A stretch of 64,000 nucleotides of DNA from Sideroxydans sp. CL21 (GTDB lineage: Bacteria; Pseudomonadota; Gammaproteobacteria; Burkholderiales; Gallionellaceae), in contig NZ_LR699166.1 of NCBI RefSeq assembly GCF_902459525.1, positions 3,112,501 to 3,176,500 on the forward strand. Reading direction: 5' to 3'. The translations under genes were made by a program, and so were the position numbers. This document shows, in pieces, positions 1 through 64,000 of this stretch (the first letter of the stretch is position 1; every line of letters begins with the position of its first letter). The notes under the pieces are model-generated. The model did not search any database. It was not told the origin of the DNA and worked only from the letters and a program-made list of their open reading frames with translations.

Positions 1-2059
1 CGGTGTTGCGCATTTCTTCGGCAAATTCGGTGAGCAATGATTTGATTTCATCCTGCGAAGCAATGTGCGCCTTCTTGCAGTCCTTGCACAAACGCTTGGC
101 CAGACGTTGCGCCAGAATGCCCAGCAATGCATCTGCAAAGTTGAATGGGTCCATGCCCATATCGAGCAAACGGACAATGGACTCCGGGGCGCTGTTGGTG
201 TGCAGGGTTGCGAATACCAGGTGGCCCGTGAGCGAGGCCTCAATGCCGGTGGAGACCGTTTCCTTGTCGCGCATTTCACCCACCATGATCACGTCCGGAT
301 CGGCACGCAGGAATGAGCGCATGATGGAAGCAAAGTCCAGTCCGGCCTTCTTGTTGACCTGCACCTGGCGCAAGCCTTTCTGCGTGATTTCCACCGGATC
401 TTCCACCGTCCATATCTTGGTGTCCGGCGTGTTGATGTGCTTCAGGATGGAGTGCAATGTCGTCGTTTTACCCGAGCCTGTCGGCCCGCACACGAAGAAC
501 AGGCCGTAGGGTTTGCTGATGGTCTTTTTCACCAATTCAAGATTGCGTGCTGAAAAGTTCATGTTTTCCAGCGGTATCGGCTCGCCGGAAGCCAGAATAC
601 GCATCACCACATCTTCCACGCCGCCCTGCGAGGGAATGGTCGCAACGCGCAACTCGATATCCAGGGGACCGTATTTCTTGAATTTGATCTTGCCATCCTG
701 CGGTTTGCGCTTCTCGGAGATATCGAGATCACACATAATTTTGAGGCGGGTGATCATCGCGTTGCGATAAGTGGAAGGCACTTCGATGTAGTTCAGCAGC
801 GAACCGTCCTTGCGCAAACGTATTCCCGTCTTGCCCTTGCCCGGCTGGGGCTCGATATGGATGTCCGAGGCTCCCATCTTGTAGGCATCGATAATGATTT
901 TGTTGACCAGCTTGACCAGTTCGTTATCCGCTGCCGCGCTGACTTCATCCTGGCTGGTGCCCGCGTCTTCCTCATCCCCGCTTCCCAACGAGGTTAGCAG
1001 GTCATCCATGCTGCCCGTATCTTCAAAACTGCCGGTGATATCGCCCACATTGGAGCCGCCGCCATAAAACTGGTCGAGCGTAGCCTTGAACTCGCGCTGC
1101 GTACAGACTTTGTAGATCAGCCTGTTCTTGGGGAAAATATTGTTGACCACCCGCGAGGCCTGTATACGTTCCGGGTCGGTGGTGAGAATAACTACGCCCT
1201 CCGGGGTATCGTCAACCGGCACCCAGTGGCTGCTTTCCACATATTCGCGCTTCAGATTGCGCAGGAGTTCGGACGGTTTAAGCCGATCTGCCTTGAGCGG
1301 CTCATAAGGCACACCGAAGAAACTGGACAACGCCTTGCCTAACGCTTCCGGCTTGACCTGAAATTCGTCCAGCAACACGTCCTCGACATCCACTCCCTTG
1401 CGCCGTGCGGTGCGCGTTGCCAATTCGAACTCTGCCGCGGACATCACCGCATCGGAAACGAGGTAGTCGTATTTTGTCTTGACCGTGTTGGCCTGTTGCT
1501 GGCGTTGCTTGAGTGCGACCGCGAGGGTTTGTGCCAGTTCGCGCACCCCCTCTTCCACCATCGACGGGAAAGGTATACCGGCCTTGTTGTTGATGACCTG
1601 CATCACCCCGATCAGCTCGTTTCCCTCCACGTCGACAATCGGCGCAACCAGCATCTGTTTGGTACGATAGCCGGTGCGCCGGTCTACATCCTGCAGGAAA
1701 CGCAATGTCGTGCTGAAAGCAGCCAGTTCCTGCTCGTCGTAAACATCTTTGAGATTGAGCAACTTCTTGTGGAATGCGGCGTAACCCGCAATGCTTTGCT
1801 CGGCGATGGGCAGCTTCAGATCCTTGAACGAGTTCAGTCCGGTCTTGACCTTGGAGATCAGCGAGGCCTTGTCTTCACCCACCACGTATATGGTCAGGCG
1901 GTCGGCATTGAACAAGGTACAGATGTCCTTGCTGACATCCAGCATGATCTCGTCGATGTTGCTGGTGGCGTGGATCTTGTTGGTGACGTGGTTGAGGTTC
2001 CTGGTGAACTCCAACCGCAACCCCATCTCGTTCATATTACCTTGTACCGGACTGGCCAT
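1..2059 (-). CDS. GAF-domain GspE/PilB-type secretion or pilus ATPase (3' end outside window)
   Basis: AAA+ motor ATPase of the type II secretion/type IV pilus family, cytoplasmic. My translation of the minus strand from the ATG at 2059 stays open for about 686 codons to the window edge. The first ~165 residues look like a GAF sensor domain. A GspE N-terminal-like segment follows, then an acidic linker rich in Ser/Gly/Asp/Glu, then the ATPase core with Walker A GPTGSGKTTTL near residue 523, Walker B region RADPDVIMVGE, and a CKDCKK zinc-type pair close to the edge. It is the last visible gene of the signalling operon, 26 nt after the cNMP-binding gene. A separate canonical gspE lies at 43217, so this is a second motor, possibly PilB/MshE-like. 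The GAF fusion suggests control by a small ligand. Which pilus or secretion machine it drives cannot be seen here. Confidence 0.88.
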   Translation of the reverse strand, partial: MASPVQGNMNEMGLRLEFTRNLNHVTNKIHATSNIDEIMLDVSKDICTLFNADRLTIYVVGEDKASLISKVKTGLNSFKDLKLPIAEQSIAGYAAFHKKLLNLKDVYDEQELAAFSTTLRFLQDVDRRTGYRTKQMLVAPIVDVEGNELIGVMQVINNKAGIPFPSMVEEGVRELAQTLAVALKQRQQQANTVKTKYDYLVSDAVMSAAEFELATRTARRKGVDVEDVLLDEFQVKPEALGKALSSFFGVPYEPLKADRLKPSELLRNLKREYVESSHWVPVDDTPEGVVILTTDPERIQASRVVNNIFPKNRLIYKVCTQREFKATLDQFYGGGSNVGDITGSFEDTGSMDDLLTSLGSGDEEDAGTSQDEVSAAADNELVKLVNKIIIDAYKMGASDIHIEPQPGKGKTGIRLRKDGSLLNYIEVPSTYRNAMITRLKIMCDLDISEKRKPQDGKIKFKKYGPLDIELRVATIPSQGGVEDVVMRILASGEPIPLENMNFSARNLELVKKTISKPYGLFFVCGPTGSGKTTTLHSILKHINTPDTKIWTVEDPVEITQKGLRQVQVNKKAGLDFASIMRSFLRADPDVIMVGEMRDKETVSTGIEASLTGHLVFATLHTNSAPESIVRLLDMGMDPFNFADALLGILAQRLAKRLCKDCKKAHIASQDEIKSLLTEFAEEMRNT

Positions 2060-2085
2060 TCTATTTCTCCTAAACCTTTCAGCTG

Positions 2086-3165
2086 CTATTGTTGCTGCCG
2101 TGCCTTGGGCACAGACCACAATCCGTTCTCCAAAACATATACATCGTATCCTGCCTGCGCCAAAATGAACGCGGCGGCTGCACTGCGTCGACCGCTCTGG
2201 CAATACGCGATATACGTTGTCGCCTTGCTGAGCACCCCGATCGCATTGCGGATGTCATTGAGCGGCACATTGATTGCGCCAGGCAATTTGTCATACCGGT
2301 ATTCCGGCGGATGGCGAACATCCAGCCAGATTGCGCCCTGAGCTGCTTTTTTCCTGGCATCCTCGTAACTGATGCGGTGCAACAAGGGTTCCTGCATCAA
2401 TTCCATGAAGTCCTGTTTCTTCAATCGCAATAGCACCCCGTTGCTCTTCATTGTCACCGTGGCGTTGCGTTTGGAATCCGATATCAGTGCTTCTTCCCCG
2501 AATACATCGCCTGACTTGAGCTCGGCCAGCACCAGATTCGCTCCGCCAACCAAGCGCGTGACCTGGGCTCGTCCGCTCTCGATCAGGTAGTAATAGTCGC
2601 CATCATCGCCTTCGCGGATGACGACATCCTTGTCCCACACCGCGACGGCCTCGATGCAGTTAAGCAGTTTACCAATATTGGCCGATGGCAGATGCGCAAA
2701 CGGACTGTTGCTCAGGTTTTCCGCGCTGAACATGCCGGAATTGAGCAATCTTTTCAGCGCCGACTCCGAGCCTTCTTTCAGCGCCAACGGCTTCGCATCA
2801 TCGTGATAGGCAAACTGATCCCATGTCACCATGCGATCCAGCAAATCGTCGTTCACCCGCAACAGCTGCACGTCGCTCAGGGCATGCGCCGAACGGATGG
2901 CCGGCTGGCGCTTGCCTATAGGATGACGTGCCCATTCCGAGCCGGAACGGATGAGTACACGATTGTCATCTTCGTACACTACTTCCAGTTCACCGCGCAA
3001 CAAATAGACCGACTGCCCGGCAGGCGGATGCTCACTGAACGGATCGCCACCCTGCGCCACGGTTTCCACATGACAATAGTCGAGCAGCTCGCGCAAGCGT
3101 GCCGGACTGAACGACGAGATCGGTTCCAGTGAGGCGAGTACTCTGATGTCAAGGATATCTTGCAT
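2086..3165 (-). CDS. Cyclic-nucleotide-binding protein with C-terminal rhodanese domain
   Basis: Probable cytoplasmic cAMP/cGMP reader, 359 aa. Residues ~10-125 form a cNMP-binding-like beta roll without a recognisable phosphate-binding cassette. Residues ~150-258 form a better one, with FGEEALISDSKRNATV at 222-237; this resembles the FGE...RAA cassette but has Asn where the first Ala is usual. Residues ~265-355 are a rhodanese domain whose active-site loop CQSGRRS starts at Cys322, so the catalytic Cys is present. The gene lies 15 nt after the phosphodiesterase gene in an operon with an adenylate cyclase, which points to cAMP as ligand (inference). There is no HTH domain, so it is not a CRP-type transcription factor. 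The substrate of the rhodanese part is unknown. Confidence 0.87.
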   Translation of the reverse strand: MQDILDIRVLASLEPISSFSPARLRELLDYCHVETVAQGGDPFSEHPPAGQSVYLLRGELEVVYEDDNRVLIRSGSEWARHPIGKRQPAIRSAHALSDVQLLRVNDDLLDRMVTWDQFAYHDDAKPLALKEGSESALKRLLNSGMFSAENLSNSPFAHLPSANIGKLLNCIEAVAVWDKDVVIREGDDGDYYYLIESGRAQVTRLVGGANLVLAELKSGDVFGEEALISDSKRNATVTMKSNGVLLRLKKQDFMELMQEPLLHRISYEDARKKAAQGAIWLDVRHPPEYRYDKLPGAINVPLNDIRNAIGVLSKATTYIAYCQSGRRSAAAAFILAQAGYDVYVLENGLWSVPKARQQQ

Positions 3166-3180
3166 AATATTTATTGGTCG

Positions 3181-3945
3181 CTAGAACTCGAACACCTGTC
3201 CGTTTTGCAGCATTTTCGGTTCAAATTTCTGTACGCACTCGCTGATTTCCTGCATCGTCAGTTCGATCTCGCCCGGCTTCAGGTGTGAGATGTATATCTT
3301 GGGATTGAGTGTAAGCTTGTTCAGCTCTGCAGCCAGCAAAGAAGGGCAAAGATGCTTGGAAATAACGGCAAGGTCCATTTCCGCGTTCGAGAACGCCGTT
3401 TCAACGATCAGATATTCCAGATTCCCAATGCGGTTGACCGCCTCCCACAAGGCATCACATGTGGTCGTGTCGCCGCTGAACACCAGGCTTTTCCCGCCGC
3501 TGTCGATCTGAAAGCCCACCGCCGGAACCACGTGATTCGCCGGCAAAGGCGTGATCTTTCGGCCACCGATTTCGACGGCCTCTCCCAAGCCGATCCGCTC
3601 GTAGCGCAGAATAGGCCGGTGCTGACTGGGTATTTCACTGAAATCCGGCCAAATCTCCCAATTGAAAACATGCTGCTTGAGGATGCTCAATGTCTCGTCG
3701 GTCGCGTGGATGACCAAAGGCTGGTCACGCATAAAACCCACACTGTCCACGAGCAGCGGCAGGCAAGCGATATGATCGAGATGCGAATGGGTCACGAAAA
3801 CGTGGTCGATCACGCTCATCTCGGCCAAACTCAAATCGCCGACGCCGGTTCCGGCATCGATCAGCACATCATGATCGAGCAGCATCGAGGTGGTGCGCAA
3901 ATTACCCCCGATTCCGCCGCTGCACCCCAATATTCTCAATTTCAT
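3181..3945 (-). CDS. Metallo-beta-lactamase-fold cyclic nucleotide phosphodiesterase (class II-like)
   Basis: Predicted hydrolase of 3',5'-cAMP, cytoplasmic, 254 aa. The metal site HSHLDH is at residues 53-58 and matches the class II phosphodiesterase signature closely, although the downstream Gly is replaced by Cys (HIACLP). Further metal-ligand candidates are NHVVP, the Asp of FSGDTTT and the His of SHLKPGE. I chose ATG 3945 (MKLRILGCSGG) because it begins directly with the beta-strand/GxxGG entry of the fold; a longer reading from 4065 would run into the cyclase gene, whose stop is at 3977. It sits between a cyclase and a cNMP-binding protein, so the three could form synthesis, breakdown and sensing of one messenger. 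A related MBL hydrolase with another substrate cannot be excluded. Confidence 0.82.
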   Translation of the reverse strand: MKLRILGCSGGIGGNLRTTSMLLDHDVLIDAGTGVGDLSLAEMSVIDHVFVTHSHLDHIACLPLLVDSVGFMRDQPLVIHATDETLSILKQHVFNWEIWPDFSEIPSQHRPILRYERIGLGEAVEIGGRKITPLPANHVVPAVGFQIDSGGKSLVFSGDTTTCDALWEAVNRIGNLEYLIVETAFSNAEMDLAVISKHLCPSLLAAELNKLTLNPKIYISHLKPGEIELTMQEISECVQKFEPKMLQNGQVFEF

Positions 3946-3976
3946 TTTTGAGACACCCTTTTGCGTTCCTGCAGCT

Positions 3977-6208
3977 TTATTTCGTCTTGAAGACGAACAC
4001 GCCATCCCAGTCCTCACCGGGCGGATTGTTGCGATAGTAGGCGATGCGCTCTCCGTATACCTCATACAATTTTTGCCGGGGGGCGATCTTCAACAGGTTA
4101 TACAGTTGCAGTTCCGCCTTGTCCCATTCCTGCTTCCGGTAAAACCTTAACGCCTGTTGGAACAACTTGATTTCCTCAAGTACGGCGGACTCGACCTCGC
4201 CGACCAGGCCGAGCGGCTCGAAGATCGCGACCGGTTTGTCTTTTCCTTTGACGCGTACCAGATCAAGTTCGCGATAGACAAATTCCGGAGCGTCTTTTTT
4301 GGTCACCTCTCCCACCAGCACACCGGCTCCATATTCCTTGGTAATACCTTCCAAACGCGCCGCCAGGTTCACTGCATCGCCCATCACGGTATAAGCCACG
4401 CGCACTTCGGAGCCCATGTTGCCGACGCTCACACGTCCGGTGTTGATGCCCACGCCGATGGCAATCTTGGGCCAGCCGCGTTCCCTGAAATGCGGCTGCA
4501 GTTCGCTCAGTTCTCGCTGCATTTCCAGCCCGGACAACACTGCATGGTAAGCATGGCGAGTATCGGACAACGGCGCCCCCCAGAATGCCATGATACAGTC
4601 GCCCATGTATTTATCAATTGTGCCGCGATAGCTGTAAATCACGCGTGATAAGGGCGTCAGGAATTCGTTCATCAGCAGCGACAACTCCCTGGGTTCCAGC
4701 CCTTCCGAGATCGTGGTGAAGCCGCGCACGTCGGAGAACAGAATAGTCATTTCGCGGCTTTCACCCTCCATCGAAACCTGCTCCGGGTTCTTGCTCATCT
4801 CGTCCACCACTTCGCTTGGCACATACTGGCCGAACAAGCTGGTGATCTGGCGCTTGGTACGTTCCGTCGTAAAGTAACCGAAAGTCATGTTCAGCGCGAA
4901 CAGCGCCAGAATCATGATCAGGCCTGCTGCCAGAGGCAAGGCAATATTGCCATATACCCACATCGAACCATTGAATATAACCACAATCAACAGCGCACCC
5001 ACTGAAACCAGAATGCCCTGCATCGCACTCAGCATGGGCAGCAGGATGGCCAATACCACGCCGACCACCAGAACCAACAGCACGTTCTCGCCCAGCACGT
5101 ACGGCGGATTTTGTTTGATGTTTTGATTCAGGATGCCGCTAATCATGTTGGCGTGAACTTCCACTCCCGGATACACCGCATCAACTGGAGTAGCACGCAA
5201 ATCCAGCAACCCCTGGGCAGAGGTGCCGACCAGCACGATCTTGTTCTTCATATCCGCCAGGTCTACCCGATCATGCAAGACATCGGTCGCAGAAACATAA
5301 TGGAACGTTCTGCTCTCTCCGCGATAAGGCACCAGCGCGCTGACCTTGTCATCTACCGGGATACGCAGATTTCCCTGCGCCGATTCCAGCGTCAGCCACT
5401 CCAGCCCGCCATAGTTCTTGTCGCTGCCGGGCGCATAACCCGGAGACAACCTGGGCATCCCCAGTGCGGCGCGCACGACCGCAAGCGACAGGGACTCGTA
5501 ATACGCCCCCTCGTATTCGACGATCATCGGAATGCGCCGCACTATTCCATCGGCATCCGGAGCCTGGGTAAAGTGCCCCGCGGCGACCGCGTTTTTTTGC
5601 AGTTCAGGCAAATTTCCGCCATAGCTGTCAAATTGGAAAAAGTTGATTGGCCGTCCTTTGAAAGTATCGGGGGGAAACACCGCTTTGGGTAACACGCCGG
5701 AAATACTTCTTGCGGCGCCATTTTCGCTGTTGGAGAAGAAGTACCCCAGCACGACATTGCGGTTCTTGATCTTGTCGGCAAACAAACTGTCGTATTCGAG
5801 TTGCGGCTTAATCCGGGTCAGTACGGACTGGTACTGCGTCACGTTCTTGAGCTGATTGCGTCCCAATTCCTCCAATACTTTCAATCCTGAACTGCTGTCC
5901 TCCTCGGCAAACACGATGTCGAAGCCAATCACCGCCACTGCATAGTGATCGAATAATTTCTCCGTCAACGTTGCCATCTTGTCGCGCCCCCAAGGCCAAC
6001 GACCCTCTTCTTTCAGGCTTTTTTCGTCGATGTCGAGAATGACAATACGATCGTCCCCCTTGGCAGGCAACGTCAATCGCAAGCGGTAATCGTAGAGTTT
6101 TGCGTCGATAAACTGGACGAAGCCCAAGCGGTAGAACCTGGCGGCATCGCCCATAAACAGAAGGACTAGCGACAAACCGAGCGCAATAAGAAGTGCGTGC
6201 TTCTTCAC
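3977..6208 (-). CDS. CHASE2-domain class III adenylate cyclase
   Basis: Membrane receptor cyclase making cAMP from ATP, 743 aa. One N-terminal membrane segment (~6-24), an extracytoplasmic CHASE2 sensor (~30-350), three more membrane segments (~373-393, 397-417, 421-445), then the catalytic domain (~480-670). Metal-binding aspartates are Asp493 (FSDVRGF) and Asp537 (KYMGD). Lys533 is the purine-contacting lysine. Thr607 (AYTVMGDAVN) replaces the usual adenine-specifying Asp, which is typical of class IIIb bacterial cyclases. Asn614 and Arg618 are the transition-state residues. All catalytic positions are kept, so it should be active. A short helical tail (~690-735) follows. The kinase of the same operon has the same CHASE2 plus three-segment layout, suggesting related input signals. 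Confidence 0.92.
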   Translation of the reverse strand: MKKHALLIALGLSLVLLFMGDAARFYRLGFVQFIDAKLYDYRLRLTLPAKGDDRIVILDIDEKSLKEEGRWPWGRDKMATLTEKLFDHYAVAVIGFDIVFAEEDSSSGLKVLEELGRNQLKNVTQYQSVLTRIKPQLEYDSLFADKIKNRNVVLGYFFSNSENGAARSISGVLPKAVFPPDTFKGRPINFFQFDSYGGNLPELQKNAVAAGHFTQAPDADGIVRRIPMIVEYEGAYYESLSLAVVRAALGMPRLSPGYAPGSDKNYGGLEWLTLESAQGNLRIPVDDKVSALVPYRGESRTFHYVSATDVLHDRVDLADMKNKIVLVGTSAQGLLDLRATPVDAVYPGVEVHANMISGILNQNIKQNPPYVLGENVLLVLVVGVVLAILLPMLSAMQGILVSVGALLIVVIFNGSMWVYGNIALPLAAGLIMILALFALNMTFGYFTTERTKRQITSLFGQYVPSEVVDEMSKNPEQVSMEGESREMTILFSDVRGFTTISEGLEPRELSLLMNEFLTPLSRVIYSYRGTIDKYMGDCIMAFWGAPLSDTRHAYHAVLSGLEMQRELSELQPHFRERGWPKIAIGVGINTGRVSVGNMGSEVRVAYTVMGDAVNLAARLEGITKEYGAGVLVGEVTKKDAPEFVYRELDLVRVKGKDKPVAIFEPLGLVGEVESAVLEEIKLFQQALRFYRKQEWDKAELQLYNLLKIAPRQKLYEVYGERIAYYRNNPPGEDWDGVFVFKTK

Positions 6209-6263
6209 TTGCCACCCCGCCCTTTCCCCCGCCGGATTGCGCGTCGACTGATCACAGAAGTAA

Positions 6264-7004
6264 TCAGGTCTTGAAATAGAACTCCATCTTTACCCCGGCC
6301 AGTTCGATGAGGTCATGGTCTCTCAGTTGGTGCGGTTGCTCACCTATAGACGAACCATTTACAGTGGGGAAGCTGCCACCTTCCACATGGGTAATGAAAA
6401 AACCGTGCGGACGACGTGCCAGCACCGCCACCTGCACTCCAGGCTTTCCCAATGTCGTCAGGTTCTTTACCAGTTCCAGCTCTTTGCCCGCATTGGGGCC
6501 GTTCAATATTTGCACCACCGCTGCGGGGGGTTGCGCGGCCGATGATTCTGCCGCCATACCACTGTTTGTTGCATTGAACTGTGCGGTGGCTTCAGTTTTG
6601 CGTGTCAAAGTGACATCCAGCGGGGATTTCGAAAACCCGTCCCTCGGCGACATTTTTACCGGCGCGCGCAACACCATGGTCTTCTCAAAGTCTGCCGCCG
6701 AAGTTTGCGTGGGCTGATCGTTCAGATATTTCAGTTTGTACTTGCCGATCTCGATCACGTCATTGTTCTGCAAGAAGTGTTTTTTTGTCGGCGTACCGTT
6801 GACGGCCAATCCGTTGGTGCTGTCCAGGTCTTCCAGGAAAGAATCGTTCAGGATAGTAACGATGGCCGCGTGATCACTGCTTACCGCAAGGTTGTCAATC
6901 ACGATATCGTTGTGCGGCTTACGCCCTATCGTGGTGCGTTCCTTGTTCAGCGGATATTCTTTCAGCACCGCTCCGTCCATGCTGAGTATCAATTTAGCCG
7001 GCAT
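6264..7004 (-). CDS. FHA-domain phosphothreonine-binding protein
   Basis: Cytoplasmic reader of phosphorylated threonine, 246 aa. The N-terminal FHA domain (~1-95) has the expected binding residues: Gly27-Arg28 (TIGRKPHND), Ser43 and His45 (AVSSDHA), and the DSTNG turn at 61-65 followed by VNG. A linker of ~65 residues rich in Thr/Ser/Ala could itself be phosphorylated. The C-terminal part (~160-246) looks like a second, degenerate FHA fold: it keeps the strand pattern and a VNGSS turn, but the Gly-Arg of the first binding loop is GK. It lies between PP2C phosphatase and cyclase genes and is the natural adaptor for the kinase encoded two genes upstream in the transcript. Partner proteins are not visible from sequence. 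Confidence 0.9.
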   Translation of the reverse strand: MPAKLILSMDGAVLKEYPLNKERTTIGRKPHNDIVIDNLAVSSDHAAIVTILNDSFLEDLDSTNGLAVNGTPTKKHFLQNNDVIEIGKYKLKYLNDQPTQTSAADFEKTMVLRAPVKMSPRDGFSKSPLDVTLTRKTEATAQFNATNSGMAAESSAAQPPAAVVQILNGPNAGKELELVKNLTTLGKPGVQVAVLARRPHGFFITHVEGGSFPTVNGSSIGEQPHQLRDHDLIELAGVKMEFYFKT

Positions 7005-7036
7005 ATCATCAATCCCCGTAGTTAATTCTTGCTATC

Positions 7037-7861
7037 TCAATTTCCGAACCATGAATACAACTTTTGCCACCATCCGCGAGGGGCTGCGTAGCGCCCCTTT
7101 ACCTTGACCAGAATGACCGACACGTTGTCGCGTCCGCCATTGTCATTGGCCAGTTGTATCAGTTGGGTTGCCGCCAAAGGCAAATTGTTTTGCAGCATCT
7201 GCAGCGTCGTCCCGATATCCTCATCCTCGACCATATCGTTCAGACCGTCGGAGCACAATAAATATATGTCACCGACTTGGACCTCATGAACATGCAATTC
7301 TGGGTCGACGTCGGCATCGATGCCGACCGCGCGGGTCACCAGATTCTTGTTCTTGGACAAGCGCGCGTCTTCCTTGCTGATCATCCCGCTGTCGATCTGC
7401 TCCTGCAACAGCGAATGATCGCGCGTAACGGATTCAAACTCATCGCCGCGCAAACGATACATGCGCGAATCGCCGACGTGCACCACTGCCACCCGATCAT
7501 CGTAGAACAAAGCGGTGACGATGGTCGTGCCCATCCCGGCATATTGCGGCTGACTCTGCGCAGCGCGGAAGATAGACAGGTTGGCCTTCTTCACATTGTC
7601 GCGCAGCAAAACCACGCCCATTTCCTCGCCGGTCCCGCCCAAGTCTTCCGGGCGTGCATCCTGCAGACCATGCCGCACCTCGGTAGACAGCACCGAAACG
7701 GCGATCCCGCTCGCCACTTCGCCGGCATTATATCCGCCCATGCCGTCCGCCAGCACCACCAATCCGAGATCCGCATCGTAAGTGACGCTGTCCTCATTAT
7801 GCGAGCGCACCATCCCGGGGTCGGTCTTGCTGACTATCTCAAGCGCATCATGTATATCCAC
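7037..7861 (-). CDS. PP2C-family Ser/Thr protein phosphatase
   Basis: Metal-dependent phosphatase removing phosphate from Ser/Thr, cytoplasmic, 274 aa, the usual length for bacterial Stp/PppA proteins. Motifs in order: RSHNEDS (19-25), the metal-binding DGMGG (39-43), GDSRMYR, CSDGLNDMVED and GGRDNVSVILV near the end. All the metal aspartates of the family are present. The gene starts 44 nt after the stop of the kinase gene and is followed after 32 nt by the FHA gene, the classic kinase/phosphatase/FHA trio. The trio also occurs in type VI secretion loci, but no such structural genes are present here. Confidence 0.93.
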   Translation of the reverse strand: MDIHDALEIVSKTDPGMVRSHNEDSVTYDADLGLVVLADGMGGYNAGEVASGIAVSVLSTEVRHGLQDARPEDLGGTGEEMGVVLLRDNVKKANLSIFRAAQSQPQYAGMGTTIVTALFYDDRVAVVHVGDSRMYRLRGDEFESVTRDHSLLQEQIDSGMISKEDARLSKNKNLVTRAVGIDADVDPELHVHEVQVGDIYLLCSDGLNDMVEDEDIGTTLQMLQNNLPLAATQLIQLANDNGGRDNVSVILVKVKGRYAAPRGWWQKLYSWFGN

Positions 7862-7905
7862 GTACCACCCCTGAAAACGTCTTTACTTTATCGGCCATGC
7901 CTCAA

Positions 7906-10422
7906 TTACAAGCTCGCTGCACATTGCCGTATCGCTTCGGCCATCGCGTGACCGCTTTCATAGCGGTCTTCGATCTTCTTGGCCAGCGCCTTGTTTATGA
8001 TTGCCACTACGCACGGTGGCACATCCGGATCGACGCTCAGAATGTCCAGTGGTGGCTCGTTGGCGATCCGGAACATCAACTGCGCCATGGAATCACCAGC
8101 GAACGGCAGCTTACCACACGCCAGTTGGTACAGGCTCACACCCAGCGAGAACAGGTCGGAATGCCCCTCGATCCTGACACCCGACAATTGCTCCGGCGAC
8201 ATATAGGAAGGCGTACCCAGCACCATGCCGGTCTTCGTCTTGGACGAATCCGTGATGCGCGCAATACCGAAGTCGGTGACCTTTACCGTATCGCTTTCCG
8301 GGTCATACATAATGTTGGCGGGCTTGATATCACGGTGCACCACGTTCAGGCTATGCGCATAGCCCAGCGCATCCGCCACGCGCGCAATGATGCTCAACAC
8401 CCTGTGCAGCGGCAATAAATTGGGCTGCTTGGTATACATCACCAGATCCTTGCCCTTGAGGAACTCCATCGCGATATACGCCAGATCATGCTCTTCGCCC
8501 GCATCGTACATCGTGACGATATTGGGATGGTTCAGGCGCCCGGCCGTTTCGGCCTCGCGGAAAAAACGGGCTTTGACATCTTCCAGCTCATCCGCCTCGA
8601 ACTCTTGCGCCAAAGCCATGGTTTTGATCGCCACAATGCGGCTGATCTTGGGATCCTTGCCCAGATAGACCACACCCATCGCACCCTTGCCCAGTTCCTT
8701 CTCGATTTCGTAGCGCCCCAGCATGGGCTTGGCCAGTCCGGGTCGATCCAATTTCATCGTGCTGTCGTTGCTCCGACTAGCAGAACCGCCGAGCACAATT
8801 GTCTCCGCCATTGCCTTGGATTGTGCCGTTCGCGCTTCCAGGTCGCGGAACTTGGGGTTGTGGTCGGCCATGTACCTGAATACCGATTCGGCCTTGTTGA
8901 ATTGGCGCTTGCGCTCGAAATCCAGCCCGAGGTTGTACAACACATCCATCAAGCTGTCGTCCAGCGGCACTTTGCGAAACTTGTCGAAGGCCATATCCAG
9001 TTGCCCCTGGCCCTGGAACGCCAAGCCCAGCATGCGATTGCTTTCTGCGGAATCGGCATCGGATTTGAGCTTGCCCTTTTCCGTCATCAGGAAACGTTTG
9101 GTCGTCAACAACAGATGGCCGACCAGCAGCAGTGCCGCAGGCAACATCAATTGCAGCCACATGGCTTGCGTCGTCATCAGGATGAAATGAACCGCCAGCA
9201 ACAGCACGAACAGCCCGCCCGTGATAGCCGCTGCCAATCCCGCGCTCAGGCGCGGCACCAGCAGGATCAGGTAAAGCGAAACCGCAAGGAAGACAGCGCT
9301 CTGGGCCCAGAATGCCCATCTCGGCGTAACGAAGAAGTCCTGCTTGAGGATACTGGAGACCGAATGTGCCAGCGTCAACACAGGCGAAGTCCCGGCGGAG
9401 ATCGGCGTGACTTGCGACGCGCCCACCCCGGCCGCGGTAGCGCCGATCAGCACAATTTTGTCGCGGTATTTCTCCGCGGGAATCTTGCCGCTCAACACGT
9501 CGTAAAAGGAATCCACCTGGAATGCAGGTTTTCCGTCACGGTCACCGTAGAAGAAAGTGTGCATGCGCAGTGACGGATCAGTGGCAATGTTCAGGTTGCC
9601 CACCTTGACCCTCTGCCCCAATGTGACCTTGATATCTTTTGGATCGAGATTCAGGCTCTTGGCCACCAGCATCAGCGACAGCGAGGGATAGTATTGGTCG
9701 AAATAGCCGATCACCAGCGGCTCGGTGCGCACCGCGCCATCCACATCCGGCGTGGCATTGAGATGGCCGATGGCCAAGGCAGTCGCGCCGATGGAGGGGA
9801 TGGGAAATTGCGCACCGAGGGCAGGAATGGGCAATGCGGAATTTTCGCCGCCCACCACATTGGTCAGGTTGTTCTTGAGGACATAGTCCGGAAGCGCGCT
9901 ATCCGGTTTACCCTGGGGCTCACCCAACTCAAAGTACATGCCCAACAGCACATTGTTGGCCTTGAGCATGCTTTCTGCCAATTTTTTGTCATTATCCAGA
10001 TGATCCATGGCATCCTGCATCAATGCATCCAGTTGTGCCCATTCATCAGGATTGCTGCGTTTCAGGGAAGAGTCAGCAAGGATTGCGCCGATCTTGTTGA
10101 TATAGTCCAAGCCTGCATCGACTTGCGGCTCGAAGAAAAAAGCGGTGTTCCCGACCACCTTGGCATGTCCCGAAGCCAGAATGTCCAGCATCTTGCCCTG
10201 AATCGCCCGCGGCCACGGCCAACGTCCAAGGTTGGCGATGCTCTGGTCGTCGATGGCGATAACCGCGATTTTGTCGCTGGGCGACCGGGAAGAAGCCAGC
10301 ACGCCCCAGTCATAGGCTTTGCGCTCCAGGCTTTGTATCAAATCACTATTGGCGCTGAACAGGAACACCAATGCGATCAGCAAAGCGGTGAACCCATCCG
10401 TTTTCCAAAATGATTTCTTCAT
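7906..10422 (-). CDS. CHASE2-TPR Ser/Thr protein kinase (PpkA/PknB type)
   Basis: Membrane receptor kinase, 838 aa, first gene of the signalling operon. One N-terminal membrane segment (~10-25), CHASE2 sensor (~30-355), three membrane segments (~370-390, 395-415, 420-440), a cytoplasmic TPR-like helical stretch (~455-535), then the kinase domain (~570-838). Kinase motifs are complete: glycine loop LGKGAMG (577-583), Lys600 (VAIK), helix-C Glu in FREAE, HRDIKPAN with Asp698, DFG at 717-719, and an activation loop with several Ser/Thr before GTPSYMSPEQ. Unusually, the sensor is N-terminal and the kinase C-terminal, the reverse of most bacterial PknB proteins. The shared CHASE2 architecture with the cyclase suggests coordinated sensing. 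Confidence 0.93.
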   Translation of the reverse strand: MKKSFWKTDGFTALLIALVFLFSANSDLIQSLERKAYDWGVLASSRSPSDKIAVIAIDDQSIANLGRWPWPRAIQGKMLDILASGHAKVVGNTAFFFEPQVDAGLDYINKIGAILADSSLKRSNPDEWAQLDALMQDAMDHLDNDKKLAESMLKANNVLLGMYFELGEPQGKPDSALPDYVLKNNLTNVVGGENSALPIPALGAQFPIPSIGATALAIGHLNATPDVDGAVRTEPLVIGYFDQYYPSLSLMLVAKSLNLDPKDIKVTLGQRVKVGNLNIATDPSLRMHTFFYGDRDGKPAFQVDSFYDVLSGKIPAEKYRDKIVLIGATAAGVGASQVTPISAGTSPVLTLAHSVSSILKQDFFVTPRWAFWAQSAVFLAVSLYLILLVPRLSAGLAAAITGGLFVLLLAVHFILMTTQAMWLQLMLPAALLLVGHLLLTTKRFLMTEKGKLKSDADSAESNRMLGLAFQGQGQLDMAFDKFRKVPLDDSLMDVLYNLGLDFERKRQFNKAESVFRYMADHNPKFRDLEARTAQSKAMAETIVLGGSASRSNDSTMKLDRPGLAKPMLGRYEIEKELGKGAMGVVYLGKDPKISRIVAIKTMALAQEFEADELEDVKARFFREAETAGRLNHPNIVTMYDAGEEHDLAYIAMEFLKGKDLVMYTKQPNLLPLHRVLSIIARVADALGYAHSLNVVHRDIKPANIMYDPESDTVKVTDFGIARITDSSKTKTGMVLGTPSYMSPEQLSGVRIEGHSDLFSLGVSLYQLACGKLPFAGDSMAQLMFRIANEPPLDILSVDPDVPPCVVAIINKALAKKIEDRYESGHAMAEAIRQCAASL

Positions 10423-10520
10423 ATTCGCACTGCCCGTTTCACTCGATCACTGAGCACACAGGGGCGAATACTAAAACAATTTTCAAAATCAAACCATACC
10501 TGTTTGATTTATCAGCCGTT

Positions 10521-10946
10521 TCATTTAATCAGCAGTATCGGAACGCCAGCCAAGTGAGTGACTTTACTGGCCACCGATCCTAGCAACAAGTTGGACAACT
10601 TATCCTGCCCATGCGCACTCATCACGATCTGATCCGCCTGTTGCTCTTGCGCATATTGCACAATAGCCTCTGCCGGCGATCCTATGCTGATGTGATAACT
10701 ATATGCCAGCCCGGCCGCATCCAGCTTGGCGCGCGCCTCGGCCAAAGCGGACGCACCCTGCTCGCGATAGTAATCATTTATAGTTTCTTGATTGATAAAT
10801 AGTTTTATATTCCCGGAAGCCAATCTCCATTGCACATTCAATAGACATACTTGCGGCGCTTCCTTTAACCAGGCAACACTGTTGATCACGTATTCCACCG
10901 CTCGGTTGGCTCCAACCGAGCCATCTACCGGAATCAATATTTTCAT
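10521..10946 (-). CDS. Universal stress protein, UspA family
   Basis: Small cytoplasmic alpha/beta protein of 141 aa, often ATP-binding, linked to stress survival. It starts ILIPVDGSVGANRAVEY and ends with the ATP-binding-type stretch MSAHGQDKLSNLLLGSVASKV, close to the family G-x2-G-x9-G-S/T motif though the spacing is not perfect. I chose ATG 10946; the longer reading from 10994 would overlap the TerC gene. It begins 13 nt after the terC stop and is last in the sucCD-terC-usp operon. Between this gene and the kinase start lie ~98 bp without a clear terminator hairpin. Confidence 0.9.
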   Translation of the reverse strand: MKILIPVDGSVGANRAVEYVINSVAWLKEAPQVCLLNVQWRLASGNIKLFINQETINDYYREQGASALAEARAKLDAAGLAYSYHISIGSPAEAIVQYAQEQQADQIVMSAHGQDKLSNLLLGSVASKVTHLAGVPILLIK

Positions 10947-10959
10947 CGTCTTTACCCGT

Positions 10960-11700
10960 TCAGGATTTGTCGTGAGAGGCCGGAACATGCTCATCCAGCA
11001 AGTCGATTACTCGTGCTTTTGCCGTCTTGCGGACTGCCAGCCACTTGCCAACCACCAATACCAGGAGAGCACCTACAACCGGGATCACCCAGTGCAACAC
11101 ATGTTGCGGTTCCAGCAATGTTTTGAAAAGCGTCTCCCCTGCCAGCATCTCACCCGCTACATAGCCCAACAGCGCGCCTCCCGCGTAGATGATGAAAGGA
11201 AACCGGTCGATCAGTTTCAATACCAGTTGGCTGCTCCAGGCGATGAGAGGGATGCTCACCAGCAGGCCGAATATCAGCAGAGTAATGTTGCCATTTGCCG
11301 CGCCTGCCACACCCAGCACGTTATCCAGACTCATCACAAAATCGGCGATGATGATCGTTTTTACCGCCCCCCAAAGGTGAGTGTCGGCTTTGATATTACC
11401 CTCGCCGTGTTCTTCTTCCTCCGGCTGGATCAGTTTGATGCCGATCCAGATCAGCAATAAAGCACCAACCAGCTTGAGGTACGGCAGCGAAAAAAGGCTG
11501 ACCGCAAAAAAGGTAAGTATGACGCGCAGGATGATCGCCCCGACCACGCCGTATAAAATACCCCGTTTGCGTTGCTCCAACGGCAGGTTACGGCAGGCAA
11601 GCGCGATCACGACTGCGTTATCTCCGGACAGCAGCAAGTCGATAACGATGATCTTGAACACATCCAGCCAGAACTGGGTGCTTGCCAGCATCTCCAGCAT
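10960..11700 (-). CDS. TerC/YjbE-family integral membrane protein
   Basis: Inner-membrane protein of 246 aa with about seven hydrophobic segments. The family includes metal-ion exporters, several of them manganese-linked. Diagnostic acidic motifs inside membrane segments are LLLSGDNAVVIALA near the N terminus and FVMSLDNVLGVAGA in the middle. A His/Glu-rich cytoplasmic loop (PEEEEHGEGN) follows the third segment and could bind metal. The start is at ATG 11700, three bases beyond the sucD stop; an in-frame TTG lies just upstream. Co-transcription with TCA-cycle genes is unusual. A divalent-metal export role is an inference from the family. Confidence 0.88.
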   Translation of the reverse strand: MLEMLASTQFWLDVFKIIVIDLLLSGDNAVVIALACRNLPLEQRKRGILYGVVGAIILRVILTFFAVSLFSLPYLKLVGALLLIWIGIKLIQPEEEEHGEGNIKADTHLWGAVKTIIIADFVMSLDNVLGVAGAANGNITLLIFGLLVSIPLIAWSSQLVLKLIDRFPFIIYAGGALLGYVAGEMLAGETLFKTLLEPQHVLHWVIPVVGALLVLVVGKWLAVRKTAKARVIDLLDEHVPASHDKS

Positions 11701-11703
11701 CAA

Positions 11704-12585
11704 CTAGCCCTTCAATATTTTTTGCATCGTGCGCCCCATCTCCGCCGGATTGCGCGTGATGTGTATGCCGCATTCTTCCATCACCGCCAGCTTCTCGTTG
11801 GCACCGCCCTGACCTCCGGAGATGATTGCACCGGCATGGCCCATGCGTTTTCCTTCCGGGGCCGTGACGCCGGCAATGAAACCGACCACGGGCTTTTTCA
11901 TGTTGCCCTTGATCCAGCGCGCGCATTCTTCTTCATCGCTGCCGCCAATCTCGCCCACCATGATGACTGCATCGGTTTCAGGATCGTCGTTGAACAGACG
12001 CATCACATCGATATGCTTCATCCCGTTGATGGGATCGCCACCAATACCCACGCAGGAGGACTGACCGTACCCCAGTGCGCTGAGCTGCCCGACCGCTTCA
12101 TAAGTCAGCGTACCGGAGCGCGACACCACGCCGATGCGGCCTTTCTTGTGGATGTGTCCGGGCATGATGCCGATCTTGATCTCGTCCGGAGTGATGAGGC
12201 CGGGACAGTTTGGCCCGATGAGTAGCGTACGCTTGCCCTGCATCTTGTAGCGGGTCTTGAGCATATCGTGCACCGGAATGCCTTCGGTGATGCAGATCAC
12301 CAGATCCAGGTCGGCTTCCACCGCTTCGTCGATTGCCGCTGCCGCGCCGGATGGCGGAACGTAGATCACCGAAACCGTCGCACCCGTCGCTTTTTTCGCG
12401 TCCAGCACGCTGGCATACACCGGGATCCCTTCAAAGTCTTCACCGGCTTTTTTCGGGTTCACGCCCGCAACGAAGCAATTCGCCCCGTTCGCGTAGCTCT
12501 TGCAATGGAAGGTATGGAACTGGCCGACCTTGCCGGTCATGCCCTGGGTGATGACTTTGGTGTTCTTGTTGATGAGTATGGACAT
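11704..12585 (-). CDS. sucD: Succinyl-CoA synthetase (ADP-forming) alpha subunit
   Basis: Alpha subunit of the TCA-cycle enzyme converting succinyl-CoA + ADP/GDP + Pi to succinate + CoA + ATP/GTP, 293 aa, the expected length. Visible features: the CoA-binding N-terminal part ([14 protein letters not shown]), the GPNCPGLI motif, SRSGTLTYE, and the active-site histidine region [13 protein letters not shown], where the phosphohistidine lies. It starts 5 nt after sucC, the conserved sucC-sucD order, so both should be translated from one message. Nothing is missing. Confidence 0.97.
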
Positions 12586-12590
12586 GATGT

Positions 12591-13754
12591 TTAACCTTTC
12601 GCAGCCGCAACGACTTTTTGTGCCGCGTCCGCCATATCGTTACCGGAGATGATGGGCAATCCGGATTCAGCCAGTATCTTTTTGCCAAGCTCGACGTTGG
12701 TTCCTTCCAGACGCACCACCAACGGTACACTGAGGTGCACCTCACGAGCCGCTGCGACCACGCCCTCGGCGATCACATCGCACTTCATGATGCCGCCAAA
12801 GATGTTGACCAGGATTGCCTTGAGCGATGGGTTCTTCAGCATCAGCTTGAACGCCTCGGTCACCTTCTCCTTGTTCGCGCCGCCGCCTACATCGAGGAAG
12901 TTGGCCGGACTGCCGCCATACAGCTTGATGATATCCATGGTCGCCATCGCCAGCCCCGCGCCATTCACCAGGCAGCCGATGTTGCCGTCGAGCTGGATGT
13001 AGCTCAGCTCGAACTTGGACGCTTCGATCTCGGCCGGATCTTCTTCGTCCAGGTCGCGGTAGGCTACGATCTCGGGACGCCGGTACAGCGCGTTGGAATC
13101 GAAGTTGAATTTCGCATCCAGCGCCACCACGCGGTTATCCGCAGTGATGATCAATGGATTGATCTCCGCCAGCATCGCATCTTTCTCGACGAAGGCGCGA
13201 TACAGCCCTTGCAACACTTTGACCGCGTCGGCATTCGCCACATCGGGAATACCGATGGAGCGTGCGACTTCAGCGCCTTCTTTATCGGTCAAACCGGTGA
13301 CAGGGTCGATACGAACAGTACGAATCTTTTCCGGTGAGTGCTTGGCGACCTCTTCGATCTCCATGCCGCCTTCGCTGGAAGCCAGCAGCGCAACGCGCTG
13401 CGAAGCGCGATCCACCACCATGCCAACGTAGAATTCCTTGACGATCTGCGCGCCTTCCTCGATCAGTAATCGGCGCACCACCTGGCCTTCGGGTCCGGTC
13501 TGGTGCGTAATCAAGTGCATACCCAGAATCTGGCCAGCAAACTGGCGGACTTCATCCAGCGACTTGGCAACCTTCACGCCGCCGCCCTTGCCGCGACCAC
13601 CCGCATGGATCTGTGCCTTTACCACCCAGACCTTGCCACCCAATTGTTTGGCTGCAGCTACCGCTTCCTCTACACTGAAACACGCTACGCCGCGCGGGGT
13701 CGGCACGCCGAACTCGCGCAGTATCTCTTTACCTTGGTATTCGTGGATTTTCAT
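12591..13754 (-). CDS. sucC: Succinyl-CoA synthetase beta subunit
   Basis: Nucleotide-binding (ATP-grasp) beta subunit, 387 aa, normal length. It begins [18 protein letters not shown], has the grasp-loop stretch [15 protein letters not shown], the metal/nucleotide motif EINPLI, and the C-terminal ligase motif [13 protein letters not shown] 13754 is preferred over the in-frame GTG at 13760 because AGGAG lies 5 nt before it. It is first in the sucC-sucD-terC-usp operon. The leader has two oddities: a Fur-box-like palindrome at 13820-13838 and, beyond it, a diverged copy of this gene's own 5' end. Confidence 0.97.
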
Positions 13755-13819
13755 GGTCACTCCTGGTTTAGGAAGAGAGGAATTTACCAGACCGCGTTAG
13801 ACGCACTGCCTGACGACTA

Positions 13820-13838
13820 TTAAATAATAATCATTATT
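13820..13838. promoter_or_regulatory. Fur-box-like palindrome upstream of sucC
   Basis: The 19-mer TTAAATAATAATCATTATT matches the classical Fur consensus GATAATGATAATCATTATC at 14 of 19 positions by hand alignment and is palindromic. It lies 66-84 nt upstream of the sucC ATG, where a promoter would be. AT-rich sites can arise by chance, and no start-site data are available. If real, iron status would control sucCD, terC and usp. Confidence 0.5.
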
Positions 13839-13870
13839 TAGAATGCCAGAATCAATGGGCAGGCACCGCA

Positions 13871-14062
13871 TTACTGTAATGTACAGCGAACGTGACCCAA
13901 ACTGCCGTCCATCTGTTTTGTCGCGGCAACCACTTCCCCTACGCTGAAACATGCTGTTCCGCGTGGATCGGCACACAGAACTGCCGCATATTTCTTTCCC
14001 CTGGCATGCGCAAATCTGCATCGCATTTCTTGATTGGGATGGTCGGAATTTACCAGACCGCG
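13871..14062 (-). pseudogene. Truncated, diverged copy of the sucC 5' end (51-codon ORF plus leader)
   Basis: The stretch ~13893-14062 aligns base by base with the leader and first ~45 codons of sucC (13622-13796). Both copies carry the identical 18-mer GGAATTTACCAGACCGCG (plus strand) in the leader. On the minus strand an ATG at 14026 opens a 51-codon ORF ending at 13871. Its residues 21-38, PRGTACFSVGEVVAATKQ, match Suc[19 protein letters not shown]. The first ~18 residues have drifted and the remaining ~340 residues of SucC are absent, so it cannot be an enzyme. It lies in direct orientation just upstream of sucC and looks like the remnant of a tandem duplication. Whether the short ORF is translated is unknown. 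Confidence 0.8.
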
Positions 14063-14140
14063 GAATATTGCGCAGTAGTTTCAGTAACAATCCGGCCGCC
14101 ATTGAGCATTGACGGCCGTTTTGAACCAAGATGATCTATT

Positions 14141-16354
14141 TTAGAAATCCCAGCGCAGACCTGCCGAATAGAACAGGCTGGCAATATCGGTAGTCACCTG
14201 CGGGCCGCTCGTATTGATTTTCTGATAGCTGAGGTCCGTATCGAAAGTGAACCGCTCGCGGAAGCGATAAGAGCCGCGCAGCATAGGCATGATTTGTGTC
14301 GTTGTGCCGCCGAATTGATCCTTGAAGCTGGACATCTGCAGTGTCGTATCCAGCATCCAGCCGTCATTGATCTGGTTGTGGTTGTAGAAGAATGCTGTGT
14401 GGCCGTTCACTGTGCCGCTGGAACTCAAAGTGAGGCTCGCCGACCAGATGTCTCCCTGCTTGTAAAGGCTGCTCCCGATGACTTGCCCGGTCACGCTTCT
14501 TTCCAATCCTCGCCCCGGCGTGGTTTGTACAAAACCTTGGGTTGTTTGCGTCCCCGTGCCCTGAGATATCGGCAAACCGGTAAGCGGATCTATCGTCTGT
14601 CCGCTGCTCCCCAATCCTGTCGTGTTGGTCAGGCGGAAGTCGCCGCCAACTTGCCATTTTTCGCGGACGGGAACAGTGATGCCGACTTGCCCCATATTGG
14701 CAGTTGCGGTGCGCGCCATGGCGAGATCGCGCAGGCTGCTGACCGACATGGTTTGCAGCAAATCATTGACCGACGATGTGCTCGCTCCGTTCAACGCATT
14801 GCGGACACTCAGGGAAGGAGTCTTGCGATGATCCAGCATAAAACTGAAGGTGCTATCGGGCATCAGGGACAACCCTTTGGTCATGCCCATGAATTGGGCC
14901 GCATTCACCGCATTGAAATAAGTATCGTAGTCCAGCAGTCCGTATGCGTTTCTCTTGTCGTCGAAATACCGGTATTCCGAGCCTATCGCACGCCGGTCGA
15001 GCGTGCCCTCCACCGTTTGGTTGATGCCATAGAACGAAAATGCACCCCTGTCCACGCTGGCGCCAAAGAATCTCGGTTTCGGGCCCGGCGAATAATCCAC
15101 CAGGGCGCCTGCCACGCTGTTCACGCGCAGGTTTTGAGCATCGCCATATGAAGCTGCCAGACCGTCGAATAGCCCCATCACTCCGCCCCCCATGGATGAC
15201 TGTCTCCCCACACGCACCAGATAATCCTGAGTGCGACCCTTGATTTCGCCATAGGCTGCAATTGCCCGATTGTAGCTGGGTTGAGTGGACAGGAAATTCT
15301 TGGTATTCACATCCCTGAACACCAAGCGGCTGTCATAGTTTTCATTTCTGTAACGCTCCGATGCATCCACGCTGGTGATGAGCATGGATTGATCTGTCAT
15401 CGATTGCGAATCAGTCGTCGTCACACCGTTGAAAGTGTTGGTCGTCGCGACGTTGCTTCTGCCGTAGTAATAGCGCGAGGATATGCTGCCGAATGTCGTC
15501 ACGCTGGGGGCCTGTTTCTTGTCCCCGCCGGCAGCCGTCATCAGAGAGTTCGCGCTCCCGTTGTCCGACAACCCTTCCAAACGTTGAGCCACGCGTGCCG
15601 CACCCGCACTCTCAGGATACAGTCTCAGATACAGGTCGTATTCGACTTTCGCCTTGTCGGGCTGTCCGCTGCGTTCGCGTGCGACCCCGATCCACTCCTG
15701 ACCCTGCTGGGTGTAATCGTTGGGTGGCAGCAGCAGCAATTTGTTCAGCACTTCGACCGCCAGATCGTTTTGTTTGGCAGCCAGCGCATCGCGCGCTTGC
15801 ATCATCAATGCGCGCGCTTGCCGGTTTATCTCTGCTGCTGCGACTTCCTCCGGCTTCAATATCGTTCCGGCTGCAGGCTTCGCTTCCGCTCCTATCGTCG
15901 GCAGAAAAGGCAGGGGTGCATTGCTCACCGGCTGTTTGTCCGGACGGATGGTAATCAGGAAACTTCGTCTGTCCTTGCCGGGTTCCACACTGAATTCCGC
16001 TTCGCGAGAAAACTCGATCACCAATTTCGGTTTGGTCAGCTGATCGCGCGTGGTTACCGTGAAGCCCGGAATGAGTTTGGACGGAGGGGATTTGCGCACT
16101 TCGTCATCCACCCAGGCCTCTGTGCTTGCCACATCCTGCACACGCTCATAATAGATTTCGAGCGTCTTGCCGTGGCTCTCCGGAAAATGGCGCAGGTACT
16201 GCACCGGACCGGTCAACCGAATGGTGGCAACGACCCCCTTGTTCTGGAATTCCAGTTCTACGTCATCCAGGGGTTGCGCATCCGCAACAAAAGGAAGAAG
16301 GGTCAGCAATAGACCGCCAAAAAAACTGTGCCGCTTGAAGAAATGTTTCCTCAT
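14141..16354 (-). CDS. Large outer-membrane beta-barrel protein of the cytochrome cluster (putative porin)
   Basis: Predicted outer-membrane protein of ~737 aa from ATG 16354. It has a signal peptide ending ADAQ, an N-terminal domain of beta strands (~25-150), a helical TPR-like segment (~175-250: ALMMQARDALAAKQ, LNKLLLLPPNDYTQQGQEW), then a long stretch of alternating hydrophobic/polar strands ending in Phe (LFYSAGLRWDF), the usual barrel C-terminal signature. No haem motif is present. It is the last gene of the operon with the 12- and 24-haem cytochromes, so the natural reading is the barrel of a porin-cytochrome conduit across the outer membrane. That role is inferred from position. Roughly twenty strands could fit, but I could not model them. 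The 120-bp gap before it holds nothing recognisable. Confidence 0.75.
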   Translation of the reverse strand: MRKHFFKRHSFFGGLLLTLLPFVADAQPLDDVELEFQNKGVVATIRLTGPVQYLRHFPESHGKTLEIYYERVQDVASTEAWVDDEVRKSPPSKLIPGFTVTTRDQLTKPKLVIEFSREAEFSVEPGKDRRSFLITIRPDKQPVSNAPLPFLPTIGAEAKPAAGTILKPEEVAAAEINRQARALMMQARDALAAKQNDLAVEVLNKLLLLPPNDYTQQGQEWIGVARERSGQPDKAKVEYDLYLRLYPESAGAARVAQRLEGLSDNGSANSLMTAAGGDKKQAPSVTTFGSISSRYYYGRSNVATTNTFNGVTTTDSQSMTDQSMLITSVDASERYRNENYDSRLVFRDVNTKNFLSTQPSYNRAIAAYGEIKGRTQDYLVRVGRQSSMGGGVMGLFDGLAASYGDAQNLRVNSVAGALVDYSPGPKPRFFGASVDRGAFSFYGINQTVEGTLDRRAIGSEYRYFDDKRNAYGLLDYDTYFNAVNAAQFMGMTKGLSLMPDSTFSFMLDHRKTPSLSVRNALNGASTSSVNDLLQTMSVSSLRDLAMARTATANMGQVGITVPVREKWQVGGDFRLTNTTGLGSSGQTIDPLTGLPISQGTGTQTTQGFVQTTPGRGLERSVTGQVIGSSLYKQGDIWSASLTLSSSGTVNGHTAFFYNHNQINDGWMLDTTLQMSSFKDQFGGTTTQIMPMLRGSYRFRERFTFDTDLSYQKINTSGPQVTTDIASLFYSAGLRWDF

Positions 16355-16474
16355 TCTTACTCCTGACCAACTTTTAAAATAAAGCATGTCCGCTTCCTAT
16401 TACACGGGCCCTGGAATTTCTCACGCACGCCGAATTGAAGGCCACGCCAATGCGGTATCCTCTGTCCGGGCAAC

Positions 16475-17533
16475 TCAATTCCAGTTTATATAAGCAGTTC
16501 CAGTTCTACCTGCGGGTGCGTGGCACGAACTACTCGAGCAGGTTACGTTACCCTTGTGACTACTTTGTTGCGGCGGATGATTAGGTGCGTAGACAACGGT
16601 ACCTGTGTAATGACAGGAATTGCATGCCGTCTGCGATAGATAGGCATGCAAAGCCGCGCCCGTCGCCACTGTCGTCCCGGTATGACAAACGGTGCAGGGG
16701 ACTCCGGGAGTATAGGTAACATGCCCTGCCGGAGTAGCACCCAACGCGCCGGCCCAACTCACTGAATTCATGGTTGTGGTGGTATGGCAGTCTGTGCAAT
16801 TTTGGGTTGCGGTAATGGCGACATGGCCCGCGAATGAGGCAGGCCCCTTTGCATCGGCATCGTTGTGGCAGCCATTGCAAAGCTTGGTTGGCGCGATATG
16901 CCTTGGCGTCCAGGAAATAACGTTATGACAATCGTCGCATGCATTGTTGCGCATAAGGTTATAAACATGGGTCGCTGTCGACCTGTAATACTGGTTGGCA
17001 CCCTGAACATGGCAGCCCGCATTGGCACAACTACCCGGTATCACACCGACGTGATTCCAGCTTGCGGGAAGGAAGGAATAGGATCTGTGGCAACTGTCGC
17101 AAGAGCCGGTCGCTTTCAAACCGACATTGTGGCTTGTTGGCCTGCCGGTCGAGATCATTCCGTTGTGACAGGTTGCGCATTGCCCAGGCAGTGCGGTTCC
17201 GTGGTTGTAGCGCGCCCCGAGGAAGGTGAAAGTATTGAAGTGGCAGGACTCGCAGGGTGCGTCGGTCACAATGTGGTTGGTGGGCTTTGGTGTCGCCACC
17301 ACGCGCCTTCCCAGCGCGTGGCAGTTATCACAATTCCTGGGGGTGCCCTTGAACACGCCCGCAACGTGGCATATCTCGCAGGCGGCCGTGGCATGCCCAC
17401 CGACCAGAGGAAAGCCTGTATTCATGTGATCGAAGTCGCGCCCGGCCATTTGCGTGTCGGCCATCGCCTGTAGTGCAAATACCGCCAACATCGCGGCAAG
17501 CACTTTGCCCAATACCCGTCCCGTTCGTTTCAT
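16475..17533 (-). CDS. Dodecahaem c-type cytochrome, secreted
   Basis: Exported multihaem cytochrome, 352 aa from ATG 17533, signal peptide ending LQAMA. I count ten CxxCH motifs (CEICH, CDNCH, CESCH, CATCH, CDSCH, CDDCH, CNGCH, CTDCH, CTVCH, CNSCH) plus two longer CX4CH motifs (CANAGCH, CSSSSCH), giving up to 12 haems. Almost every motif is preceded 10-20 residues earlier by a lone His (TNH, YNH, TSH, WNH, PRH, AGH and others, 13 in all), enough for bis-His ligation throughout. It lies between the 24-haem protein and the barrel protein in one operon. It lacks a lipobox, so it is either periplasmic or surface-exposed through the barrel. The length per haem (~29 aa) indicates a wire-like electron carrier without an enzyme domain. 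Confidence 0.9.
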   Translation of the reverse strand: MKRTGRVLGKVLAAMLAVFALQAMADTQMAGRDFDHMNTGFPLVGGHATAACEICHVAGVFKGTPRNCDNCHALGRRVVATPKPTNHIVTDAPCESCHFNTFTFLGARYNHGTALPGQCATCHNGMISTGRPTSHNVGLKATGSCDSCHRSYSFLPASWNHVGVIPGSCANAGCHVQGANQYYRSTATHVYNLMRNNACDDCHNVISWTPRHIAPTKLCNGCHNDADAKGPASFAGHVAITATQNCTDCHTTTTMNSVSWAGALGATPAGHVTYTPGVPCTVCHTGTTVATGAALHAYLSQTACNSCHYTGTVVYAPNHPPQQSSHKGNVTCSSSSCHAPAGRTGTAYINWN

Positions 17534-17577
17534 GTTTTCTCCCATAATTTAACTGCCGCTGCCGAATCGTCTGGCAG

Positions 17578-19359
17578 CTATTTCTTGCGTGTAGTTACCA
17601 CACCCATCTTGATCTGCTTCCAATCATTACCTTCGTGGCAACGTTCGCAGCGGTCGCCAAAATTGCCGTTGTGCACGTCATCGCGATCATGGCAAATGCC
17701 GCACGCTGTGGACAACAGCACTTTTTTATCCATCGGCTTCTTGTGACAGGCATAGCATTTGCCGCCGATTTTTTTATGCGGACCGTCCAGCTTGAAGCTG
17801 GTTTTATTGTGGTCAAAATCCCATGCCTTCCAGTCCCGCGTGTTGTGACAGATCTGACATTCAGTCGCCAGTTTGCGTTTGTGGACATCATCCTTTTCGT
17901 GACACGACCAGCAATCCGACCTGGCATCCTTGAACGTCACTGCAGCGTGACATTTTTTGCATTCCACCAGCAGGTGACGTCCAAGCAGCGGAAACGCCGA
18001 CATTCTGTTGTGGTCGAAGGTTGTCTTGTTCCAGGTTTGCGCATCATGGCAAGACTCGCACTTTTTGCCTTCCTGCCCCTTGTGCTTGTCGTCCTTCTCA
18101 TGGCAGGAAACACAATCGCTTGGCAATTTGTCCTTATACACATCGCCCTTGTGACATGCCGCGCACTTGGCTTGCCTGTGTTTGCCTAACAGCGGATATT
18201 TGGTTTGTTTATCATGATCGAAGAGAACTTCCTTCCAGTCTTTTTCAACGTGGCAGGACTCGCATTTCGGCCCGAAATTTCCTTTGTGCTTGTCGTCCTT
18301 CTCGTGACATGAATTGCACTTGGTCGGCAACTTGTCTTTATAGAGATCGCCCTTATGGCACGCCGCACACTTTGCCTGTTTGTGCTTCCCCAACAACGGA
18401 TATTTAGTGGCTTTGTCGTGATCGAAGGTGATTTCTTTCCATTCCCTTTCGACGTGACATGTATCGCACTTCTGTCCGAATTTCCCCTTGTGCGCTTTGT
18501 CGTCATCCTTTTTGTGGCATGCACTGCAGACCTTGGGCGTATCCTTGAACTTGTTGTCGATGTGGCACTTGTCGCACTTTACTTCCCTGTGCTTGCCCAA
18601 CAGGGGGTACTTGGTCTTCTTGTCGTGATCGAACAGGATTTCCTTCCAGCTCTTTTCCGTGTGGCAAGACTCGCACTTTGGTCCAAGCTTGCCCTTGTGC
18701 TTGTCATCTTTCTTGTGACAGGAATTGCACTGCATGGGTGTGTCTTTGAACTTGTTGTCGATGTGACACTTGGCACACTTCACTTCCTCGTGCTTGCCCA
18801 GCAATTTGAACTTGGTCTTGTTGTGATCGAAAGCGGTAGTCTTCCAGTCTTTTTCGACATGGCATTTTGCACAATCCGTACCCAAGCCGCCCTTGTGCTT
18901 GTCGTCTTTCCTGTGGCAATCGTTGCAGTAAGCCGGAGCTTCACGGAATTTTTTTTCAGGCTTGTGACAATCCGTGCACTTCACCTTTTCGTTCAGGTGT
19001 GCGCCCTTTAATGGATAGTCGGTTTTGGTATGGTCGAATTTGGCATGATCGAATTCGGCAACCTTGGCATCCCGTCCCTTGTGGTCGGTATGGCACTCCT
19101 TGCATTCCTTGGCTGCATCCAACCGGCCATGGAAGCCGCGTTTTTCCTTGAGATCTTTGCCGATATCCTTATGGCAGTCGGCGCACAATTGCGATTGCGC
19201 TGCCTTGTCGAATTTCTTGTGACACTTTTCGCAATTCTCTTCTTCCTTGGCATGGCTCTTGATGACTTCGCCCGGCATCAGCAATTTATTTGCTTGTGCC
19301 TGGAAGGGAAGCGCGAACAAGAGGCTCGCCAAGGCGAGAATGCGGAGGGTCGTCGTCAT
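17578..19359 (-). CDS. 24-haem periplasmic c-type cytochrome built of three-haem repeats
   Basis: Exported multihaem cytochrome of 593 aa, signal peptide ending AQA. I count 24 CxxCH motifs. The body consists of tandem ~65-residue units, each with three haem motifs and recurrent blocks NKFKDTP, CHKKDDKHKG, ESCH-EK-WKE, FDHDK and YPLLGKH. Each unit also keeps three other histidines (DKH, FDH, GKH), matching its three haems as distal ligands. It is extremely Lys/Asp-rich and soluble in character. The gene follows the cytochrome-b-like gene by 16 nt and precedes the 12-haem gene. An extended periplasmic wire between inner and outer membrane is the simplest role (inference). The DNA repeats make this stretch prone to recombination and assembly error. 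Confidence 0.92.
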   Translation of the reverse strand: MTTTLRILALASLLFALPFQAQANKLLMPGEVIKSHAKEEENCEKCHKKFDKAAQSQLCADCHKDIGKDLKEKRGFHGRLDAAKECKECHTDHKGRDAKVAEFDHAKFDHTKTDYPLKGAHLNEKVKCTDCHKPEKKFREAPAYCNDCHRKDDKHKGGLGTDCAKCHVEKDWKTTAFDHNKTKFKLLGKHEEVKCAKCHIDNKFKDTPMQCNSCHKKDDKHKGKLGPKCESCHTEKSWKEILFDHDKKTKYPLLGKHREVKCDKCHIDNKFKDTPKVCSACHKKDDDKAHKGKFGQKCDTCHVEREWKEITFDHDKATKYPLLGKHKQAKCAACHKGDLYKDKLPTKCNSCHEKDDKHKGNFGPKCESCHVEKDWKEVLFDHDKQTKYPLLGKHRQAKCAACHKGDVYKDKLPSDCVSCHEKDDKHKGQEGKKCESCHDAQTWNKTTFDHNRMSAFPLLGRHLLVECKKCHAAVTFKDARSDCWSCHEKDDVHKRKLATECQICHNTRDWKAWDFDHNKTSFKLDGPHKKIGGKCYACHKKPMDKKVLLSTACGICHDRDDVHNGNFGDRCERCHEGNDWKQIKMGVVTTRKK

Positions 19360-19375
19360 TGATTACATCCGGAGA

Positions 19376-20272
19376 TCAGTAGGCATGAACTGCGTACACA
19401 TGATAAATCGCGCTGAAAACCATCATATACACCAGCGGGATATGGAAGACATGCCACCACGAGAACAGGCGTTCATAAGTATGGAATTGCGCCGCATCAC
19501 GCACTGCCTTGAGATAAGCCCTGATCTTTTCCTGATAGTCCAGGTACATTCGTCCCATGTTCGCCAGTTGCGCGTCACTGAAGTTGTTTTGCCTGGACTG
19601 AGTCTGCATAACCTGATACAACTCTTTAGGCAGTGAGCGCGAAAGTGAAAATGCCTGTAAACCAACCTTGATGAACTGGATGAAGTTGTAGCTGGACACT
19701 TTACTGTATTGCTCGCTACGAACACGAAAGTCCTCCATGGCTTTTTCGATATCCGGCGCAAAACTGAACATGGATTTGACATCGCCTGTCTGCTCCATTT
19801 CTGCCTGCAACTCTTTGAGCGTGGCCTGCCTGCCGTAAAGACCGTGATGAATCTTGGTATAGAAGAGACGCCCGAACGTGCCGCTGCCGGATACCAAAAG
19901 CATGCACAGCATTGCTACCGCCGCATTGGGAGAGCCGACAGGATGGATATACGGGATGTATACGTGATAAGTGGAGTGAAAGATGATGGTCAGCGGGCCC
20001 AAAATACCCAATACCATGTGCCACTTGAACCACCCCGGCAGCACGCCTATTTTTTGGAATACTTTGACACGCTTGCGCAAAGGGTAAAGCAGCAAAATCA
20101 GCATCATCAAACCACCAGCCAGTCCAAGGTTATATCCAAAATCAAACAATTTCTCGCCAGGTTTGAATAGTTTTTGCGGGTAAAGCAAGAAATATCCCCC
20201 AAACGTTATTGCACCTACAAAGCCGATAAATACTAGCCACCGCAAATGCTCTGATTCCTTATTTGTCTTCAT
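19376..20272 (-). CDS. Cytochrome-b-like inner-membrane protein of the electron-transfer cluster
   Basis: Inner-membrane protein, 298 aa, first gene of the multihaem operon. Hydrophobic segments lie at ~11-29, 46-64, 84-106, 116-133 and ~270-292, with a soluble helical domain (~145-260) between the last two. Histidines within or at the edges of membrane segments (His85, His99, His103, His110; and several in the last segment, as in WWHVFHIP and AIYHVYAVHAY) are suited to b-haem ligation. The layout resembles ferric-reductase/cytochrome-b561-type proteins, but I do not recognise a named family. It may pass electrons between the quinone pool and the 24-haem protein encoded next to it (inference). 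The 200-bp region upstream is shared with the divergent ferredoxin/FAD gene. Confidence 0.8.
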   Translation of the reverse strand: MKTNKESEHLRWLVFIGFVGAITFGGYFLLYPQKLFKPGEKLFDFGYNLGLAGGLMMLILLLYPLRKRVKVFQKIGVLPGWFKWHMVLGILGPLTIIFHSTYHVYIPYIHPVGSPNAAVAMLCMLLVSGSGTFGRLFYTKIHHGLYGRQATLKELQAEMEQTGDVKSMFSFAPDIEKAMEDFRVRSEQYSKVSSYNFIQFIKVGLQAFSLSRSLPKELYQVMQTQSRQNNFSDAQLANMGRMYLDYQEKIRAYLKAVRDAAQFHTYERLFSWWHVFHIPLVYMMVFSAIYHVYAVHAY

Positions 20273-20472
20273 CCTTGCTTCCGAATATAAGTTGCCTCAA
20301 CGATTCCGACTAATTTTAACGGGAATCTCACAATATTCAAACTGGCTATTTGTCTTCCATGGCTTCGAAGCTTAGAATAGTTCGAATTAACTGTAAGTCG
20401 TCTTCTCGGTCTTTTCCCAGAAAGCATTTGGAAATAACCGCATCTATTTGTTAATAAATACTTTTTCCTTAG

Positions 20473-21768
20473 ATGAATATTGAATCCTTTGCAATCTATC
20501 TGGCACCCCTCGCGCTGATCGTGTTCTTCTATTTGCGCGGACGGTACAAGCATGAATCATCGGCCGTCGAAGTGCTGACCGAATCCATAGAGGCCGGATT
20601 GACCGAGCCTTCCTCCTTGCACCCCGAAATCAACCCCAACCTTTGTATGGGTGCAGGCAGTTGCATCACCGCCTGCCCGGAGGGTGCGATCGGCATGATC
20701 AAGGGCAAAGCGGTGTTGATCAATCCGACCCACTGCATCGGTCACGGAGTTTGCGCGCCCGCATGTCCTCATGACGCCATCAAGCTGGTGTTCGGTACGG
20801 CTAAACGCGGCATGGATATCCCGCAAGTGAATCCCAACTTCGAGACCAATGTACCCGGCATCTTCATCGCGGGAGAATTAGGCGGAATGGGCCTGATTCG
20901 CAAGGCAGCCACCCAAGGCATCCAGGCGATGGAATCCATCGCCAAGCTGAAAGGCGGAAATAACCCCTACGATGTGGTCATCATCGGCACCGGGCCTGCC
21001 GGTTTGGCAGCCACGCTGTCGGCAATTGAAAATAAGTTGCGATATGTCACCATCGAACAGGAAGAAGCACTCGGCGGAGCCATCTTCCAATACCCGCGCA
21101 ACAAGATCGTGATGACGGCGCCGGTAAAGCTGCCCTTGGTAGGTAAAGTACACTTTCAGGAAGTCAGCAAGGAAAAGCTGCTCGAATTCTGGCAAGGCAT
21201 CATCCGGCAGACCGGCTTGAAACTGAATTTCAACGAGCGCATGGAGAACATTACCAAGACTGACAAAGGCTTCACCGTTAAAACCACCAAGGGGTCTTAC
21301 GAAACACGCGCTGTGCTGCTTGCCATCGGTCGTCGCGGTACGCCGCGCAAACTGGGCGTACCGGGAGAAGATCTGCCTAAAGTCGTATACCGCCTGATCG
21401 AACCCGAGCAATACAAGAATATGCATGTGCTGGTGGTGGGTGGCGGAGACAGCGCCCTTGAAGCAGCCATGGCCATTGCCGATCAACCGGGAACGACCGT
21501 CACCCTCTCCTACCGCAGCGACGCTTTCGGGCGCGGCAAACCGAAAAACCGCGACCGCCTGAAATTAATGTCGGAACAGGGACAGCTCACTGTGCGCCTG
21601 AAATCGAATGTGAAACTCGTCGAGAAAGACAAAGTCACTCTTGAACAGGAGGGGAACATGCTTGTGATCCCCAACGATGCGATCATCGTTTGTGCAGGCG
21701 GTATTTTGCCCACGCCATTCCTCAAGCAGATCGGTGTGATCGTCGAATCCAAGTTCGGCACTGAATGA
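20473..21768 (+). CDS. Membrane-anchored ferredoxin/FAD-NAD(P) oxidoreductase
   Basis: Three-part protein of 431 aa: one N-terminal membrane anchor (~5-21), a dicluster ferredoxin-like domain (~50-105), and a thioredoxin-reductase-like flavoprotein domain with FAD motif GTGPAG (172-177) and NAD(P)-type motif GGGDSA (323-328). Both iron-sulfur motifs are unusual: C58-x5-C64-x3-C68-P and C88-x5-C94-x3-C98-P. The second Cys of the normal CxxCxxCxxxCP pattern is Ala61 in one and His91 in the other. No CxxC redox pair is seen in the flavin domain. It is transcribed divergently from the cytochrome operon, which suggests transfer of electrons to or from NAD(P)H (inference). ATG 20473 has no strong Shine-Dalgarno sequence but gives the natural anchor. 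Confidence 0.85.
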   Translation: MNIESFAIYLAPLALIVFFYLRGRYKHESSAVEVLTESIEAGLTEPSSLHPEINPNLCMGAGSCITACPEGAIGMIKGKAVLINPTHCIGHGVCAPACPHDAIKLVFGTAKRGMDIPQVNPNFETNVPGIFIAGELGGMGLIRKAATQGIQAMESIAKLKGGNNPYDVVIIGTGPAGLAATLSAIENKLRYVTIEQEEALGGAIFQYPRNKIVMTAPVKLPLVGKVHFQEVSKEKLLEFWQGIIRQTGLKLNFNERMENITKTDKGFTVKTTKGSYETRAVLLAIGRRGTPRKLGVPGEDLPKVVYRLIEPEQYKNMHVLVVGGGDSALEAAMAIADQPGTTVTLSYRSDAFGRGKPKNRDRLKLMSEQGQLTVRLKSNVKLVEKDKVTLEQEGNMLVIPNDAIIVCAGGILPTPFLKQIGVIVESKFGTE

Positions 21769-21790
21769 AAGTGTAAACGGGAAAAAGCAA

Positions 21791-21814
21791 AAGGCTTGTA
21801 TCTCTGCAAGCCTT
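21791..21814. terminator. Bidirectional terminator between ferredoxin/FAD gene and tRNA-Asp
   Basis: Perfect 8-bp stem AAGGCTTG / CAAGCCTT with an 8-nt loop. Read on the minus strand it is followed by TTTTGCTTTTT, a good intrinsic terminator for the tRNA; on the plus strand an A/T-rich ATTTAT follows, giving a weaker one for the upstream gene. Confidence 0.75.
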
Positions 21815-21822
21815 ATTTATGT

Positions 21823-21899
21823 TGGCGGAGTGGACGGGACTCGAACCCGCGACCCCCGGCGTGACAGGCCGGTATTCTAACCAACTGAACTACCACTCC
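21823..21899 (-). tRNA. tRNA-Asp (GTC)
   Basis: 77-nt cloverleaf on the minus strand with encoded CCA. Acceptor stem GGAGTGG pairs with CCACTCC; the T-arm contains GGTTCGAGTCC; the anticodon loop CTGTCAC gives GTC for aspartate. Confidence 0.95.
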
Positions 21900-21977
21900 C
21901 AAAACCATTTGTGGCGAGAACCGCACAGTCCGACAAATCCTGTACTCCGTCTGCACGGATACAAACAACCTGACGAT

Positions 21978-22001
21978 AAAAAAGCTTGCGTCGTAGCAAG
22001 C
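21978..22001 (-). terminator. Terminator after tRNA-Thr
   Basis: On the minus strand, stem GCTTGC / GCAAGC with a 6-nt loop followed by six T. It lies between tRNA-Thr and tRNA-Asp, so tRNA-Asp probably has its own promoter in 21900-21977. Confidence 0.7.
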
Positions 22002-22012
22002 CCTATTGGTAT

Positions 22013-22088
22013 TGGTGCCGCTTGTCGGATTCGAACTGACGACCTACCGCTTACAAGGCGGTTGCTCTACCAACTGAGCTAAAGCGGC
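22013..22088 (-). tRNA. tRNA-Thr (TGT)
   Basis: 76-nt cloverleaf with encoded CCA. Acceptor GCCGCTT pairs with AAGCGGC; D-arm TAGCTCAGTTGGTAGAGCA; anticodon loop CTTGTAA gives TGT for threonine. Confidence 0.95.
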
Positions 22089-22096
22089 GGTGAAAC

Positions 22097-22172
22097 TGGT
22101 GGGTCGGGCGAGATTCGAACTCGCGACCAACGGATTAAAAGTCCGCTGCTCTACCGACTGAGCTACCGACCC
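22097..22172 (-). tRNA. tRNA-Lys (TTT)
   Basis: 76-nt cloverleaf with encoded CCA. Acceptor GGGTCGG pairs with CCGACCC; anticodon loop CTTTTAA gives TTT for lysine. It lies 8 nt upstream of tRNA-Thr in the same transcript direction, so the two are probably processed from one precursor. Confidence 0.95.
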
Positions 22173-22235
22173 CTCCCAAAAGGGAGCGCGCATTATACGG
22201 GTTTGACCTCGACTGTCAAACGAACCAGCAGAGGA

Positions 22236-22910
22236 CTATTCACCGCGATAGCGCGTGGAATCTGGCACTCCGGCTGATTGAAATCCTTCCCGGCGCAAAC
22301 GGCACGAATCGCAGCGTCCGCAGGCGCGACCGGCCTCGTCGGCCTGGTAGCAAGATACCGTGAGTCCGTAATCCACGCCCAGCCGCACGCCTTGCCGAAT
22401 GATTTCTGCCTTGGTCAGATGCAATAACGGCGCATGCAAGGTCAGTGGCTTGCCTTCCACTGCCGCCTGGGTTGCCAGATTCGCCATGCGTTCGAACGCC
22501 GCTACATATTCCGGACGGCAATCTGGGTAACCGGAATAATCCACGGCGTTCACACCAAAAAAGATGTCCTGCGCGTGCAGCACTTCCGCCCATGCCAGGG
22601 CAAGCGACAGCATGATGGTGTTGCGTGCCGGAACGTAAGTAATCGGAATGCCGCTGCTTGCTTGCTCCGGCACTGCAATGCTGGAATCGGTCAGGGCAGA
22701 ACCGCCGAACCCGGTAAGGTCGATGTTCAATATACGGTGCTCACGTGCTCCAAGCGCCTGCGCCACTTTTTGCGCCGCAGCAAGTTCGGCATGATGCCGC
22801 TGCCCGTAGTCAACGCTCAGTGCATAACACTCAAAGCCCTGTTCTCGCGCCATCGCCAGCACAGTTGCCGAATCCAGCCCTCCCGACAGCAATACTACTG
22901 CTCGCTTCAT
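22236..22910 (-). CDS. queC: 7-cyano-7-deazaguanine synthase
   Basis: Converts 7-carboxy-7-deazaguanine to preQ0 with ATP and ammonia, a step of queuosine biosynthesis. 224 aa from ATG 22910. PP-loop [10 protein letters not shown] near the N terminus (residues ~8-17) and the C-terminal zinc cysteines [18 protein letters not shown], both family hallmarks. I chose the [11 protein letters not shown] start because it lies just after the queE stop at 22913; the longer reading from 22937 overlaps queE. It is last in the tol-pal-cpoB-queE-queC series, a common proteobacterial arrangement. Confidence 0.96.
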
Positions 22911-22912
22911 CT

Positions 22913-23569
22913 TCAATGCCCCGCCTCGTTGCCCCACAGCAGTTTGTGCAACTGCACTTGCAAGCGTACCGGCAAGCGGTCACGCAATATCCATTCGGCC
23001 AATTCCTTGGCAGCGAGTTGCCCTTGTGCTGGCGAGAACAGCACTGCACAGTGCTGCGTCAACTCACGCTCCTGCAGCAGCTGCTTTGCCCATTGGTAAT
23101 CCGCCTCGTCGCACAGCACGAACTTGATCTCGTCATGCGAATTGAGATGCGCCAAATTACTCCACAGGTTTTTCTGCACTTCACCGGATGCCGGCGTTTT
23201 GATGTCCAGCACTTTCATCACCCGCTTGTCCACACCGCTCACATCCAGCGCCCCGCCTGTTTCCAGCGAGACGTCGTAACCTGTTTCGCATAGCGCTCGC
23301 AACAAAATCAAACAATTCTTCTGCGCCAGCGGCTCACCGCCGGTGACAGTGATGTAACGCGGTGTATACCGCGCCACTTCATCCATGATTGATTGAAGTG
23401 TCATGGTCTGCCCGCCGGTAAAAGCATAGGCTGTATCGCAATAGGTACAACGCAACGGGCACCCGGTCAGGCGCACAAACACAGTCGGCAGGCCGACACG
23501 GCTGGTCTCGCCCTGCAATGAATAAAATATCTCGCTGATGCGCAATGACTCGCTGCTTGTGTACGACAT
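22913..23569 (-). CDS. queE: 7-carboxy-7-deazaguanine synthase (radical SAM)
   Basis: Radical-SAM enzyme making 7-carboxy-7-deazaguanine from 6-carboxytetrahydropterin. 218 aa from ATG 23569, downstream of the cpoB stop at 23583. The cluster motif [12 protein letters not shown] is a CxxxCxxC, although QueE proteins vary here; TVTGGEPL is the SAM-binding GGE motif. It precedes queC by 2 nt, indicating tight coupling of the two queuosine steps. Confidence 0.95.
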
Positions 23570-23582
23570 AACTTTTGGAAAA

Positions 23583-24350
23583 CTACTTGATAGCGGCAAG
23601 GCGCTTCTTCGCCTTGTCGGAAGCGTCGCTGCCCGGGAATTGGGTAATGAGCTGTTTAAGGGTTTTTCTGGCTGCTGTCTTGTTCTTCAATTCCAGCTGG
23701 CACTCGGCAATATTGAGCATTGCCTCCGCTACACGGGGATGATCAGGAAATTTACTGACCAATGTCTCATAACTGTTCAGGCAATTCTTGTAATCCTTCA
23801 TCAAGAAATAAGAATTACCCATCCAGTAATCGACGTTCGCTTCATGCACCGATTGCGGGTAAGCCTTCAAAAAATCGCTGAATGCCGATGCGGCACTCTG
23901 ATAATTTTCGGCTTTGTAAAACGTGTATGCGGCTTCGAATGCACGGTTCTCGCCCAACGGATCCGTCGACACATCCTTGGAACCATCAGCATGTCCGGAT
24001 GAGTTTGCAACCGCAGGATCACCCGCTTCGATGCGCCGCAGACGCGTGTCCAGATCGATATAGAAATCCTTTTGGCGTTTTTCGGCGTCCTGCAAGCTAT
24101 GCACAAGCTCTTCGTTCTGCCCGTGAAGTTTGCGCAAATCGGTATTCACTGCCTCCAGTTGCATCTGCAAATCGAGCGTGGAACGAACAAACTGTTCCTT
24201 GTCCGCCTCTGCGGAGGACAAGGCCTGCTCAAGTTTGGTAATGCGTGCATCCAGTTGTTGTATCTGCTTGCGTGCATCGTCGTCAGCGAACAGTCCCGCC
24301 GAAGCGTGACTGCTCGCGACGCACAAACAGATCAACAACCAGAATCGCAT
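23583..24350 (-). CDS. cpoB: Cell division coordinator CpoB (YbgF)
   Basis: Periplasmic protein that links Tol-Pal function with peptidoglycan synthesis at the septum. 255 aa with a signal peptide ending ASA, an N-terminal coiled coil (~25-90, heptads rich in Leu/Glu/Gln), a low-complexity linker and three C-terminal TPR units (AAYTFYKAENYQSAASAF; DYWMGNSYFLMKDYKNCL; AEAMLNIAECQLELKNK). The gene follows pal by 11 nt, the standard place for ybgF. Confidence 0.93.
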   Translation of the reverse strand: MRFWLLICLCVASSHASAGLFADDDARKQIQQLDARITKLEQALSSAEADKEQFVRSTLDLQMQLEAVNTDLRKLHGQNEELVHSLQDAEKRQKDFYIDLDTRLRRIEAGDPAVANSSGHADGSKDVSTDPLGENRAFEAAYTFYKAENYQSAASAFSDFLKAYPQSVHEANVDYWMGNSYFLMKDYKNCLNSYETLVSKFPDHPRVAEAMLNIAECQLELKNKTAARKTLKQLITQFPGSDASDKAKKRLAAIK

Positions 24351-24361
24351 GCGAAGACGAT

Positions 24362-24895
24362 TTACTTATTGGGGTAAACGATATCTGCGCGACGATTCTG
24401 CGACCAGCATGCTTCATTATGTTCGGCGCAACGCGGTTTTTCTTCGCCGAAGCTGACTGTCTCGATTTGCGAAGCCTTGGCTCCGGACAGAACCAGCAAC
24501 TTCTTCACGTTATTGGCACGACGCTGACCCAGAGCCAAGTTGTATTCGGTGCTGCCACGCTCATCGGCATTGCCTTCCACTCGAACTTTGACATCCTTGT
24601 TCTTGCCCAGATAAGCTCCATTCGCCTGTATTGCGGCACGGTCAGATTCTTGAACGGCATCCACGTCAAACGGGAAATATGCGCTACGAACTTCCGGCAT
24701 TGCGGCGGCGGCAGCGGCCGCTGCGGCTGCCGCGTCAGCGGCTGTAGTTGTCTGTGCTGGTTCTGCAGCTGCAGTAGCAGCAGGCGCTGTAGCAGTCGGT
24801 GCAGCAGCAGGCTCGCTGACAGTCTCTTTCGGTTTTTCGCTGGCACAAGCAGCCAAAAGATTTACCAAAACAATACTCAGGATGATTTTCTTCAT
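24362..24895 (-). CDS. pal: Peptidoglycan-associated lipoprotein
   Basis: Outer-membrane lipoprotein binding peptidoglycan, 177 aa from ATG 24895 (the reading from 24970 overlaps tolB). Lipobox LLAAC puts the acylated Cys at 17. An Ala/Thr/Pro-rich tether including a run of eleven Ala precedes the OmpA-like domain (~70-177), which has NADERGSTEYNLALGQRRA, the peptidoglycan-binding signature. The poly-Ala tether is longer than usual and is encoded by GC-rich repeats that may vary between strains. Confidence 0.95.
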   Translation of the reverse strand: MKKIILSIVLVNLLAACASEKPKETVSEPAAAPTATAPAATAAAEPAQTTTAADAAAAAAAAAAAMPEVRSAYFPFDVDAVQESDRAAIQANGAYLGKNKDVKVRVEGNADERGSTEYNLALGQRRANNVKKLLVLSGAKASQIETVSFGEEKPRCAEHNEACWSQNRRADIVYPNK

Positions 24896-24914
24896 TTTTA
24901 ATCTCCAATATTTA

Positions 24915-26183
24915 CTATTTAATAAGGAAAGGGCCCCAGATCGGCTCACGTATATCACCGCGCTGAGCAACCATCTTTTGCTTCACTCTGCCATCGCTGG
25001 AAACAGTTGACAATATACCACGACCTTGCGACTCGGTTGCGAACAAGACCAGTTTTCCATTGGGAGCAAAACTCGGTTTTTTCTCCCAGCCACCGCCGGT
25101 CAATATCTGCATCTGTTTGGTTTCAAAATCCTGGACCGCAATATAGAACACCCCGTCAACAAAGTGAGAGAAAACGAAACTCTTTCCATCTGGGCTTGAT
25201 CGCGGTGAAAAGTTACTGGTCCCCTCGAAAGTGAGTCGTTCCGCAAAACCGCCATCCAGCGGCACGCGATAAATCTGTGCGCTGCCGCCGCGATCCGAGG
25301 TAAACAACAAAGATTTGCCATCCGGCAAGAAGGCAGGCTCCGTGTCAATGGTTTCGCTAAAGGTGATACGGTGCAATTCTTTTCCATCGTTTCGCACGAT
25401 ATAGATCTGTGAAAAGCCATCTCGCGACAGCACCATTGCGAGTTGCTTGCCGTCAGGTGACCATGCCGGTGCGCTGTTGCTCCCCGAAAAATCCGCCAGA
25501 ACAGTGCGCTGACGTGTCGTCAATGACTGCACGTAGACAGACGCATGGCCGCGTTCAAAACTGACATAGGCAAGCTGGCTTCCGTCCGGTGACCATGCGG
25601 GCGACATGATCGGCTCGTTCAACGCCAGCAAGGTCTGTTCGCCGTAGCCATCGCTATCCGCAACGACCAGACGATAATTCTTTCCTTCCCGATTGACGTA
25701 AGCGATGCGGGTGCTGAACACCCCGGGATTGCCCGTCAATTTTTCGTAGACCAGATCGGCGACGCGATGCCCGATGGCGCGCAATTGATCCGTCTTGGCG
25801 GTCACTGCCATACCGACGAGCTCGGCATGGCGCACCATATCCAGCAGGCGGAACCTGACCTCGACGCGCCCGCCGTCCAAAGTCACTACTTTACCGATTA
25901 GCAACGCATCAACGCCCGGCCACTCGACGTAATTCACTTCGCCCGGTTCGTGCGGCGACTTGCCTGCAGGGTCGATCAACTTGAACAGGCCTGTGCGCAA
26001 AAGATCGTTGGACACCACTGTGCTGATCGACTGTCCGGTCAACTGCTCTTCCCCGGCAAAACGTACCAGCGAGATGGGGATCTGGTGCTCACCGGCCCCC
26101 GTGATCTCGATGGTCAGTTCGGCCCGTGCCGACAGCGATACAAAAAACAAAAAGACAACTCCCAAAAAACGCATTACTTGCAC
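24915..26183 (-). CDS. tolB: Tol-Pal system translocation protein TolB
   Basis: Periplasmic protein linking Pal with TolA, 422 aa. Signal peptide ending ARA; N-terminal alpha/beta domain (~22-160) starting ELTIEITGAG; then a six-bladed propeller (~170-410) with repeated blocks SPAWSPDGSQLAYVS, APAWSPDGKQLAMVL, EPAFLPDGKSLLFTS, SPRSSPDGKSFVFSH. Complete and of normal length. It lies 2 nt after tolA. Confidence 0.97.
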   Translation of the reverse strand: MQVMRFLGVVFLFFVSLSARAELTIEITGAGEHQIPISLVRFAGEEQLTGQSISTVVSNDLLRTGLFKLIDPAGKSPHEPGEVNYVEWPGVDALLIGKVVTLDGGRVEVRFRLLDMVRHAELVGMAVTAKTDQLRAIGHRVADLVYEKLTGNPGVFSTRIAYVNREGKNYRLVVADSDGYGEQTLLALNEPIMSPAWSPDGSQLAYVSFERGHASVYVQSLTTRQRTVLADFSGSNSAPAWSPDGKQLAMVLSRDGFSQIYIVRNDGKELHRITFSETIDTEPAFLPDGKSLLFTSDRGGSAQIYRVPLDGGFAERLTFEGTSNFSPRSSPDGKSFVFSHFVDGVFYIAVQDFETKQMQILTGGGWEKKPSFAPNGKLVLFATESQGRGILSTVSSDGRVKQKMVAQRGDIREPIWGPFLIK

Positions 26184-26185
26184 TC

Positions 26186-26941
26186 CTACGGTTTGATCGA
26201 CAATTTCAATTCACGGAACATCTTCTGCAACGAAACATCTGTCGGTACCGGCAGCGGCTCAGCCGACAGGATGGCGCGCTCCGCAGCGTCATCATAAGTG
26301 GGGAAGCCGCTGCTCTTCACCAGGACAGGGTCGCCCATCAGCATGCCGTCCGGCAACAAAGTTACTTTAAAAATCGCTTCCGCACTTTCCGGCACATCCG
26401 ACACCGTTCTCATTTTGCGTCTTATCTTGTTGCGTATCATGTCCTGATAGCGATCGATCTGCGTCTGCGTCGCCGCATTCACTTCAGCGCGAACCTGGGC
26501 CTGTACGGCCTGTCTTCTCTGTTCCGAATTCGCTTCATACGCTGCCAGTTCACGCTGCTCGGCTTCCTGCCTGGCCTTGGCTGCCGCTTTCTCTTTTTTC
26601 TCGTCTGTTTTGGCTGGTGACGGCTTCACTTCGGTTTTCTTGGCTTTTTTGTCGCGAATCTCGATCTCGGCCTTCACCGGCGGCAACACTGGCACTGCGA
26701 CCTGGGCAGGCGGGATCGGTTCCATCCTGACAGGCGGAGGCGGCGCCGGGGCAGGTTCTTGTTTGGGTACGACCTCGGTAGTCGGCAGGCTATCCCACAT
26801 TTCCACCGTGTATCTCTCTGACGGATGGGATTGCCAACGGACGCCAAAATACAGCACGGCGAAAAAAGCCAAATGCACCGCCAGCGCCAGTACCCCGGCC
26901 GAGAGACGATAGGGTTCTTGATGTGCCAATGCAGAACTCAT
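26186..26941 (-). CDS. tolA: TolA envelope-spanning protein
   Basis: Inner-membrane protein connecting TolQR to TolB/Pal, 251 aa. One membrane segment (~18-36, LALAVHLAFFAVLYFG), a Pro-rich stretch with acidic neighbours, a Lys/Ala/Glu-rich helix (~95-150), and a C-terminal TolA/TonB-type domain (~155-251). The helix is much shorter than in E. coli TolA (421 aa), as often in betaproteobacteria. It overlaps the tolR stop by 4 nt. Confidence 0.9.
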   Translation of the reverse strand: MSSALAHQEPYRLSAGVLALAVHLAFFAVLYFGVRWQSHPSERYTVEMWDSLPTTEVVPKQEPAPAPPPPVRMEPIPPAQVAVPVLPPVKAEIEIRDKKAKKTEVKPSPAKTDEKKEKAAAKARQEAEQRELAAYEANSEQRRQAVQAQVRAEVNAATQTQIDRYQDMIRNKIRRKMRTVSDVPESAEAIFKVTLLPDGMLMGDPVLVKSSGFPTYDDAAERAILSAEPLPVPTDVSLQKMFRELKLSIKP

Positions 26942-27357
26942 CGGGTTTTGGTGAGCAGACCGATCTTCTTGATATGCTGCTGTTGCAGCATGTCCATGAC
27001 GTTGATCACTTCCTCATAGCGCACATTCTTGTCGGCAGAGATCACCACCGGCTGGTTGGGATTCTTCGTCACAATTTGCTGCAAACGAGAGCCAAGCTCA
27101 TCATGCGATACCGGAAATTCCACTCCTCCCTTGGCATGGTCACGCAAGAGCAGCGTAGTGTCTCTTTTGATCACGACTTCCAGCGGAGCCACTGGCGGTG
27201 CCAGCGATTTTCCGACGCTGGGCAAATCAATCTGCCCAGGATTCATCAGCGGTGCCGTGATCATGAATATCACCAGCAACACCAGCATCACGTCGATGTA
27301 AGGCACAACGTTGATCTGACTCATCGGGGGATGAGCTGAACGTCGGCTATAGTTCAT
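26938..27357 (-). CDS. tolR: TolR proton-channel subunit (ExbD/TolR family)
   Basis: Inner-membrane motor subunit, 139 aa. One membrane segment (~17-37) with the essential Asp in NVVPYIDVMLVLLVIFM, then a periplasmic domain. ATG 27357 is preceded by GGAGGTG at a good distance. This ribosome-binding site belongs to the repeat-rich insertion separating it from tolQ, so its translation signal seems to come from the inserted DNA. Related motif copies occur inside the insertion. Confidence 0.95.
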   Translation of the reverse strand: MNYSRRSAHPPMSQINVVPYIDVMLVLLVIFMITAPLMNPGQIDLPSVGKSLAPPVAPLEVVIKRDTTLLLRDHAKGGVEFPVSHDELGSRLQQIVTKNPNQPVVISADKNVRYEEVINVMDMLQQQHIKKIGLLTKTR

Positions 27358-27722
27358 GGCTGCACCTCCGACACGTTACTGGCGTAGCCAGCCGTTTGCG
27401 GGAGGAGGTGCAATGCGGCCACTCCCGCACCGGAGGGCTCCGCCCCACCGTGTCGTGGTTGCACCTCCGACAGAGCGAATGGGTCGCTGCACAGCGGCGG
27501 GGTACCCATCGGCCTACCCCTTGCGGGTACGTTACTGGCGTAGCCAGCCGTTTGCGGGATAACCAGCGACTTGGCTGCAGCTTTTTGCAGCCTAGTCGAA
27601 TGGCTAGTTGTTTTACCCAGGAGGTGCAAGGCAGCCATTCCCGCACTCATCGCTATCGCGCACCGCACCAAAGGCAGGCAATCTGCTACTTCGCTTCGCT
27701 CGTGCAGAATTGACACCGTCAT
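27355..27722 (-). repeat. Repeat-rich insertion between tolQ and tolR
   Basis: tolQ and tolR are normally adjacent; here ~365 bp separate them. Both borders carry GCAGCCATGA: at the tolQ end it supplies the TGA stop, at the tolR end the ATG start, as if a target had been duplicated. Inside are direct repeats: CGTTACTGGCGTAGCCAGCC at 27374 and 27530, GCACCTCCGACA at 27362 and 27460, and GGAGGTGCAA-GC-GCCA-TCCCGCAC at 27404 and 27620. The small palindrome CTGGCGTAGCCAG occurs in each long copy. An ORF of 122 codons (27354-27722) runs through it, overlapping the tolQ stop and tolR start by 4 nt each. Its peptide repeats PQTAGYASNV and SEVQP and resembles no protein I know. No transposase is present. 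Confidence 0.8.
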
Positions 27723-28396
27723 GGCTGCCTCTGCAACACATTTGAGAACTCTTCTATAAAACTTTCGAAACGCGACGCCAAACGCGTCACGTCATGGGCA
27801 TAACGGTTGTACGCCACCACCGCCGGAATCGCCGCGAACAACCCCATCGCCGTTGCCACCAGTGCCTCGGCGATACCCGGCGCGACCTGCGCCAGCGTGG
27901 CCTGTCCAACGTTGGATAGGCCACGGAACGCGTTCATGATGCCCCACACCGTACCAAGCAGGCCAACATACGGGCTGACCGAACCGACCGTGGCCAAAAA
28001 GGACAAATGCGATTCCAGATGATCCATCTCGCGCTGATAACGGGCGCGCATCGCGCGGCGTGTTCCATCCATCACCGCCGCGCTATCCACGCCGTGCGTT
28101 TTTTTGAGTTTCACGAACTCGGCGAAACCTGCCGCAAAGATACGCTCCAATGCGCCCACATCGTTCCGAGACTGGCTATTTGCCTGCTGGTAGAGCGCAT
28201 TCAGATTCGAATTCCCCCAGAAAGCATCCTCGAATTCACTCGCCTGTTTCACAGCAGCGCGCACAGCAAACAGCTTGAGGAAGATGTACCACCACGACAT
28301 CAGCGACACCGATAGCAACAAACCCATTACCAACTGCACCAGCAAGCTGGCGTTGGTGACCAGATGAACGAACGACAAATCCTGAATCAGTTCCAT
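27719..28396 (-). CDS. tolQ: TolQ proton-channel subunit (ExbB/TolQ family)
   Basis: Inner-membrane channel subunit, 225 aa, three membrane segments (~15-38, ~135-160, ~168-190). Conserved stretch VSPYVGLLGTVWGIMNAF marks the family, followed by VAPGIAEALVATAMGLFAAIPAV. The gene ends NVLQRQP with a TGA overlapping the ORF of the following insertion. It lies 4 nt after ybgC. Confidence 0.96.
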   Translation of the reverse strand: MELIQDLSFVHLVTNASLLVQLVMGLLLSVSLMSWWYIFLKLFAVRAAVKQASEFEDAFWGNSNLNALYQQANSQSRNDVGALERIFAAGFAEFVKLKKTHGVDSAAVMDGTRRAMRARYQREMDHLESHLSFLATVGSVSPYVGLLGTVWGIMNAFRGLSNVGQATLAQVAPGIAEALVATAMGLFAAIPAVVAYNRYAHDVTRLASRFESFIEEFSNVLQRQP

Positions 28397-28400
28397 TTAC

Positions 28401-28805
28401 TCAATCCCAATGTTTACGCAACACTTCCGGCACACTCACCGGCTTGAAAGTTTTCATATCGACACACACGAGATGCACTTCGCCCTCGATCAATACATCT
28501 TCTCCGCGCAGTACCGTCTGAAGTATGCTCACACGACTGCGCCCGATTTCCTTGATCTGTGCGGTTACCGTCACCAGATCATCCAGCAAAGCGGGTTTCA
28601 GATAATCCAGCTTGAGCGAACGCACCACAAACACCATGCCCAATTCTCTCATCAACCCCGCATTAGAATAACCAAATGTGCGCAACCACTCAGTACGCGA
28701 ACGCTCCATAAAGTTCACATAGCTGGCGTGATAAACGACACCACCTGCGTCGGTATCTTGAAAATACACCCGAACCGGCCAGGAAAAGACCTTGTGTTTA
28801 CTCAT
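28401..28805 (-). CDS. ybgC: Acyl-CoA thioesterase YbgC
   Basis: Hot-dog-fold thioesterase of 134 aa, always near tolQ in proteobacteria. The signature YFQDTDAGGVVYHASYVNF includes the active-site Asp. It hydrolyses acyl-CoA or acyl-ACP and is linked to phospholipid metabolism at the envelope. It starts the tol gene set; the upstream 80 bp to the small ORF hold no clear terminator. Confidence 0.95.
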   Translation of the reverse strand: MSKHKVFSWPVRVYFQDTDAGGVVYHASYVNFMERSRTEWLRTFGYSNAGLMRELGMVFVVRSLKLDYLKPALLDDLVTVTAQIKEIGRSRVSILQTVLRGEDVLIEGEVHLVCVDMKTFKPVSVPEVLRKHWD

Positions 28806-28885
28806 GCTTAATCACCATTTTCGCACTCAGCTTTCTAGCTTCAAGATAATAACCATTCCAGCACTGGCATGATTAATAAGGATTT

Positions 28886-29047
28886 TTACTCATTCCAAAA
28901 TTTATTGTCCAGCGCATTAGATAATAAACTCGACTGCTCTGGTGGCCGCGCAGGCTTGGTGTAAGTCGCGTTACGTTTAACCCTGCTAGGTAACTGTTCC
29001 GGCAAGCCCTGCTCCACTTTAAGTTTTGCGAGCAGTCCTTCACTCAT
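28886..29047 (-). CDS. Small hypothetical protein overlapping the ruvB end
   Basis: ORF of 53 codons beginning [20 protein letters not shown]. Its ATG (29045-29047) overlaps the ruvB stop in the string ATGAGTGA, typical of translational coupling. The product is hydrophilic and basic with a Pro/Ser-rich centre ([10 protein letters not shown]) and no membrane segment or known motif. It could be a real short gene of the ruv transcript or a chance ORF. I recognise no family. Confidence 0.45.
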
Positions 29048-30095
29048 CCCACAATTCCTTGTTATTCCCGTTACGCGGCTGCACGAGGCCGAAATGCAGG
29101 TAAGCATTTGCCGTGGCCATGCGCCCTCGCGGTGTGCGTTGCAGGTAGCCCTGCTGGATGAGGTACGGCTCGATCACATCCTCAATGGTGTCGCGCTCTT
29201 CGCCGATAGCGGCAGCCAAGTTGTCCACACCGACCGGCCCGCCCAGGAATTTCTCGATCACAGTCTGCAACAGCCGCCTGTCCATCACGTCCAGACCGCG
29301 CGAGTCCACATCCAGCATGATCAAGGCGGCATCCGCCACTTCGCGCGTGGCATGACCATCGGCACGCACATCGGCGTAATCGCGCACTCGGCGCAACAGG
29401 CGATTGGCGATACGCGGTGTGCCGCGCGATCGTTTGGCGATCTCCAGCGCACCGTCGGGCGAAATCGGCAGCTCCAGCAAACCGGACGAGCGCGTGACGA
29501 TGCGCTGCAATTCTTCCGGCGTATAAAATTCCAGACGCGCCACGATGCCGAAGCGGTCGCGTAGCGGGTTGGTCAGCATGCCGGCGCGCGTGGTCGCGCC
29601 GACCAGCGTGAATGGCGGCAGATCGATCTTTACCGAGCGTGCGCCCGGCCCCTCGCCGATCATGATGTCGATCTGGTAATCCTCCAGCGCGGGATAGAGT
29701 ATCTCTTCCACCACCGGCGACAGACGATGGATCTCGTCGATGAACAGCACATCGTTCGGTTCGAGATTGGTGAGCAGCGCTGCAAGATCGCCCGCCCGTT
29801 CCAGCACCGGGCCGGAAGTGTGACGGATATTGACACCCATTTCGCGCGCGATGATCTGAGCCAGGGTCGTCTTGCCCAGGCCGGGTGGTCCGAACAGCAG
29901 CACGTGATCGAGCGGCTCTTTGCGCTTTCGTGCGGCCTGTATGAATATCTCCAGCTGCCCGCGTATCTTCTCCTGTCCGACATATTCGTCGAGCTGCTTG
30001 GGACGCAGCGCGCGCTCCAGCGCTTCCTCCTGCGGGGAAGCGGGCGCGGCAGAGATGATGCGCGGTGCGGCGGAAAGGTCGTCGTTGTGGATCAT
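29040..30095 (-). CDS. ruvB: Holliday junction branch-migration ATPase RuvB
   Basis: AAA+ helicase motor that drives branch migration with RuvA, 351 aa. Walker [11 protein letters not shown], Walker B FIDEIHRL, sensor motif GATTRAGML, arginine-finger region LRDRFG, and the C-terminal winged helix ([12 protein letters not shown]). It overlaps ruvA by 4 nt. Complete, normal length. Confidence 0.98.
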
Positions 30096-30673
30096 GCTTT
30101 GGATAATAACTTAAGCGCCTGGCGGATACCGTCAGAGACATTGGCCTCCTTGGGCAGTTGCCTAGCCGCCCAGTCGGCTTCCTTGTCGTTGTAACCCAGC
30201 GCCTGCAATGCATTTACGATATCGCTGGCGGAAGATGCGGCAGGTGTGACTGATGAAGTTCCTGCACCTGTCGCGGTGAACTTGCCTTGCAGTTCCAGCA
30301 ACAGACGCTCGGCGGTCTTCTTGCCCACACCGGGTATCTTGGTGAGCCGACCCGCATCCTTGTTCGCGACCGCCAGCGACAGATCGCCGAGACTCAGGCC
30401 GGACAACACCGACAGCGCCAGCTTGGGGCCGACGCCGCTGATCTTGAGCAACTGGCGGAAAGCGATGCGCTCCTCGCCGGTGGCGAAACCATAGAGGAGT
30501 TGCGCATCCTCACGCACCACGAAATGCGTATGCAGCACGACTTTCTCATGCAACGCGGGCAGGTTGTAGAACGTGCTCATCGGCACATCCAGTTCGTAGC
30601 CCACGCCTTGCACATCCAGCAAAATCTGCGGTGGATTCTTTTCCAGCAGGATGCCGCTCAATCTTCCGATCAT
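30092..30673 (-). CDS. ruvA: Holliday junction DNA-binding subunit RuvA
   Basis: Binds four-way junctions as a tetramer and loads RuvB, 193 aa. N-terminal OB fold ([16 protein letters not shown]), two helix-hairpin-helix motifs ([28 protein letters not shown]), and C-terminal RuvB-binding domain ([16 protein letters not shown]). ATG 30673 is the natural start; the longer reading adds 42 residues unlike the family. It overlaps both neighbours by 4 nt. Confidence 0.97.
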
Positions 30674-31620
30674 GTATTTCCCTTGCTTAAAATCAGCGCC
30701 AGCGACAGCAGTGTTCCGTGCGTCATCATCGCGCCGATAGTCAATTTGATCGCATCGCCCAACTGCTGCGGTTGGGCGGCATGGCGAAACAACAGGCATG
30801 CTGCCTTCACACTAAATGGCAGCGCCAGCAATACCAGCAGCGCCAGCGACGGCAACCAGCCCAGCAGCACGCTCAACAGTAACCACGCATAAGCCAACAC
30901 CACGATCAACGCATAACCCCAGCGTGCATGTTGCACTTCAAGGCGCGCCACCCAATGCAATTTGCCTGCCGCAGTGTCGGCCATACGGTCTGGAAACTGG
31001 TTGATATAGAGCAGATTGGTCACCAGCAGTGCATAAGACAAGCCCGCAATGAACGGCGCGGCGGCAAATTCTTTGCGCTGCACGAAATCCGTGCCGACAG
31101 TGATCGCTAGGAATCCCGCCGCTACACATAACTCGCCCAGGCCGCGACTGTTCAAGCGGAACGGCGGTGCGGAATATGCCCAGCCGACAAACAGGCCAGC
31201 GAGGCCGACGTACATCAAATGCGGAGCCGAACGCGCCATCAACCATAGCCCGGCTGCAGCCACGCAGGCCATCAGCGCAAAGCCAAAGTTCCGGGTCTGC
31301 GCCAGCGTCAGCACCCCGTTCTGGATAAAGCGACTGCCGCCGGTAAACGGAAAAATACGTTCAGTATTCTGCGCATCGGTGCCGTTCAGTGCGTCGTAGT
31401 AATCGTTGAGCACGTTCACACCCGCATGCGCCAGCAAACCGAACAGCAAGGTAGCCAGCGCGAGCGGAATATCGAACTCGAGGCTGCCATGCCAGGCGGT
31501 TGCCAGTCCGAGCAGACAGGCCATCAAACTCGCCGTGAGGAAAGCAGGACGAGTCGCCGCAAAATAGCGCGCAAACGGATTCTGAAATGTTGCGAGCGTC
31601 GGTTCCATCGGTTGCGTCAT
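30670..31620 (-). CDS. UbiA-family prenyltransferase (MenA-like) inside the ruv operon
   Basis: Integral membrane prenyltransferase, 316 aa from ATG 31620, with about eight to nine hydrophobic segments. The first Asp-rich motif is [14 protein letters not shown] and the second [14 protein letters not shown], the pattern of the UbiA superfamily. The length and the early NDYYD motif resemble MenA more than UbiA, so the acceptor may be dihydroxynaphthoate or another aromatic ring, but no other menaquinone genes are here. It overlaps ruvC upstream and ruvA downstream by 4 nt (ATGA), so it is fully embedded between recombination genes. Confidence 0.85.
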
Positions 31621-32174
31621 ACCAGCCTTCCTCCTCGGACTCGAAAACCTTTGGTCGCCAAAGCGCCCAGACCCATGCCGCCGTGTGCGTGGCAGATCGC
31701 ACAAGCCAGCGCGTCCGCTGCATCCGGGCTGGGTGTGCCGGACAGTTTCAACAAGCGCTGCACCATTGCCTGCACTTGCTCCTTGCCGGCATGGCCGTTG
31801 CCGACGACCGCCTGCTTCACTTGCAGCGCGGTATATTCGGCCACCGAAAGTCCCGCCAGTACCGCCGCACAGATGGCCGCGCCGCGCGCCTGCCCCAACA
31901 ATAAAGTCGACTGCGGATTCACGTTAACGAACACTTTTTCCACCGCCACTTGTTCTGGCTTATGCAATGCAATGACTTCGCCCAACCCGCTCAAGATGGC
32001 TTTCAATCGCTCAGGCAGTTCGCCGTCAGGCGTCTTGATGCAACCGCTGGCAACATAGTGCAACTGTTGGCCTTCTTTATCCAACACACCAAATCCCGTA
32101 ATGCGCAAGCCGGGGTCGATGCCTAAAATCCTTATACGAGAAGGGGGAAGAGGGAAGGGGGAAGGGTGGCTCAT
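31617..32174 (-). CDS. ruvC: Holliday junction resolvase RuvC
   Basis: Endonuclease that cuts Holliday junctions, 185 aa. Catalytic acidic residues: Asp in ILGIDPGLR, Glu in VAVEKVFV, and the Asp cluster in [14 protein letters not shown]. The protein starts with an extra [12 protein letters not shown] before the usual IRILGIDPG; this is encoded by a pyrimidine tract. Its ATG and GGAG lie in the loop of a purine/pyrimidine hairpin (32138-32221). Members usually start right at the ILGIDPG strand, so the extension is odd. Confidence 0.96.
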
Positions 32175-32221
32175 CGGCGCTCCAAGGTTTTACCCTTCTC
32201 CCTTCTCCCTTTACCCTTCTC
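32138..32221 (-). promoter_or_regulatory. Purine/pyrimidine hairpin enclosing the ruvC start
   Basis: On the minus strand a purine-rich arm (32221 down to 32188, GGGAGAAGGG-type repeats) faces a pyrimidine-rich arm (32169 down to 32138, CCCTTCCCCCTTCCCTC-type). The outer 8 bp are perfect and the rest pairs well with small bulges. The 18-nt loop is CCTTGGAGCGCCGATGAG, which contains the Shine-Dalgarno GGAG and the ruvC ATG. Such a structure could limit or set ruvC translation. It may also simply be a dispersed low-complexity repeat. Confidence 0.55.
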
Positions 32222-32226
32222 TTGTT

Positions 32227-32952
32227 TCACTCTTCAATCACCGCCGTTGAATAGACCTCTTGCACGTCGTCGAGGTCTTCCAGCGCATCCAGCAACTTGC
32301 GCATCTTCACCGCATCCTCACCCGTGAACGTCACTTCGCTCTCCGGCTTCATGGTGACTTCGCCCATCTCGGGCTTGAAGCCTGCCGCTTCCAGACGCTG
32401 CTTCACCGCCATGAAATCATGCGGCGAGGTGATGACTTCGATGCTGCCGTCGTCGTTATTGACGATGTCTTCCGCACCGGCATCCAGTGCCACTTCCATC
32501 AATGCGTTCTCATCGGTGCCGGGAGCAAAGATCATGTGCCCGCAATGCTTGAACAGGAACGACACCGAACCGTCGGTGCCGAGATTGCCACCGTTTTTGG
32601 CGAAGGCGTGGCGCACGTCGGCCACCGTGCGTGTCTTGTTGTCGGTGAGGCAATCCACCATCACCGCCGCGCCATTGATTCCATAGCCTTCATAGCGCAG
32701 TTCCATGTAATCGACGCCTTCCAGTTCGCCCGCCCCGCGCTTGATTGCGCGTTCGACGTTGTCCTTGGGCATGTTCTGGTCATAGGCCTTTTCCATTGCC
32801 AGACGCAGACGCGGATTGATGTCCGGATCGCTGCCCCCCAGCTTGGATGCGACGGTGATCTCCTTGATTAGCCGGGTGAATATCTGGCCGCGTTTGGCAT
32901 CCTGACGGCCTTTGCGATGCTGGATGTTCGCCCATTTACTGTGACCTGCCAT
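32227..32952 (-). CDS. yebC: YebC/PmpR-family protein
   Basis: Cytoplasmic protein of 241 aa. Members are described as transcriptional regulators and, more recently, as ribosome-associated factors aiding translation of difficult stretches. Starts [20 protein letters not shown], the family signature, and contains RAIKRGAGE. It is placed before ruvC, a very common gene order. 52 nt separate it from ruvC. Confidence 0.97.
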
Positions 32953-33075
32953 GATTCTTCCTTGCGATGCAAAATAAGCCGGATGGTAACATTTCGCGCC
33001 ACATAGGCCAAAACGCCCTGTCGGCGCAGAGAATCGCCTGCATTATCCCCGCCAGGCAAACCTGCCCTCCATAAC

Positions 33076-33104
33076 AAACAGGCCGGCTTCAAGCCGGCCT
33101 GTTT
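33076..33104. terminator. Perfect 14-bp hairpin downstream of the EF-hand gene
   Basis: AAACAGGCCGGCTT, one base, AAGCCGGCCTGTTT: a perfect inverted repeat 20 nt beyond the stop of the minus-strand EF-hand gene. Only a short T stretch follows on that strand, so termination is probable but not certain. Confidence 0.65.
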
Positions 33105-33124
33105 CATTCAAAAATGCCTCAGGC

Positions 33125-33637
33125 TTACTTCTGGTCGGATTTTTTCATGTCTTCGTCGTACTGTTCGTGCATCTTTTCATGCATTTTTTTCATGCCGGCG
33201 GCCACTTCTTCTTTGGTGATCTTGCCGTCATGGTTCGCATCGATCTCGTCGAAATGTGCGAACAGCATCGGCATCCCGATCTCCGCCTCGTCCTTGCTCA
33301 ACGCACCGTCATGGTTGATATCGGACTCGTCGAAGCGTTCATCGAAGGTCTCTTCGTGCCCGCCGGGACCCGTTTCGCATTTTCCGGCCATTTTTTCGTG
33401 CACGGAATCCATTTCTTCCTGCGTGATCTTGCCGTCATGGTTCAGGTCGAATTTCTTGAATTGCGCGTTATGGAATGCATCAAACTCCTTCTTGCTGATC
33501 GCGCCATCGCCGTTCTTGTCCATTTCCTTGAATATATAGTCGCCATATTCGCCGTGATGGCCGACATCGCAAGCGTGAACCAGCGGCGCGGCGCACAATA
33601 GACTGCCCATCATGATCAATCGGGGAAAAGCTTTCAT
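33125..33637 (-). CDS. Exported calcium-binding EF-hand protein
   Basis: Periplasmic or secreted protein of 170 aa. Signal peptide ending VHA, then four EF-hand loops: DKNGDGAISKKE, DLNHDGKITQEE, DINHDGALSKDE and DANHDGKITKEE. All have the D-x-N/D-x-D-G-x-I/L-x-x-x-E ligand pattern, so four Ca2+ ions could bind. The protein is rich in His, Met and Glu at the end. It stands alone between yebC and the divergent RNB gene. Its partner is unknown. Confidence 0.92.
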   Translation of the reverse strand: MKAFPRLIMMGSLLCAAPLVHACDVGHHGEYGDYIFKEMDKNGDGAISKKEFDAFHNAQFKKFDLNHDGKITQEEMDSVHEKMAGKCETGPGGHEETFDERFDESDINHDGALSKDEAEIGMPMLFAHFDEIDANHDGKITKEEVAAGMKKMHEKMHEQYDEDMKKSDQK

Positions 33638-33769
33638 GGTTACTCTCCTGTCTGGTTAATCGGCCCGCACGTCTCGCGCGGCGGCGTCATTGCAGACAGA
33701 TTAACATGAAGGAAGTTCAGCGGAGGGTCGGCAGGTTATAATCCGCCGGAATTTTTTCAGCACCTCCCA

Positions 33770-35623
33770 ATGAACATATTTTACGAAGAAGACGGCGGTT
33801 TCAAGGTCGGCAATATCCTTACCGACAACACCACCTCCCTGCAGGTCGAGAATACCCACGGCAAGCGCAGCAAGATCAAATCGGCCAACGTCATGCTGCG
33901 TTTCGCCCAGCCCGGCCTGTCCGAGTTCCTGACGCAGGCGGAACAAGTGGCCGCCGACATCGATGTGGACTTCCTGTGGGAAGCATCGCCGCCGGATGAG
34001 TTCGATTTCGACACCCTGGCCAAGGAATATTTCGGCCATGTGCCGAATCCCGTCGAAGCGGCAGGCGCGCTGATCCGCCTGCATGGCTCGCCCATGCATT
34101 TCTACAAGAAGGGCAAGGGCCGCTACAAGGCCGCGCCGCCCGATGCGCTGAAGTCTGCACTCGCCAGCGTTGAAAAAAAGCGCCTGCAGGCCGAACTGCA
34201 GGCACGCTATACCGAACAACTCGGCAACTTCCAGTTGCCCGCGGAATTCGCCGATCATCTGTCCATGATCTTGTACAAGCCGGACCGCAACACCATCGAA
34301 GTCAAGGCGCTGGAAGCTGCCTGTGCCGTCACGCACCTGTCTGCGGCGCACCTGCTGGAGCAATGCGGCGCGCTGCCGTCCACGCACGATTATCACTTGA
34401 ACAAGTTCCTGTTCGAGAACTTCCCGCGCGGCACCGGCTTCCCAGAGGTGACGGTTGAAGAGCATCCGGAACTGCCGCTGGCCGGCGTCACCGCCTTCAG
34501 CATCGACGATGCGAGTACCACCGAAATCGACGATGCGTTTTCGCTCGAAAAGCTGCCGAACGGCAACTGGCGCATCGGCGTCCACATCGCCGCACCCACG
34601 CTGGGCATCGCCCCGAACTCACCAATTGACGTGATCGCCGCCCAACGCATGTCTACCGTTTATATGCCGGGCGACAAGATCACCATGCTGCCGGAGAATG
34701 TGGTGCAGGCATTCACGCTCTGCGCGGACAAGGTCTGCCCCGCCCTCTCGCTGTATGTGGAAGCGGATGCCGCGACGCTGGCGGTGGTCAATAGCGAAAG
34801 CCGCATCGAGCGGCTGCACATCGCGGCCAACCTGCGCCACGACACACTGGAACCCCTGTTCAACGAAGAGACCCTGGCCGCAGGCAAACTCGATTACGCC
34901 TACGCACCCGAACTCAAACTGCTGTGGGACTTTGCGCAAAAGCTGGAAGCGGCACGCGGCAAATCCGCCGACAACAGCACGCAACAGATCGACTACACCT
35001 TCCATGTGGAGAACGACCATATCACCATCGGCCAGCGATTGCGCGGCTCGCCCATCGACAAGGTGGTGTCGGAGCTGATGATTCTTGCCAACAGCATGTG
35101 GGGCAAGCTGCTGGACGACCACGACGTGGCCGGCATCTACCGTACGCAAAACAACGGCAAGGTCAAGATGAGCACCATCGCTGCGCCGCACCAGGGCCTG
35201 GGCGTGGCGCATTACGCGTGGTCCAGCTCCCCGCTGCGCCGCTACGTGGACATGGTGAACCAGCGCCAGATCATCAGTGTGTTACGCGGAGAACCGCCGG
35301 CCTACGCGCGGAACGACACCGCGCTGTTTTCCATCCTGAGCAGTTTCGACACGGCCTACACCACCTACAATGAATTCCAGCGCAACATGGAGCGTTACTG
35401 GTGCCTGCGCTGGTTGTTGCAGGAAGACGTCAAGCAGGCCGAGGCAACCGTGCTGCGCGAGAACCTGGTCAAGTTTGCCGAAATTCCGCTGGTCGGACGC
35501 ATCCCCTCGCTGCCGGAGACGCCGCCGAATACCAATGTGACTTTGGAGATAGGCAAGATCGACTTGCTCGACCTGGATTTCGACGCGAGATATAAGGCTA
35601 ACGTGGAAGCGCCTGCCGCATGA
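33770..35623 (+). CDS. RNB-domain exoribonuclease (RNase II/R family)
   Basis: 3'-5' exoribonuclease, cytoplasmic, 617 aa, shorter than RNase R. The N-terminal half has no obvious double cold-shock domain. The RNB catalytic centre is IDDASTTEIDDAF; by alignment with E. coli RNase II (DSASTEDMDD) the Asp207 equivalent is Glu, while the other acidic ligands remain. The second signature SSSPLRRYVDMVNQRQI is intact. A short C-terminal S1-like part ends the protein. It overlaps the tonB-like gene by 4 nt. Confidence 0.92.
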   Translation: MNIFYEEDGGFKVGNILTDNTTSLQVENTHGKRSKIKSANVMLRFAQPGLSEFLTQAEQVAADIDVDFLWEASPPDEFDFDTLAKEYFGHVPNPVEAAGALIRLHGSPMHFYKKGKGRYKAAPPDALKSALASVEKKRLQAELQARYTEQLGNFQLPAEFADHLSMILYKPDRNTIEVKALEAACAVTHLSAAHLLEQCGALPSTHDYHLNKFLFENFPRGTGFPEVTVEEHPELPLAGVTAFSIDDASTTEIDDAFSLEKLPNGNWRIGVHIAAPTLGIAPNSPIDVIAAQRMSTVYMPGDKITMLPENVVQAFTLCADKVCPALSLYVEADAATLAVVNSESRIERLHIAANLRHDTLEPLFNEETLAAGKLDYAYAPELKLLWDFAQKLEAARGKSADNSTQQIDYTFHVENDHITIGQRLRGSPIDKVVSELMILANSMWGKLLDDHDVAGIYRTQNNGKVKMSTIAAPHQGLGVAHYAWSSSPLRRYVDMVNQRQIISVLRGEPPAYARNDTALFSILSSFDTAYTTYNEFQRNMERYWCLRWLLQEDVKQAEATVLRENLVKFAEIPLVGRIPSLPETPPNTNVTLEIGKIDLLDLDFDARYKANVEAPAA

Positions 35624-36498
35624 AACAGCGGCTCGTCAACGTGCTGCAACAGTCCGGGCAACGCCTGACGTTTGCCGTACTGTTCTCGTTTGCCCTGCAT
35701 ACATTTTTCCTGTTCGGCATCACTTTTGTCGTGCCCAACTCGAAAAACATCCCCACCCTCAGCCAGCCGCTGGAAGTCGTGCTGGTCAACAGCAAATCAA
35801 GCCGCCGTCCGAACAACGCCACCGCGTATGCGCAGAACAACCTTGATGGCGGCGGCAACACCGAAGACGATCGTCATGCCAAGACCCCGTTCCCCGTACT
35901 CGGCGATGCGCAACACTTCACCCCCGAACAGACTGCCCAACGCTTGCGCCAGACGCAACAGGAAAGCCAGCGCCTGCTGACGCGCAGCACGAGCGATTTC
36001 AGCGTCGCGCAGAACAAGACACAGCAACAAAACCAGGACAGCTCCAATGCCGAAGGCCATGACCTGGTGCAACGCTCGCTGGAGATCGTGCGCCTGGAAG
36101 CCCAGATCAACAAGAACCTGAGCATGTATGAAAAAATGCCCAAGCGGAAATTCATCGGCGCGCGCACGCAGGAATATCGCTACGCCCAATATGTCGAGGA
36201 CTGGCGCGCCAAAGTCGAACGCATCGGCAACCTGAACTACCCCGAGATCGCGCGCACTCAAAAGATCTACGGCAGCCTCACCCTCACCGTTTCCATCCGC
36301 TCCAACGGCAGCGTGGAAGACATCGAGATCAACCGCTCCTCCGGCCAGCGCATACTCGACGCGTCCGCCGTCCGCATCGTCAAACTCTCTGCACCTTTCT
36401 CGCCCTTTCCGCCGGACATCGCCAAAGACACCGACATCCTCAGCATCACGCGCACCTGGACCTTTACCAGCAGCGACAAGCTTGAGAGCGGGGATTAG
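35620..36498 (+). CDS. TonB-like energy transducer
   Basis: Inner-membrane protein of 292 aa. One membrane segment (~18-37, AVLFSFALHTFFLFGITFV) with the conserved His-type S-x3-H arrangement (SFALH), a Gln/Asn/Ser-rich middle with a helical stretch (~100-165), and a C-terminal TonB/TolA domain (~195-285: YPEIARTQKIYGSLTLTVSI). It should transmit proton-motive force to outer-membrane receptors, with an ExbB/ExbD pair encoded elsewhere. The upstream overlap with the RNB gene is a conserved betaproteobacterial arrangement as I remember it. Confidence 0.85.
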   Translation: MKQRLVNVLQQSGQRLTFAVLFSFALHTFFLFGITFVVPNSKNIPTLSQPLEVVLVNSKSSRRPNNATAYAQNNLDGGGNTEDDRHAKTPFPVLGDAQHFTPEQTAQRLRQTQQESQRLLTRSTSDFSVAQNKTQQQNQDSSNAEGHDLVQRSLEIVRLEAQINKNLSMYEKMPKRKFIGARTQEYRYAQYVEDWRAKVERIGNLNYPEIARTQKIYGSLTLTVSIRSNGSVEDIEINRSSGQRILDASAVRIVKLSAPFSPFPPDIAKDTDILSITRTWTFTSSDKLESGD

Positions 36499-36595
36499 CG
36501 ACAAGCGTAGTGGGCAAGTTCCCCATTTGCGGGGTTAAACGTCCGCCTCCTCAGACGACGTTCAGAATCCTATTTACGGACATGCTCACATGAAT

Positions 36596-36901
36596 TCATG
36601 ACGGTTGCGGACCTTCATATCCTTCAAGAATTACAAGATCCATAGCCGCCGCATGTCGGCGAAGTTTCATGGCCTCTTGATATTCGGGAGAGTGCCAACA
36701 ATCGACGGCAGCTTGGTACGATGGAAATTCGACTATGGTGTTACGAGACCGAGTATTACCTTCCGGATTTTCGAAGTTACCAGCTCTTGCCAGAAATTTA
36801 GCTCCGTATTTCTTGAGTGCTGAACCATTGGCTTCTGCATAAGCTTTGAATTGTTCAGGCTTGGTTACATCTACACGAATAACCCAATATCCCTTTGCCA
36901 T
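36596..36901 (-). CDS. DUF1330-family small protein
   Basis: Small cytoplasmic protein of 101 aa from ATG 36901, ferredoxin-like dimeric alpha/beta barrel family of unknown function. Starts AKGYWVIRVDVTKPEQFKAY and contains FLARAGNFENPEG and NTIVEFPSYQAA, typical DUF1330 blocks. It stands alone, convergent to the TonB-like gene and divergent to the metal-uptake set. Confidence 0.88.
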   Translation of the reverse strand: MAKGYWVIRVDVTKPEQFKAYAEANGSALKKYGAKFLARAGNFENPEGNTRSRNTIVEFPSYQAAVDCWHSPEYQEAMKLRRHAAAMDLVILEGYEGPQPS

Positions 36902-37092
36902 AATTTTCTCCATGTTAATTTAATTGACCTTCACTTCCGTGGCGTGTTGGTACGAAGATGGCCTCCTTCGGCTGCAAGCAGGCCATCAGCAAACCGCACC
37001 CTATCCAGTCCAGCGGACTCGTCAATATGCCAAACGGTCTAGATACCCACAACCCTGTACTTGGCAAGCCAATGGCAGTTAGAATGCGGCCC

Positions 37093-37395
37093 ATGTTGCG
37101 CTCCATCCTTCTGAAATCGTTGCTCGCCTTCGCCCTGCTGTTTGCCCAGCAAGGCGCAATTACGCACAGCATTTCACATGTGCTGGCCGAGCAGTCGCAA
37201 GACCAATCGCTGCCGCACGACAAACATTGCGACCTGTGCGCGGCCTATGCGCAGATCGGCAGCGCGGTCGGCGTCAGCCATATTGATTTCGATTTTGCCT
37301 CATCCTTCGAGGCAACTCTCACCACCTATTCCGTTACTTTCCGTTCCTTCGCGTTCAGCGCATTCGCGGCGCGCGCCCCGCCTTACTCTGCTTAA
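37093..37395 (+). CDS. DUF2946-like small exported protein
   Basis: 100 aa from ATG 37093 (an in-frame ATG at 37084 is an alternative). N-terminal hydrophobic signal LLKSLLAFALLFAQQG, then a His/Cys region SHVLAEQSQDQSLPHDKHCDLC and a C terminus AARAPPYSA. The H-x-C-x-x-C and terminal RAPP are features of DUF2946 proteins, usually near metal-uptake or outer-membrane receptor genes. The His/Cys cluster could bind metal (inference). It is followed by an intrinsic terminator, then the outer-membrane protein gene. Confidence 0.65.
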   Translation: MLRSILLKSLLAFALLFAQQGAITHSISHVLAEQSQDQSLPHDKHCDLCAAYAQIGSAVGVSHIDFDFASSFEATLTTYSVTFRSFAFSAFAARAPPYSA

Positions 37396-37407
37396 GACAA
37401 TTCGACT

Positions 37408-37446
37408 CCCCGCTGCAAATCGCGCGGGGTTTGTGTGTTTTTTGGA
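37408..37446 (+). terminator. Terminator or attenuator before the metal-uptake outer-membrane gene
   Basis: Stem CCCCGC / GCGGGG with a 10-nt loop at 37408-37429, followed by a T-rich tract with six T near 37438-37444. It lies between the DUF2946-like gene and the outer-membrane protein gene, whose GGAG site overlaps the end. Partial readthrough would make it an attenuator. Confidence 0.65.
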
Positions 37447-37453
37447 GTAAATC

Positions 37454-38668
37454 ATGTTCACGAAAATCTGTTCGAATACGGCGCTGGCCGTACTGTTGAG
37501 CCATTCCATCGGCGCGTCTGCCGCCGACACAAGCAGCGATAATGCCTTTAACCCGGCCTTGTCCCTCATCCTGGACGGCACCTACGGCAACATGCAGCGC
37601 GATCCCGCGATCCCCGCCACGGGATTCGCCATGAATCCGAATCCGGCGCAGACGCAAGGTTTCAGCCTCGGGGAATCGGAGCTGGGCATCGCTTCCAATA
37701 TTGACCCGGACTTTCGCGGGTTCGCCACCTTTGCCATTTTGTCCGCCAGTATCAGTGTCGAGAATGCCTTTGTGCAAACCACTTCGCTGGGCAACGGGCT
37801 CAATCTCAAGTTCGGACGCTTCTTTTCCGGCTTCGGATATCTGAACGAGCAGCACGCGCATACCTGGGATTTCGTCGATCAGCCGCTGGTGTACAACACC
37901 TTTTGGAACACCCAAGTGATTGAGGACGGCATGCAACTCAAGTGGCTGGCACCGACCGAGATGTTCGTCGAAGTGGGCGGGGAAGTTGGCAGGGGCCTCA
38001 GCTTCCCCGGCACGAACACCCCGAAGAACGGCAGTGGTGCAGCCACGCTGTTCGCGCACATCGGCGACGACATCGGCATCGAGCAAAGCTGGCGCGCGGG
38101 CATGTCGGCATACCACACCCGGCAGACGGATTACCAGAGCACCGCAGTGCCCGACCTGTTGAACACCGCGGGCGGTGTGAGCGACAGTTTCAGCGGAAAC
38201 AGCAATACTGCGGGACTCGATTTCATCTGGAAATACGCACCCAACGGCAACTTCCGCGAGCGCTACCTGAAGGTGCAAAGCGAATATTTCCGGCGCAAGG
38301 AAGATGGCTCTTTGACCTATGGCACCCAATTGGGCGGCGCGAACCTCCCCGACCGTTACATCGATACGCAAAGCGGCTGGTATGTGCAAAGCGTGTACCA
38401 GTTCATGCCGACCTGGCGCACCGGGTTGCGTTATGACCGGCTCGATCCGGGCATCGCCACCGTGGGCGCCCTGAATGTCGGCAACGTCATCTCCAACTAT
38501 GCCTTCAACCCGACGCGCGTCACCTGGATGGCGGATTACAGCGCCAGCGAATTCTCGCGCATACGTTTGCAATTGACGCACGATAACTCGCGGCAGGGTT
38601 TGACGGACAACCAGCTTTTCCTGCAATACATCATGAGCATGGGCGCGCACGGCGCCCACCAGTATTGA
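37454..38668 (+). CDS. Outer-membrane beta-barrel protein of the metal-uptake cluster
   Basis: 404 aa with a signal peptide ending ASA (GASAADTSSD) and a body of alternating amphipathic strands (LNLKFGRFFSGFGYLNEQH, LKVQSEYFRRKEDG). It ends MGAHGAHQY, so the terminal residue is Tyr, acceptable for barrels. No plug domain or TonB box is seen, so it is a porin-like barrel rather than a TonB-dependent receptor. GGAG lies 6 nt before ATG 37454. Next come a metal-binding protein and permease, suggesting metal passage across the outer membrane (inference). The specific family is not recognised. Confidence 0.78.
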   Translation: MFTKICSNTALAVLLSHSIGASAADTSSDNAFNPALSLILDGTYGNMQRDPAIPATGFAMNPNPAQTQGFSLGESELGIASNIDPDFRGFATFAILSASISVENAFVQTTSLGNGLNLKFGRFFSGFGYLNEQHAHTWDFVDQPLVYNTFWNTQVIEDGMQLKWLAPTEMFVEVGGEVGRGLSFPGTNTPKNGSGAATLFAHIGDDIGIEQSWRAGMSAYHTRQTDYQSTAVPDLLNTAGGVSDSFSGNSNTAGLDFIWKYAPNGNFRERYLKVQSEYFRRKEDGSLTYGTQLGGANLPDRYIDTQSGWYVQSVYQFMPTWRTGLRYDRLDPGIATVGALNVGNVISNYAFNPTRVTWMADYSASEFSRIRLQLTHDNSRQGLTDNQLFLQYIMSMGAHGAHQY

Positions 38669-38693
38669 TATGCGTACTCCAAAAGGAATAATC

Positions 38694-39668
38694 ATGAAAG
38701 CGAAACAAGATGCAGTTCCGGTGAAGGCCGATCCCCGCCTGGGCGGGAGTTATGCCGTCGCCAAGAAGATTCTGGGTACGTTCTTTCTGTTGCTGTTGAG
38801 CGGCAATGTACACGCCGCGCTCAATGTGTTCGCCTGCGAACCGGAATGGGCCGCGCTTACGCAACAACTCGCGGGCGACAAAGCCAGCATCTACACCGCC
38901 ACGGGCCCGCTGCAGGATCCCCACCAGGTGCAGGCGCGCCCCAGCCTGATCGCCAAAGCGCGAAGCGCCCAACTGCTGGTGTGTACCGGTGCGGAACTGG
39001 AGATCGGCTGGATGCCGGTGGTCGTGCGCGAATCCACCAACAACAATATACAGCCCGGCAGCATCGGGTACTTTGAAGCGGCGAAGTACATCACCATGCT
39101 GGAAGTGCCCGGTCGCCTGGACCGTGCCGACGGCGATGTGCATGCGGCCGGAAATCCGCACATCCAGACTGATGCGCGCAATTATTTGCCGATCGCGGCA
39201 GCGCTGAGCAAACGCCTGATCCAGCTCGATCCTGCAAACACCGCGTATTACCAGCAACGATATGGCGCATTCGACCCGCAATGGCGCGCCGCGATCGTGA
39301 AGTGGGAAAAGCAGGCCGCTCCGCTGCGTGGCATACCCGTCGTGGTGCACCACAAAGGTTTCCCTTACCTGAACGACTGGCTGGGACTGGTCGAGGTTGC
39401 CGAACTGGAACCCAAGCCCGGCATGGAACCGAGCGCCTCCTATCTGGAAAAAGTGTTGAACGAACTGCAACAACATCCGGCGCGCATGGTCCTGCGTGCC
39501 GCCTATCAGAGCGAACGGCCTTCGGAATGGATTGCGGACCGCGCGCACATTCCCGCCGTCATGCTGCCCTTTACCGTGGGCGGCACACCGCAAGCCACCG
39601 ACCTGTTCTCGCTGTTCGACGATACCATTCAGCGTCTGCTGGCGGGATTGAAACAGGGGGCGCCATGA
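38694..39668 (+). CDS. Metal (probably zinc) ABC-transporter periplasmic binding protein
   Basis: Cluster A-I solute-binding protein, 324 aa. ATG 38694 is chosen because AGGA lies just upstream; an earlier ATG at 38670 adds eight residues. The hydrophobic export signal (~25-43, ending NVHA) comes after an unusually long polar stretch of ~24 residues. Candidate ligands: His in LQDPHQVQA, His in GNPHIQTD, His in VVHHKGFPY, plus a late acidic residue. The His-rich mobile loop typical of ZnuA is absent, so Zn or Mn remains open. The stop overlaps the permease start. Confidence 0.85.
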   Translation: MKAKQDAVPVKADPRLGGSYAVAKKILGTFFLLLLSGNVHAALNVFACEPEWAALTQQLAGDKASIYTATGPLQDPHQVQARPSLIAKARSAQLLVCTGAELEIGWMPVVVRESTNNNIQPGSIGYFEAAKYITMLEVPGRLDRADGDVHAAGNPHIQTDARNYLPIAAALSKRLIQLDPANTAYYQQRYGAFDPQWRAAIVKWEKQAAPLRGIPVVVHHKGFPYLNDWLGLVEVAELEPKPGMEPSASYLEKVLNELQQHPARMVLRAAYQSERPSEWIADRAHIPAVMLPFTVGGTPQATDLFSLFDDTIQRLLAGLKQGAP

Positions 39669-40411
39669 ACAGCATCGAGTTCGACATCCTGCTTCCCGCT
39701 TTCATCGCGGGCCTGCTGGTACTCGCCACCCATATCCCGTTCGGCATGCGCGTGCTGCAGCGCGGTGTGATCTTCGCCGACCTTGCCGTGGCGCAGATCG
39801 CCGGACTCGGTGTCGTCATCGCCGGATTGCTCGACCTCACCGAACATCCGCTGCTGGTGCAGCTCATTGCGGCCAGCAGCGCACTGTGCGGTGCAGCATT
39901 GCTGGCATGGATCGAGCGGCGCTTGCCGGAAGTGAAGGAAGCCTGCATCGGCCTCACATTTGTACTCTCCGCCACCCTCGGCATCCTGCTGATGAGTCAT
40001 GACGTGCATGCGGGGGAACACCTCAAGGACCTGCTGGTGGGTCAGATACTGTGGGTGAGCAACAGCCAGCTGATCGCCACCGCAGTCCTCACCGCAGCCT
40101 TGCTAGCCATCTGGAAATTGCTGCGGCAAAGCCTCGGCAACTTTGGCTTCTATGCGCTGTTCGCCATCGCCATTACCGCCTCGGTGCAACTGGTCGGTGT
40201 TTATCTCGTGTTCGCCAGTCTGATCGTGCCTGCGCTGGCAACCCATCGCCATCTAAAACGGCGTTATCTCTTCGCCTTCACCGTCGGCATCGCGGGCTAT
40301 GCCGCCGGACTTTTATTCTCCGTCTGGCTCGACTTGCCGACGGGTGCCGCCATCGTTTGGGCGCTGATGTTGTGCGGGGGGGGCATGTTGTTTGCTCCAA
40401 AGCAGCACTGA
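39665..40411 (+). CDS. Metal ABC-transporter permease (ZnuB/MntB family)
   Basis: Inner-membrane permease, 248 aa, about eight hydrophobic segments, family block GVIFADLAVAQIAGLG near the N terminus and VGVYLVFASLIVPALATH further on. It overlaps the binding-protein stop by 4 nt. No ABC ATPase gene follows or precedes it: the next gene is gspC. The motor subunit must come from elsewhere in the genome or has been lost. Confidence 0.88.
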   Translation: MNSIEFDILLPAFIAGLLVLATHIPFGMRVLQRGVIFADLAVAQIAGLGVVIAGLLDLTEHPLLVQLIAASSALCGAALLAWIERRLPEVKEACIGLTFVLSATLGILLMSHDVHAGEHLKDLLVGQILWVSNSQLIATAVLTAALLAIWKLLRQSLGNFGFYALFAIAITASVQLVGVYLVFASLIVPALATHRHLKRRYLFAFTVGIAGYAAGLLFSVWLDLPTGAAIVWALMLCGGGMLFAPKQH

Positions 40412-40494
40412 TCGGTCTCAAAACGTGTCAGACCGCACATTTCCGCTACGCGGAGGTGTGTTATATTCGCCCACCGCATACGAAGGAATGTCGC

Positions 40495-41061
40495 ATGTCG
40501 TTGGCTAGAAAGGTCTTTGCAGCACCCGCCAGAATCTGGATTAACTGGCCGCTCTGGGGCGGATTGCTGGCAATGTTGTTGCTGGCAAAACATGCATGGG
40601 TACTGTTCGCGCCTTCCGAACATGCCGTGCCCAGTACTACAACTACAACGCAAGCGGCACAAACTGAACAACTGTTCGGCTCGGTCAATACCGCCGCCTC
40701 GACTGCATCGCTGGGCGGAATCCGGGCCATCGGCATTTTCGCAAGCCGCAACAATGGTTTTGCCGTGATGCAAACCGAAACCGGACAGATCGGCGTGGGC
40801 CTGGGCGGGCAGATCGTGCCGGGTGTGCGTCTGGTCGAGACGCATAGCGACTATGTAATACTGGAGCGGGACGGCTCCCGGCAACGCGTCGACCTGAGCA
40901 AAGCACCTGCTGCCGGCGGTGCCGCTCCGGTTCACGTTGCCAGCCCGGTTCACGGCGATCCGATCGCTGACGCCCAAGCACAGGCGCTCAACAAGCTCTC
41001 GCCGGAACAACGAAAGATACTGCAGCTGCAGCAACAAGAATTGATAAGGGGAAAACATTGA
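40495..41061 (+). CDS. gspC: Type II secretion inner-membrane protein GspC
   Basis: 188 aa; clamps the inner-membrane platform to the secretin. One membrane segment (~18-36, LWGGLLAMLLLAKHAWVLF), a Thr-rich linker, then the HR domain (~68-140: IRAIGIFASRNNGFAV, GQIVPGVRLVE). No PDZ or coiled coil follows; the tail is short. First gene of the T2SS operon; an extended -10-like TTATATT lies ~30 nt upstream. It overlaps gspD by 4 nt. Confidence 0.88.
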   Translation: MSLARKVFAAPARIWINWPLWGGLLAMLLLAKHAWVLFAPSEHAVPSTTTTTQAAQTEQLFGSVNTAASTASLGGIRAIGIFASRNNGFAVMQTETGQIGVGLGGQIVPGVRLVETHSDYVILERDGSRQRVDLSKAPAAGGAAPVHVASPVHGDPIADAQAQALNKLSPEQRKILQLQQQELIRGKH

Positions 41062-43220
41062 TTAACTGCATCGTGCGAAGAGCCCTGCTGGCATTCTGCC
41101 TGACGATCTTTATCGCGACTCCCTGTCACGCGGAAGGCGCAGTAAAGAAGGAAGATGAACTGGTCTCGCTGAACTTCGTCAACGCCGACATCCAGGAAGT
41201 CATTCGCGCCATCTCGCAAATTTCCAAAAAGAATTTCCTGGTCGATCCGCGCGTCAAAGGCACCATCAACATCGTGTCCGCCACACCGGTTTCACCCGCA
41301 TTGGGTTACGACATATTGCTCTCCGCCTTGCGCCTGCAGGGTTACGCGGCGGTGGAATCGGGCGGTGTCACCAAGATCATTCCCGAGGCCGATGCCAAGC
41401 TGCACGTCGACTCTCTGGCAAGAGGCAGGGGCGACGAGCTGGTCACCCGCGTGTTCGTGCTGAAATACGAATCGGCCTCGCAACTGGTCACCGTCGTGCG
41501 CCCCATGATCTCGCCCAACAGCGTGGTGGTGGCCTACCCATCCAGCAATGCGCTGGTCGTTACCGATTACGCCAGCAGCGTGCACCGCATTGAAAAACTC
41601 ATCGACTCCATTGATCAACCCAATTCCGATGCACCCATCATTATTCCGGTCCTGCATGCATCGGCTGTCGATCTGGCCGGCATCATCAACCGCCTCATGC
41701 CGGAAGCCTCGGCGCCGCAGACCGGCGGCGATGACAACCAGCGCTTCGTGCTGCTGGCCGACAGCCGCAGCAATAGTTTGCTGCTGCGCTCGGACAACCC
41801 GGGACGCATTGCACGTGTCAAAGACCTGGTGGCAAAGATGGACAGTGAATCGAACTCACCGGGCAATATTCATGTGGTGACACTGAAAAACTCCGATGCC
41901 ACCAAACTCGCGCAGACCCTGCGTTCGGTGATGAGCGGCGATACCTCGTCGCCTTCATCTTCATCCTCGTCTTCTTCGAGCACAACGCAAAGCAGTACAC
42001 AGCCGACCAGCAGCAGCGCGCCCTCGGGCGGCGGCATCATTCAGGCGGATGCTGCATCCAATACGCTCATCATCACCGCCTCCGAACCGGTCTATAACAA
42101 CCTGCGCGCCGTGATTGAAAGGCTGGACGTGCGGCGTCCGCAAGTTTTTGTCGAGGCACTCATCGTCGAAGTAACGGCGGACAAGGCCTCCGAACTCGGC
42201 ATCCAGTGGCAGACTCTGTCCGGCGTCAACAGCAGCGGCAGCAACGTCATCGGCGGTACCAACTTCGGCTCAAATAACAATATCATCGGTGCTTCAACCA
42301 ATATCATGGGGGTCGGAAATGGCCTGAACGTCGGTGTCGTGAGCGGGACGACCACGCTGCCCGGCATCGGCACGGTGCTCAACCTCGGCGTGCTGGCGCA
42401 TGCGCTGGCGAACGACACCAACGCCAATATCCTGTCCGCCCCCAACCTGATGACGCTGGACAACGAAGAAGCCAAGATCGTGGTCGGCCAGAACGTACCG
42501 TTCATTACCGGTTCCTATGCTCAAACCGGTGCCGTCGCCACCGCCACTCCGTTCCAGACCATCGATCGCAAGGACGTCGGCCTGACACTCAAGATCAAAC
42601 CGCAGATCATGCAGGGCGGCTCGGTAAAACTGCTGGTATCCCAGGAAGTTTCGAGCGTGGTCGCTTCGACGAGTTCCGCTGTCTCGGGTCCCACCACCAA
42701 CAAGCGCTCCATCGATACCACCGTCATCGTGGATGAGAACCAGATCGTGGTGCTGGGCGGATTGATCCAGGATTCGGTCAACCAGACGGCAAGCAAAATA
42801 CCGGTCCTCGGGGACATCCCGTTCCTCGGCGCGCTGTTCCGCTACGAGACGCGGGAGCAAGTGAAGACCAATCTGATGGTGTTCATCCGTCCTTACATCA
42901 TGTACCAGAGCGACAGTTACAAGAAAGTGACCGCAGAAAACTACGACAAGGCGAGCAACGCACGCGAGGCCTTGCGCATGCCTGACAGCATGGTCATGCA
43001 GAACGACGACAAGGACAAGGCTCTGCCTCCGCTGTCACCCGAAGACAGGGGTCCCGCTGCCAGTGCTCCTGTTGCAACGCCTCGCCTTGATGCTGCAAGC
43101 GCTCCAGCCGCAACGGCACCTGAGGCCGCCAGTGCGCCAGCTGCAACGGTGCCTGCACCCGAGGCTGCCAGCGCACCGGCTGCGGCGACGCCTTCTGCTC
43201 CGGTCGAGACGAAGCCGTGA
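41058..43220 (+). CDS. gspD: Type II secretion secretin GspD
   Basis: Outer-membrane multimeric channel, 720 aa. Signal peptide ending CHA; N0 domain (~30-105, VSLNFVNADIQEVIRAIS); N1-N3 domains with a Ser-rich insertion in N3 (~300-320: a run of Ser plus Thr/Gln); secretin core (~440-610) with VGQNVPFITG and the terminal VVLGGLIQDSVNQTASKIPVLGDIP. The last ~60 residues form an Ala/Pro-rich tail (repeats like PEAASAPAA), which may serve pilotin binding or just be linker. Complete. Confidence 0.95.
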   Translation: MINCIVRRALLAFCLTIFIATPCHAEGAVKKEDELVSLNFVNADIQEVIRAISQISKKNFLVDPRVKGTINIVSATPVSPALGYDILLSALRLQGYAAVESGGVTKIIPEADAKLHVDSLARGRGDELVTRVFVLKYESASQLVTVVRPMISPNSVVVAYPSSNALVVTDYASSVHRIEKLIDSIDQPNSDAPIIIPVLHASAVDLAGIINRLMPEASAPQTGGDDNQRFVLLADSRSNSLLLRSDNPGRIARVKDLVAKMDSESNSPGNIHVVTLKNSDATKLAQTLRSVMSGDTSSPSSSSSSSSSTTQSSTQPTSSSAPSGGGIIQADAASNTLIITASEPVYNNLRAVIERLDVRRPQVFVEALIVEVTADKASELGIQWQTLSGVNSSGSNVIGGTNFGSNNNIIGASTNIMGVGNGLNVGVVSGTTTLPGIGTVLNLGVLAHALANDTNANILSAPNLMTLDNEEAKIVVGQNVPFITGSYAQTGAVATATPFQTIDRKDVGLTLKIKPQIMQGGSVKLLVSQEVSSVVASTSSAVSGPTTNKRSIDTTVIVDENQIVVLGGLIQDSVNQTASKIPVLGDIPFLGALFRYETREQVKTNLMVFIRPYIMYQSDSYKKVTAENYDKASNAREALRMPDSMVMQNDDKDKALPPLSPEDRGPAASAPVATPRLDAASAPAATAPEAASAPAATVPAPEAASAPAAATPSAPVETKP

Positions 43221-44704
43221 TCCAAACGATCAATCGCCGTGCCGCCCGCCGCCTGCCTTACTCGTTTGCCAAGGCACAAGGCGTGGTGCTGACCGATTGC
43301 GATGAGCGCGCTGCGCTGGCAGTACGTCGCGACGCGAAACCCGAAGCCATCGCCGAGGTGATGCGCCAACTTGCCCTGCCCGTCGATGCCACACTGGTTG
43401 ATGCGGAAGCATTCGAGCGCATGCTGAGCGATGCCTACTCGCAAGCCGACGAATCCACTGCCATGCTGCTCGACGATGCAGAGCAGGACATGGACCTGTC
43501 CATGCTGTTGCACGACCTGCCCAAATCGGCGGACCTGCTGGAATCCGAGAACGACGCACCGGTCATCCGCATGATCAACGCGCTGCTCGCACAGGCCGTG
43601 CGCGACAATGCCTCGGACATCCACATCGAACCGTTCGAGACGCGTTCCGTCGTGCGCTTCCGTCTCGACGGAACGCTCAAAGACATTGCCGAACCGCATC
43701 GCGCACTGCATGCCGCCATGATCTCGCGCATCAAGGTGATGGCCGATCTCGATATCGCCGAAAAACGCCTGCCGCAGGACGGCCGCATCGCCCTGCGTCT
43801 GGCGGGGCGCCCCGTCGATGTGCGGGTATCGACATTGCCCACCGGACATGGCGAGCGCGTGGTGATGCGTCTGCTCGACAAGGAAGCGGGACGCCTCGAC
43901 CTCACCAAGCTGGGCATGAGCGCGACGTCGCTTGAAGCCATGATGCGGCTCACCGCGCAACCGCACGGCATCGTGCTCGTCACCGGCCCCACCGGTTCCG
44001 GCAAGACCACCACCCTGTATGCCGCGCTGTCATGCGTAGACGCCAGCGTGACCAACGTGATGACGGTGGAAGACCCGGTGGAATACGATCTCGACGGCAT
44101 CAGCCAGACGCAGGTCAACGCGCGCATAGACATGACTTTCGCCAGGGCGCTGCGCGCCATTCTCCGCCAGGACCCGGACGTGATCATGATCGGCGAGATC
44201 CGCGATCTGGAGACGGCGCAGATCGCCGTGCAGTCGAGCCTCACCGGACACCTGGTACTCGCCACGCTGCACACCAACGACACCGTAAGCGCGATCACCC
44301 GTCTAACCGACATGGGCGTCGAACCATTCCTGCTTTCTTCCAGCGTGGTCGGTGTGCTGGCGCAGCGTCTGGTACGCCGTCTGTGCCCGGATTGCCGCGA
44401 AGCCTATGCACCCGACGCATCCGAGCTCAAGGTGCTCGCCCCCCACGGCAAGCCCGACGTGCTGTATCGTCCGACCGGCTGCGCGCGCTGCAACCAGACC
44501 GGCTATCGCGGACGCACCGGCATTTACGAATTGCTGGAAGTCGACGAAGCCCTGCGCACCATGGTCCATTCGCGCGAAAGCGAACAGCATCTGCGCGATT
44601 ACGCGATGCAGCACGGCATGCTGAACCTGCGCGACGACGGACTGCGCTGGGTTGTTTCCGGCGACACTTCGCTGGAGGAAGTTATCCGCGTAACGCGGGA
44701 TTGA
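43217..44704 (+). CDS. gspE: Type II secretion ATPase GspE
   Basis: Cytoplasmic motor, 495 aa. N1E/N2E region (~1-110), then the core with SDIHIEPFE, Walker A GPTGSGKTTT (257-266), Asp box, Walker B DPDVIMIGEIRD, and four zinc cysteines (CPDC and CARC) in the C-terminal region. Standard length. An 85-bp inverted repeat element and ~195 bp lie before gspF, where most systems have direct contact. Confidence 0.96.
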   Translation: MIQTINRRAARRLPYSFAKAQGVVLTDCDERAALAVRRDAKPEAIAEVMRQLALPVDATLVDAEAFERMLSDAYSQADESTAMLLDDAEQDMDLSMLLHDLPKSADLLESENDAPVIRMINALLAQAVRDNASDIHIEPFETRSVVRFRLDGTLKDIAEPHRALHAAMISRIKVMADLDIAEKRLPQDGRIALRLAGRPVDVRVSTLPTGHGERVVMRLLDKEAGRLDLTKLGMSATSLEAMMRLTAQPHGIVLVTGPTGSGKTTTLYAALSCVDASVTNVMTVEDPVEYDLDGISQTQVNARIDMTFARALRAILRQDPDVIMIGEIRDLETAQIAVQSSLTGHLVLATLHTNDTVSAITRLTDMGVEPFLLSSSVVGVLAQRLVRRLCPDCREAYAPDASELKVLAPHGKPDVLYRPTGCARCNQTGYRGRTGIYELLEVDEALRTMVHSRESEQHLRDYAMQHGMLNLRDDGLRWVVSGDTSLEEVIRVTRD

Positions 44705-44772
44705 GGCGGGGATGGATTGCTGTAAGGCAATAGATAGCGGTTCGATACATTCGCCGTTCGTCTCGATCTCGC

Positions 44773-44857
44773 GTAGGGCGCAATAACCAACGGGCATTGC
44801 GCCGTATGTGCGGGGCCTAAACAACCGGTGCAATGCGCTACGCTTATTGCACCCTAC
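44773..44857. repeat. Inverted-repeat element (MITE-like) between gspE and gspF
   Basis: Ends are GTAGGGCGCAATAA (44773) and TTATTGCACCCTAC (44844-44857), with further matching inner parts CATTGCGCC and GGTGCAATGCG. The arms fold into a ~30-bp imperfect hairpin over an inner ~23 nt. No ORF. The sequence resembles dispersed GGTGCAATGCGC...CCCTAC repeats I remember from many proteobacterial genomes. Transcribed with the operon, it could affect message stability. Confidence 0.7.
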
Positions 44858-44899
44858 GATCCTGTATTTTTAGCTGTTAGCTTTTTTAATTCATAAACC

Positions 44900-46123
44900 A
44901 TGGCCACATTCCACTACAACGCGCTCGACGCAGAGGGCAAACCCGCACAGGGCATGATGGAAGCCGATTCGGCACGGCTCGCCCGCACCCAGTTGCGCGA
45001 AAACGGCCTGTTCGTGGTGGAACTGAATGCGCTCAACGACAGTACGTTGCAGGGTGGTTCGCGCAGTTTCACTCTGCGGTTCCGCAAGCGTGTTCCGCTT
45101 TCCGAAGTAAGCCTGGTACTGCGCCAGCTCGCCACTTTGCTGGAAGCCGGATTGCCGCTGGAACAGGCCCTGGGCGTGCTGATCGAGCAAGGCGAAAATC
45201 CCGCCATGCGCCAGGTACTCGCCGCCTTGCGTTCGGAGGTACTCGCCGGCAACACGCTGGCGCGCGCCATGGACAAATACCGCGACGTGTTCCCCGAAAT
45301 TCACCGCGCGCTGATCCGCGCCGGTGAAGAATCCGGCGAACTTGCCACGGTGATGGACAAACTCGCCAGCTACTCGGAAGCGCAACAAGCCCTGCAACAA
45401 AAAATCGGCCTGGCCATGGTGTATCCCGCCATCGTCATCACTGTTGCCGTCCTTGTGGTCGGCGGCCTGCTGCTCTTCGTCGTACCGCCCGTGGTCGAAG
45501 TATTCCAGCAGACACGCCAGGCCCTGCCCTTCCTTACCCGCGCCCTGATCGCGCTCAGCGATTTTCTGACCGCAACCTGGCTGTACCTGATCGCAATACT
45601 GGCGGCCGGTTCCTTCGCCGCGCATCGCGCCTTGCAGCAGGAGGCACTGCGCTTCCAAGTGCATCTCAAACTGCTGCGCCTGCCCGTTGTCGGCAAACTG
45701 ATACGAGGCAGCAACACCGCTCGCATGGCCAGTACCCTGGCGATCCTTGCCGGTAGCGGAGTTTCGCTGCTCACCGCACTCAATGCCGCCTGCGGCGTGG
45801 TCAGCAACTTGCCGATGCGCCGGGCGCTGGAAGACGCGGCGATTAAAGTACGCGAAGGCGTGACGCTGAACCGGGCCCTTGCCGCCTCCGGCCTGTTCCC
45901 GCCCGTGCTGATTCACCTCATCGCCAGCGGCGAACAGAGTGGCCGGCTCGACACCATGCTGGATCGCGTCGCCAAGCAACAAACGCAGGAAGTCGCCGGC
46001 TTTACCACCGCACTGACCTCCATCATGGAACCGTTGCTGATCCTGTTCATGGGTGCGGTGGTGCTGCTGATCGTACTGGCGATTCTGCTGCCCATCATCC
46101 AGATGAATCAGATGGTAAAGTGA
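44900..46123 (+). CDS. gspF: Type II secretion inner-membrane platform protein GspF
   Basis: 407 aa, two homologous cytoplasmic domains (~70-195 and ~275-395), each followed by membrane segments, three in all. Starts TFHYNALDAEGKPAQGMME, the family entry, and has EAGLPLEQALGVLIEQGEN and the related LAGSGVSLLTALNAACGV. The start is preceded by the repeat element and an AT-rich stretch, without a strong Shine-Dalgarno. Confidence 0.96.
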   Translation: MATFHYNALDAEGKPAQGMMEADSARLARTQLRENGLFVVELNALNDSTLQGGSRSFTLRFRKRVPLSEVSLVLRQLATLLEAGLPLEQALGVLIEQGENPAMRQVLAALRSEVLAGNTLARAMDKYRDVFPEIHRALIRAGEESGELATVMDKLASYSEAQQALQQKIGLAMVYPAIVITVAVLVVGGLLLFVVPPVVEVFQQTRQALPFLTRALIALSDFLTATWLYLIAILAAGSFAAHRALQQEALRFQVHLKLLRLPVVGKLIRGSNTARMASTLAILAGSGVSLLTALNAACGVVSNLPMRRALEDAAIKVREGVTLNRALAASGLFPPVLIHLIASGEQSGRLDTMLDRVAKQQTQEVAGFTTALTSIMEPLLILFMGAVVLLIVLAILLPIIQMNQMVK

Positions 46124-46176
46124 CCAAACGATCGGTCATCCGGTTTTGATGTAATTTTTACAAAGGAAAGCAAATC

Positions 46177-46608
46177 ATGAAATCCATACGCACTAGCAAA
46201 GGCTTCACCCTGATCGAACTGATGGTCGTCATCCTCATCATCGGCGTGCTGGCCGCGCTGATCGTGCCCAAGGTGATGAGCCGCCCGGACGAAGCGCGCG
46301 TAACCGCCGCCAAGCAGGATATTGCCACCATCACCCAGGCGCTCAACCTCTACAAGCTGGATAACCAGCGCTATCCCACAACAGAACAGGGACTGGCCGC
46401 ACTGGTGAAAAAACCCACCATTTCCCCTGTCCCGAACAACTGGAAGAGCGAGGGCTATCTGGACCGCGTGCCGAAGGACCCGTGGGGCACGCCATACCAA
46501 TACCTGCAACCCGGCGTGCATGGCGCGATCGACGTGTTCAGTTTCGGCGCGGATCGCGTCCCCGGTGGTGAAGGCAACGATGCCGACATCGGGTCGTGGC
46601 AGGACTGA
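46177..46608 (+). CDS. gspG: Major pseudopilin GspG
   Basis: Main subunit of the T2SS pseudopilus, 143 aa. Prepilin leader KSIRTSKG before [20 protein letters not shown], with Glu5 of the mature chain. The calcium-loop region near the end ([35 protein letters not shown]) is typical. AAAGGAAAG precedes the ATG. Needs a GspO/PilD peptidase not encoded here. Confidence 0.97.
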
Positions 46609-46662
46609 CACTTCTCCGAACAAGAGTGATTGTTCCTCGCGGCTTTATTCCCCACCCTCAAT

Positions 46663-46748
46663 CCCTCCCTCGGGGGGAGAGGGAAGACAAGCGCCCCCAC
46701 CGGGCGATAACCGGTGACTTGCCGCTCCAGCGGCTTGGTCAGATAGCA
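46663..46748. repeat. Hairpin and dispersed repeat between gspG and gspH
   Basis: A hairpin CCCTCCC / GGGAGAGGG region (46663-46683) is followed by a block at 46706-46748 starting GATAACCGGTGACTTG, then a small stem CCGCTCCAGCGG, then TTGGTCAGATAGCAG. The same layout (GATAACCAGCGACTTG, stem GCTGCAG...CTGCAGC-like, TAGTCGAATGGCTAG) occurs at 27558-27609 inside the tolQ/tolR insertion. The two appear to be members of one dispersed repeat family. Confidence 0.6.
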
Positions 46749-46790
46749 GGAAGTTTCAACAGGAATTCCATCAAGGGTTCGGATGGGGGA

Positions 46791-47261
46791 ATGCACGGCT
46801 TCACGCTGCTTGAAATGATGGTGGCGCTGGTCGTCGCCAGCATCATGCTCACTGTGGCGACGTTGAATCTGATGCCTAACGCACAGACCGTGTTGCGCGA
46901 TGAATCGCAACGACTGGCTTTCCTGATGGAAAACGGTGCGATGAGTTCGCAGGCAGGCGGACAACCTCTGGCCTGGTCCGGCACCGGCAACAGCTACCGT
47001 TTCTGGAAGCGCACAAAAGACGGCATATGGGAGCGCATCGAACGCGACAACCTCTTGCATCCCCGCATCCTGCCGGATACGGTCCGCATAGGCAAAGTCA
47101 GTTTCGACGGGCGCAGCATCGAGCCGGGCTCGCTGATTGTGCTCAGCCCCGAATTATCGGCCAAGGATTTTCGGGTGAGCCTGCTCAGTAACGGCATGGT
47201 TTCCGACATCGTCGGCAACGGCCTGGGCAAGGTGGATGTCGTGGCGGGGAGAACGCCATGA
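46791..47261 (+). CDS. gspH: Minor pseudopilin GspH
   Basis: 156 aa from ATG 46791: HGFTLLEMMVALVVASIMLTVATLNL is the prepilin N terminus with cleavage after Gly. The start is uncertain: in frame upstream lies NRNSIKGSDGG, similar to the GspJ leader RNNSIKG, but no ATG or GTG is available before the repeat at 46663-46748. An older start may have been cut off by that repeat. The remaining protein has a GspH-type beta-rich domain. Confidence 0.85.
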   Translation: MHGFTLLEMMVALVVASIMLTVATLNLMPNAQTVLRDESQRLAFLMENGAMSSQAGGQPLAWSGTGNSYRFWKRTKDGIWERIERDNLLHPRILPDTVRIGKVSFDGRSIEPGSLIVLSPELSAKDFRVSLLSNGMVSDIVGNGLGKVDVVAGRTP

Positions 47262-47638
47262 GTCTGCCCCGCAACTCAGCAGGCTTCACATTGCTTGAAG
47301 TCCTGGTTGCCCTTGCCATCCTCGCCATCGCCATGGCCGCGGTATCGCGCACCGCAAGTTCCAGCATCCGCAATGTCGATGCCTTGCGCATTCGCGTTAT
47401 CGCCGACTGGGTGGCACAAAACCGCCTGGCTAACCACCAGGCTATGAGCGACTGGCCTGCACAAGGCATCCAGACGGGCAGTGAAGATCAGGCGGGACAA
47501 ACCTACCCGTGGCAGGAAGAAGTCATCGACACCCCCAATCCCACCATGCGTCGCATCGTCGTCAGCGTGTATTCGCCGGATGACGGCAAATTCAAGCTGC
47601 GCGAATTGACCGGGTATCTGGTGCAATATCCGCGATGA
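47258..47638 (+). CDS. gspI: Minor pseudopilin GspI
   Basis: 126 aa, leader SLPRNSAG then FTLLEVLVALAILAIAMAA with Glu5. The family block VADWVAQNRLA is close to the usual AxxxAxxxL. It overlaps gspH and gspJ by 4 nt. With GspJ and GspK it should form the tip complex of the pseudopilus. Confidence 0.95.
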   Translation: MSLPRNSAGFTLLEVLVALAILAIAMAAVSRTASSSIRNVDALRIRVIADWVAQNRLANHQAMSDWPAQGIQTGSEDQAGQTYPWQEEVIDTPNPTMRRIVVSVYSPDDGKFKLRELTGYLVQYPR

Positions 47639-48243
47639 GGAACAATTCCATAAAGGGCTTTACCCTGATCGAACTGCTCGTTGCAATGTTCGTATTTGCG
47701 ATTTTGGCAGTCACCGCCTATCGCGGTCTCAACGCAGTGACCCAGGCGCGCGCCCATATCGATCGCGAGACGCGCAAATGGCAGGCGCTGGAGCGTTTTT
47801 TCGCGCGCCTCGACGGCGAGACGGCACAGGTGTTGCTGCGTCCGGTGCGCACGGCAAGCGGCGAGCTGGCGCCCGCCTGGGTCGGCTCGCCTTCCACCAC
47901 TGAAAGCCTGGAGGATGTGCAACTGGCTTTCACGCGCAATGGCGGATTCGATGCCGACGGCAATCCGTTGTCGCCGCAGCGCGTCGGCTACCGGCTGCGG
48001 GAGAACAAACTGGAGATGTTGCGCTGGACTGCGCTGGATAGCGCCCCGTACAATGTGCCAACAGTGGATACCGTGCTGGAAGACGTAAGCGAATTCAATT
48101 TGCTTTACCTGACCAGCCACCTGACCTGGGAGACACAATGGCCTCCCGCCTTTCCCGATATTTCAGCACTGCCCAAAGCGGTGAAAGTGGAACTGGTGTT
48201 GAAGGGTGGCGATAAACTGACCCGGTTCTTTGCGCTGCAATGA
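47635..48243 (+). CDS. gspJ: Minor pseudopilin GspJ
   Basis: 202 aa, leader RNNSIKG then FTLIELLVAMFVFAILAVTAYRGL; followed by ERFFARLDGETAQVLLRPVR, a typical GspJ block. Coupled by ATGA overlaps to gspI and gspK. Confidence 0.95.
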   Translation: MRNNSIKGFTLIELLVAMFVFAILAVTAYRGLNAVTQARAHIDRETRKWQALERFFARLDGETAQVLLRPVRTASGELAPAWVGSPSTTESLEDVQLAFTRNGGFDADGNPLSPQRVGYRLRENKLEMLRWTALDSAPYNVPTVDTVLEDVSEFNLLYLTSHLTWETQWPPAFPDISALPKAVKVELVLKGGDKLTRFFALQ

Positions 48244-49160
48244 AGACACAAACACAACATGGCGTAGCCTTGGTGCTGGTACTGTTGATCGTGGCCATGG
48301 CCACCACCATCGCCGCATTCATGGCGCAGCAGCAGGCTTTCTGGCAGCGCGAGATGGAGAATGGCCGCGACCGCGCGCAGGCGCGTCGCATCGCCGAAGC
48401 CGGAATCGACTGGGCGCGAGCGGTGCTGGCGGACGATGAGTCGGTCAATCCGGGAGTCGACAACGCGCGCGAGATGTGGGCGATGCAGTTGCCCGCCATC
48501 CCGGTGGAGGGCGGCGAAGTGCAAGGCACCATCGTCGACCAGCAGGGATTGTTCAACTTGAACAATCTGGTCGCTAACGGCGTGTTGAGCGCGCCCGATC
48601 TGGCGCGTTTCCAGCGCCTGCTCGCGGCACTGGGCCTGCCGCAGGAACTCGGCAACACGCTGGTAGACTGGATGGATGCGAATAGCGAGACGATGCCAAA
48701 CGGTGCTGAAGACGAATATTACATGAGTCTCGACAAACCCTACCGCTGCGCCAATCTCCCGCTCTCCGACATCGGCGAGCTGGTTTGGGTAAGGGGTTTT
48801 GATGCCACTACCATCCAGCGGCTGCAGCCATTCGTGAGCGTGTTGCCGGAATCGAATACGGCAGTGAACGTGAACTTTGCGCCGCCGGAAGTGTTGATGG
48901 CGATACTGCCGGGATTGACGCTGCAGGATGCACGGCAATTGGCCTTGCAGGCAAGTTCGACCCCGTTCATGAGCCTGGCGGATTTTTTACAACGGTTACC
49001 CAAAACCGTGATACAAGACAGCACCCTGTTACTCAGCGTAAGCAGCCAATATTTTATGGTGACCGGATATGCCACCCAGGGCGACGGTGCTTCGTCGGCA
49101 CATGTGCTGCTGCATCGCGCCGGTATCTGGGCGACACAAGTCAGAAAGAGCCTGCAATGA
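48240..49160 (+). CDS. gspK: Minor pseudopilin GspK
   Basis: 306 aa, largest pseudopilin, forming the tip. Short leader KTQTQHG followed by VALVLVLLIVAMATTIAAFM; position 5 is not Glu, as known for GspK, fitting its place at the tip. The alpha domain contains GLFNLNNLV, LVDWMDANSE and ANLPLSDIGEL, all family blocks. Confidence 0.95.
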   Translation: MKTQTQHGVALVLVLLIVAMATTIAAFMAQQQAFWQREMENGRDRAQARRIAEAGIDWARAVLADDESVNPGVDNAREMWAMQLPAIPVEGGEVQGTIVDQQGLFNLNNLVANGVLSAPDLARFQRLLAALGLPQELGNTLVDWMDANSETMPNGAEDEYYMSLDKPYRCANLPLSDIGELVWVRGFDATTIQRLQPFVSVLPESNTAVNVNFAPPEVLMAILPGLTLQDARQLALQASSTPFMSLADFLQRLPKTVIQDSTLLLSVSSQYFMVTGYATQGDGASSAHVLLHRAGIWATQVRKSLQ

Positions 49161-50365
49161 ATCTTCGTATTTACCTCACTGCACACTGGCAGGATGCCGC
49201 ATCGGGCTGTGCCTGGGTGCTGCTGGACGACGCGGGCAATGTACGCGAATCCGGCAACGGCACACTTGCATCGATGCCGCACAGCGACGAGGCAACAGTG
49301 ATTGTCTCGGCAGAGCGCGTGCTGGCAACGACCGCGGTATTGCCCAGGATCAAACGCAGCAAACTTGAAACTGCACTGCCCTTCGCGCTGGAAGATGCGC
49401 TGATAGACGATGCTACCGAGGCGCATGTCACGCCCGGCGCGAAACTGCCGGACGGACGCACTGTGCTGTACACGCTGAACAGGAGTTGGCTCGCGCGTTT
49501 CCTTGCCGCCAGCGCCGCTGCAAAAGTGCGCGTGCGCCGCGTCGTTCCCGAATTCTGCCTGCTGCCGACGCGCGCCGGCGAATGGAGTCTGGCGTGGGAC
49601 GGAACGCAAGGATTCCTGGCGACGACACACAGCCTGGGCGGCGCGCTGGATAGCGGCGACGATGCGCATGCACCGGTATCGCTGCAACTGCGCCTGCAAC
49701 AGGATGCGCCCGCCGCGCTGCGGCTGTTCTCGCTTGGCAACGAAGTTCAGGTGCCGAACTGGGGACTCGGTGTTCCCGTCATTTGCGAAAAGCAGAGTAT
49801 CGATTGGCGCAAGGCACCCATTCCCGGCGATGTTCCCAACCTGCTGTGGGGCAAACTGGCTCCGCCGCCGCGTATCAGCGAACTCTGGCCGTGGCTGCGC
49901 CCGGCGCTGATGGCAGCGCTGCTGCTGTTCGGCGTGGAAGTCTGCACCAGCAATCTGGAATGGGCGCTGCTCGCCAACGAAAAGCGCCAACTGATGCACA
50001 GCATGACGGAGACGTTCCAGGAGACTTTCGGCGCGGACGCCACCATCGTCGATGCTCCGTTGCAAATGCGGCGCAACCTGGCGCGTCTGCGCCATGCGGC
50101 GGGCATCAGCGACGACGCCGATTTCTCCCCGCTACTGGACAAATTCGCCGCCGCTTCGAGCTCACTCCCCGGCAGCACCTTGCGCACGCTGCGCTATGCC
50201 GACGGCAAACTGGATATCGAGATGGCGCTCGCGAGTGCAACCATGCTCGACAAGCTGCAACAGCGTATCGCCGAAACGGGGTTGACCGCGCAGGTGGTGG
50301 ACAAACACGATGCGAGCGGCACCATAACGGTACAGCTGCGCGTATCTGCGGGGAGTGTGCGATGA
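49157..50365 (+). CDS. gspL: Type II secretion protein GspL
   Basis: 402 aa bitopic protein recruiting GspE. Actin-like cytoplasmic domain (~1-235), membrane segment (~258-275, ALMAALLLFGVEVCTS), periplasmic ferredoxin-like domain (~310-402). It overlaps gspK and gspM by 4 nt. Confidence 0.92.
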   Translation: MNLRIYLTAHWQDAASGCAWVLLDDAGNVRESGNGTLASMPHSDEATVIVSAERVLATTAVLPRIKRSKLETALPFALEDALIDDATEAHVTPGAKLPDGRTVLYTLNRSWLARFLAASAAAKVRVRRVVPEFCLLPTRAGEWSLAWDGTQGFLATTHSLGGALDSGDDAHAPVSLQLRLQQDAPAALRLFSLGNEVQVPNWGLGVPVICEKQSIDWRKAPIPGDVPNLLWGKLAPPPRISELWPWLRPALMAALLLFGVEVCTSNLEWALLANEKRQLMHSMTETFQETFGADATIVDAPLQMRRNLARLRHAAGISDDADFSPLLDKFAAASSSLPGSTLRTLRYADGKLDIEMALASATMLDKLQQRIAETGLTAQVVDKHDASGTITVQLRVSAGSVR

Positions 50366-50865
50366 AAGCAATATTTGAAAAACTGAAGACACGTCACTGG
50401 AATACGCTCAGCGCCACCGAGCAAAAAACCCTATTGCGCGGCGCGTTGCTACTCATACCGCTGCTGATGTACGGGGTGCTGTGGCAACCCGCGCACCAGG
50501 CTTTGCCCAAACTGCAGGAAACCTTGCCGCGACTGCGCGCGCAAGCCGACCAAATGCAGTCGCTCGCCGGGCAAGCGCAATCGTTGCGCCAGAAACCCCA
50601 GCTTGCCGTGCTGGACAGCGATGCCCTCAAAATCGCCGTGGAAAAATCGGCACAGGCGGCGGGTTTGCCGCTGCAGGTCTTGCCGGGCGAACAGAACAGC
50701 GTGCGCATCAGCGCCGATAGCATCTCTTTTGCACACTGGCTGCAATGGCAGCACGCACTGGAACTGAACCAGCACATCCGCGTTTCGACCGCGATGCTGG
50801 CAGCATCGCCCGAACCGGGCATGGTCAAGGTGCAAGCCACGCTGACCAACGGAGCGGACCAATGA
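50362..50865 (+). CDS. gspM: Type II secretion protein GspM
   Basis: 167 aa from ATG 50362, which overlaps the gspL TGA. Membrane segment (~25-42, LLRGALLLIPLLMYGVLW), coiled-coil-like part (~48-80), then a ferredoxin-like domain. It pairs with GspL in the platform. Confidence 0.9.
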   Translation: MKAIFEKLKTRHWNTLSATEQKTLLRGALLLIPLLMYGVLWQPAHQALPKLQETLPRLRAQADQMQSLAGQAQSLRQKPQLAVLDSDALKIAVEKSAQAAGLPLQVLPGEQNSVRISADSISFAHWLQWQHALELNQHIRVSTAMLAASPEPGMVKVQATLTNGADQ

Positions 50866-51620
50866 CGTTACGCCGCATGCTGTTGGCACTGATGTTCGGC
50901 AGCGTGTTCGTCATCGGCTTGTGTGTCTTCGCACCCGCCGCACTGATGGGCTACGCGCTCGAACGCATCACCGGCGGCACGCTGTCGCTGGCGCAAACGA
51001 AGGGCAGCCTGTGGCAGGGTTCCGGGGTTGCACTGTTGCGAAAGGATGCCCGCTATCAGACGCTCGGCAGCTATCGCTGGAGCCTGAAATTCCCCGGCAC
51101 GACACTGCAAGTTCAAACCGGCGAATCCGCACCGATGACCCTGCATTACGCCCCTTTCGCCAAACGTATCGATATCGACAATCTGCACCTCGTCCTGCCC
51201 GCTTCTTCAATCGAACTCGCCGCCCCCCAACTCGGTCCCTACCAGCTTCAGGGCTCACTCGAAGTGGCCGGCGAACATCTTGCACTGAACGCCGCCGGAC
51301 TGGACGGCGAGGTCACCGTGGATTGGTTACGCGCCGCTTCCGCATTGTCCGAAATACGGCCGCTGGGCGACTATCGCATCTTGCTCAAGGGCCATGCTGC
51401 GGGACTGGATGCACAACTGTCCACGCTTTCCGGCAAACTGTTGCTGTCCGCGACCGGCAGCTTCGACAGAGTGAACGGGATGCTCATCAACGGAACCGCA
51501 CAAGCCGCCCCCGGTGAAGCGGCTGTGCAACTGAACGAGTTATTGCACCATCTCGGCCCGGAAGTCAGCCCGGGAGTATTCAAACTGTCCCTGATGCCGC
51601 AGCCCGCAGCGACGCGTTGA
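50862..51620 (+). CDS. gspN: Type II secretion protein GspN
   Basis: 252 aa. One N-terminal membrane segment (~5-28) and a beta-rich periplasmic part (SLAQTKGSLWQGSGVALL, YRWSLKFPG). GspN is a non-essential T2SS component present in a subset of systems. Last gene of the operon; the following ~130 bp show no clear intrinsic terminator. Confidence 0.88.
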   Translation: MTLRRMLLALMFGSVFVIGLCVFAPAALMGYALERITGGTLSLAQTKGSLWQGSGVALLRKDARYQTLGSYRWSLKFPGTTLQVQTGESAPMTLHYAPFAKRIDIDNLHLVLPASSIELAAPQLGPYQLQGSLEVAGEHLALNAAGLDGEVTVDWLRAASALSEIRPLGDYRILLKGHAAGLDAQLSTLSGKLLLSATGSFDRVNGMLINGTAQAAPGEAAVQLNELLHHLGPEVSPGVFKLSLMPQPAATR

Positions 51621-51996
51621 CAACAAATCATCCACCAACCCGCTTTCCCCTTTCAAAATATGGGATAGAGGACAGGTTTTTCCCAAATCGCGGCACTGGC
51701 GTAATAAAAGCTGCTATAGAATTGGCAAGTCAAACCCAAACTTACTGATAGATTGATATGGGAGTCTTGCAGTGAAAAAATTTTTCTTGATTTTCATGCT
51801 TATTGCAGCCGGCTGGCTGCTAATAAGTGTCGTCTGGTCGAGCATATCCATGCACTTGGCGCAATCGGTTTTCCACAGGAGCTAAGCAATTTGATATCCA
51901 CCGGCAAGCTACGGCTGTTGGCTTTGTCAGCCTGTTGCAGTTGCTCGGCTTAGGACACATTCCATTCCGACAGGTTTTTCCCCGGTAAATATACGC
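51621..51996 (+). other. Intergenic region with a possible 37-aa membrane peptide ORF (51772-51885)
   Basis: 376 bp without a recognised gene. A GTG at 51772, preceded by GGGAG at 8 nt, opens a 37-codon ORF starting MKKFFLIFMLIAAGWLLISV, a single hydrophobic segment that could be a small membrane protein or the relic of a signal peptide. A longer ORF in another frame (51753-51953) has no feature of interest. The rest is AT-richer than the neighbouring genes. Confidence 0.3.
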
Positions 51997-52626
51997 ATGC
52001 AAATCGATCCTTCCCTGCACTCAAAAGCAGACAACTACAAGTTGCTGACAAATCTGGTAGTTCCCCGTCCGATCGCGTGGGTCACCAGCCAGAATGAAAG
52101 TGGCATTATCAATCTGGCACCATTCAGTTTTTTCAATGCGGTAGGCAGCGATCCGCTATATGTAATCATCAGCATCGGCCACAACGATGCGGGCGAATCC
52201 AAAGACACCGCAAAGAATATTCTCGCCAACGGTGAGTTTGTGGTGAATCTCGTTTCCGAGGATTTGTTCGAAGCAATGAATATTTCGGCGGCGGACTTTC
52301 CGCCCGGGCAAAGCGAATTGCTTGCGGCACACCTGCACTCATCACCCTCGGTTCATATCAAAGTGCCCCGTGTGGCCGAGGCGCAAGCCAGTCTCGAGTG
52401 CAAATTATTCAGCACGCAGGTGCTTGGTGCCAATACGCTGTTTATTGGCGAAGTGGTGATGTTTCATGTGGCGGACCATTTGATAGATGCGCATTTGCAT
52501 ATCAACAACTTTACACCCATCGGGCGGCTCGGTTCGCCTTCAGTTTATTGTCGTACTTCCGATCGATTCGATGTTTCGCGCATCACCTATCAACAATGGG
52601 TACGCGAATATGATCAATCGCAATGA
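51997..52626 (+). CDS. Flavin-reductase-like FMN-binding split-barrel protein
   Basis: 209 aa, cytoplasmic. Blocks VPRPIAWVTSQNESGIINLAPFSFF (given in part: PRPIAWVTS, NLAPFSFFN) and FVVNLVSEDLFEAMN match the flavin-reductase-like family that binds FMN. These proteins reduce flavins with NAD(P)H or act in oxidoreductase pairs; the substrate cannot be told. It stands alone between the T2SS operon and the convergent OmpA gene. Confidence 0.88.
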   Translation: MQIDPSLHSKADNYKLLTNLVVPRPIAWVTSQNESGIINLAPFSFFNAVGSDPLYVIISIGHNDAGESKDTAKNILANGEFVVNLVSEDLFEAMNISAADFPPGQSELLAAHLHSSPSVHIKVPRVAEAQASLECKLFSTQVLGANTLFIGEVVMFHVADHLIDAHLHINNFTPIGRLGSPSVYCRTSDRFDVSRITYQQWVREYDQSQ

Positions 52627-52786
52627 TCGTGATCGAGCGATTAACGGTCTTTGGTAAACCTGAATTGTGAAGGGCCAGAATTGGCCGAGAAGCCGAAGTC
52701 GGGAGTAGCAGTACTTTCTTTGATCTGACGGTTGCAAATCAGAATTGGGGAAGAACATTGCCCGATCTGAGAATTGTTTAAGCCAT

Positions 52787-52812
52787 AAAAAAGCGGGCTG
52801 CAGGCAGCCCGC
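52787..52812 (-). terminator. Intrinsic terminator of the OmpA-family gene
   Basis: On the minus strand GCGGGCTGC / GCAGCCCGC, a 9-bp stem with a 2-nt loop (or 8 bp with 4 nt), followed by six T. It lies 22 nt after the gene's stop. Confidence 0.9.
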
Positions 52813-52834
52813 TCGTCATGAAGTAAAGTCTGGA

Positions 52835-53506
52835 TTACTGCGCTACATGTTCCACCGAGTTGATTTCCACACGGCGGTTCTGTGCGCGACCTGCTGCGGT
52901 CCCGTTGTCGCCAACCGGATTTGCAGAACCCTTGCCATCGGTTGTAATACGACTTGCAGCAACACCCTTACCGGTCAGATATGCCTTGACTGATTCCGCG
53001 CGTTCCCTGGACAGGACCTGATTGGCCGCCTCTTTTCCGCGGTTGTCCGTATAACCTACAACCGCCAAATTCGCATCTTTGTATTTTGCCGCGAATTCCA
53101 CAACGGTATCCAATTGCCCGAATGCTCCCGACTTGAGCTTCGCCGAACCCGTATCAAAATTGGCACCTTCAATGGTAATGGGCTTGTCAGTGAAGATTGT
53201 CTTCGGGGCAGGGGCAGGCGCAGGAACTGGTGCGGGGGCAGCTACAGCAACTGCCGGTGCAGGCGCCGGTGCGGTTGTTTTGGGTGACGTCGGCATGCCC
53301 TCGTTTGCGGGAACGCCATCGCATCCCGGAATCGCCATGGCAGGAGTCCAGAAGCCGGTATGCCAGCACTGCCCAAAATTGTTCGTTACGATTTGTCCGG
53401 TTGAATTTACTGCATATCCATTAGGTGCTGTTGTTGCCGAAATTGCCTGCATGCTGACCATCGCAAAGAAGGTGGCAAGTAGAGAAAGGGCTATTGATTT
53501 TTTCAT
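52835..53506 (-). CDS. OmpA-family outer-membrane/peptidoglycan-binding protein
   Basis: 223 aa from ATG 53506, signal peptide MKKSIALSLLATFFAMVSMQ ending ISA. There is no barrel: a short N-terminal part (QCWHTGFWTPAMAIPGCDG) then an Ala/Pro-rich tether (~75-105) and an OmpA-like domain (~110-223) with NRGKEAANQVLSRERAESV and GRAQNRRVEI. The WHTGFWTP segment is found in several betaproteobacterial OmpA-like proteins. It anchors envelope to peptidoglycan. Confidence 0.92.
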   Translation of the reverse strand: MKKSIALSLLATFFAMVSMQAISATTAPNGYAVNSTGQIVTNNFGQCWHTGFWTPAMAIPGCDGVPANEGMPTSPKTTAPAPAPAVAVAAPAPVPAPAPAPKTIFTDKPITIEGANFDTGSAKLKSGAFGQLDTVVEFAAKYKDANLAVVGYTDNRGKEAANQVLSRERAESVKAYLTGKGVAASRITTDGKGSANPVGDNGTAAGRAQNRRVEINSVEHVAQ

Positions 53507-54017
53507 TTTAATATTTCCTTTGATTTTTTTTGTTCGCCATGAATTTGTTTCTTTGGTAATTATATACCGTCGGCAATCTCCCAACTGATTGTCATAGCAT
53601 CTTGCCCGACTGGAGTTTGCAGCTTTGAAAGCTCGAACATCAATAAGTTATGGCAAGCCGCAGGTCACAGAGTTACGTAATCGGGAAGTGAAAGTTAAAT
53701 CCCGATTTTTTGAATGGTTAAGTGGGCGCTTGAAATGTGAATCGTTAAGACTGGAAAAACAGATGCTTGGCCTGAGGGATGTAGGCAGTCAGAACTCAGC
53801 CCAAAGCTTGCAGTTACAGCGTGTCCGCTGCCGCGGCAATGAAGTTCCAATGTACAATGTTTACAGGCAGAAACGTATTCCGGAGAGCAATCAAAAGCCG
53901 TCAGGATAGTTTTTTTGTGGCCTCGTACACATACCTTTTTCAGGTATATTGTTAAACATAACCAAAAACATCTTGGCCGCCTTGTGGTTGACATGAACAC
54001 CTACGAATTGCAGAAAC
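53507..54017. other. Intergenic region without a supported gene
   Basis: About 510 bp. The first ~80 bp serve as leader and promoter for the OmpA gene (T-rich). The rest holds a 94-codon plus-strand ORF from a TTG (53625-53909) and a 101-codon minus-strand ORF, neither with family motifs, Shine-Dalgarno or plausible composition. I see nothing else. Confidence 0.5.
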
Positions 54018-54965
54018 TTGGATAAGCCTGTATCAGAATTGCCACGCTTCGTGCGGTGTTGGAAGATCTGTTGTAGTTTGATTTTTCTGCTGTCCCTTCC
54101 CTTGCTCGCGTATGGCGCGGATGACTTGCGCGTTTTGGTGGTGCTCAGCGAGAGCTTGACGCCATATCAGACCTTTGCGAAAACCTTCCGGCAGAATCTG
54201 CCTTCAAATATCCTTGTGAGCGTATTGGAACATCCCGAGGAATTTTCAGTAAATGATCAGCAGGCAGATTTGATAGTAACGGTAGGAGTCAAAGCGACCG
54301 ATTTGATGATGGACAAAGCCGCACCTGTTTTGGCCGTGATGATACCCAGCACGATGTACCTTGATCTGCAGATAAAGCAAACTCGCGTTAAACAGATTTC
54401 CGCGATCTATATAGATCAGCCTTTGTCGCGGCAGGTGGCTTTGTTAAGCGCGGCATTGCCCGAGAGCAGACGCGTAGGGGTACTGTATTCTGAAGGGTCG
54501 CGAATAGACCTGAAGGAATTGCACAATGAACTGGACAGGCAAGGCTATAAGCTGATTGCAAAGAAAATGCAAGGCAGTGAGACCCTGTCCTCCGATCTGG
54601 ATGATGTGCTGGAACATAGCGATGTGTTGCTCGCAATCCCGGATAGCAATATTTTCAACAGCAGCTATATCCGCAATATCCTGCTGAGCAGTTACCGGCA
54701 GCACATACCCCTCGTCGGGCTGTCCCAAGCTTATGTCAATGCTGGCGCATTGTGCGCAATATTTTCCACCCCGGAGCAATTGGCTGCACAAGCAAGTGCC
54801 GAGGTCCTTTTGTTTGCACAATCGCGACATTTGCCCGGCCCGCAGCCCCCTGCGCTTTTTACCATCGCCGTCAATCGGGAAGTCGCCAGAACGTTAGACA
54901 TAACAATAAAATCGCCGGATTCGCTGCATATGCAAATCGAAAATAGGGGTGGGGTAAAACGGTGA
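54018..54965 (+). CDS. ABC-transporter-like substrate-binding protein next to a TonB receptor
   Basis: 315 aa, exported: hydrophobic signal CCSLIFLLSLPLLAYGA, then a periplasmic binding-protein fold (DDLRVLVVLSESLTPYQTF, ESRRVGVLYSEGS, VLLAIPDSNIF, HIPLVGLSQAYVNAGAL). This resembles the PF04392-type binding proteins often found beside TonB-dependent receptors. The TTG at 54018 is the listed start; a GTG at ~54051 is an alternative and neither has a strong ribosome site. No permease or ATPase is near, so it may act in sensing rather than transport. Confidence 0.75.
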   Translation: MDKPVSELPRFVRCWKICCSLIFLLSLPLLAYGADDLRVLVVLSESLTPYQTFAKTFRQNLPSNILVSVLEHPEEFSVNDQQADLIVTVGVKATDLMMDKAAPVLAVMIPSTMYLDLQIKQTRVKQISAIYIDQPLSRQVALLSAALPESRRVGVLYSEGSRIDLKELHNELDRQGYKLIAKKMQGSETLSSDLDDVLEHSDVLLAIPDSNIFNSSYIRNILLSSYRQHIPLVGLSQAYVNAGALCAIFSTPEQLAAQASAEVLLFAQSRHLPGPQPPALFTIAVNREVARTLDITIKSPDSLHMQIENRGGVKR

Positions 54966-55135
54966 TGCGAAAATCTGTGGCAACATGTTTGTTGCGGCGC
55001 CCCGACGCGAGAGCAATCAGGGTATTGAATGCGGACTCTTCAATATTGTTTGCTTACGGTGATCTTGCCGGCATCGACGCGGACATGCCAGAAGATATGT
55101 GCTTCGGCAGTAATGAATTATATTTTTTTGATTAA
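54965..55135 (+). pseudogene. Short ORF resembling a fragment of a sensor (CHASE8-like) domain
   Basis: A 56-codon ORF whose ATG overlaps the preceding stop (TGATG). It includes LLRRPDARAIRVLNADSSIL followed by FAYGDL, similar to the beginning of periplasmic sensor domains of HAMP/GGDEF proteins (Asp-Gly-Ile-Leu-x-Ala-Ser-Tyr-Gly pattern). It has no membrane segment, HAMP or GGDEF. Between a binding protein and a TonB receptor such a sensor gene is often seen, so this may be what is left of one. It could also be a chance ORF. Confidence 0.35.
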
Positions 55136-55155
55136 TAAAAACGAATAGCCCTGAT

Positions 55156-57180
55156 ATGAAGACTAAGGCACGATATCGTATTCTTTCCGTTTCCATTTTG
55201 TGCCTGGTTGCAAAGGGAACATGGGCAAGCGACTATGCAAGCGACCAGGATTATTTGCAGGAATTCCCGGTTGTATTAAGTGCTTCGCGCTTATCGCAAC
55301 CTTTGTCGGAAGCCCCCAATGCAATGACGGTCATTGATCGCAAGATGATCGCCGAATCCGGCTTTCGCTCGCTCCCCGACGTGTTCAAACTGGTTCCCGG
55401 CATGTATGTCAGTTATTACGCGGGCTCGCAGGCGGTTGTTTCCTACCATGGTGCATTAAGCCAGGATGCCCCTGGCATGCAGGTCCTGATTGACGGCCGC
55501 AGCGTGTATCTCCCTCCTTTCAATACCGTGGACTGGGCGCTGCTGCCGATCACTCTGGATGATATCGAACGCATCGAAGTAATACGCGGACCTGCCGCGG
55601 CTTCGTATGGCGAAAATTCGGTGCATGGCGTGATCAATATCATCACCCGCGATGCCGGTGCAGTTGAAGGCATGAGCATTTCCAACACACGGGGCAACAA
55701 AGGCATCAACGACGGCGCGGTTCATTTTGGAAAGCACGGAGAGACGCTGGATTACCGGATGACGCTGGCTTATACAGCCGATAACGGCTATGACAACCTC
55801 ACCACCCCGCCTAACAACATCACCATGGCCCAGGCACAGAACACGGGGTTGCTCAACAACACCAACGACAGCAATCAGGCGCGCCTGATGAACTATCGCG
55901 CAACCTATCACCCCGATGCCGTGAACGACATCGACGTGCAGTTCGGCTTTACCCACGATGTGATGGGCGTCGGCTTCTGGGACAGTTCGCTCGACAAGCC
56001 GCACAACATGATCGGCTATTCAAACACCGAGCAGATTGAATGGCTGCACCGCACCGACAACACGTCCGAAGTGAGCCTGCGCTTCTACCATATCCAGCAC
56101 AGCACCAACGAGAACTACCTGCTCGGAACGCCTGCCTACACTGTTGCCACTTCGATGGACACCGGGCGCAACGAGATCGAGCTGCAGCATACCTTGAGAA
56201 CTTCCGAATCCAACAGGCTGGTATACGGCGCCGGTTATCGCCAGGACAAGGTGGACGGAAACTCATACTATCCGGTCGCGGTTCCATCGTCTTTCCCGGC
56301 GTCGTTTGCCGTCACCGAGTTCCGGACGTTTGCCAACGACGAATGGCGTTTCAACGACAAACTGATCGTCAACACAGGCGGGATGCTGGAAAAGGATGCC
56401 ATGGGCAACCGGGAATTTTCGCCGCGCGCTTCCCTGAACTACCATCTCACGCCGCAACATACGGTACGGGCAGGCGCGTCAATCGCGCATCGCACGCCGT
56501 CGCTCGGGGAACAGTATGCCAGCCAGGCAAATCCGTACCAGCTCGGATACAAGTATGAACTGAGCCCCTATCCCACTTCCGGCGGTCTGACACCCGAGAA
56601 GATCCTGTCGCGCGAAATCGGTTATCTCGGCGAATTGCGCGACCTGAACACCTCGATCGATCTGCGCCTCTTCAATGACCAGATGAGCAACATGATCTAC
56701 CCGCTGCCCAATTCCGCCCTGTGGGGCAACGGCATGGAGGCCAGCTACCGCGGGGTTGAAACGACCGTCAAATACGCATTCAGCGATTCCGGCAATCTCA
56801 CTTTCAACTACACCGATGAAAACGTCGACAGCAACAGCGGCTCACTGTCGCTCGGGCAACTTAACTCACTGGCGGGAAGCCTGCCGAAAACCATCATCAG
56901 CACGCTGTATGCGCAACGGTTGCCGAACGATGCGATGTTCAGCGCAGCCTACTACTTCCAATCCTCCATGCTCGGATTCGATCGCGGGCCCATCGATTTC
57001 CAGCCCACGCACCGCCGCGTCGACATGCGCCTTGCCCAGCCTTTCAGGGATTTTGGCGGCATGAATGGCGAGGTGGCCGTGGTGGTGCAGAATATGTTCA
57101 ATACTGCTTACACGGAATACATTGCCACCGCTTTATTCAATCGGCGGGCATTTGTCACGCTGACTCTGCACTGGCAATAA
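55156..57180 (+). CDS. TonB-dependent outer-membrane receptor
   Basis: 674 aa. Signal peptide ending TWA; TonB-box-like FPVVLSASRLSQPLSEAP at ~36-53; plug domain (~50-165) with VLIDGRSVYLPPF, IERIEVIRGPAAASYGENSV and GVINIITRD; 22-strand-type barrel to the C-terminal VTLTLHWQ. Substrate unknown; the plug resembles vitamin-B12/siderophore-type receptors. The ending Gln instead of Phe is slightly unusual. No Fur-box-like site was seen in the ~190 bp upstream. Confidence 0.93.
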   Translation: MKTKARYRILSVSILCLVAKGTWASDYASDQDYLQEFPVVLSASRLSQPLSEAPNAMTVIDRKMIAESGFRSLPDVFKLVPGMYVSYYAGSQAVVSYHGALSQDAPGMQVLIDGRSVYLPPFNTVDWALLPITLDDIERIEVIRGPAAASYGENSVHGVINIITRDAGAVEGMSISNTRGNKGINDGAVHFGKHGETLDYRMTLAYTADNGYDNLTTPPNNITMAQAQNTGLLNNTNDSNQARLMNYRATYHPDAVNDIDVQFGFTHDVMGVGFWDSSLDKPHNMIGYSNTEQIEWLHRTDNTSEVSLRFYHIQHSTNENYLLGTPAYTVATSMDTGRNEIELQHTLRTSESNRLVYGAGYRQDKVDGNSYYPVAVPSSFPASFAVTEFRTFANDEWRFNDKLIVNTGGMLEKDAMGNREFSPRASLNYHLTPQHTVRAGASIAHRTPSLGEQYASQANPYQLGYKYELSPYPTSGGLTPEKILSREIGYLGELRDLNTSIDLRLFNDQMSNMIYPLPNSALWGNGMEASYRGVETTVKYAFSDSGNLTFNYTDENVDSNSGSLSLGQLNSLAGSLPKTIISTLYAQRLPNDAMFSAAYYFQSSMLGFDRGPIDFQPTHRRVDMRLAQPFRDFGGMNGEVAVVVQNMFNTAYTEYIATALFNRRAFVTLTLHWQ

Positions 57181-57313
57181 CATTCGGGCATCCGCAATTT
57201 GCGGTTGATTTAGATTTGCTGCCGACGCCTTTGGGCCGGTTTTTGTACTTTGTTCATCTTGCTTGCAGACGTCCGCTCCGCGCAGCAGGGCGATGAAGGG
57301 CGGCCGGATTAGC

Positions 57314-58150
57314 CTACATAAACTTGGCCAGCTGATGCAGATCCCGAATCAAGCTGCGAGAAATGCGATTGAACTCGTCTATCGACTGATCCAGGCTTTC
57401 CCCCGAATTGCTTTGAATCTTGATTACGATGTCCCCGGCGATTTTGTGAAACTCGGCGTGGGTTTTCTTGAGGTTTTCAAAATGGGGTTGGTCGTGGAAT
57501 ATCTTGGAAAAAGGGCTGTGGATCCATTTGCCCAACTCGCATCCCGTGTCAACGGAAACTTCCCCGGGACTGAAAGTCTCTTTAGATTCGCCATTGATCG
57601 CATTCTGGAAGCGCGCTTTCCATTTGATATGAGCCTGAATCGCTTCAGCCAGGTCCAACCCGGAGCGCTGTCCGGAATTGTCCGATTCGAAGACTCCCTT
57701 CTTCTTTTTTAGCCCTAGCCGGTAAAAGAGTCCCGAGTTGGTCTGATAGGTCTGAATGTTCTCGAACAGTTCAAAGTGCCTTACGAAGGGCCGGCTCAGC
57801 AGCGGGTTCTTCAGCATCTGGGCGTAATCGCCTTTTTGGAACTGCAACTGATGGGTGGCGAATGCAATGCCCAGGTTGTAAAGGGAGAATCCATTTTCGA
57901 TCCAGCCCTTCCAGTTGTCTTCCGTTGCGCGCAAATCCCAATCGACCTCGCTGCTGCTGATTCCGGAAAGCGTCGAAGTCGCCATTCCGTGCTCAATGAC
58001 GAGTACACCCCGCGGCCGGGGTTCCCCAATGAAACCGTAACCGACACGGGAAGAAAACGATGCCTTCTGCAAGGGCTCGAAGACTTGGGGCGCCGAGTTC
58101 CATTCATTCTTCAGGTTGGCAATCCATTGTTCAGAGAACAAGGGGATCAT
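57314..58150 (-). CDS. SCP2-like protein with C-terminal CZB zinc-binding domain
   Basis: 278 aa, cytoplasmic. The N-terminal ~105 residues look like an SCP2 sterol-carrier-type lipid-binding fold (IANLKNEWNSAP; ENGFSLYNLGIAFATHQLQF). The C-terminal ~110 residues match the chemoreceptor zinc-binding (CZB) pattern: His in QAHIKWKARF, Cys in GCELGKWIHS, and two His in KKTHAEFHKI. CZB domains bind zinc and regulate chemoreceptors or diguanylate cyclases. Fusion to an SCP2-like part is unusual to me. It stands alone, convergent with the TonB receptor gene. Confidence 0.75.
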   Translation of the reverse strand: MIPLFSEQWIANLKNEWNSAPQVFEPLQKASFSSRVGYGFIGEPRPRGVLVIEHGMATSTLSGISSSEVDWDLRATEDNWKGWIENGFSLYNLGIAFATHQLQFQKGDYAQMLKNPLLSRPFVRHFELFENIQTYQTNSGLFYRLGLKKKKGVFESDNSGQRSGLDLAEAIQAHIKWKARFQNAINGESKETFSPGEVSVDTGCELGKWIHSPFSKIFHDQPHFENLKKTHAEFHKIAGDIVIKIQSNSGESLDQSIDEFNRISRSLIRDLHQLAKFM

Positions 58151-58675
58151 ACTTTCAATTTCCTTGGTTGATTCAGAATCGACTTGCCTGCCATACCGGC
58201 CGGGATGCGGGACTTGAGCGATAGGACCAAATATGAACAGTAGAACATAGCCAGGATATTTAGAACAATGGCGACATTAAGATCCATTTATTATCTCCCT
58301 GTGAGGTTCTTTCAAAACTCCGCATGCGAGCGAAATCAATTGCATTTGACTACGAACAAAGAGGTATGCAGGAACCATTATTCGCAAGATGCAAGATTTC
58401 CTGTAACGCATCCATATCCCCATGTTTATCCTACACAGAATGGCACAAAAATGCCTGGCACCTAAAGAGGTAGCCCAAAGGGGTTGGTAGCGTTCTGATT
58501 TTTATAGCCCGAATGAGTTTGGTTGGGTATACAGGATGCGACAAAGACGTTCTGCGCCAATCGCGAGGTTGCGCGCTTCGGCCACGCGAAGGACCGTTTC
58601 TTGCCCGTTTGTCTTTGCCCTGCGCAACCTCCGCAATGCAGGTCAACTTCTGGCTCATCTTGCCAATTTCGTTTC
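58151..58675. other. Intergenic region with an inverted repeat
   Basis: About 525 bp without a supported gene. A perfect 10-bp inverted repeat GAGGTTGCGC (58565-58574) / GCGCAACCTC (58622-58631) with a 47-nt spacer stands out. The ORFs crossing it in both strands have no domain. It may be the remains of a small mobile repeat. Confidence 0.4.
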
Positions 58676-59167
58676 CTACGAGAGAAGTGATTGAAGATAT
58701 GTTTGGTCAGAATCCAGTGTAAATTGGATAAAACTTATGCTTGAACGGAACGCTTCCTCAGCACTATCGAAGACCGTGGATGTTATTTTCCCTGATACTT
58801 CCAAAACGTGATGTGGGCTTGAAATATCGGCGGGTGGTATATGAATATGCAATTTGACGAGTTTTGAATTTTGCAAATTATGATCGAGGACTAAATTAAG
58901 CCCTTTCATCGAAATATCCTTAACTATGCCTTGGAATACATCGTGTCCGTCAACACGCACTTCGGCATGCCATTTGAAGTGTGGGTGAGGCTCGTCATGT
59001 ATGTCTCTGGTCTTTCTTTGATCAGCAGTGGCAGTTGGAATTACATCGGCAATAGGGACGCCATCGCCACTGCCAACCTTGGTATTTGGCGGGATCTCCT
59101 CAATGTCTTTCGGTGGCAAGTCAGCGGTATCACCGGTTGGGGAATTCGATAAATTTTCTTCAACCAT
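58676..59167 (-). CDS. PilZ-like domain protein
   Basis: 163 aa, cytoplasmic. The N-terminal ~55 residues are acidic and Pro/Thr-rich, probably disordered. The rest resembles PilZ: VFQGIVKDISMKGLNLVL has the D-x-S-x-x-G motif, but the RxxxR arm that clamps c-di-GMP is not evident (WHAEVRVDG). c-di-GMP binding is therefore doubtful. The neighbours, SCP2-CZB and Spy genes, give no direct function. Confidence 0.65.
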   Translation of the reverse strand: MVEENLSNSPTGDTADLPPKDIEEIPPNTKVGSGDGVPIADVIPTATADQRKTRDIHDEPHPHFKWHAEVRVDGHDVFQGIVKDISMKGLNLVLDHNLQNSKLVKLHIHIPPADISSPHHVLEVSGKITSTVFDSAEEAFRSSISFIQFTLDSDQTYLQSLLS

Positions 59168-59546
59168 GCCTTATCACCTAATGAAGGGAGTCTTGAAAGT
59201 CTCTTTCGGTATGTAAAAGCAGTACTCCCAAGGTTGACTTACCACTGCGAGCAGCCACAATCAAATGACCGCTTTGTCCGACTGCGGGATGTCAAACATT
59301 TTACTCGCCGGTGCCCGTTGCGCAATCAATCCCGGTCGTTCAGTTTGGCATATGTGAAATTCCGCAGATGGCACAACTGAGATATTCATAATCATGGCGA
59401 TCAACACGGTTTGGTTTGATTGCACAAATGACAACGGGCACAGCCTGATAGAAGGCCGCGCCCGTTGCTCGAAGTTTCCGCCTGGCAGGATGGCTGGCAA
59501 CGCCAGCACTCTCAAGCAGTGCGGTGTTGCACTGGATCAATGATGG
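59168..59546. other. Intergenic region, nothing recognised
   Basis: About 380 bp between the PilZ-like and Spy-like genes, both on the minus strand. Several small ORFs occur, none with a motif. The part next to 59167 presumably holds the PilZ gene promoter. No clear terminator hairpin with T-run was found. Confidence 0.4.
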
Positions 59547-60005
59547 TTACTTGCCGCGCCAATGTCCACGGTCTCCCGGATGAGGCATTTGATCGTCGAA
59601 GATCTTCTGCTGTTCCGGCGTCAGTACCGCGTAGAACTCTTTAAGCGCAGCCAGATGATCGGTCATTTTTGCCTCCATGGCTTTCATGTGTTCCAGGCCT
59701 TTTTCCAGACGTTGCGGCGCATTCAGCTTATCCATTTCGGCAGGATCAGGACGGGTCGTGCCGTCCATCATCGGTGGCTGGGCCGCGAATTTCTTCCACG
59801 CGGTTTCTTGCTGCGCAGTCAATTTCAATTTGTCGTGCAATTTGGCCAGATGCTGCTCGTGGTACTTTTCCATCTTGGCCGAGTCCCAGCCCATCATGCC
59901 GCCGTGCCCTCCGTATCCGCAGTCTTCGCCGCCGTGGGCATACACACTTGCGGACAAGGCGGCGATTGCCACCCCCGCCAATAACATCTTCACTGATTTA
60001 TTCAT
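59547..60005 (-). CDS. Spy/CpxP-family periplasmic protein (LTxxQ motif)
   Basis: 152 aa, signal peptide ending VYA. A His/Gly/Met-rich N-terminal stretch (HGGEDCGYGGHGGMMG) could bind metal. Two LTxxQ signatures, LTAQQ and LTPEQQ, mark the Spy/CpxP chaperone and stress-sensor family; helices between them form the cradle. It is divergent from a response regulator/kinase pair, an arrangement like cpxP-cpxRA. Confidence 0.88.
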   Translation of the reverse strand: MNKSVKMLLAGVAIAALSASVYAHGGEDCGYGGHGGMMGWDSAKMEKYHEQHLAKLHDKLKLTAQQETAWKKFAAQPPMMDGTTRPDPAEMDKLNAPQRLEKGLEHMKAMEAKMTDHLAALKEFYAVLTPEQQKIFDDQMPHPGDRGHWRGK

Positions 60006-60159
60006 AATCGTTCTCCATCGTATCGGTTGAATGACGTGCCTCGAAGCACGGTGCCCATTTAACTCGTTGCATGTATCCGGTGTATGTCAGGCAACGAACA
60101 TTTTGTACAGAATTGTATCGGCCGCCCGCAATCGCCGATTTCGTTGTAATGTCCGCCCC

Positions 60160-60888
60160 ATGACGACAACTGCCACACCGCCGCGCATCCTGGTCGTGGA
60201 TGACGATGCAGACATCCGCAGCCTGCTGGCCGACTACCTCGGCGAGCAAGGCTGGCTGATCAGCACCGCACAGGATGGTACAACCATGCAGCAGGTGCTT
60301 GACACCACGCCGATCGACTTGATCGTGCTGGATCTCACCCTGCCCGGCAGCGACGGGCTGACCCTATGCCGTGATCTGCGTGCGCGTTCCACCATTCCGG
60401 TCATCATGCTGACTGCGCGCAGCGCACCACTGGACCGTATCCTGGGGTTGGAGATGGGCGCCGACGACTATTTGTGCAAGCCGTTCGAACCGCGCGAATT
60501 GCTGGTGCGTATCCGCAACATTTTGCGCCGCAGCAGTACGGTGACTAATGAAATATCCGGCTCCGCATCGTTGTGGCACTTCGCCGGCTGGACGCTGGAC
60601 GAGACCACCCGGCAATTGCAGAACAGTGCCGGGCTGGTGGTCATGCTCTCCGGTGGCGAATACCGTTTACTCAAGGCCCTATTGGAACGCCCCAACCGCG
60701 CGCTCAATCGCGACCAGTTGTTGACCCTGACCCAGGGCCGCGAGACCGACCCGCTCGACCGTTCCATCGATTTGCATATCAGCCGCCTGCGCCAGAAGCT
60801 GGGCGACGATGCCCGTGCGCCGAAACTCATCAAGACGCTGCGCAACGAAGGGTATCTGCTGGCGGCTACAGTAAAGCGAGGTGAATGA
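60160..60888 (+). CDS. OmpR-family response regulator
   Basis: 242 aa from ATG 60160. Receiver domain (~8-122) with acidic pocket DDD (14-16), phospho-acceptor Asp58 (IVLDLTLPG), Thr85 and Lys107. The C-terminal winged-helix DNA-binding domain (~140-238) contains LSGGEYRLLKALLERP and VDLHISRLRQKLG-like SIDLHISRLRQKLG. It ends 2 nt before the kinase ATG. The 154-bp gap to the divergent Spy-like gene probably contains its target promoter. Confidence 0.94.
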   Translation: MTTTATPPRILVVDDDADIRSLLADYLGEQGWLISTAQDGTTMQQVLDTTPIDLIVLDLTLPGSDGLTLCRDLRARSTIPVIMLTARSAPLDRILGLEMGADDYLCKPFEPRELLVRIRNILRRSSTVTNEISGSASLWHFAGWTLDETTRQLQNSAGLVVMLSGGEYRLLKALLERPNRALNRDQLLTLTQGRETDPLDRSIDLHISRLRQKLGDDARAPKLIKTLRNEGYLLAATVKRGE

Positions 60889-60889
60889 G

Positions 60890-62233
60890 ATGTTGACGAT
60901 CTACCGCTCCATGCATGGCCGCCTGTTCCTGATCCTGTTGACCGGCATGATCGTGACAGCCGCCGGCACCGTGCTGCTCACCCATTCCAGGCAGCAGGAG
61001 ATGTTTGACCGCATACGCGCCCAGCATCTGGCCACCGAGATCGCCGAGATGGCGGAGTCGCTGGAACGGATCCCGCTGCCGCAGCGCGACGATTTCCTGC
61101 ATGAACCGCACGGTATGGGTATACGCGGGCACCTGGACAACGTTGCATTGCCTCCCATCACAGCCCGGGACGCCCTGCTGGAAGATGCACTGCACCAGCG
61201 ACTGGACGGAGTGGATATTGAAGCCGAATTGCCGAATGATGCGGCTTGCGCCGGTGAGCCCATAAGATGGCCGCGACGCATGCATGAACCACCACAGTGC
61301 GAGCGTGTACACATTGTGTTGCAGGACGGCAGCAGATTTTCACTGCTCATGCCCATGCCGCCGATGCGCGGGCAGCTCTACCCGCCGCCGGTCTGGAGTG
61401 CAATGTTGTTGTTCGCACTGTGCATCGGTCTGCTGGCCTGGCTGGTGGCACGCATCGCCACCCGTCCTTTGCGCCAGTTAGCTGATGCCGCGGACAACCT
61501 CGATATCTCCCGCGTCGGCAAACCATTGCCCGAACAGGGCAGCAACGAAGTGCGCGTTGCGACACGGGCCTTCAACCGGATGCAGCGGCGCATCTATGAC
61601 GATGTGCGTGAACGTACCGGCATGCTGGCCGCGATCACACACGATCTGCAAACACCGCTGACCCGCCTGCGGCTGCGCCTGGAAAAACTGCCGGACGAAG
61701 CATTGCGCAACAAGCTGGTCGGCGACATGCAATCCATGCAGCAGATGTTGCAGGAAGGACTGGAACTGGCGCGCAGCCTGGATACCAGCGAGGCGACGCA
61801 ACTGCTCGATCTCGATTCGCTGCTGGACAGCCTGTGCAGCGATGCAGTCGAAGCCGGACAGCAAGTGGATTACATCGAACATACAGCCGTGCAATTGAAG
61901 GCTCATCCGCTGGCCTTGCGCCGCGCATTGTCCAATCTTCTGGACAATGCGGTGAAATACGGGCAGCGCGCCGAAGTCTCGTTGAGCCGCGACGCGCGCC
62001 AGTGCCATATCCGCATCCGCGATTTCGGCCCCGGAATACCGCCCGAACTGCTGGAAACCGTATTCACCCCCTTCTACCGCATCGAACACTCCCGTTCGCG
62101 CGAGTCGGGCGGCACCGGTCTGGGCCTGAGCATCGCCCGCAGCATCGTACAACGTCACAACGGTGAGCTGGTACTGACAAACCATCCGTCGGGTGGGCTG
62201 GAAGCGTCTGTCGTATTGCCCTTAAGCGCATAA
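60890..62233 (+). CDS. Sensor histidine kinase (EnvZ/CpxA type)
   Basis: 447 aa from ATG 60890 (GTG 60881 in frame is an alternative). Membrane segments ~10-31 and ~170-190 enclose a ~135-residue periplasmic sensor with several His/Met/Glu, HAMP (~190-240), H-box AITHDLQTPLTRL with His251, and ATPase domain with N-box LSNLLDNAVKYG, IRDFGPGIP and GGTGLGLSIA. Partner of the regulator just upstream. The neighbouring Spy-like protein suggests envelope or metal stress as the signal (inference). Confidence 0.94.
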   Translation: MLTIYRSMHGRLFLILLTGMIVTAAGTVLLTHSRQQEMFDRIRAQHLATEIAEMAESLERIPLPQRDDFLHEPHGMGIRGHLDNVALPPITARDALLEDALHQRLDGVDIEAELPNDAACAGEPIRWPRRMHEPPQCERVHIVLQDGSRFSLLMPMPPMRGQLYPPPVWSAMLLFALCIGLLAWLVARIATRPLRQLADAADNLDISRVGKPLPEQGSNEVRVATRAFNRMQRRIYDDVRERTGMLAAITHDLQTPLTRLRLRLEKLPDEALRNKLVGDMQSMQQMLQEGLELARSLDTSEATQLLDLDSLLDSLCSDAVEAGQQVDYIEHTAVQLKAHPLALRRALSNLLDNAVKYGQRAEVSLSRDARQCHIRIRDFGPGIPPELLETVFTPFYRIEHSRSRESGGTGLGLSIARSIVQRHNGELVLTNHPSGGLEASVVLPLSA

Positions 62234-62288
62234 ATTGGGGGGATGCTTCCGATATAATCCGCTTCTCGATTCTGACGCCCGAACCAGC

Positions 62289-63095
62289 ATGACCGACCGT
62301 TACGCCGTCATCGGCAACCCCATCTCGCATAGCAAGTCTCCCCTGATCCACCAATTGTTCGCGCAGCAGACAGGACAGGACATGAGTTACGAAGCCATCG
62401 AAGCGCCGCTCGACGGCTTCGCCGCGACCATCCGGCGACTGCGCGCAGAAGATTACAAAGGCTGCAACGTGACCGTGCCGTTCAAACTGGAGGCATACCA
62501 GCTATGCGACAGACTCGGCGAACGCGCGCGCGATGCGAAGGCGGTCAACACCCTGATATTCCAGGACGGCAAGATACTCGGCGCGAATACGGACGGTGCG
62601 GGCCTGCTCAACGACATCGAACAGAACCTCGGTTTCAAATTGATGTGGAAGAATGCCCTCCTGCTGGGTGCCGGCGGCGCGGCATCGGGCGTGCTGTGGC
62701 CGCTGTTCAACGCCGGGGTCGGGGTGGACATCGCCAACCGCAACATCGAAAAGGCACAGATCCTGGCCAAGGAATTCACCGGTTCCGGCACGGTCTACGC
62801 TCGCCGCTATGAAGAACTGGCCGGAAGACAATACGACCTCGTCATCAACGCCACCTCCAGCAGTCTGTCGGACGAGTTGCCGCCGTTGCCGGACGGTTTG
62901 TTCAAACCCGGCGCACTCGCCTATGACATGATGTACGGACGCGAGACGCCGTTCATGGCATTTGCCCGCAGGCAAGGTGCAACAACTGTCTCGGACGGGC
63001 TAGGCATGCTGGTGGAGCAAGCCGCCGAAGCCTTTTACCTGTGGCGCAATGTGCGCCCTAACACTCAAGCTGTGCTCGGCCAATTGCGCAAATGA
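62289..63095 (+). CDS. aroE: Shikimate dehydrogenase
   Basis: 268 aa from ATG 62289; reduces 3-dehydroshikimate with NADPH in aromatic amino-acid synthesis. Entry VIGNPISHSKSPLIH, catalytic Lys in GCNVTVPFK, NTDGAGLLND, and NADPH motif LLGAGGAASGVLWPL. Complete. It overlaps mtgA by 4 nt. Confidence 0.97.
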   Translation: MTDRYAVIGNPISHSKSPLIHQLFAQQTGQDMSYEAIEAPLDGFAATIRRLRAEDYKGCNVTVPFKLEAYQLCDRLGERARDAKAVNTLIFQDGKILGANTDGAGLLNDIEQNLGFKLMWKNALLLGAGGAASGVLWPLFNAGVGVDIANRNIEKAQILAKEFTGSGTVYARRYEELAGRQYDLVINATSSSLSDELPPLPDGLFKPGALAYDMMYGRETPFMAFARRQGATTVSDGLGMLVEQAAEAFYLWRNVRPNTQAVLGQLRK

Positions 63096-63787
63096 AAAAG
63101 ACAAAAAGTCTTTTTTGGCGCATTCTGCTGGCGATTTTTCTGCTATTGGTCTTGTATCAGTTGTGGCTGTTTGCGCATGTCTGCTGGTGGATCAAGTTCA
63201 ATCCTGCCACAAGCGCCTTCATGGAAGACCGCCTGGAAGTGATGCAGGACAAGAATCCAAAAGCGGAGCTGCAGTACAAGTGGGTGCCTTACGACCGGAT
63301 ATCCGACAATCTGAAGCGTGCACTAATCGCCTCCGAGGATGCAAAATTCGTGGATCACGAAGGCTTCGATTGGGAAGGTATCGCCAAGGCCTACGAGAAG
63401 AACAGGAAGAAGGGCAGGATCGTTGCGGGCGGTTCCACCATCAGCCAGCAACTGGCGAAGAATCTGTTCCTTTCCACCAAGCGCACGCCGTGGCGCAAAG
63501 CGGAAGAAGCGATCATCACCCTGATGCTGGAGGCAGTGATGGATAAACAGCGCATCCTGGAGATATACCTGAACGTGATCGAGTGGGGAGAAGGTGTATT
63601 TGGCGCTGAAGCGGCGGCTCGGCATTATTTCGGCGTCAGCGCCGCGCAACTGAGCCCCGAGCAAGCGGCGAAACTCGCCGCCATGGTGCCCAACCCGCGC
63701 TACTACGACAGGCACCGCGAAGCTCGCGGCATGCTGGCCAAGACCATTGTCATCCTGGATCGCATGCCGGATGCCGATATTCCCTGA
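63092..63787 (+). CDS. mtgA: Monofunctional biosynthetic peptidoglycan transglycosylase
   Basis: 231 aa inner-membrane glycosyltransferase (family GT51) polymerising lipid II. One N-terminal membrane segment (~10-30); catalytic Glu in ASEDAKFVDHEGFD; GGSTISQQLAKNLFLS; second Glu region EIYLNVIEWGEGVFG. Complete; paired with aroE as in many betaproteobacteria. Confidence 0.96.
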   Translation: MKKTKSLFWRILLAIFLLLVLYQLWLFAHVCWWIKFNPATSAFMEDRLEVMQDKNPKAELQYKWVPYDRISDNLKRALIASEDAKFVDHEGFDWEGIAKAYEKNRKKGRIVAGGSTISQQLAKNLFLSTKRTPWRKAEEAIITLMLEAVMDKQRILEIYLNVIEWGEGVFGAEAAARHYFGVSAAQLSPEQAAKLAAMVPNPRYYDRHREARGMLAKTIVILDRMPDADIP

Positions 63788-63856
63788 GCGGGAAATCCGG
63801 AGCCATACCCGGTTGTTTGATTTTAGAGCGGCACCTACTTCTTTGGAGGAGTATCC

Positions 63857-64000
63857 ATGATCGTTCCAATACCGTATGTCCACTGCGGAATCGGGTTGCT
63901 GACGGCCCTGACTTCCATTCCGCTGATCCTGAAGAAAGTCCCGATGAACCGGGTATATGGAATCCGCATCAGGAAGGCGTGCGCCTCGCAGCACAACTGG
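63857..64000 (+). CDS. SdpI-family membrane protein (5' part only)
   Basis: The last 48 codons of the window, from ATG 63857 with GGAGGAG upstream. They give MIVPIPYVHCGIGLLTALTS followed by a hydrophobic turn and VPMNRVYGIRIRKA, close to the SdpI/YhfL family pattern P-x-N-x-x-Y-G-x-R. These are small membrane proteins linked to immunity or unknown function. The 3' end lies outside. Confidence 0.65.
   Translation, partial: MIVPIPYVHCGIGLLTALTSIPLILKKVPMNRVYGIRIRKACASQHNW

Follow-up and report, generated by a model that had tools for sequence, protein, structure and literature searches.

The window, a 64,000-nucleotide stretch of the Sideroxydans sp. CL21 genome, carries a four-gene operon (14141-20272, minus strand) that is, by its gene content and motifs, a PCC3-type porin-cytochrome cluster, a predicted trans-envelope conduit that would link the inner membrane with the cell surface. 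Divergent from it lies the gene for a flavoprotein, FADFD, and we consider it probable that FADFD and the inner-membrane protein (IMP) of the operon together make up the inner-membrane end of the conduit as a two-part NAD(P)H-linked module. The four-gene architecture was published before, and only the flavoprotein part is new.

A PCC3 Operon and a Divergent Flavoprotein Gene

The first-pass annotation of this DNA had read four genes as one operon with an enzyme gene divergent from it, and all five open reading frames bear this out (Table 1). The spacers from the IMP gene through the genes for the 24-haem cytochrome (the wire) and the 12-haem cytochrome to the porin gene are 16, 32, and 87 bases, and the gene set recurs in further genomes and is thus beyond chance. 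Alignment of the IMP/FADFD intergenic region with that of 10 relatives revealed no strongly conserved block, and the promoter-like matches within it were weak, lay on both strands, and were not above chance over the region scanned (8 matches against 6.5 +/- 2.9 by chance; for terminators 16 against 10.2 +/- 3.8, near chance). PCC3 as an architecture of four genes goes back to a prediction in He et al. 2017 (PMC5566968), and its presence in Gallionellaceae is known from that paper and a survey (PMC10734462); both agree with the earlier expectation of porin-cytochrome clusters with large cytochromes in this family.

Table 1. Genes, domains, and motifs of the conduit and of FADFD, in positions of the window
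Feature	Position	Strand	Description
Porin gene (PCC3)	16387-14141	minus	748 aa; start probably near 16354
Porin transmembrane barrel	14147..15505	minus	residues 295-747; about 22-24 strands (counted by hand, AlphaFold2)
Porin periplasmic arm	15563..16270	minus	residues 40-147 beta-rich, residues 179-275 TPR helices (AlphaFold2)
Second (12-haem) cytochrome gene	17545-16475	minus	356 aa; signal-like N terminus; PCC3 extracellular-cytochrome counterpart
24-haem periplasmic cytochrome gene	19359-17578	minus	593 aa; 8 tri-haem repeats; signal-like N terminus
IMP gene	20272-19376	minus	298 aa; 5-TM putative di-haem b inner-membrane protein
IMP/FADFD divergent intergenic region	20273..20472		200 bases
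FADFD gene	20473..21768	plus	431 aa; TM-anchored Fe-S/FAD/NAD(P) oxidoreductase; divergent from the operon
FADFD Fe-S motifs	20644..20769	plus	residues 58-69 and 88-99; each C-x5-C-x3-CP
FADFD permuted FAD-domain element	20818..20940	plus	residues 116-156; before GxGxxG, not at the C terminus
FADFD FAD/NAD(P) two-domain part	20962..21762	plus	residues 164-430; without Cys at the YpdA position

The Porin and the Cytochromes

An AlphaFold2 model of the porin (m369da0b1c1f1; mean pLDDT 87.0) has a C-terminal barrel behind a TPR arm, and a Foldseek search with this model returned an usher (FimD) and porins (best E 3.0e-9). Whether the 748-codon protein is a barrel had been named beforehand as a test that could refute the conduit, and with these strands and matches the idea was not refuted. 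The TPR-like segment suspected earlier in the barrel protein is likewise real: a profile search of the arm against solved structures matches TPR proteins, and TPR_9 is found in 41 of 45 porin family members (E<=0.1), with SPOR in 9 of the 45. The true start is probably an internal ATG, judging by the signal-peptide-like MRKHFFKRH... that follows it. The gene adjoins multihaem cytochrome genes, as PCC3 requires. An MtrB/MtoB-type porin was considered and rejected, as the window porin has no match to PF11854 (MtrB_PioB) at E<=0.1 and two separate PF11854 porins are encoded elsewhere in this genome; the 45 porin family members match 31 families, and PF11854 is missing from the 25 listed first.

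The wire has 24 CXXCH motifs (48 Cys, 49 His), the number given in the first-pass annotation. With 24.7 residues per haem it falls within the published range for PCC3 periplasmic cytochromes, for which PMC5566968 and PMC10734462 give 21, 24, or 27 haems in Gallionellaceae and 22-39 residues per haem, and its orthologues in PCC3 loci are 47-73% identical (orthologues cut by the locus end were left out of the haem count). The second cytochrome has 10 CXXCH and two CX4CH motifs, so the earlier description of it as a 12-haem protein stands for 10 and reaches 12 only if CX4CH is counted. By position it occupies the putative extracellular slot of PCC3, which in relatives holds proteins with about 9 to 62 CXXCH; 12-haem partners are already on record for PCC3 in PMC5566968 and PMC10734462. 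The PCC3 copies that we find in this genome have 24/12 and 24/29 haems, and strain CL21 was reported to have copies with 24/14 and 24/12.

The Inner-membrane Protein

The window IMP has the features published for the IMP of PCC3, i.e. about 300 residues, five TM segments, SGXXG (at residue 130), and two WX3HX13H motifs (residues 81-99 and 273-291). The five segments were counted by hand from the helical AlphaFold2 model (pLDDT 86.6) and the sequence, a crude hydropathy count giving two, and the positive-inside pattern puts a long TM4-TM5 stalk on the cytoplasmic side. Both WX3HX13H motifs are present in 74 of 74 family members, with His-85, His-99, His-277, and His-291 invariant. The earlier label "b-type-like" therefore holds by motif, through these four histidines and SGXXG, but not by domain, as no cytochrome b Pfam domain was called. 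Fold and sequence searches of solved structures led to helical bundles and similar proteins, with no ferric reductase or bc1 protein among the matches listed. The 74 members match 50 Pfam families (E<=1), and pfam01794 is absent from the 25 listed first.

FADFD Is Predicted to Be a Circularly Permuted Flavoprotein

FADFD matches Pyr_redox_3 (E 2.4e-42) and Fer4 families in Pfam and begins with a hydrophobic helix, a TM anchor; this helix, the two Fe-S motifs, and the FAD/NAD(P) domains confirm the membrane-anchored ferredoxin/FAD enzyme proposed at first pass. In the window protein the usual second Cys of the Fe-S motifs is replaced by Ala in motif I and by His in motif II. Both motifs occur in 95 of 96 FADFD proteins from relatives (92 of the proteins distinct), the remaining one being cut by a contig end; position 4 is Ser in 54, Cys in 28, and Ala in 13 for motif I, and His in 95 of 95 for motif II. 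Four genes that appear under two identifiers (L044/L067, L045/L078, L048/L079, and L055/L126) were counted separately in these and the haem counts.

The element that precedes GxGxxG, residues 116-156, aligns to residues 269-309 of the unpermuted 789-residue flavoprotein of locus L158 with a score of 103, against 29.6 +/- 4.1 for shuffled sequences, and its sequence thus marks FADFD as a circularly permuted NAD(P)H/FAD/Fe-S protein. With solved YpdA the same element gave a second match over residues 279-293 that is very weak, at 0.0 bits, and with the thioredoxin reductase of this genome it scored only 32 against 27.6 +/- 4.8 for shuffles. For residues 165-430 the closest solved flavoprotein is YpdA (7a7b; E 4.7e-41). 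The active-site Cys of YpdA sits in GxGPCG; FADFD has GxGPxG in 96 of 96 and Cys at that site in 0 of 96. Its best NCBIfam match, YpdA TIGR04018, reaches 164 bits, below the cut-off of 339.9, and on both counts we rejected a YpdA-type disulfide reductase.

FADFD Accompanies the IMP across Genomes

To gauge the association of FADFD with the IMP, three overlapping whole-genome samples were searched, from the order (300 genomes), the class (369), and the phylum (324). Over all three, a strong PCC3 IMP occurs in 59 distinct genomes; 58 of these also carry FADFD, and the last one retains a remnant of it. In the order sample, strong IMP and FADFD fall in the identical 17 genomes (Fisher p 4e-28, ignoring relatedness), 12 of the 29 genomes with an IMP match having been dropped as weak (E 1.5e-6 to 8e-4); most of these 17 FADFDs had been seen beside an IMP before the profile was made, so the test there is of absence elsewhere, whereas the class and phylum samples tested presence too. 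In the class sample, FADFD is found in 41 of 42 strong-IMP genomes and in two without a detected IMP (G397 and G476). Dropped here were 10 weak IMP matches out of 52 (E 9e-20 to 4e-11), of which seven were inspected, six proving PCC4-like (L158-L163) and one, in G390 (L166), lying beside a 7-haem protein, together with the 17 weaker of 60 FADFD genomes, including fused PCC4-like proteins, the G489 remnant, and a fragment in G599. In the phylum sample, with the two weaker of six FADFD genomes dropped, both proteins occur in the same four genomes.

The genes are also linked. Among 45 IMP loci of the class sample, FADFD lies on the same contig in 40, within 1.5 kb in 34 and within 10.8 kb in all 40, and each of the five class genomes with exactly two strong IMPs has two FADFDs. 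The linkage is kept despite rearrangement, FADFD being divergent, upstream, after the wire gene (in L107 with 5 bases to the start of its longest ORF), or beyond the porin. A chance neighbour is rejected by the co-occurrence in the order and class samples. Co-occurrence and linkage together lend strong support to the earlier suspicion that the NAD(P)-linked oxidoreductase is part of the system. With the search terms used, we found no description of a FADFD-like component in the six PCC3 papers covered.

The association has exceptions. Our own genome encodes three IMPs and one FADFD, with none near the second full PCC3 (L043) or the orphan IMP (L042); in G489 what lies beside the IMP is just the N-terminal remnant of a FADFD, and the FADFD gene of G333 has an internal stop codon. 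Among 80 named FADFD loci, nine are without a PCC3 gene in the DNA stretch examined; these 80, the best of 569 confirmed relatives, are a biased set because the profile that picked them was built from PCC3 neighbours. Their hosts include many Gallionellaceae and also methylotrophs and Rhodoferax; in Rhodoferax lacus, locus L127 has both FADFD and a PCC3 porin.

A Related IMP and a Different Flavoprotein in PCC4-like Loci

In nine PCC4-like loci, mostly chosen because both genes matched, a related IMP is paired with another FAD/NAD(P)/Fe-S protein. These flavoproteins carry pfam13247, the domain named for PCC4 by He et al. 2017; the PCC4 IMP has the same motifs as the PCC3 IMP. Unlike the permuted FADFD, the PCC4-like flavoprotein is unpermuted (L158 and L159), with two cyclic-nucleotide-binding domains, and the cytochromes of these loci have 4-5 or 10 haems in place of the 24 and 12 of the window. 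The decahaem protein of L159 is the only one of the PCC4-like kind found with an FHA domain. Two distant IMP-like genes, L060 and L166, have no FADFD-like protein nearby.

A Model for the Inner-membrane Module

In the reading that we favour, FADFD would sit on the cytoplasmic face and exchange electrons with NAD(P)H, presumably with a preference for NADPH, through its FAD and two occupied Fe-S clusters. By direct contact it would pass them to the IMP, where two putative b haems, ligated by His-85/His-277 near the cytoplasm and His-99/His-291 near the periplasm, would carry them across the membrane to the 24-haem wire, which would bridge the periplasm as far as the porin and the 12-haem cytochrome. 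Such a module would be built like a split ferric reductase/NADPH oxidase and bypass the quinone pool, FADFD probably linking the wire directly to the cellular NAD(P)H pool. In its favour we count the co-occurrence and linkage of FADFD and IMP, the four invariant histidines and the positive-inside pattern of the IMP, the FADFD domains without the YpdA Cys, and the PCC4-like pairing. Against it we count the IMPs of our own genome without a nearby FADFD, G489, G333, G397, G476, the nine of 80 loci, and L060/L166, as well as the uninformative fold search with the IMP and the published proposal of a quinone link.

Di-haem b proteins of the bc1 and hydrogenase type are quinone-active, and the IMP could be a quinone-active cytochrome b that delivers electrons from an extracellular donor, e.g. 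Fe(II), to the quinone pool, with FADFD in a secondary or parallel role. He et al. 2017 (PMC5566968) put this model forward on the strength of the HX13H motifs. The IMPs without a nearby FADFD in our genome also suit it, but the near-complete co-occurrence and linkage argue against it, and we regard it as unlikely. The published PCC3 data that we found, at the expression and protein level, point both ways. In CL21, iron-oxidising cells are reported to upregulate the IMP of PCC3 copy 2, which has 24/12 haems as does the window operon; in S. lithotrophicus ES-1, according to PMC8788666, both PCC3 clusters are downregulated on Fe(II)-citrate relative to thiosulfate, and a role of PCC3 in Fe(II) oxidation is therefore not supported in that strain.

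The anatomy of the NAD(P)H-linked module would also serve an inward, uphill route, in which CO2 fixation would draw on NAD(P)+ reduced by extracellular electrons, with the membrane potential or a hypothetical bifurcation at FADFD as the driving force. Iron oxidisers require NAD(P)H. Gallionellaceae, to which many of the hosts belong, include iron oxidisers (PMC10734462); among the hosts are also methylotrophs and Rhodoferax, however, and none of the five window proteins matches an ion-pump family. By standard potentials, inward electrons would run against both the redox and the membrane potential, export thus being the thermodynamically easier direction and the one we infer, and we think the inward route decidedly improbable. 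A role for FADFD in the maturation, repair, or redox sensing of the conduit with no part in electron transfer, as its disulfide reductase relatives might suggest and as linkage alone does not disprove, is very improbable given the missing YpdA Cys in 96 of 96, its own two Fe-S motifs and membrane anchor, and the nine PCC4-like loci that pair another FAD/Fe-S protein with an IMP.

Extending the NAD(P)H-linked module beyond the window, we propose tentatively, and with more doubt than conviction, that PCC3, along with part or all of PCC4, exports electrons from NAD(P)H past the quinone pool by means of a shared 5-TM di-haem/flavoprotein module, and that the usual assumption of inward flow from Fe(II) is backwards. 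Many iron-cycling and methylotrophic bacteria have PCC3, which the literature cites as a putative iron oxidase. Given a conserved NAD(P)H/FAD/Fe-S partner, its direction and inner partner would become directly testable, FADFD offering a simple assay in NAD(P)H-dependent haem reduction; such a partner would point to a conduit coupled to soluble reducing power and not to quinones, and would connect PCC3 and PCC4 at their inner-membrane ends.

Comparison with Known Systems

Published PCC3 shares with the window the porin, the large periplasmic cytochrome with a second, in the window putatively extracellular, cytochrome, and the 5-TM IMP with SGXXG and two WX3HX13H motifs; it is, however, a system of four genes with a quinone link, to which the window adds a conserved fifth, FAD/Fe-S/NAD(P) protein. 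The porin arms with TPR and sometimes SPOR are described here, beyond published PCC3, and the HX13H motif of FRD (pfam01794) was remarked on in PMC5566968.

YpdA/Bdr, the bacillithiol disulfide reductase, is the closest solved flavoprotein to FADFD residues 165-430; what separates FADFD from it is the circular permutation, the missing Cys, the Fe-S motifs, and the TM anchor. MtrCAB, MtoAB, and PioAB also place a porin and a multihaem cytochrome across the outer membrane; the window differs in a porin without a PF11854 match and in a wire of 24 haems, not 10. In NADPH oxidase and ferric reductase, NAD(P)H and FAD lie inside and two haems are held across the membrane on HX13H helices. No Pfam or fold match to these enzymes was seen for the IMP among the matches listed; the likeness lies in NAD(P)H and FAD on the inside and two putative haems on HX13H helices. 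In contrast to them, the window module would be split over two genes, with Fe-S clusters in between and a cytochrome wire as the acceptor.

Identity of the operon

All five genes that the first-pass annotation had claimed for this porin-cytochrome cluster were located where it had placed them. The four operon genes are separated by gaps of 16, 32 and 87 bases in transcription order, with sucCD-like genes downstream of the porin and tRNA genes and queC beyond FADFD, the TM-anchored Fe-S/FAD/NAD(P) protein.

Features of the PCC3 cluster and its flank (window coordinates)
Feature	Coordinates	Strand	Remarks
IMP gene (5-TM inner-membrane protein, putative di-haem b)	20272-19376	minus	first in transcription order
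24-haem cytochrome gene (wire)	19359-17578	minus	second
12-haem cytochrome gene	17545-16475	minus	third; 10 CXXCH + 2 CX4CH
Porin gene	16387-14141	minus	fourth and last
FADFD gene	20473-21768	divergent from operon	431 aa
tRNA genes (Asp, Thr, Lys)	21823-22219	minus	three genes, downstream of FADFD
Perfect TTGACA-16-TATAAT match	22219-22192		with the Asp/Thr/Lys tRNA genes

Judged by sequence, the operon has every testable PCC3 feature in the accessible parts of the description by He et al. 2017 (PMC5566968): the IMP carries SGXXG and two WX3HX13H motifs, and the haem counts and aa/haem ratio are in line. The available portions of a Gallionellaceae survey give 21, 24 or 27 haems for periplasmic and 10-35 for extracellular PCC3 cytochromes (PMC10734462), and those of a further paper record a 24/12 copy in Sideroxydans sp. 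CL21 (PMC12442390). Together, these features, the published haem series and the CL21 copy make the operon a fresh member of a known, predicted kind. It is an ordinary PCC3 operon, and was correctly read as such.

The genome, a single contig of 3.77 Mb, also encodes two MtrB/PioB porins. A second complete PCC3 (L043:8922-17284) has cytochromes of 24 and 29 haems but lacks a FADFD in its surroundings. An orphan IMP (L042:8848-9813), 65% identical to the window IMP, has no cytochrome, porin or FADFD in its vicinity; it comes after two genes recognised by eye, one with a GGDEF motif and one fliR-like.

FADFD, a well-supported partner of PCC3

The partnership between FADFD and PCC3 is well supported by three overlapping genome samples. 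In the order sample the window IMP was matched in 29 of 300 genomes, 17 of them strongly (E <= 5e-40), and FADFD (E <= 1e-60) occurred in exactly those 17; as most of these FADFDs had been seen beside an IMP before the profile was built, the informative part is the absence from the other 283 genomes. In the class sample, 42 of 369 genomes have a strong IMP (E <= 1e-58) and 41 of the 42 have FADFD (E <= 1e-100), counting one (G333) with an internal stop codon in the gene. An N-terminal FADFD remnant adjoins the strong IMP of G489, and G599 has FADFD only as a contig-edge fragment. Two class genomes have FADFD without an IMP: G397, an assembly of 560 contigs, and G476, which is 72% complete and has a PCC3 porin and cytochrome near FADFD. 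Strong IMPs occur in four of 324 genomes of the phylum sample, and FADFD in the same four. Counted by handle across the overlapping samples, FADFD is present in 58 of 59 distinct strong-IMP genomes; Fisher p values for the co-occurrence are 4e-28 and 7e-51, relatedness of the genomes being ignored.

Linkage was counted at 45 IMP loci of the class sample, those of the window's genome and of G489 being excluded. FADFD lies on the same contig in 40, within 1.5 kb in 34, and on another contig in five; in G385 both pieces stop at contig breaks within the cluster. Where a class genome has exactly two strong IMPs, as five do, it also carries two FADFDs; the window's genome, with three IMPs and one FADFD, is the exception. 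Around 80 named FADFD loci, the best 80 of 569 confirmed relatives, an IMP is present in 63 and some PCC3 gene in 71, and in the 29 with wide flanks the counts are 27 and 29. Of 72 loci with room, 49 have FADFD divergent to the IMP; in others it lies upstream in the same orientation, follows the wire gene (at L107, where 5 bases separate that gene from the start of the longest ORF) or sits past the porin. Named hosts include Gallionellaceae, methylotrophs, Rhodoferax and MAGs labelled Nitrospira, Nitrospinaceae and Omnitrophota. Three such MAG loci with PCC3 and FADFD (L097, Nitrospinaceae; L121, Nitrospira; L139, Omnitrophota; labels and binning taken as given) fall outside the Proteobacteria named for PCC3 in section 15 of PMC5566968.

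A flavoprotein or ferredoxin component of PCC3 is not mentioned in the accessible running text of PMC5566968, PMC8788666, PMC12016527 and PMC13386937. "Oxidoreductase" is present six times in PMC5566968, with no FADFD-like partner in the places shown; the available parts of PMC10734462 mention no flavoprotein, and name ferredoxin 13 times, in other contexts in the 12 places examined; those of PMC12442390 mention no flavoprotein, FAD, NADH, Fe-S or ferredoxin. Among the further open-access papers listed by literature searches, none describes such a partner in its title and abstract. FADFD is a core PCC3 partner not found in the literature searched, and one that alters the likely mechanism.

Anatomy of FADFD

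At its N-terminus FADFD has a hydrophobic helix with positive residues behind it; two Fe-S motifs come next, and then YpdA-related FAD and NAD(P) domains. Both C-x5-C-x3-CP motifs are present in 95 of 96 FADFD proteins from relatives (92 distinct). The second-Cys place of motif I holds Ser (54), Cys (28) or Ala (13), and that of motif II is His in 95 of 95, which suggests a conserved cluster that is His-ligated or three-Cys. The Cys of the YpdA GxGPCG motif is missing in 96/96. Past the second Rossmann motif lies a conserved Arg that is also present in YpdA, which uses NADPH; this residue hints at NADPH as the cofactor.

On alignment evidence the protein is circularly permuted. From residue ~164 onward it aligns to the start of unpermuted relatives, and residues 116-156 score 103 against the C-terminal element of the unpermuted relative at L158 (shuffles 29.6 +/- 4.1) and 86 against that at L159 (29.7 +/- 4.3). 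The score against the genome's own thioredoxin reductase is only 32 (27.6 +/- 4.8), so the case depends on the closer relatives. The same permuted FAD element stands N-terminally in a 777-aa protein (L164:7908-10241), where it is joined to a membrane part and to Fe-S domains (Fer4_5, Fer4); no PCC3 gene was matched in the stretch around it.

IMP, cytochromes and porin

In the IMP, H85, H99, H277, H291, both motif Trp residues and S130/G131/G134 are invariant in 74/74 family members. Sequence and fold searches gave no informative relative among solved structures. In the AlphaFold2 model (pLDDT 86.6), with membrane bounds judged by hand, helices 115-160 and 233-297 extend beyond the membrane as a helical stalk. 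With those bounds, K+R per 10 residues is 1.95 at the N-terminus, 2.53 in the TM2-TM3 loop and 1.66 in the TM4-TM5 stalk; the opposite side has 0.63, 0.64 and 0.07. From this enrichment we infer that the stalk is cytoplasmic, with one His pair near each membrane face.

The 24 CXXCH motifs of the wire fall into eight triplets with a period of ~68 residues. Among 67 uncut orthologues, with four loci entering twice, the count is 24 (n=34), 21 (n=18), 27 (n=10), 18 (n=2), and 33, 23 and 10 (n=1 each), the last (L075) from an apparently split gene; 65 of the 67 thus hold a multiple of three, between 18 and 33. Wire length appears to vary by entire tri-haem units, gained or lost whole, and the 21/24/27 series itself is already published, as the available text of PMC10734462 records. 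Three PCC3 partner cytochromes (L050, L052, L054) each carry 62 CXXCH and one CX4CH in a single ~1,680-aa protein.

The porin model (AlphaFold2, alignment of 45 sequences; mean pLDDT 87.0, pTM 0.58) has a beta-rich domain (residues 40-147), TPR-like helices (179-275) and a barrel of about 22-24 strands, counted by hand (295-747). Foldseek hits include porins and an usher, the best at E 3.0e-9 and with low TM-scores, and TPR_9 was matched in 41 of 45 family members. In addition to the TPR arm, nine of the 45 have a SPOR match. Because SPOR domains bind peptidoglycan, the arm may tether the porin to the wall of the cell, or else serve to hold the wire.

Proposed electron path and published expression

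We propose as hypotheses both a path and its direction. Electrons would pass from NAD(P)H via FAD to Fe-S within FADFD, then to the inner and the outer haem of the IMP; the 24-haem wire would carry them on as far as the porin and the 12-haem cytochrome. Outward flow takes electrons downhill and along the membrane potential; reverse flow, reducing NAD(P)+ from Fe(II), would run against both redox and membrane potential. A Pfam scan matched no ion-pump family in any of the five proteins.

Published expression, as far as the accessible text goes, is mixed. Strain ES-1 showed lower expression of both its PCC3 clusters on Fe(II)-citrate than on thiosulfate (PMC8788666); at the protein level, one cluster was about equally abundant across the samples and the other went largely undetected (PMC12016527). 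CL21 expressed each of its two copies at above-mean levels, and the copy-2 IMP was upregulated when cells oxidised iron (PMC12442390).

Comparison with PCC4

A second family emerged from the weak matches to the IMP. At nine loci (L158-L163, L165, L169, L176), most picked since both genes had matched, so that 9/11 is not a frequency, an IMP-like gene directly adjoins a gene for a 789-896-aa protein; a tenth such protein (L168) has no IMP detected. Each of the ten combines FAD/NAD(P) domains and two cyclic-nucleotide-binding domains with Fe-S domains, pfam13247 among them. Eight of the nine IMP-like proteins carry both WX3HX13H motifs and SGXXG, and the ninth (L169) is cut at a contig end. Two further loci depart from this pairing: an IMP-like gene adjoins a decahaem protein at L060, where it has both motifs, and a 7-haem protein at L166, with no FADFD-like protein in either stretch examined. 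The decahaem neighbour at L159:7280-9013 has an FHA domain; this and the cyclic-nucleotide-binding domains make control by cyclic nucleotides and phosphorylation possible at the PCC4-like loci. In PCC4 as described by He et al., a pfam13247 Fe-S gene lies upstream of the IMP in one subgroup and is absent in the other (PMC5566968, section 16), so these loci are probably PCC4 or close kin.
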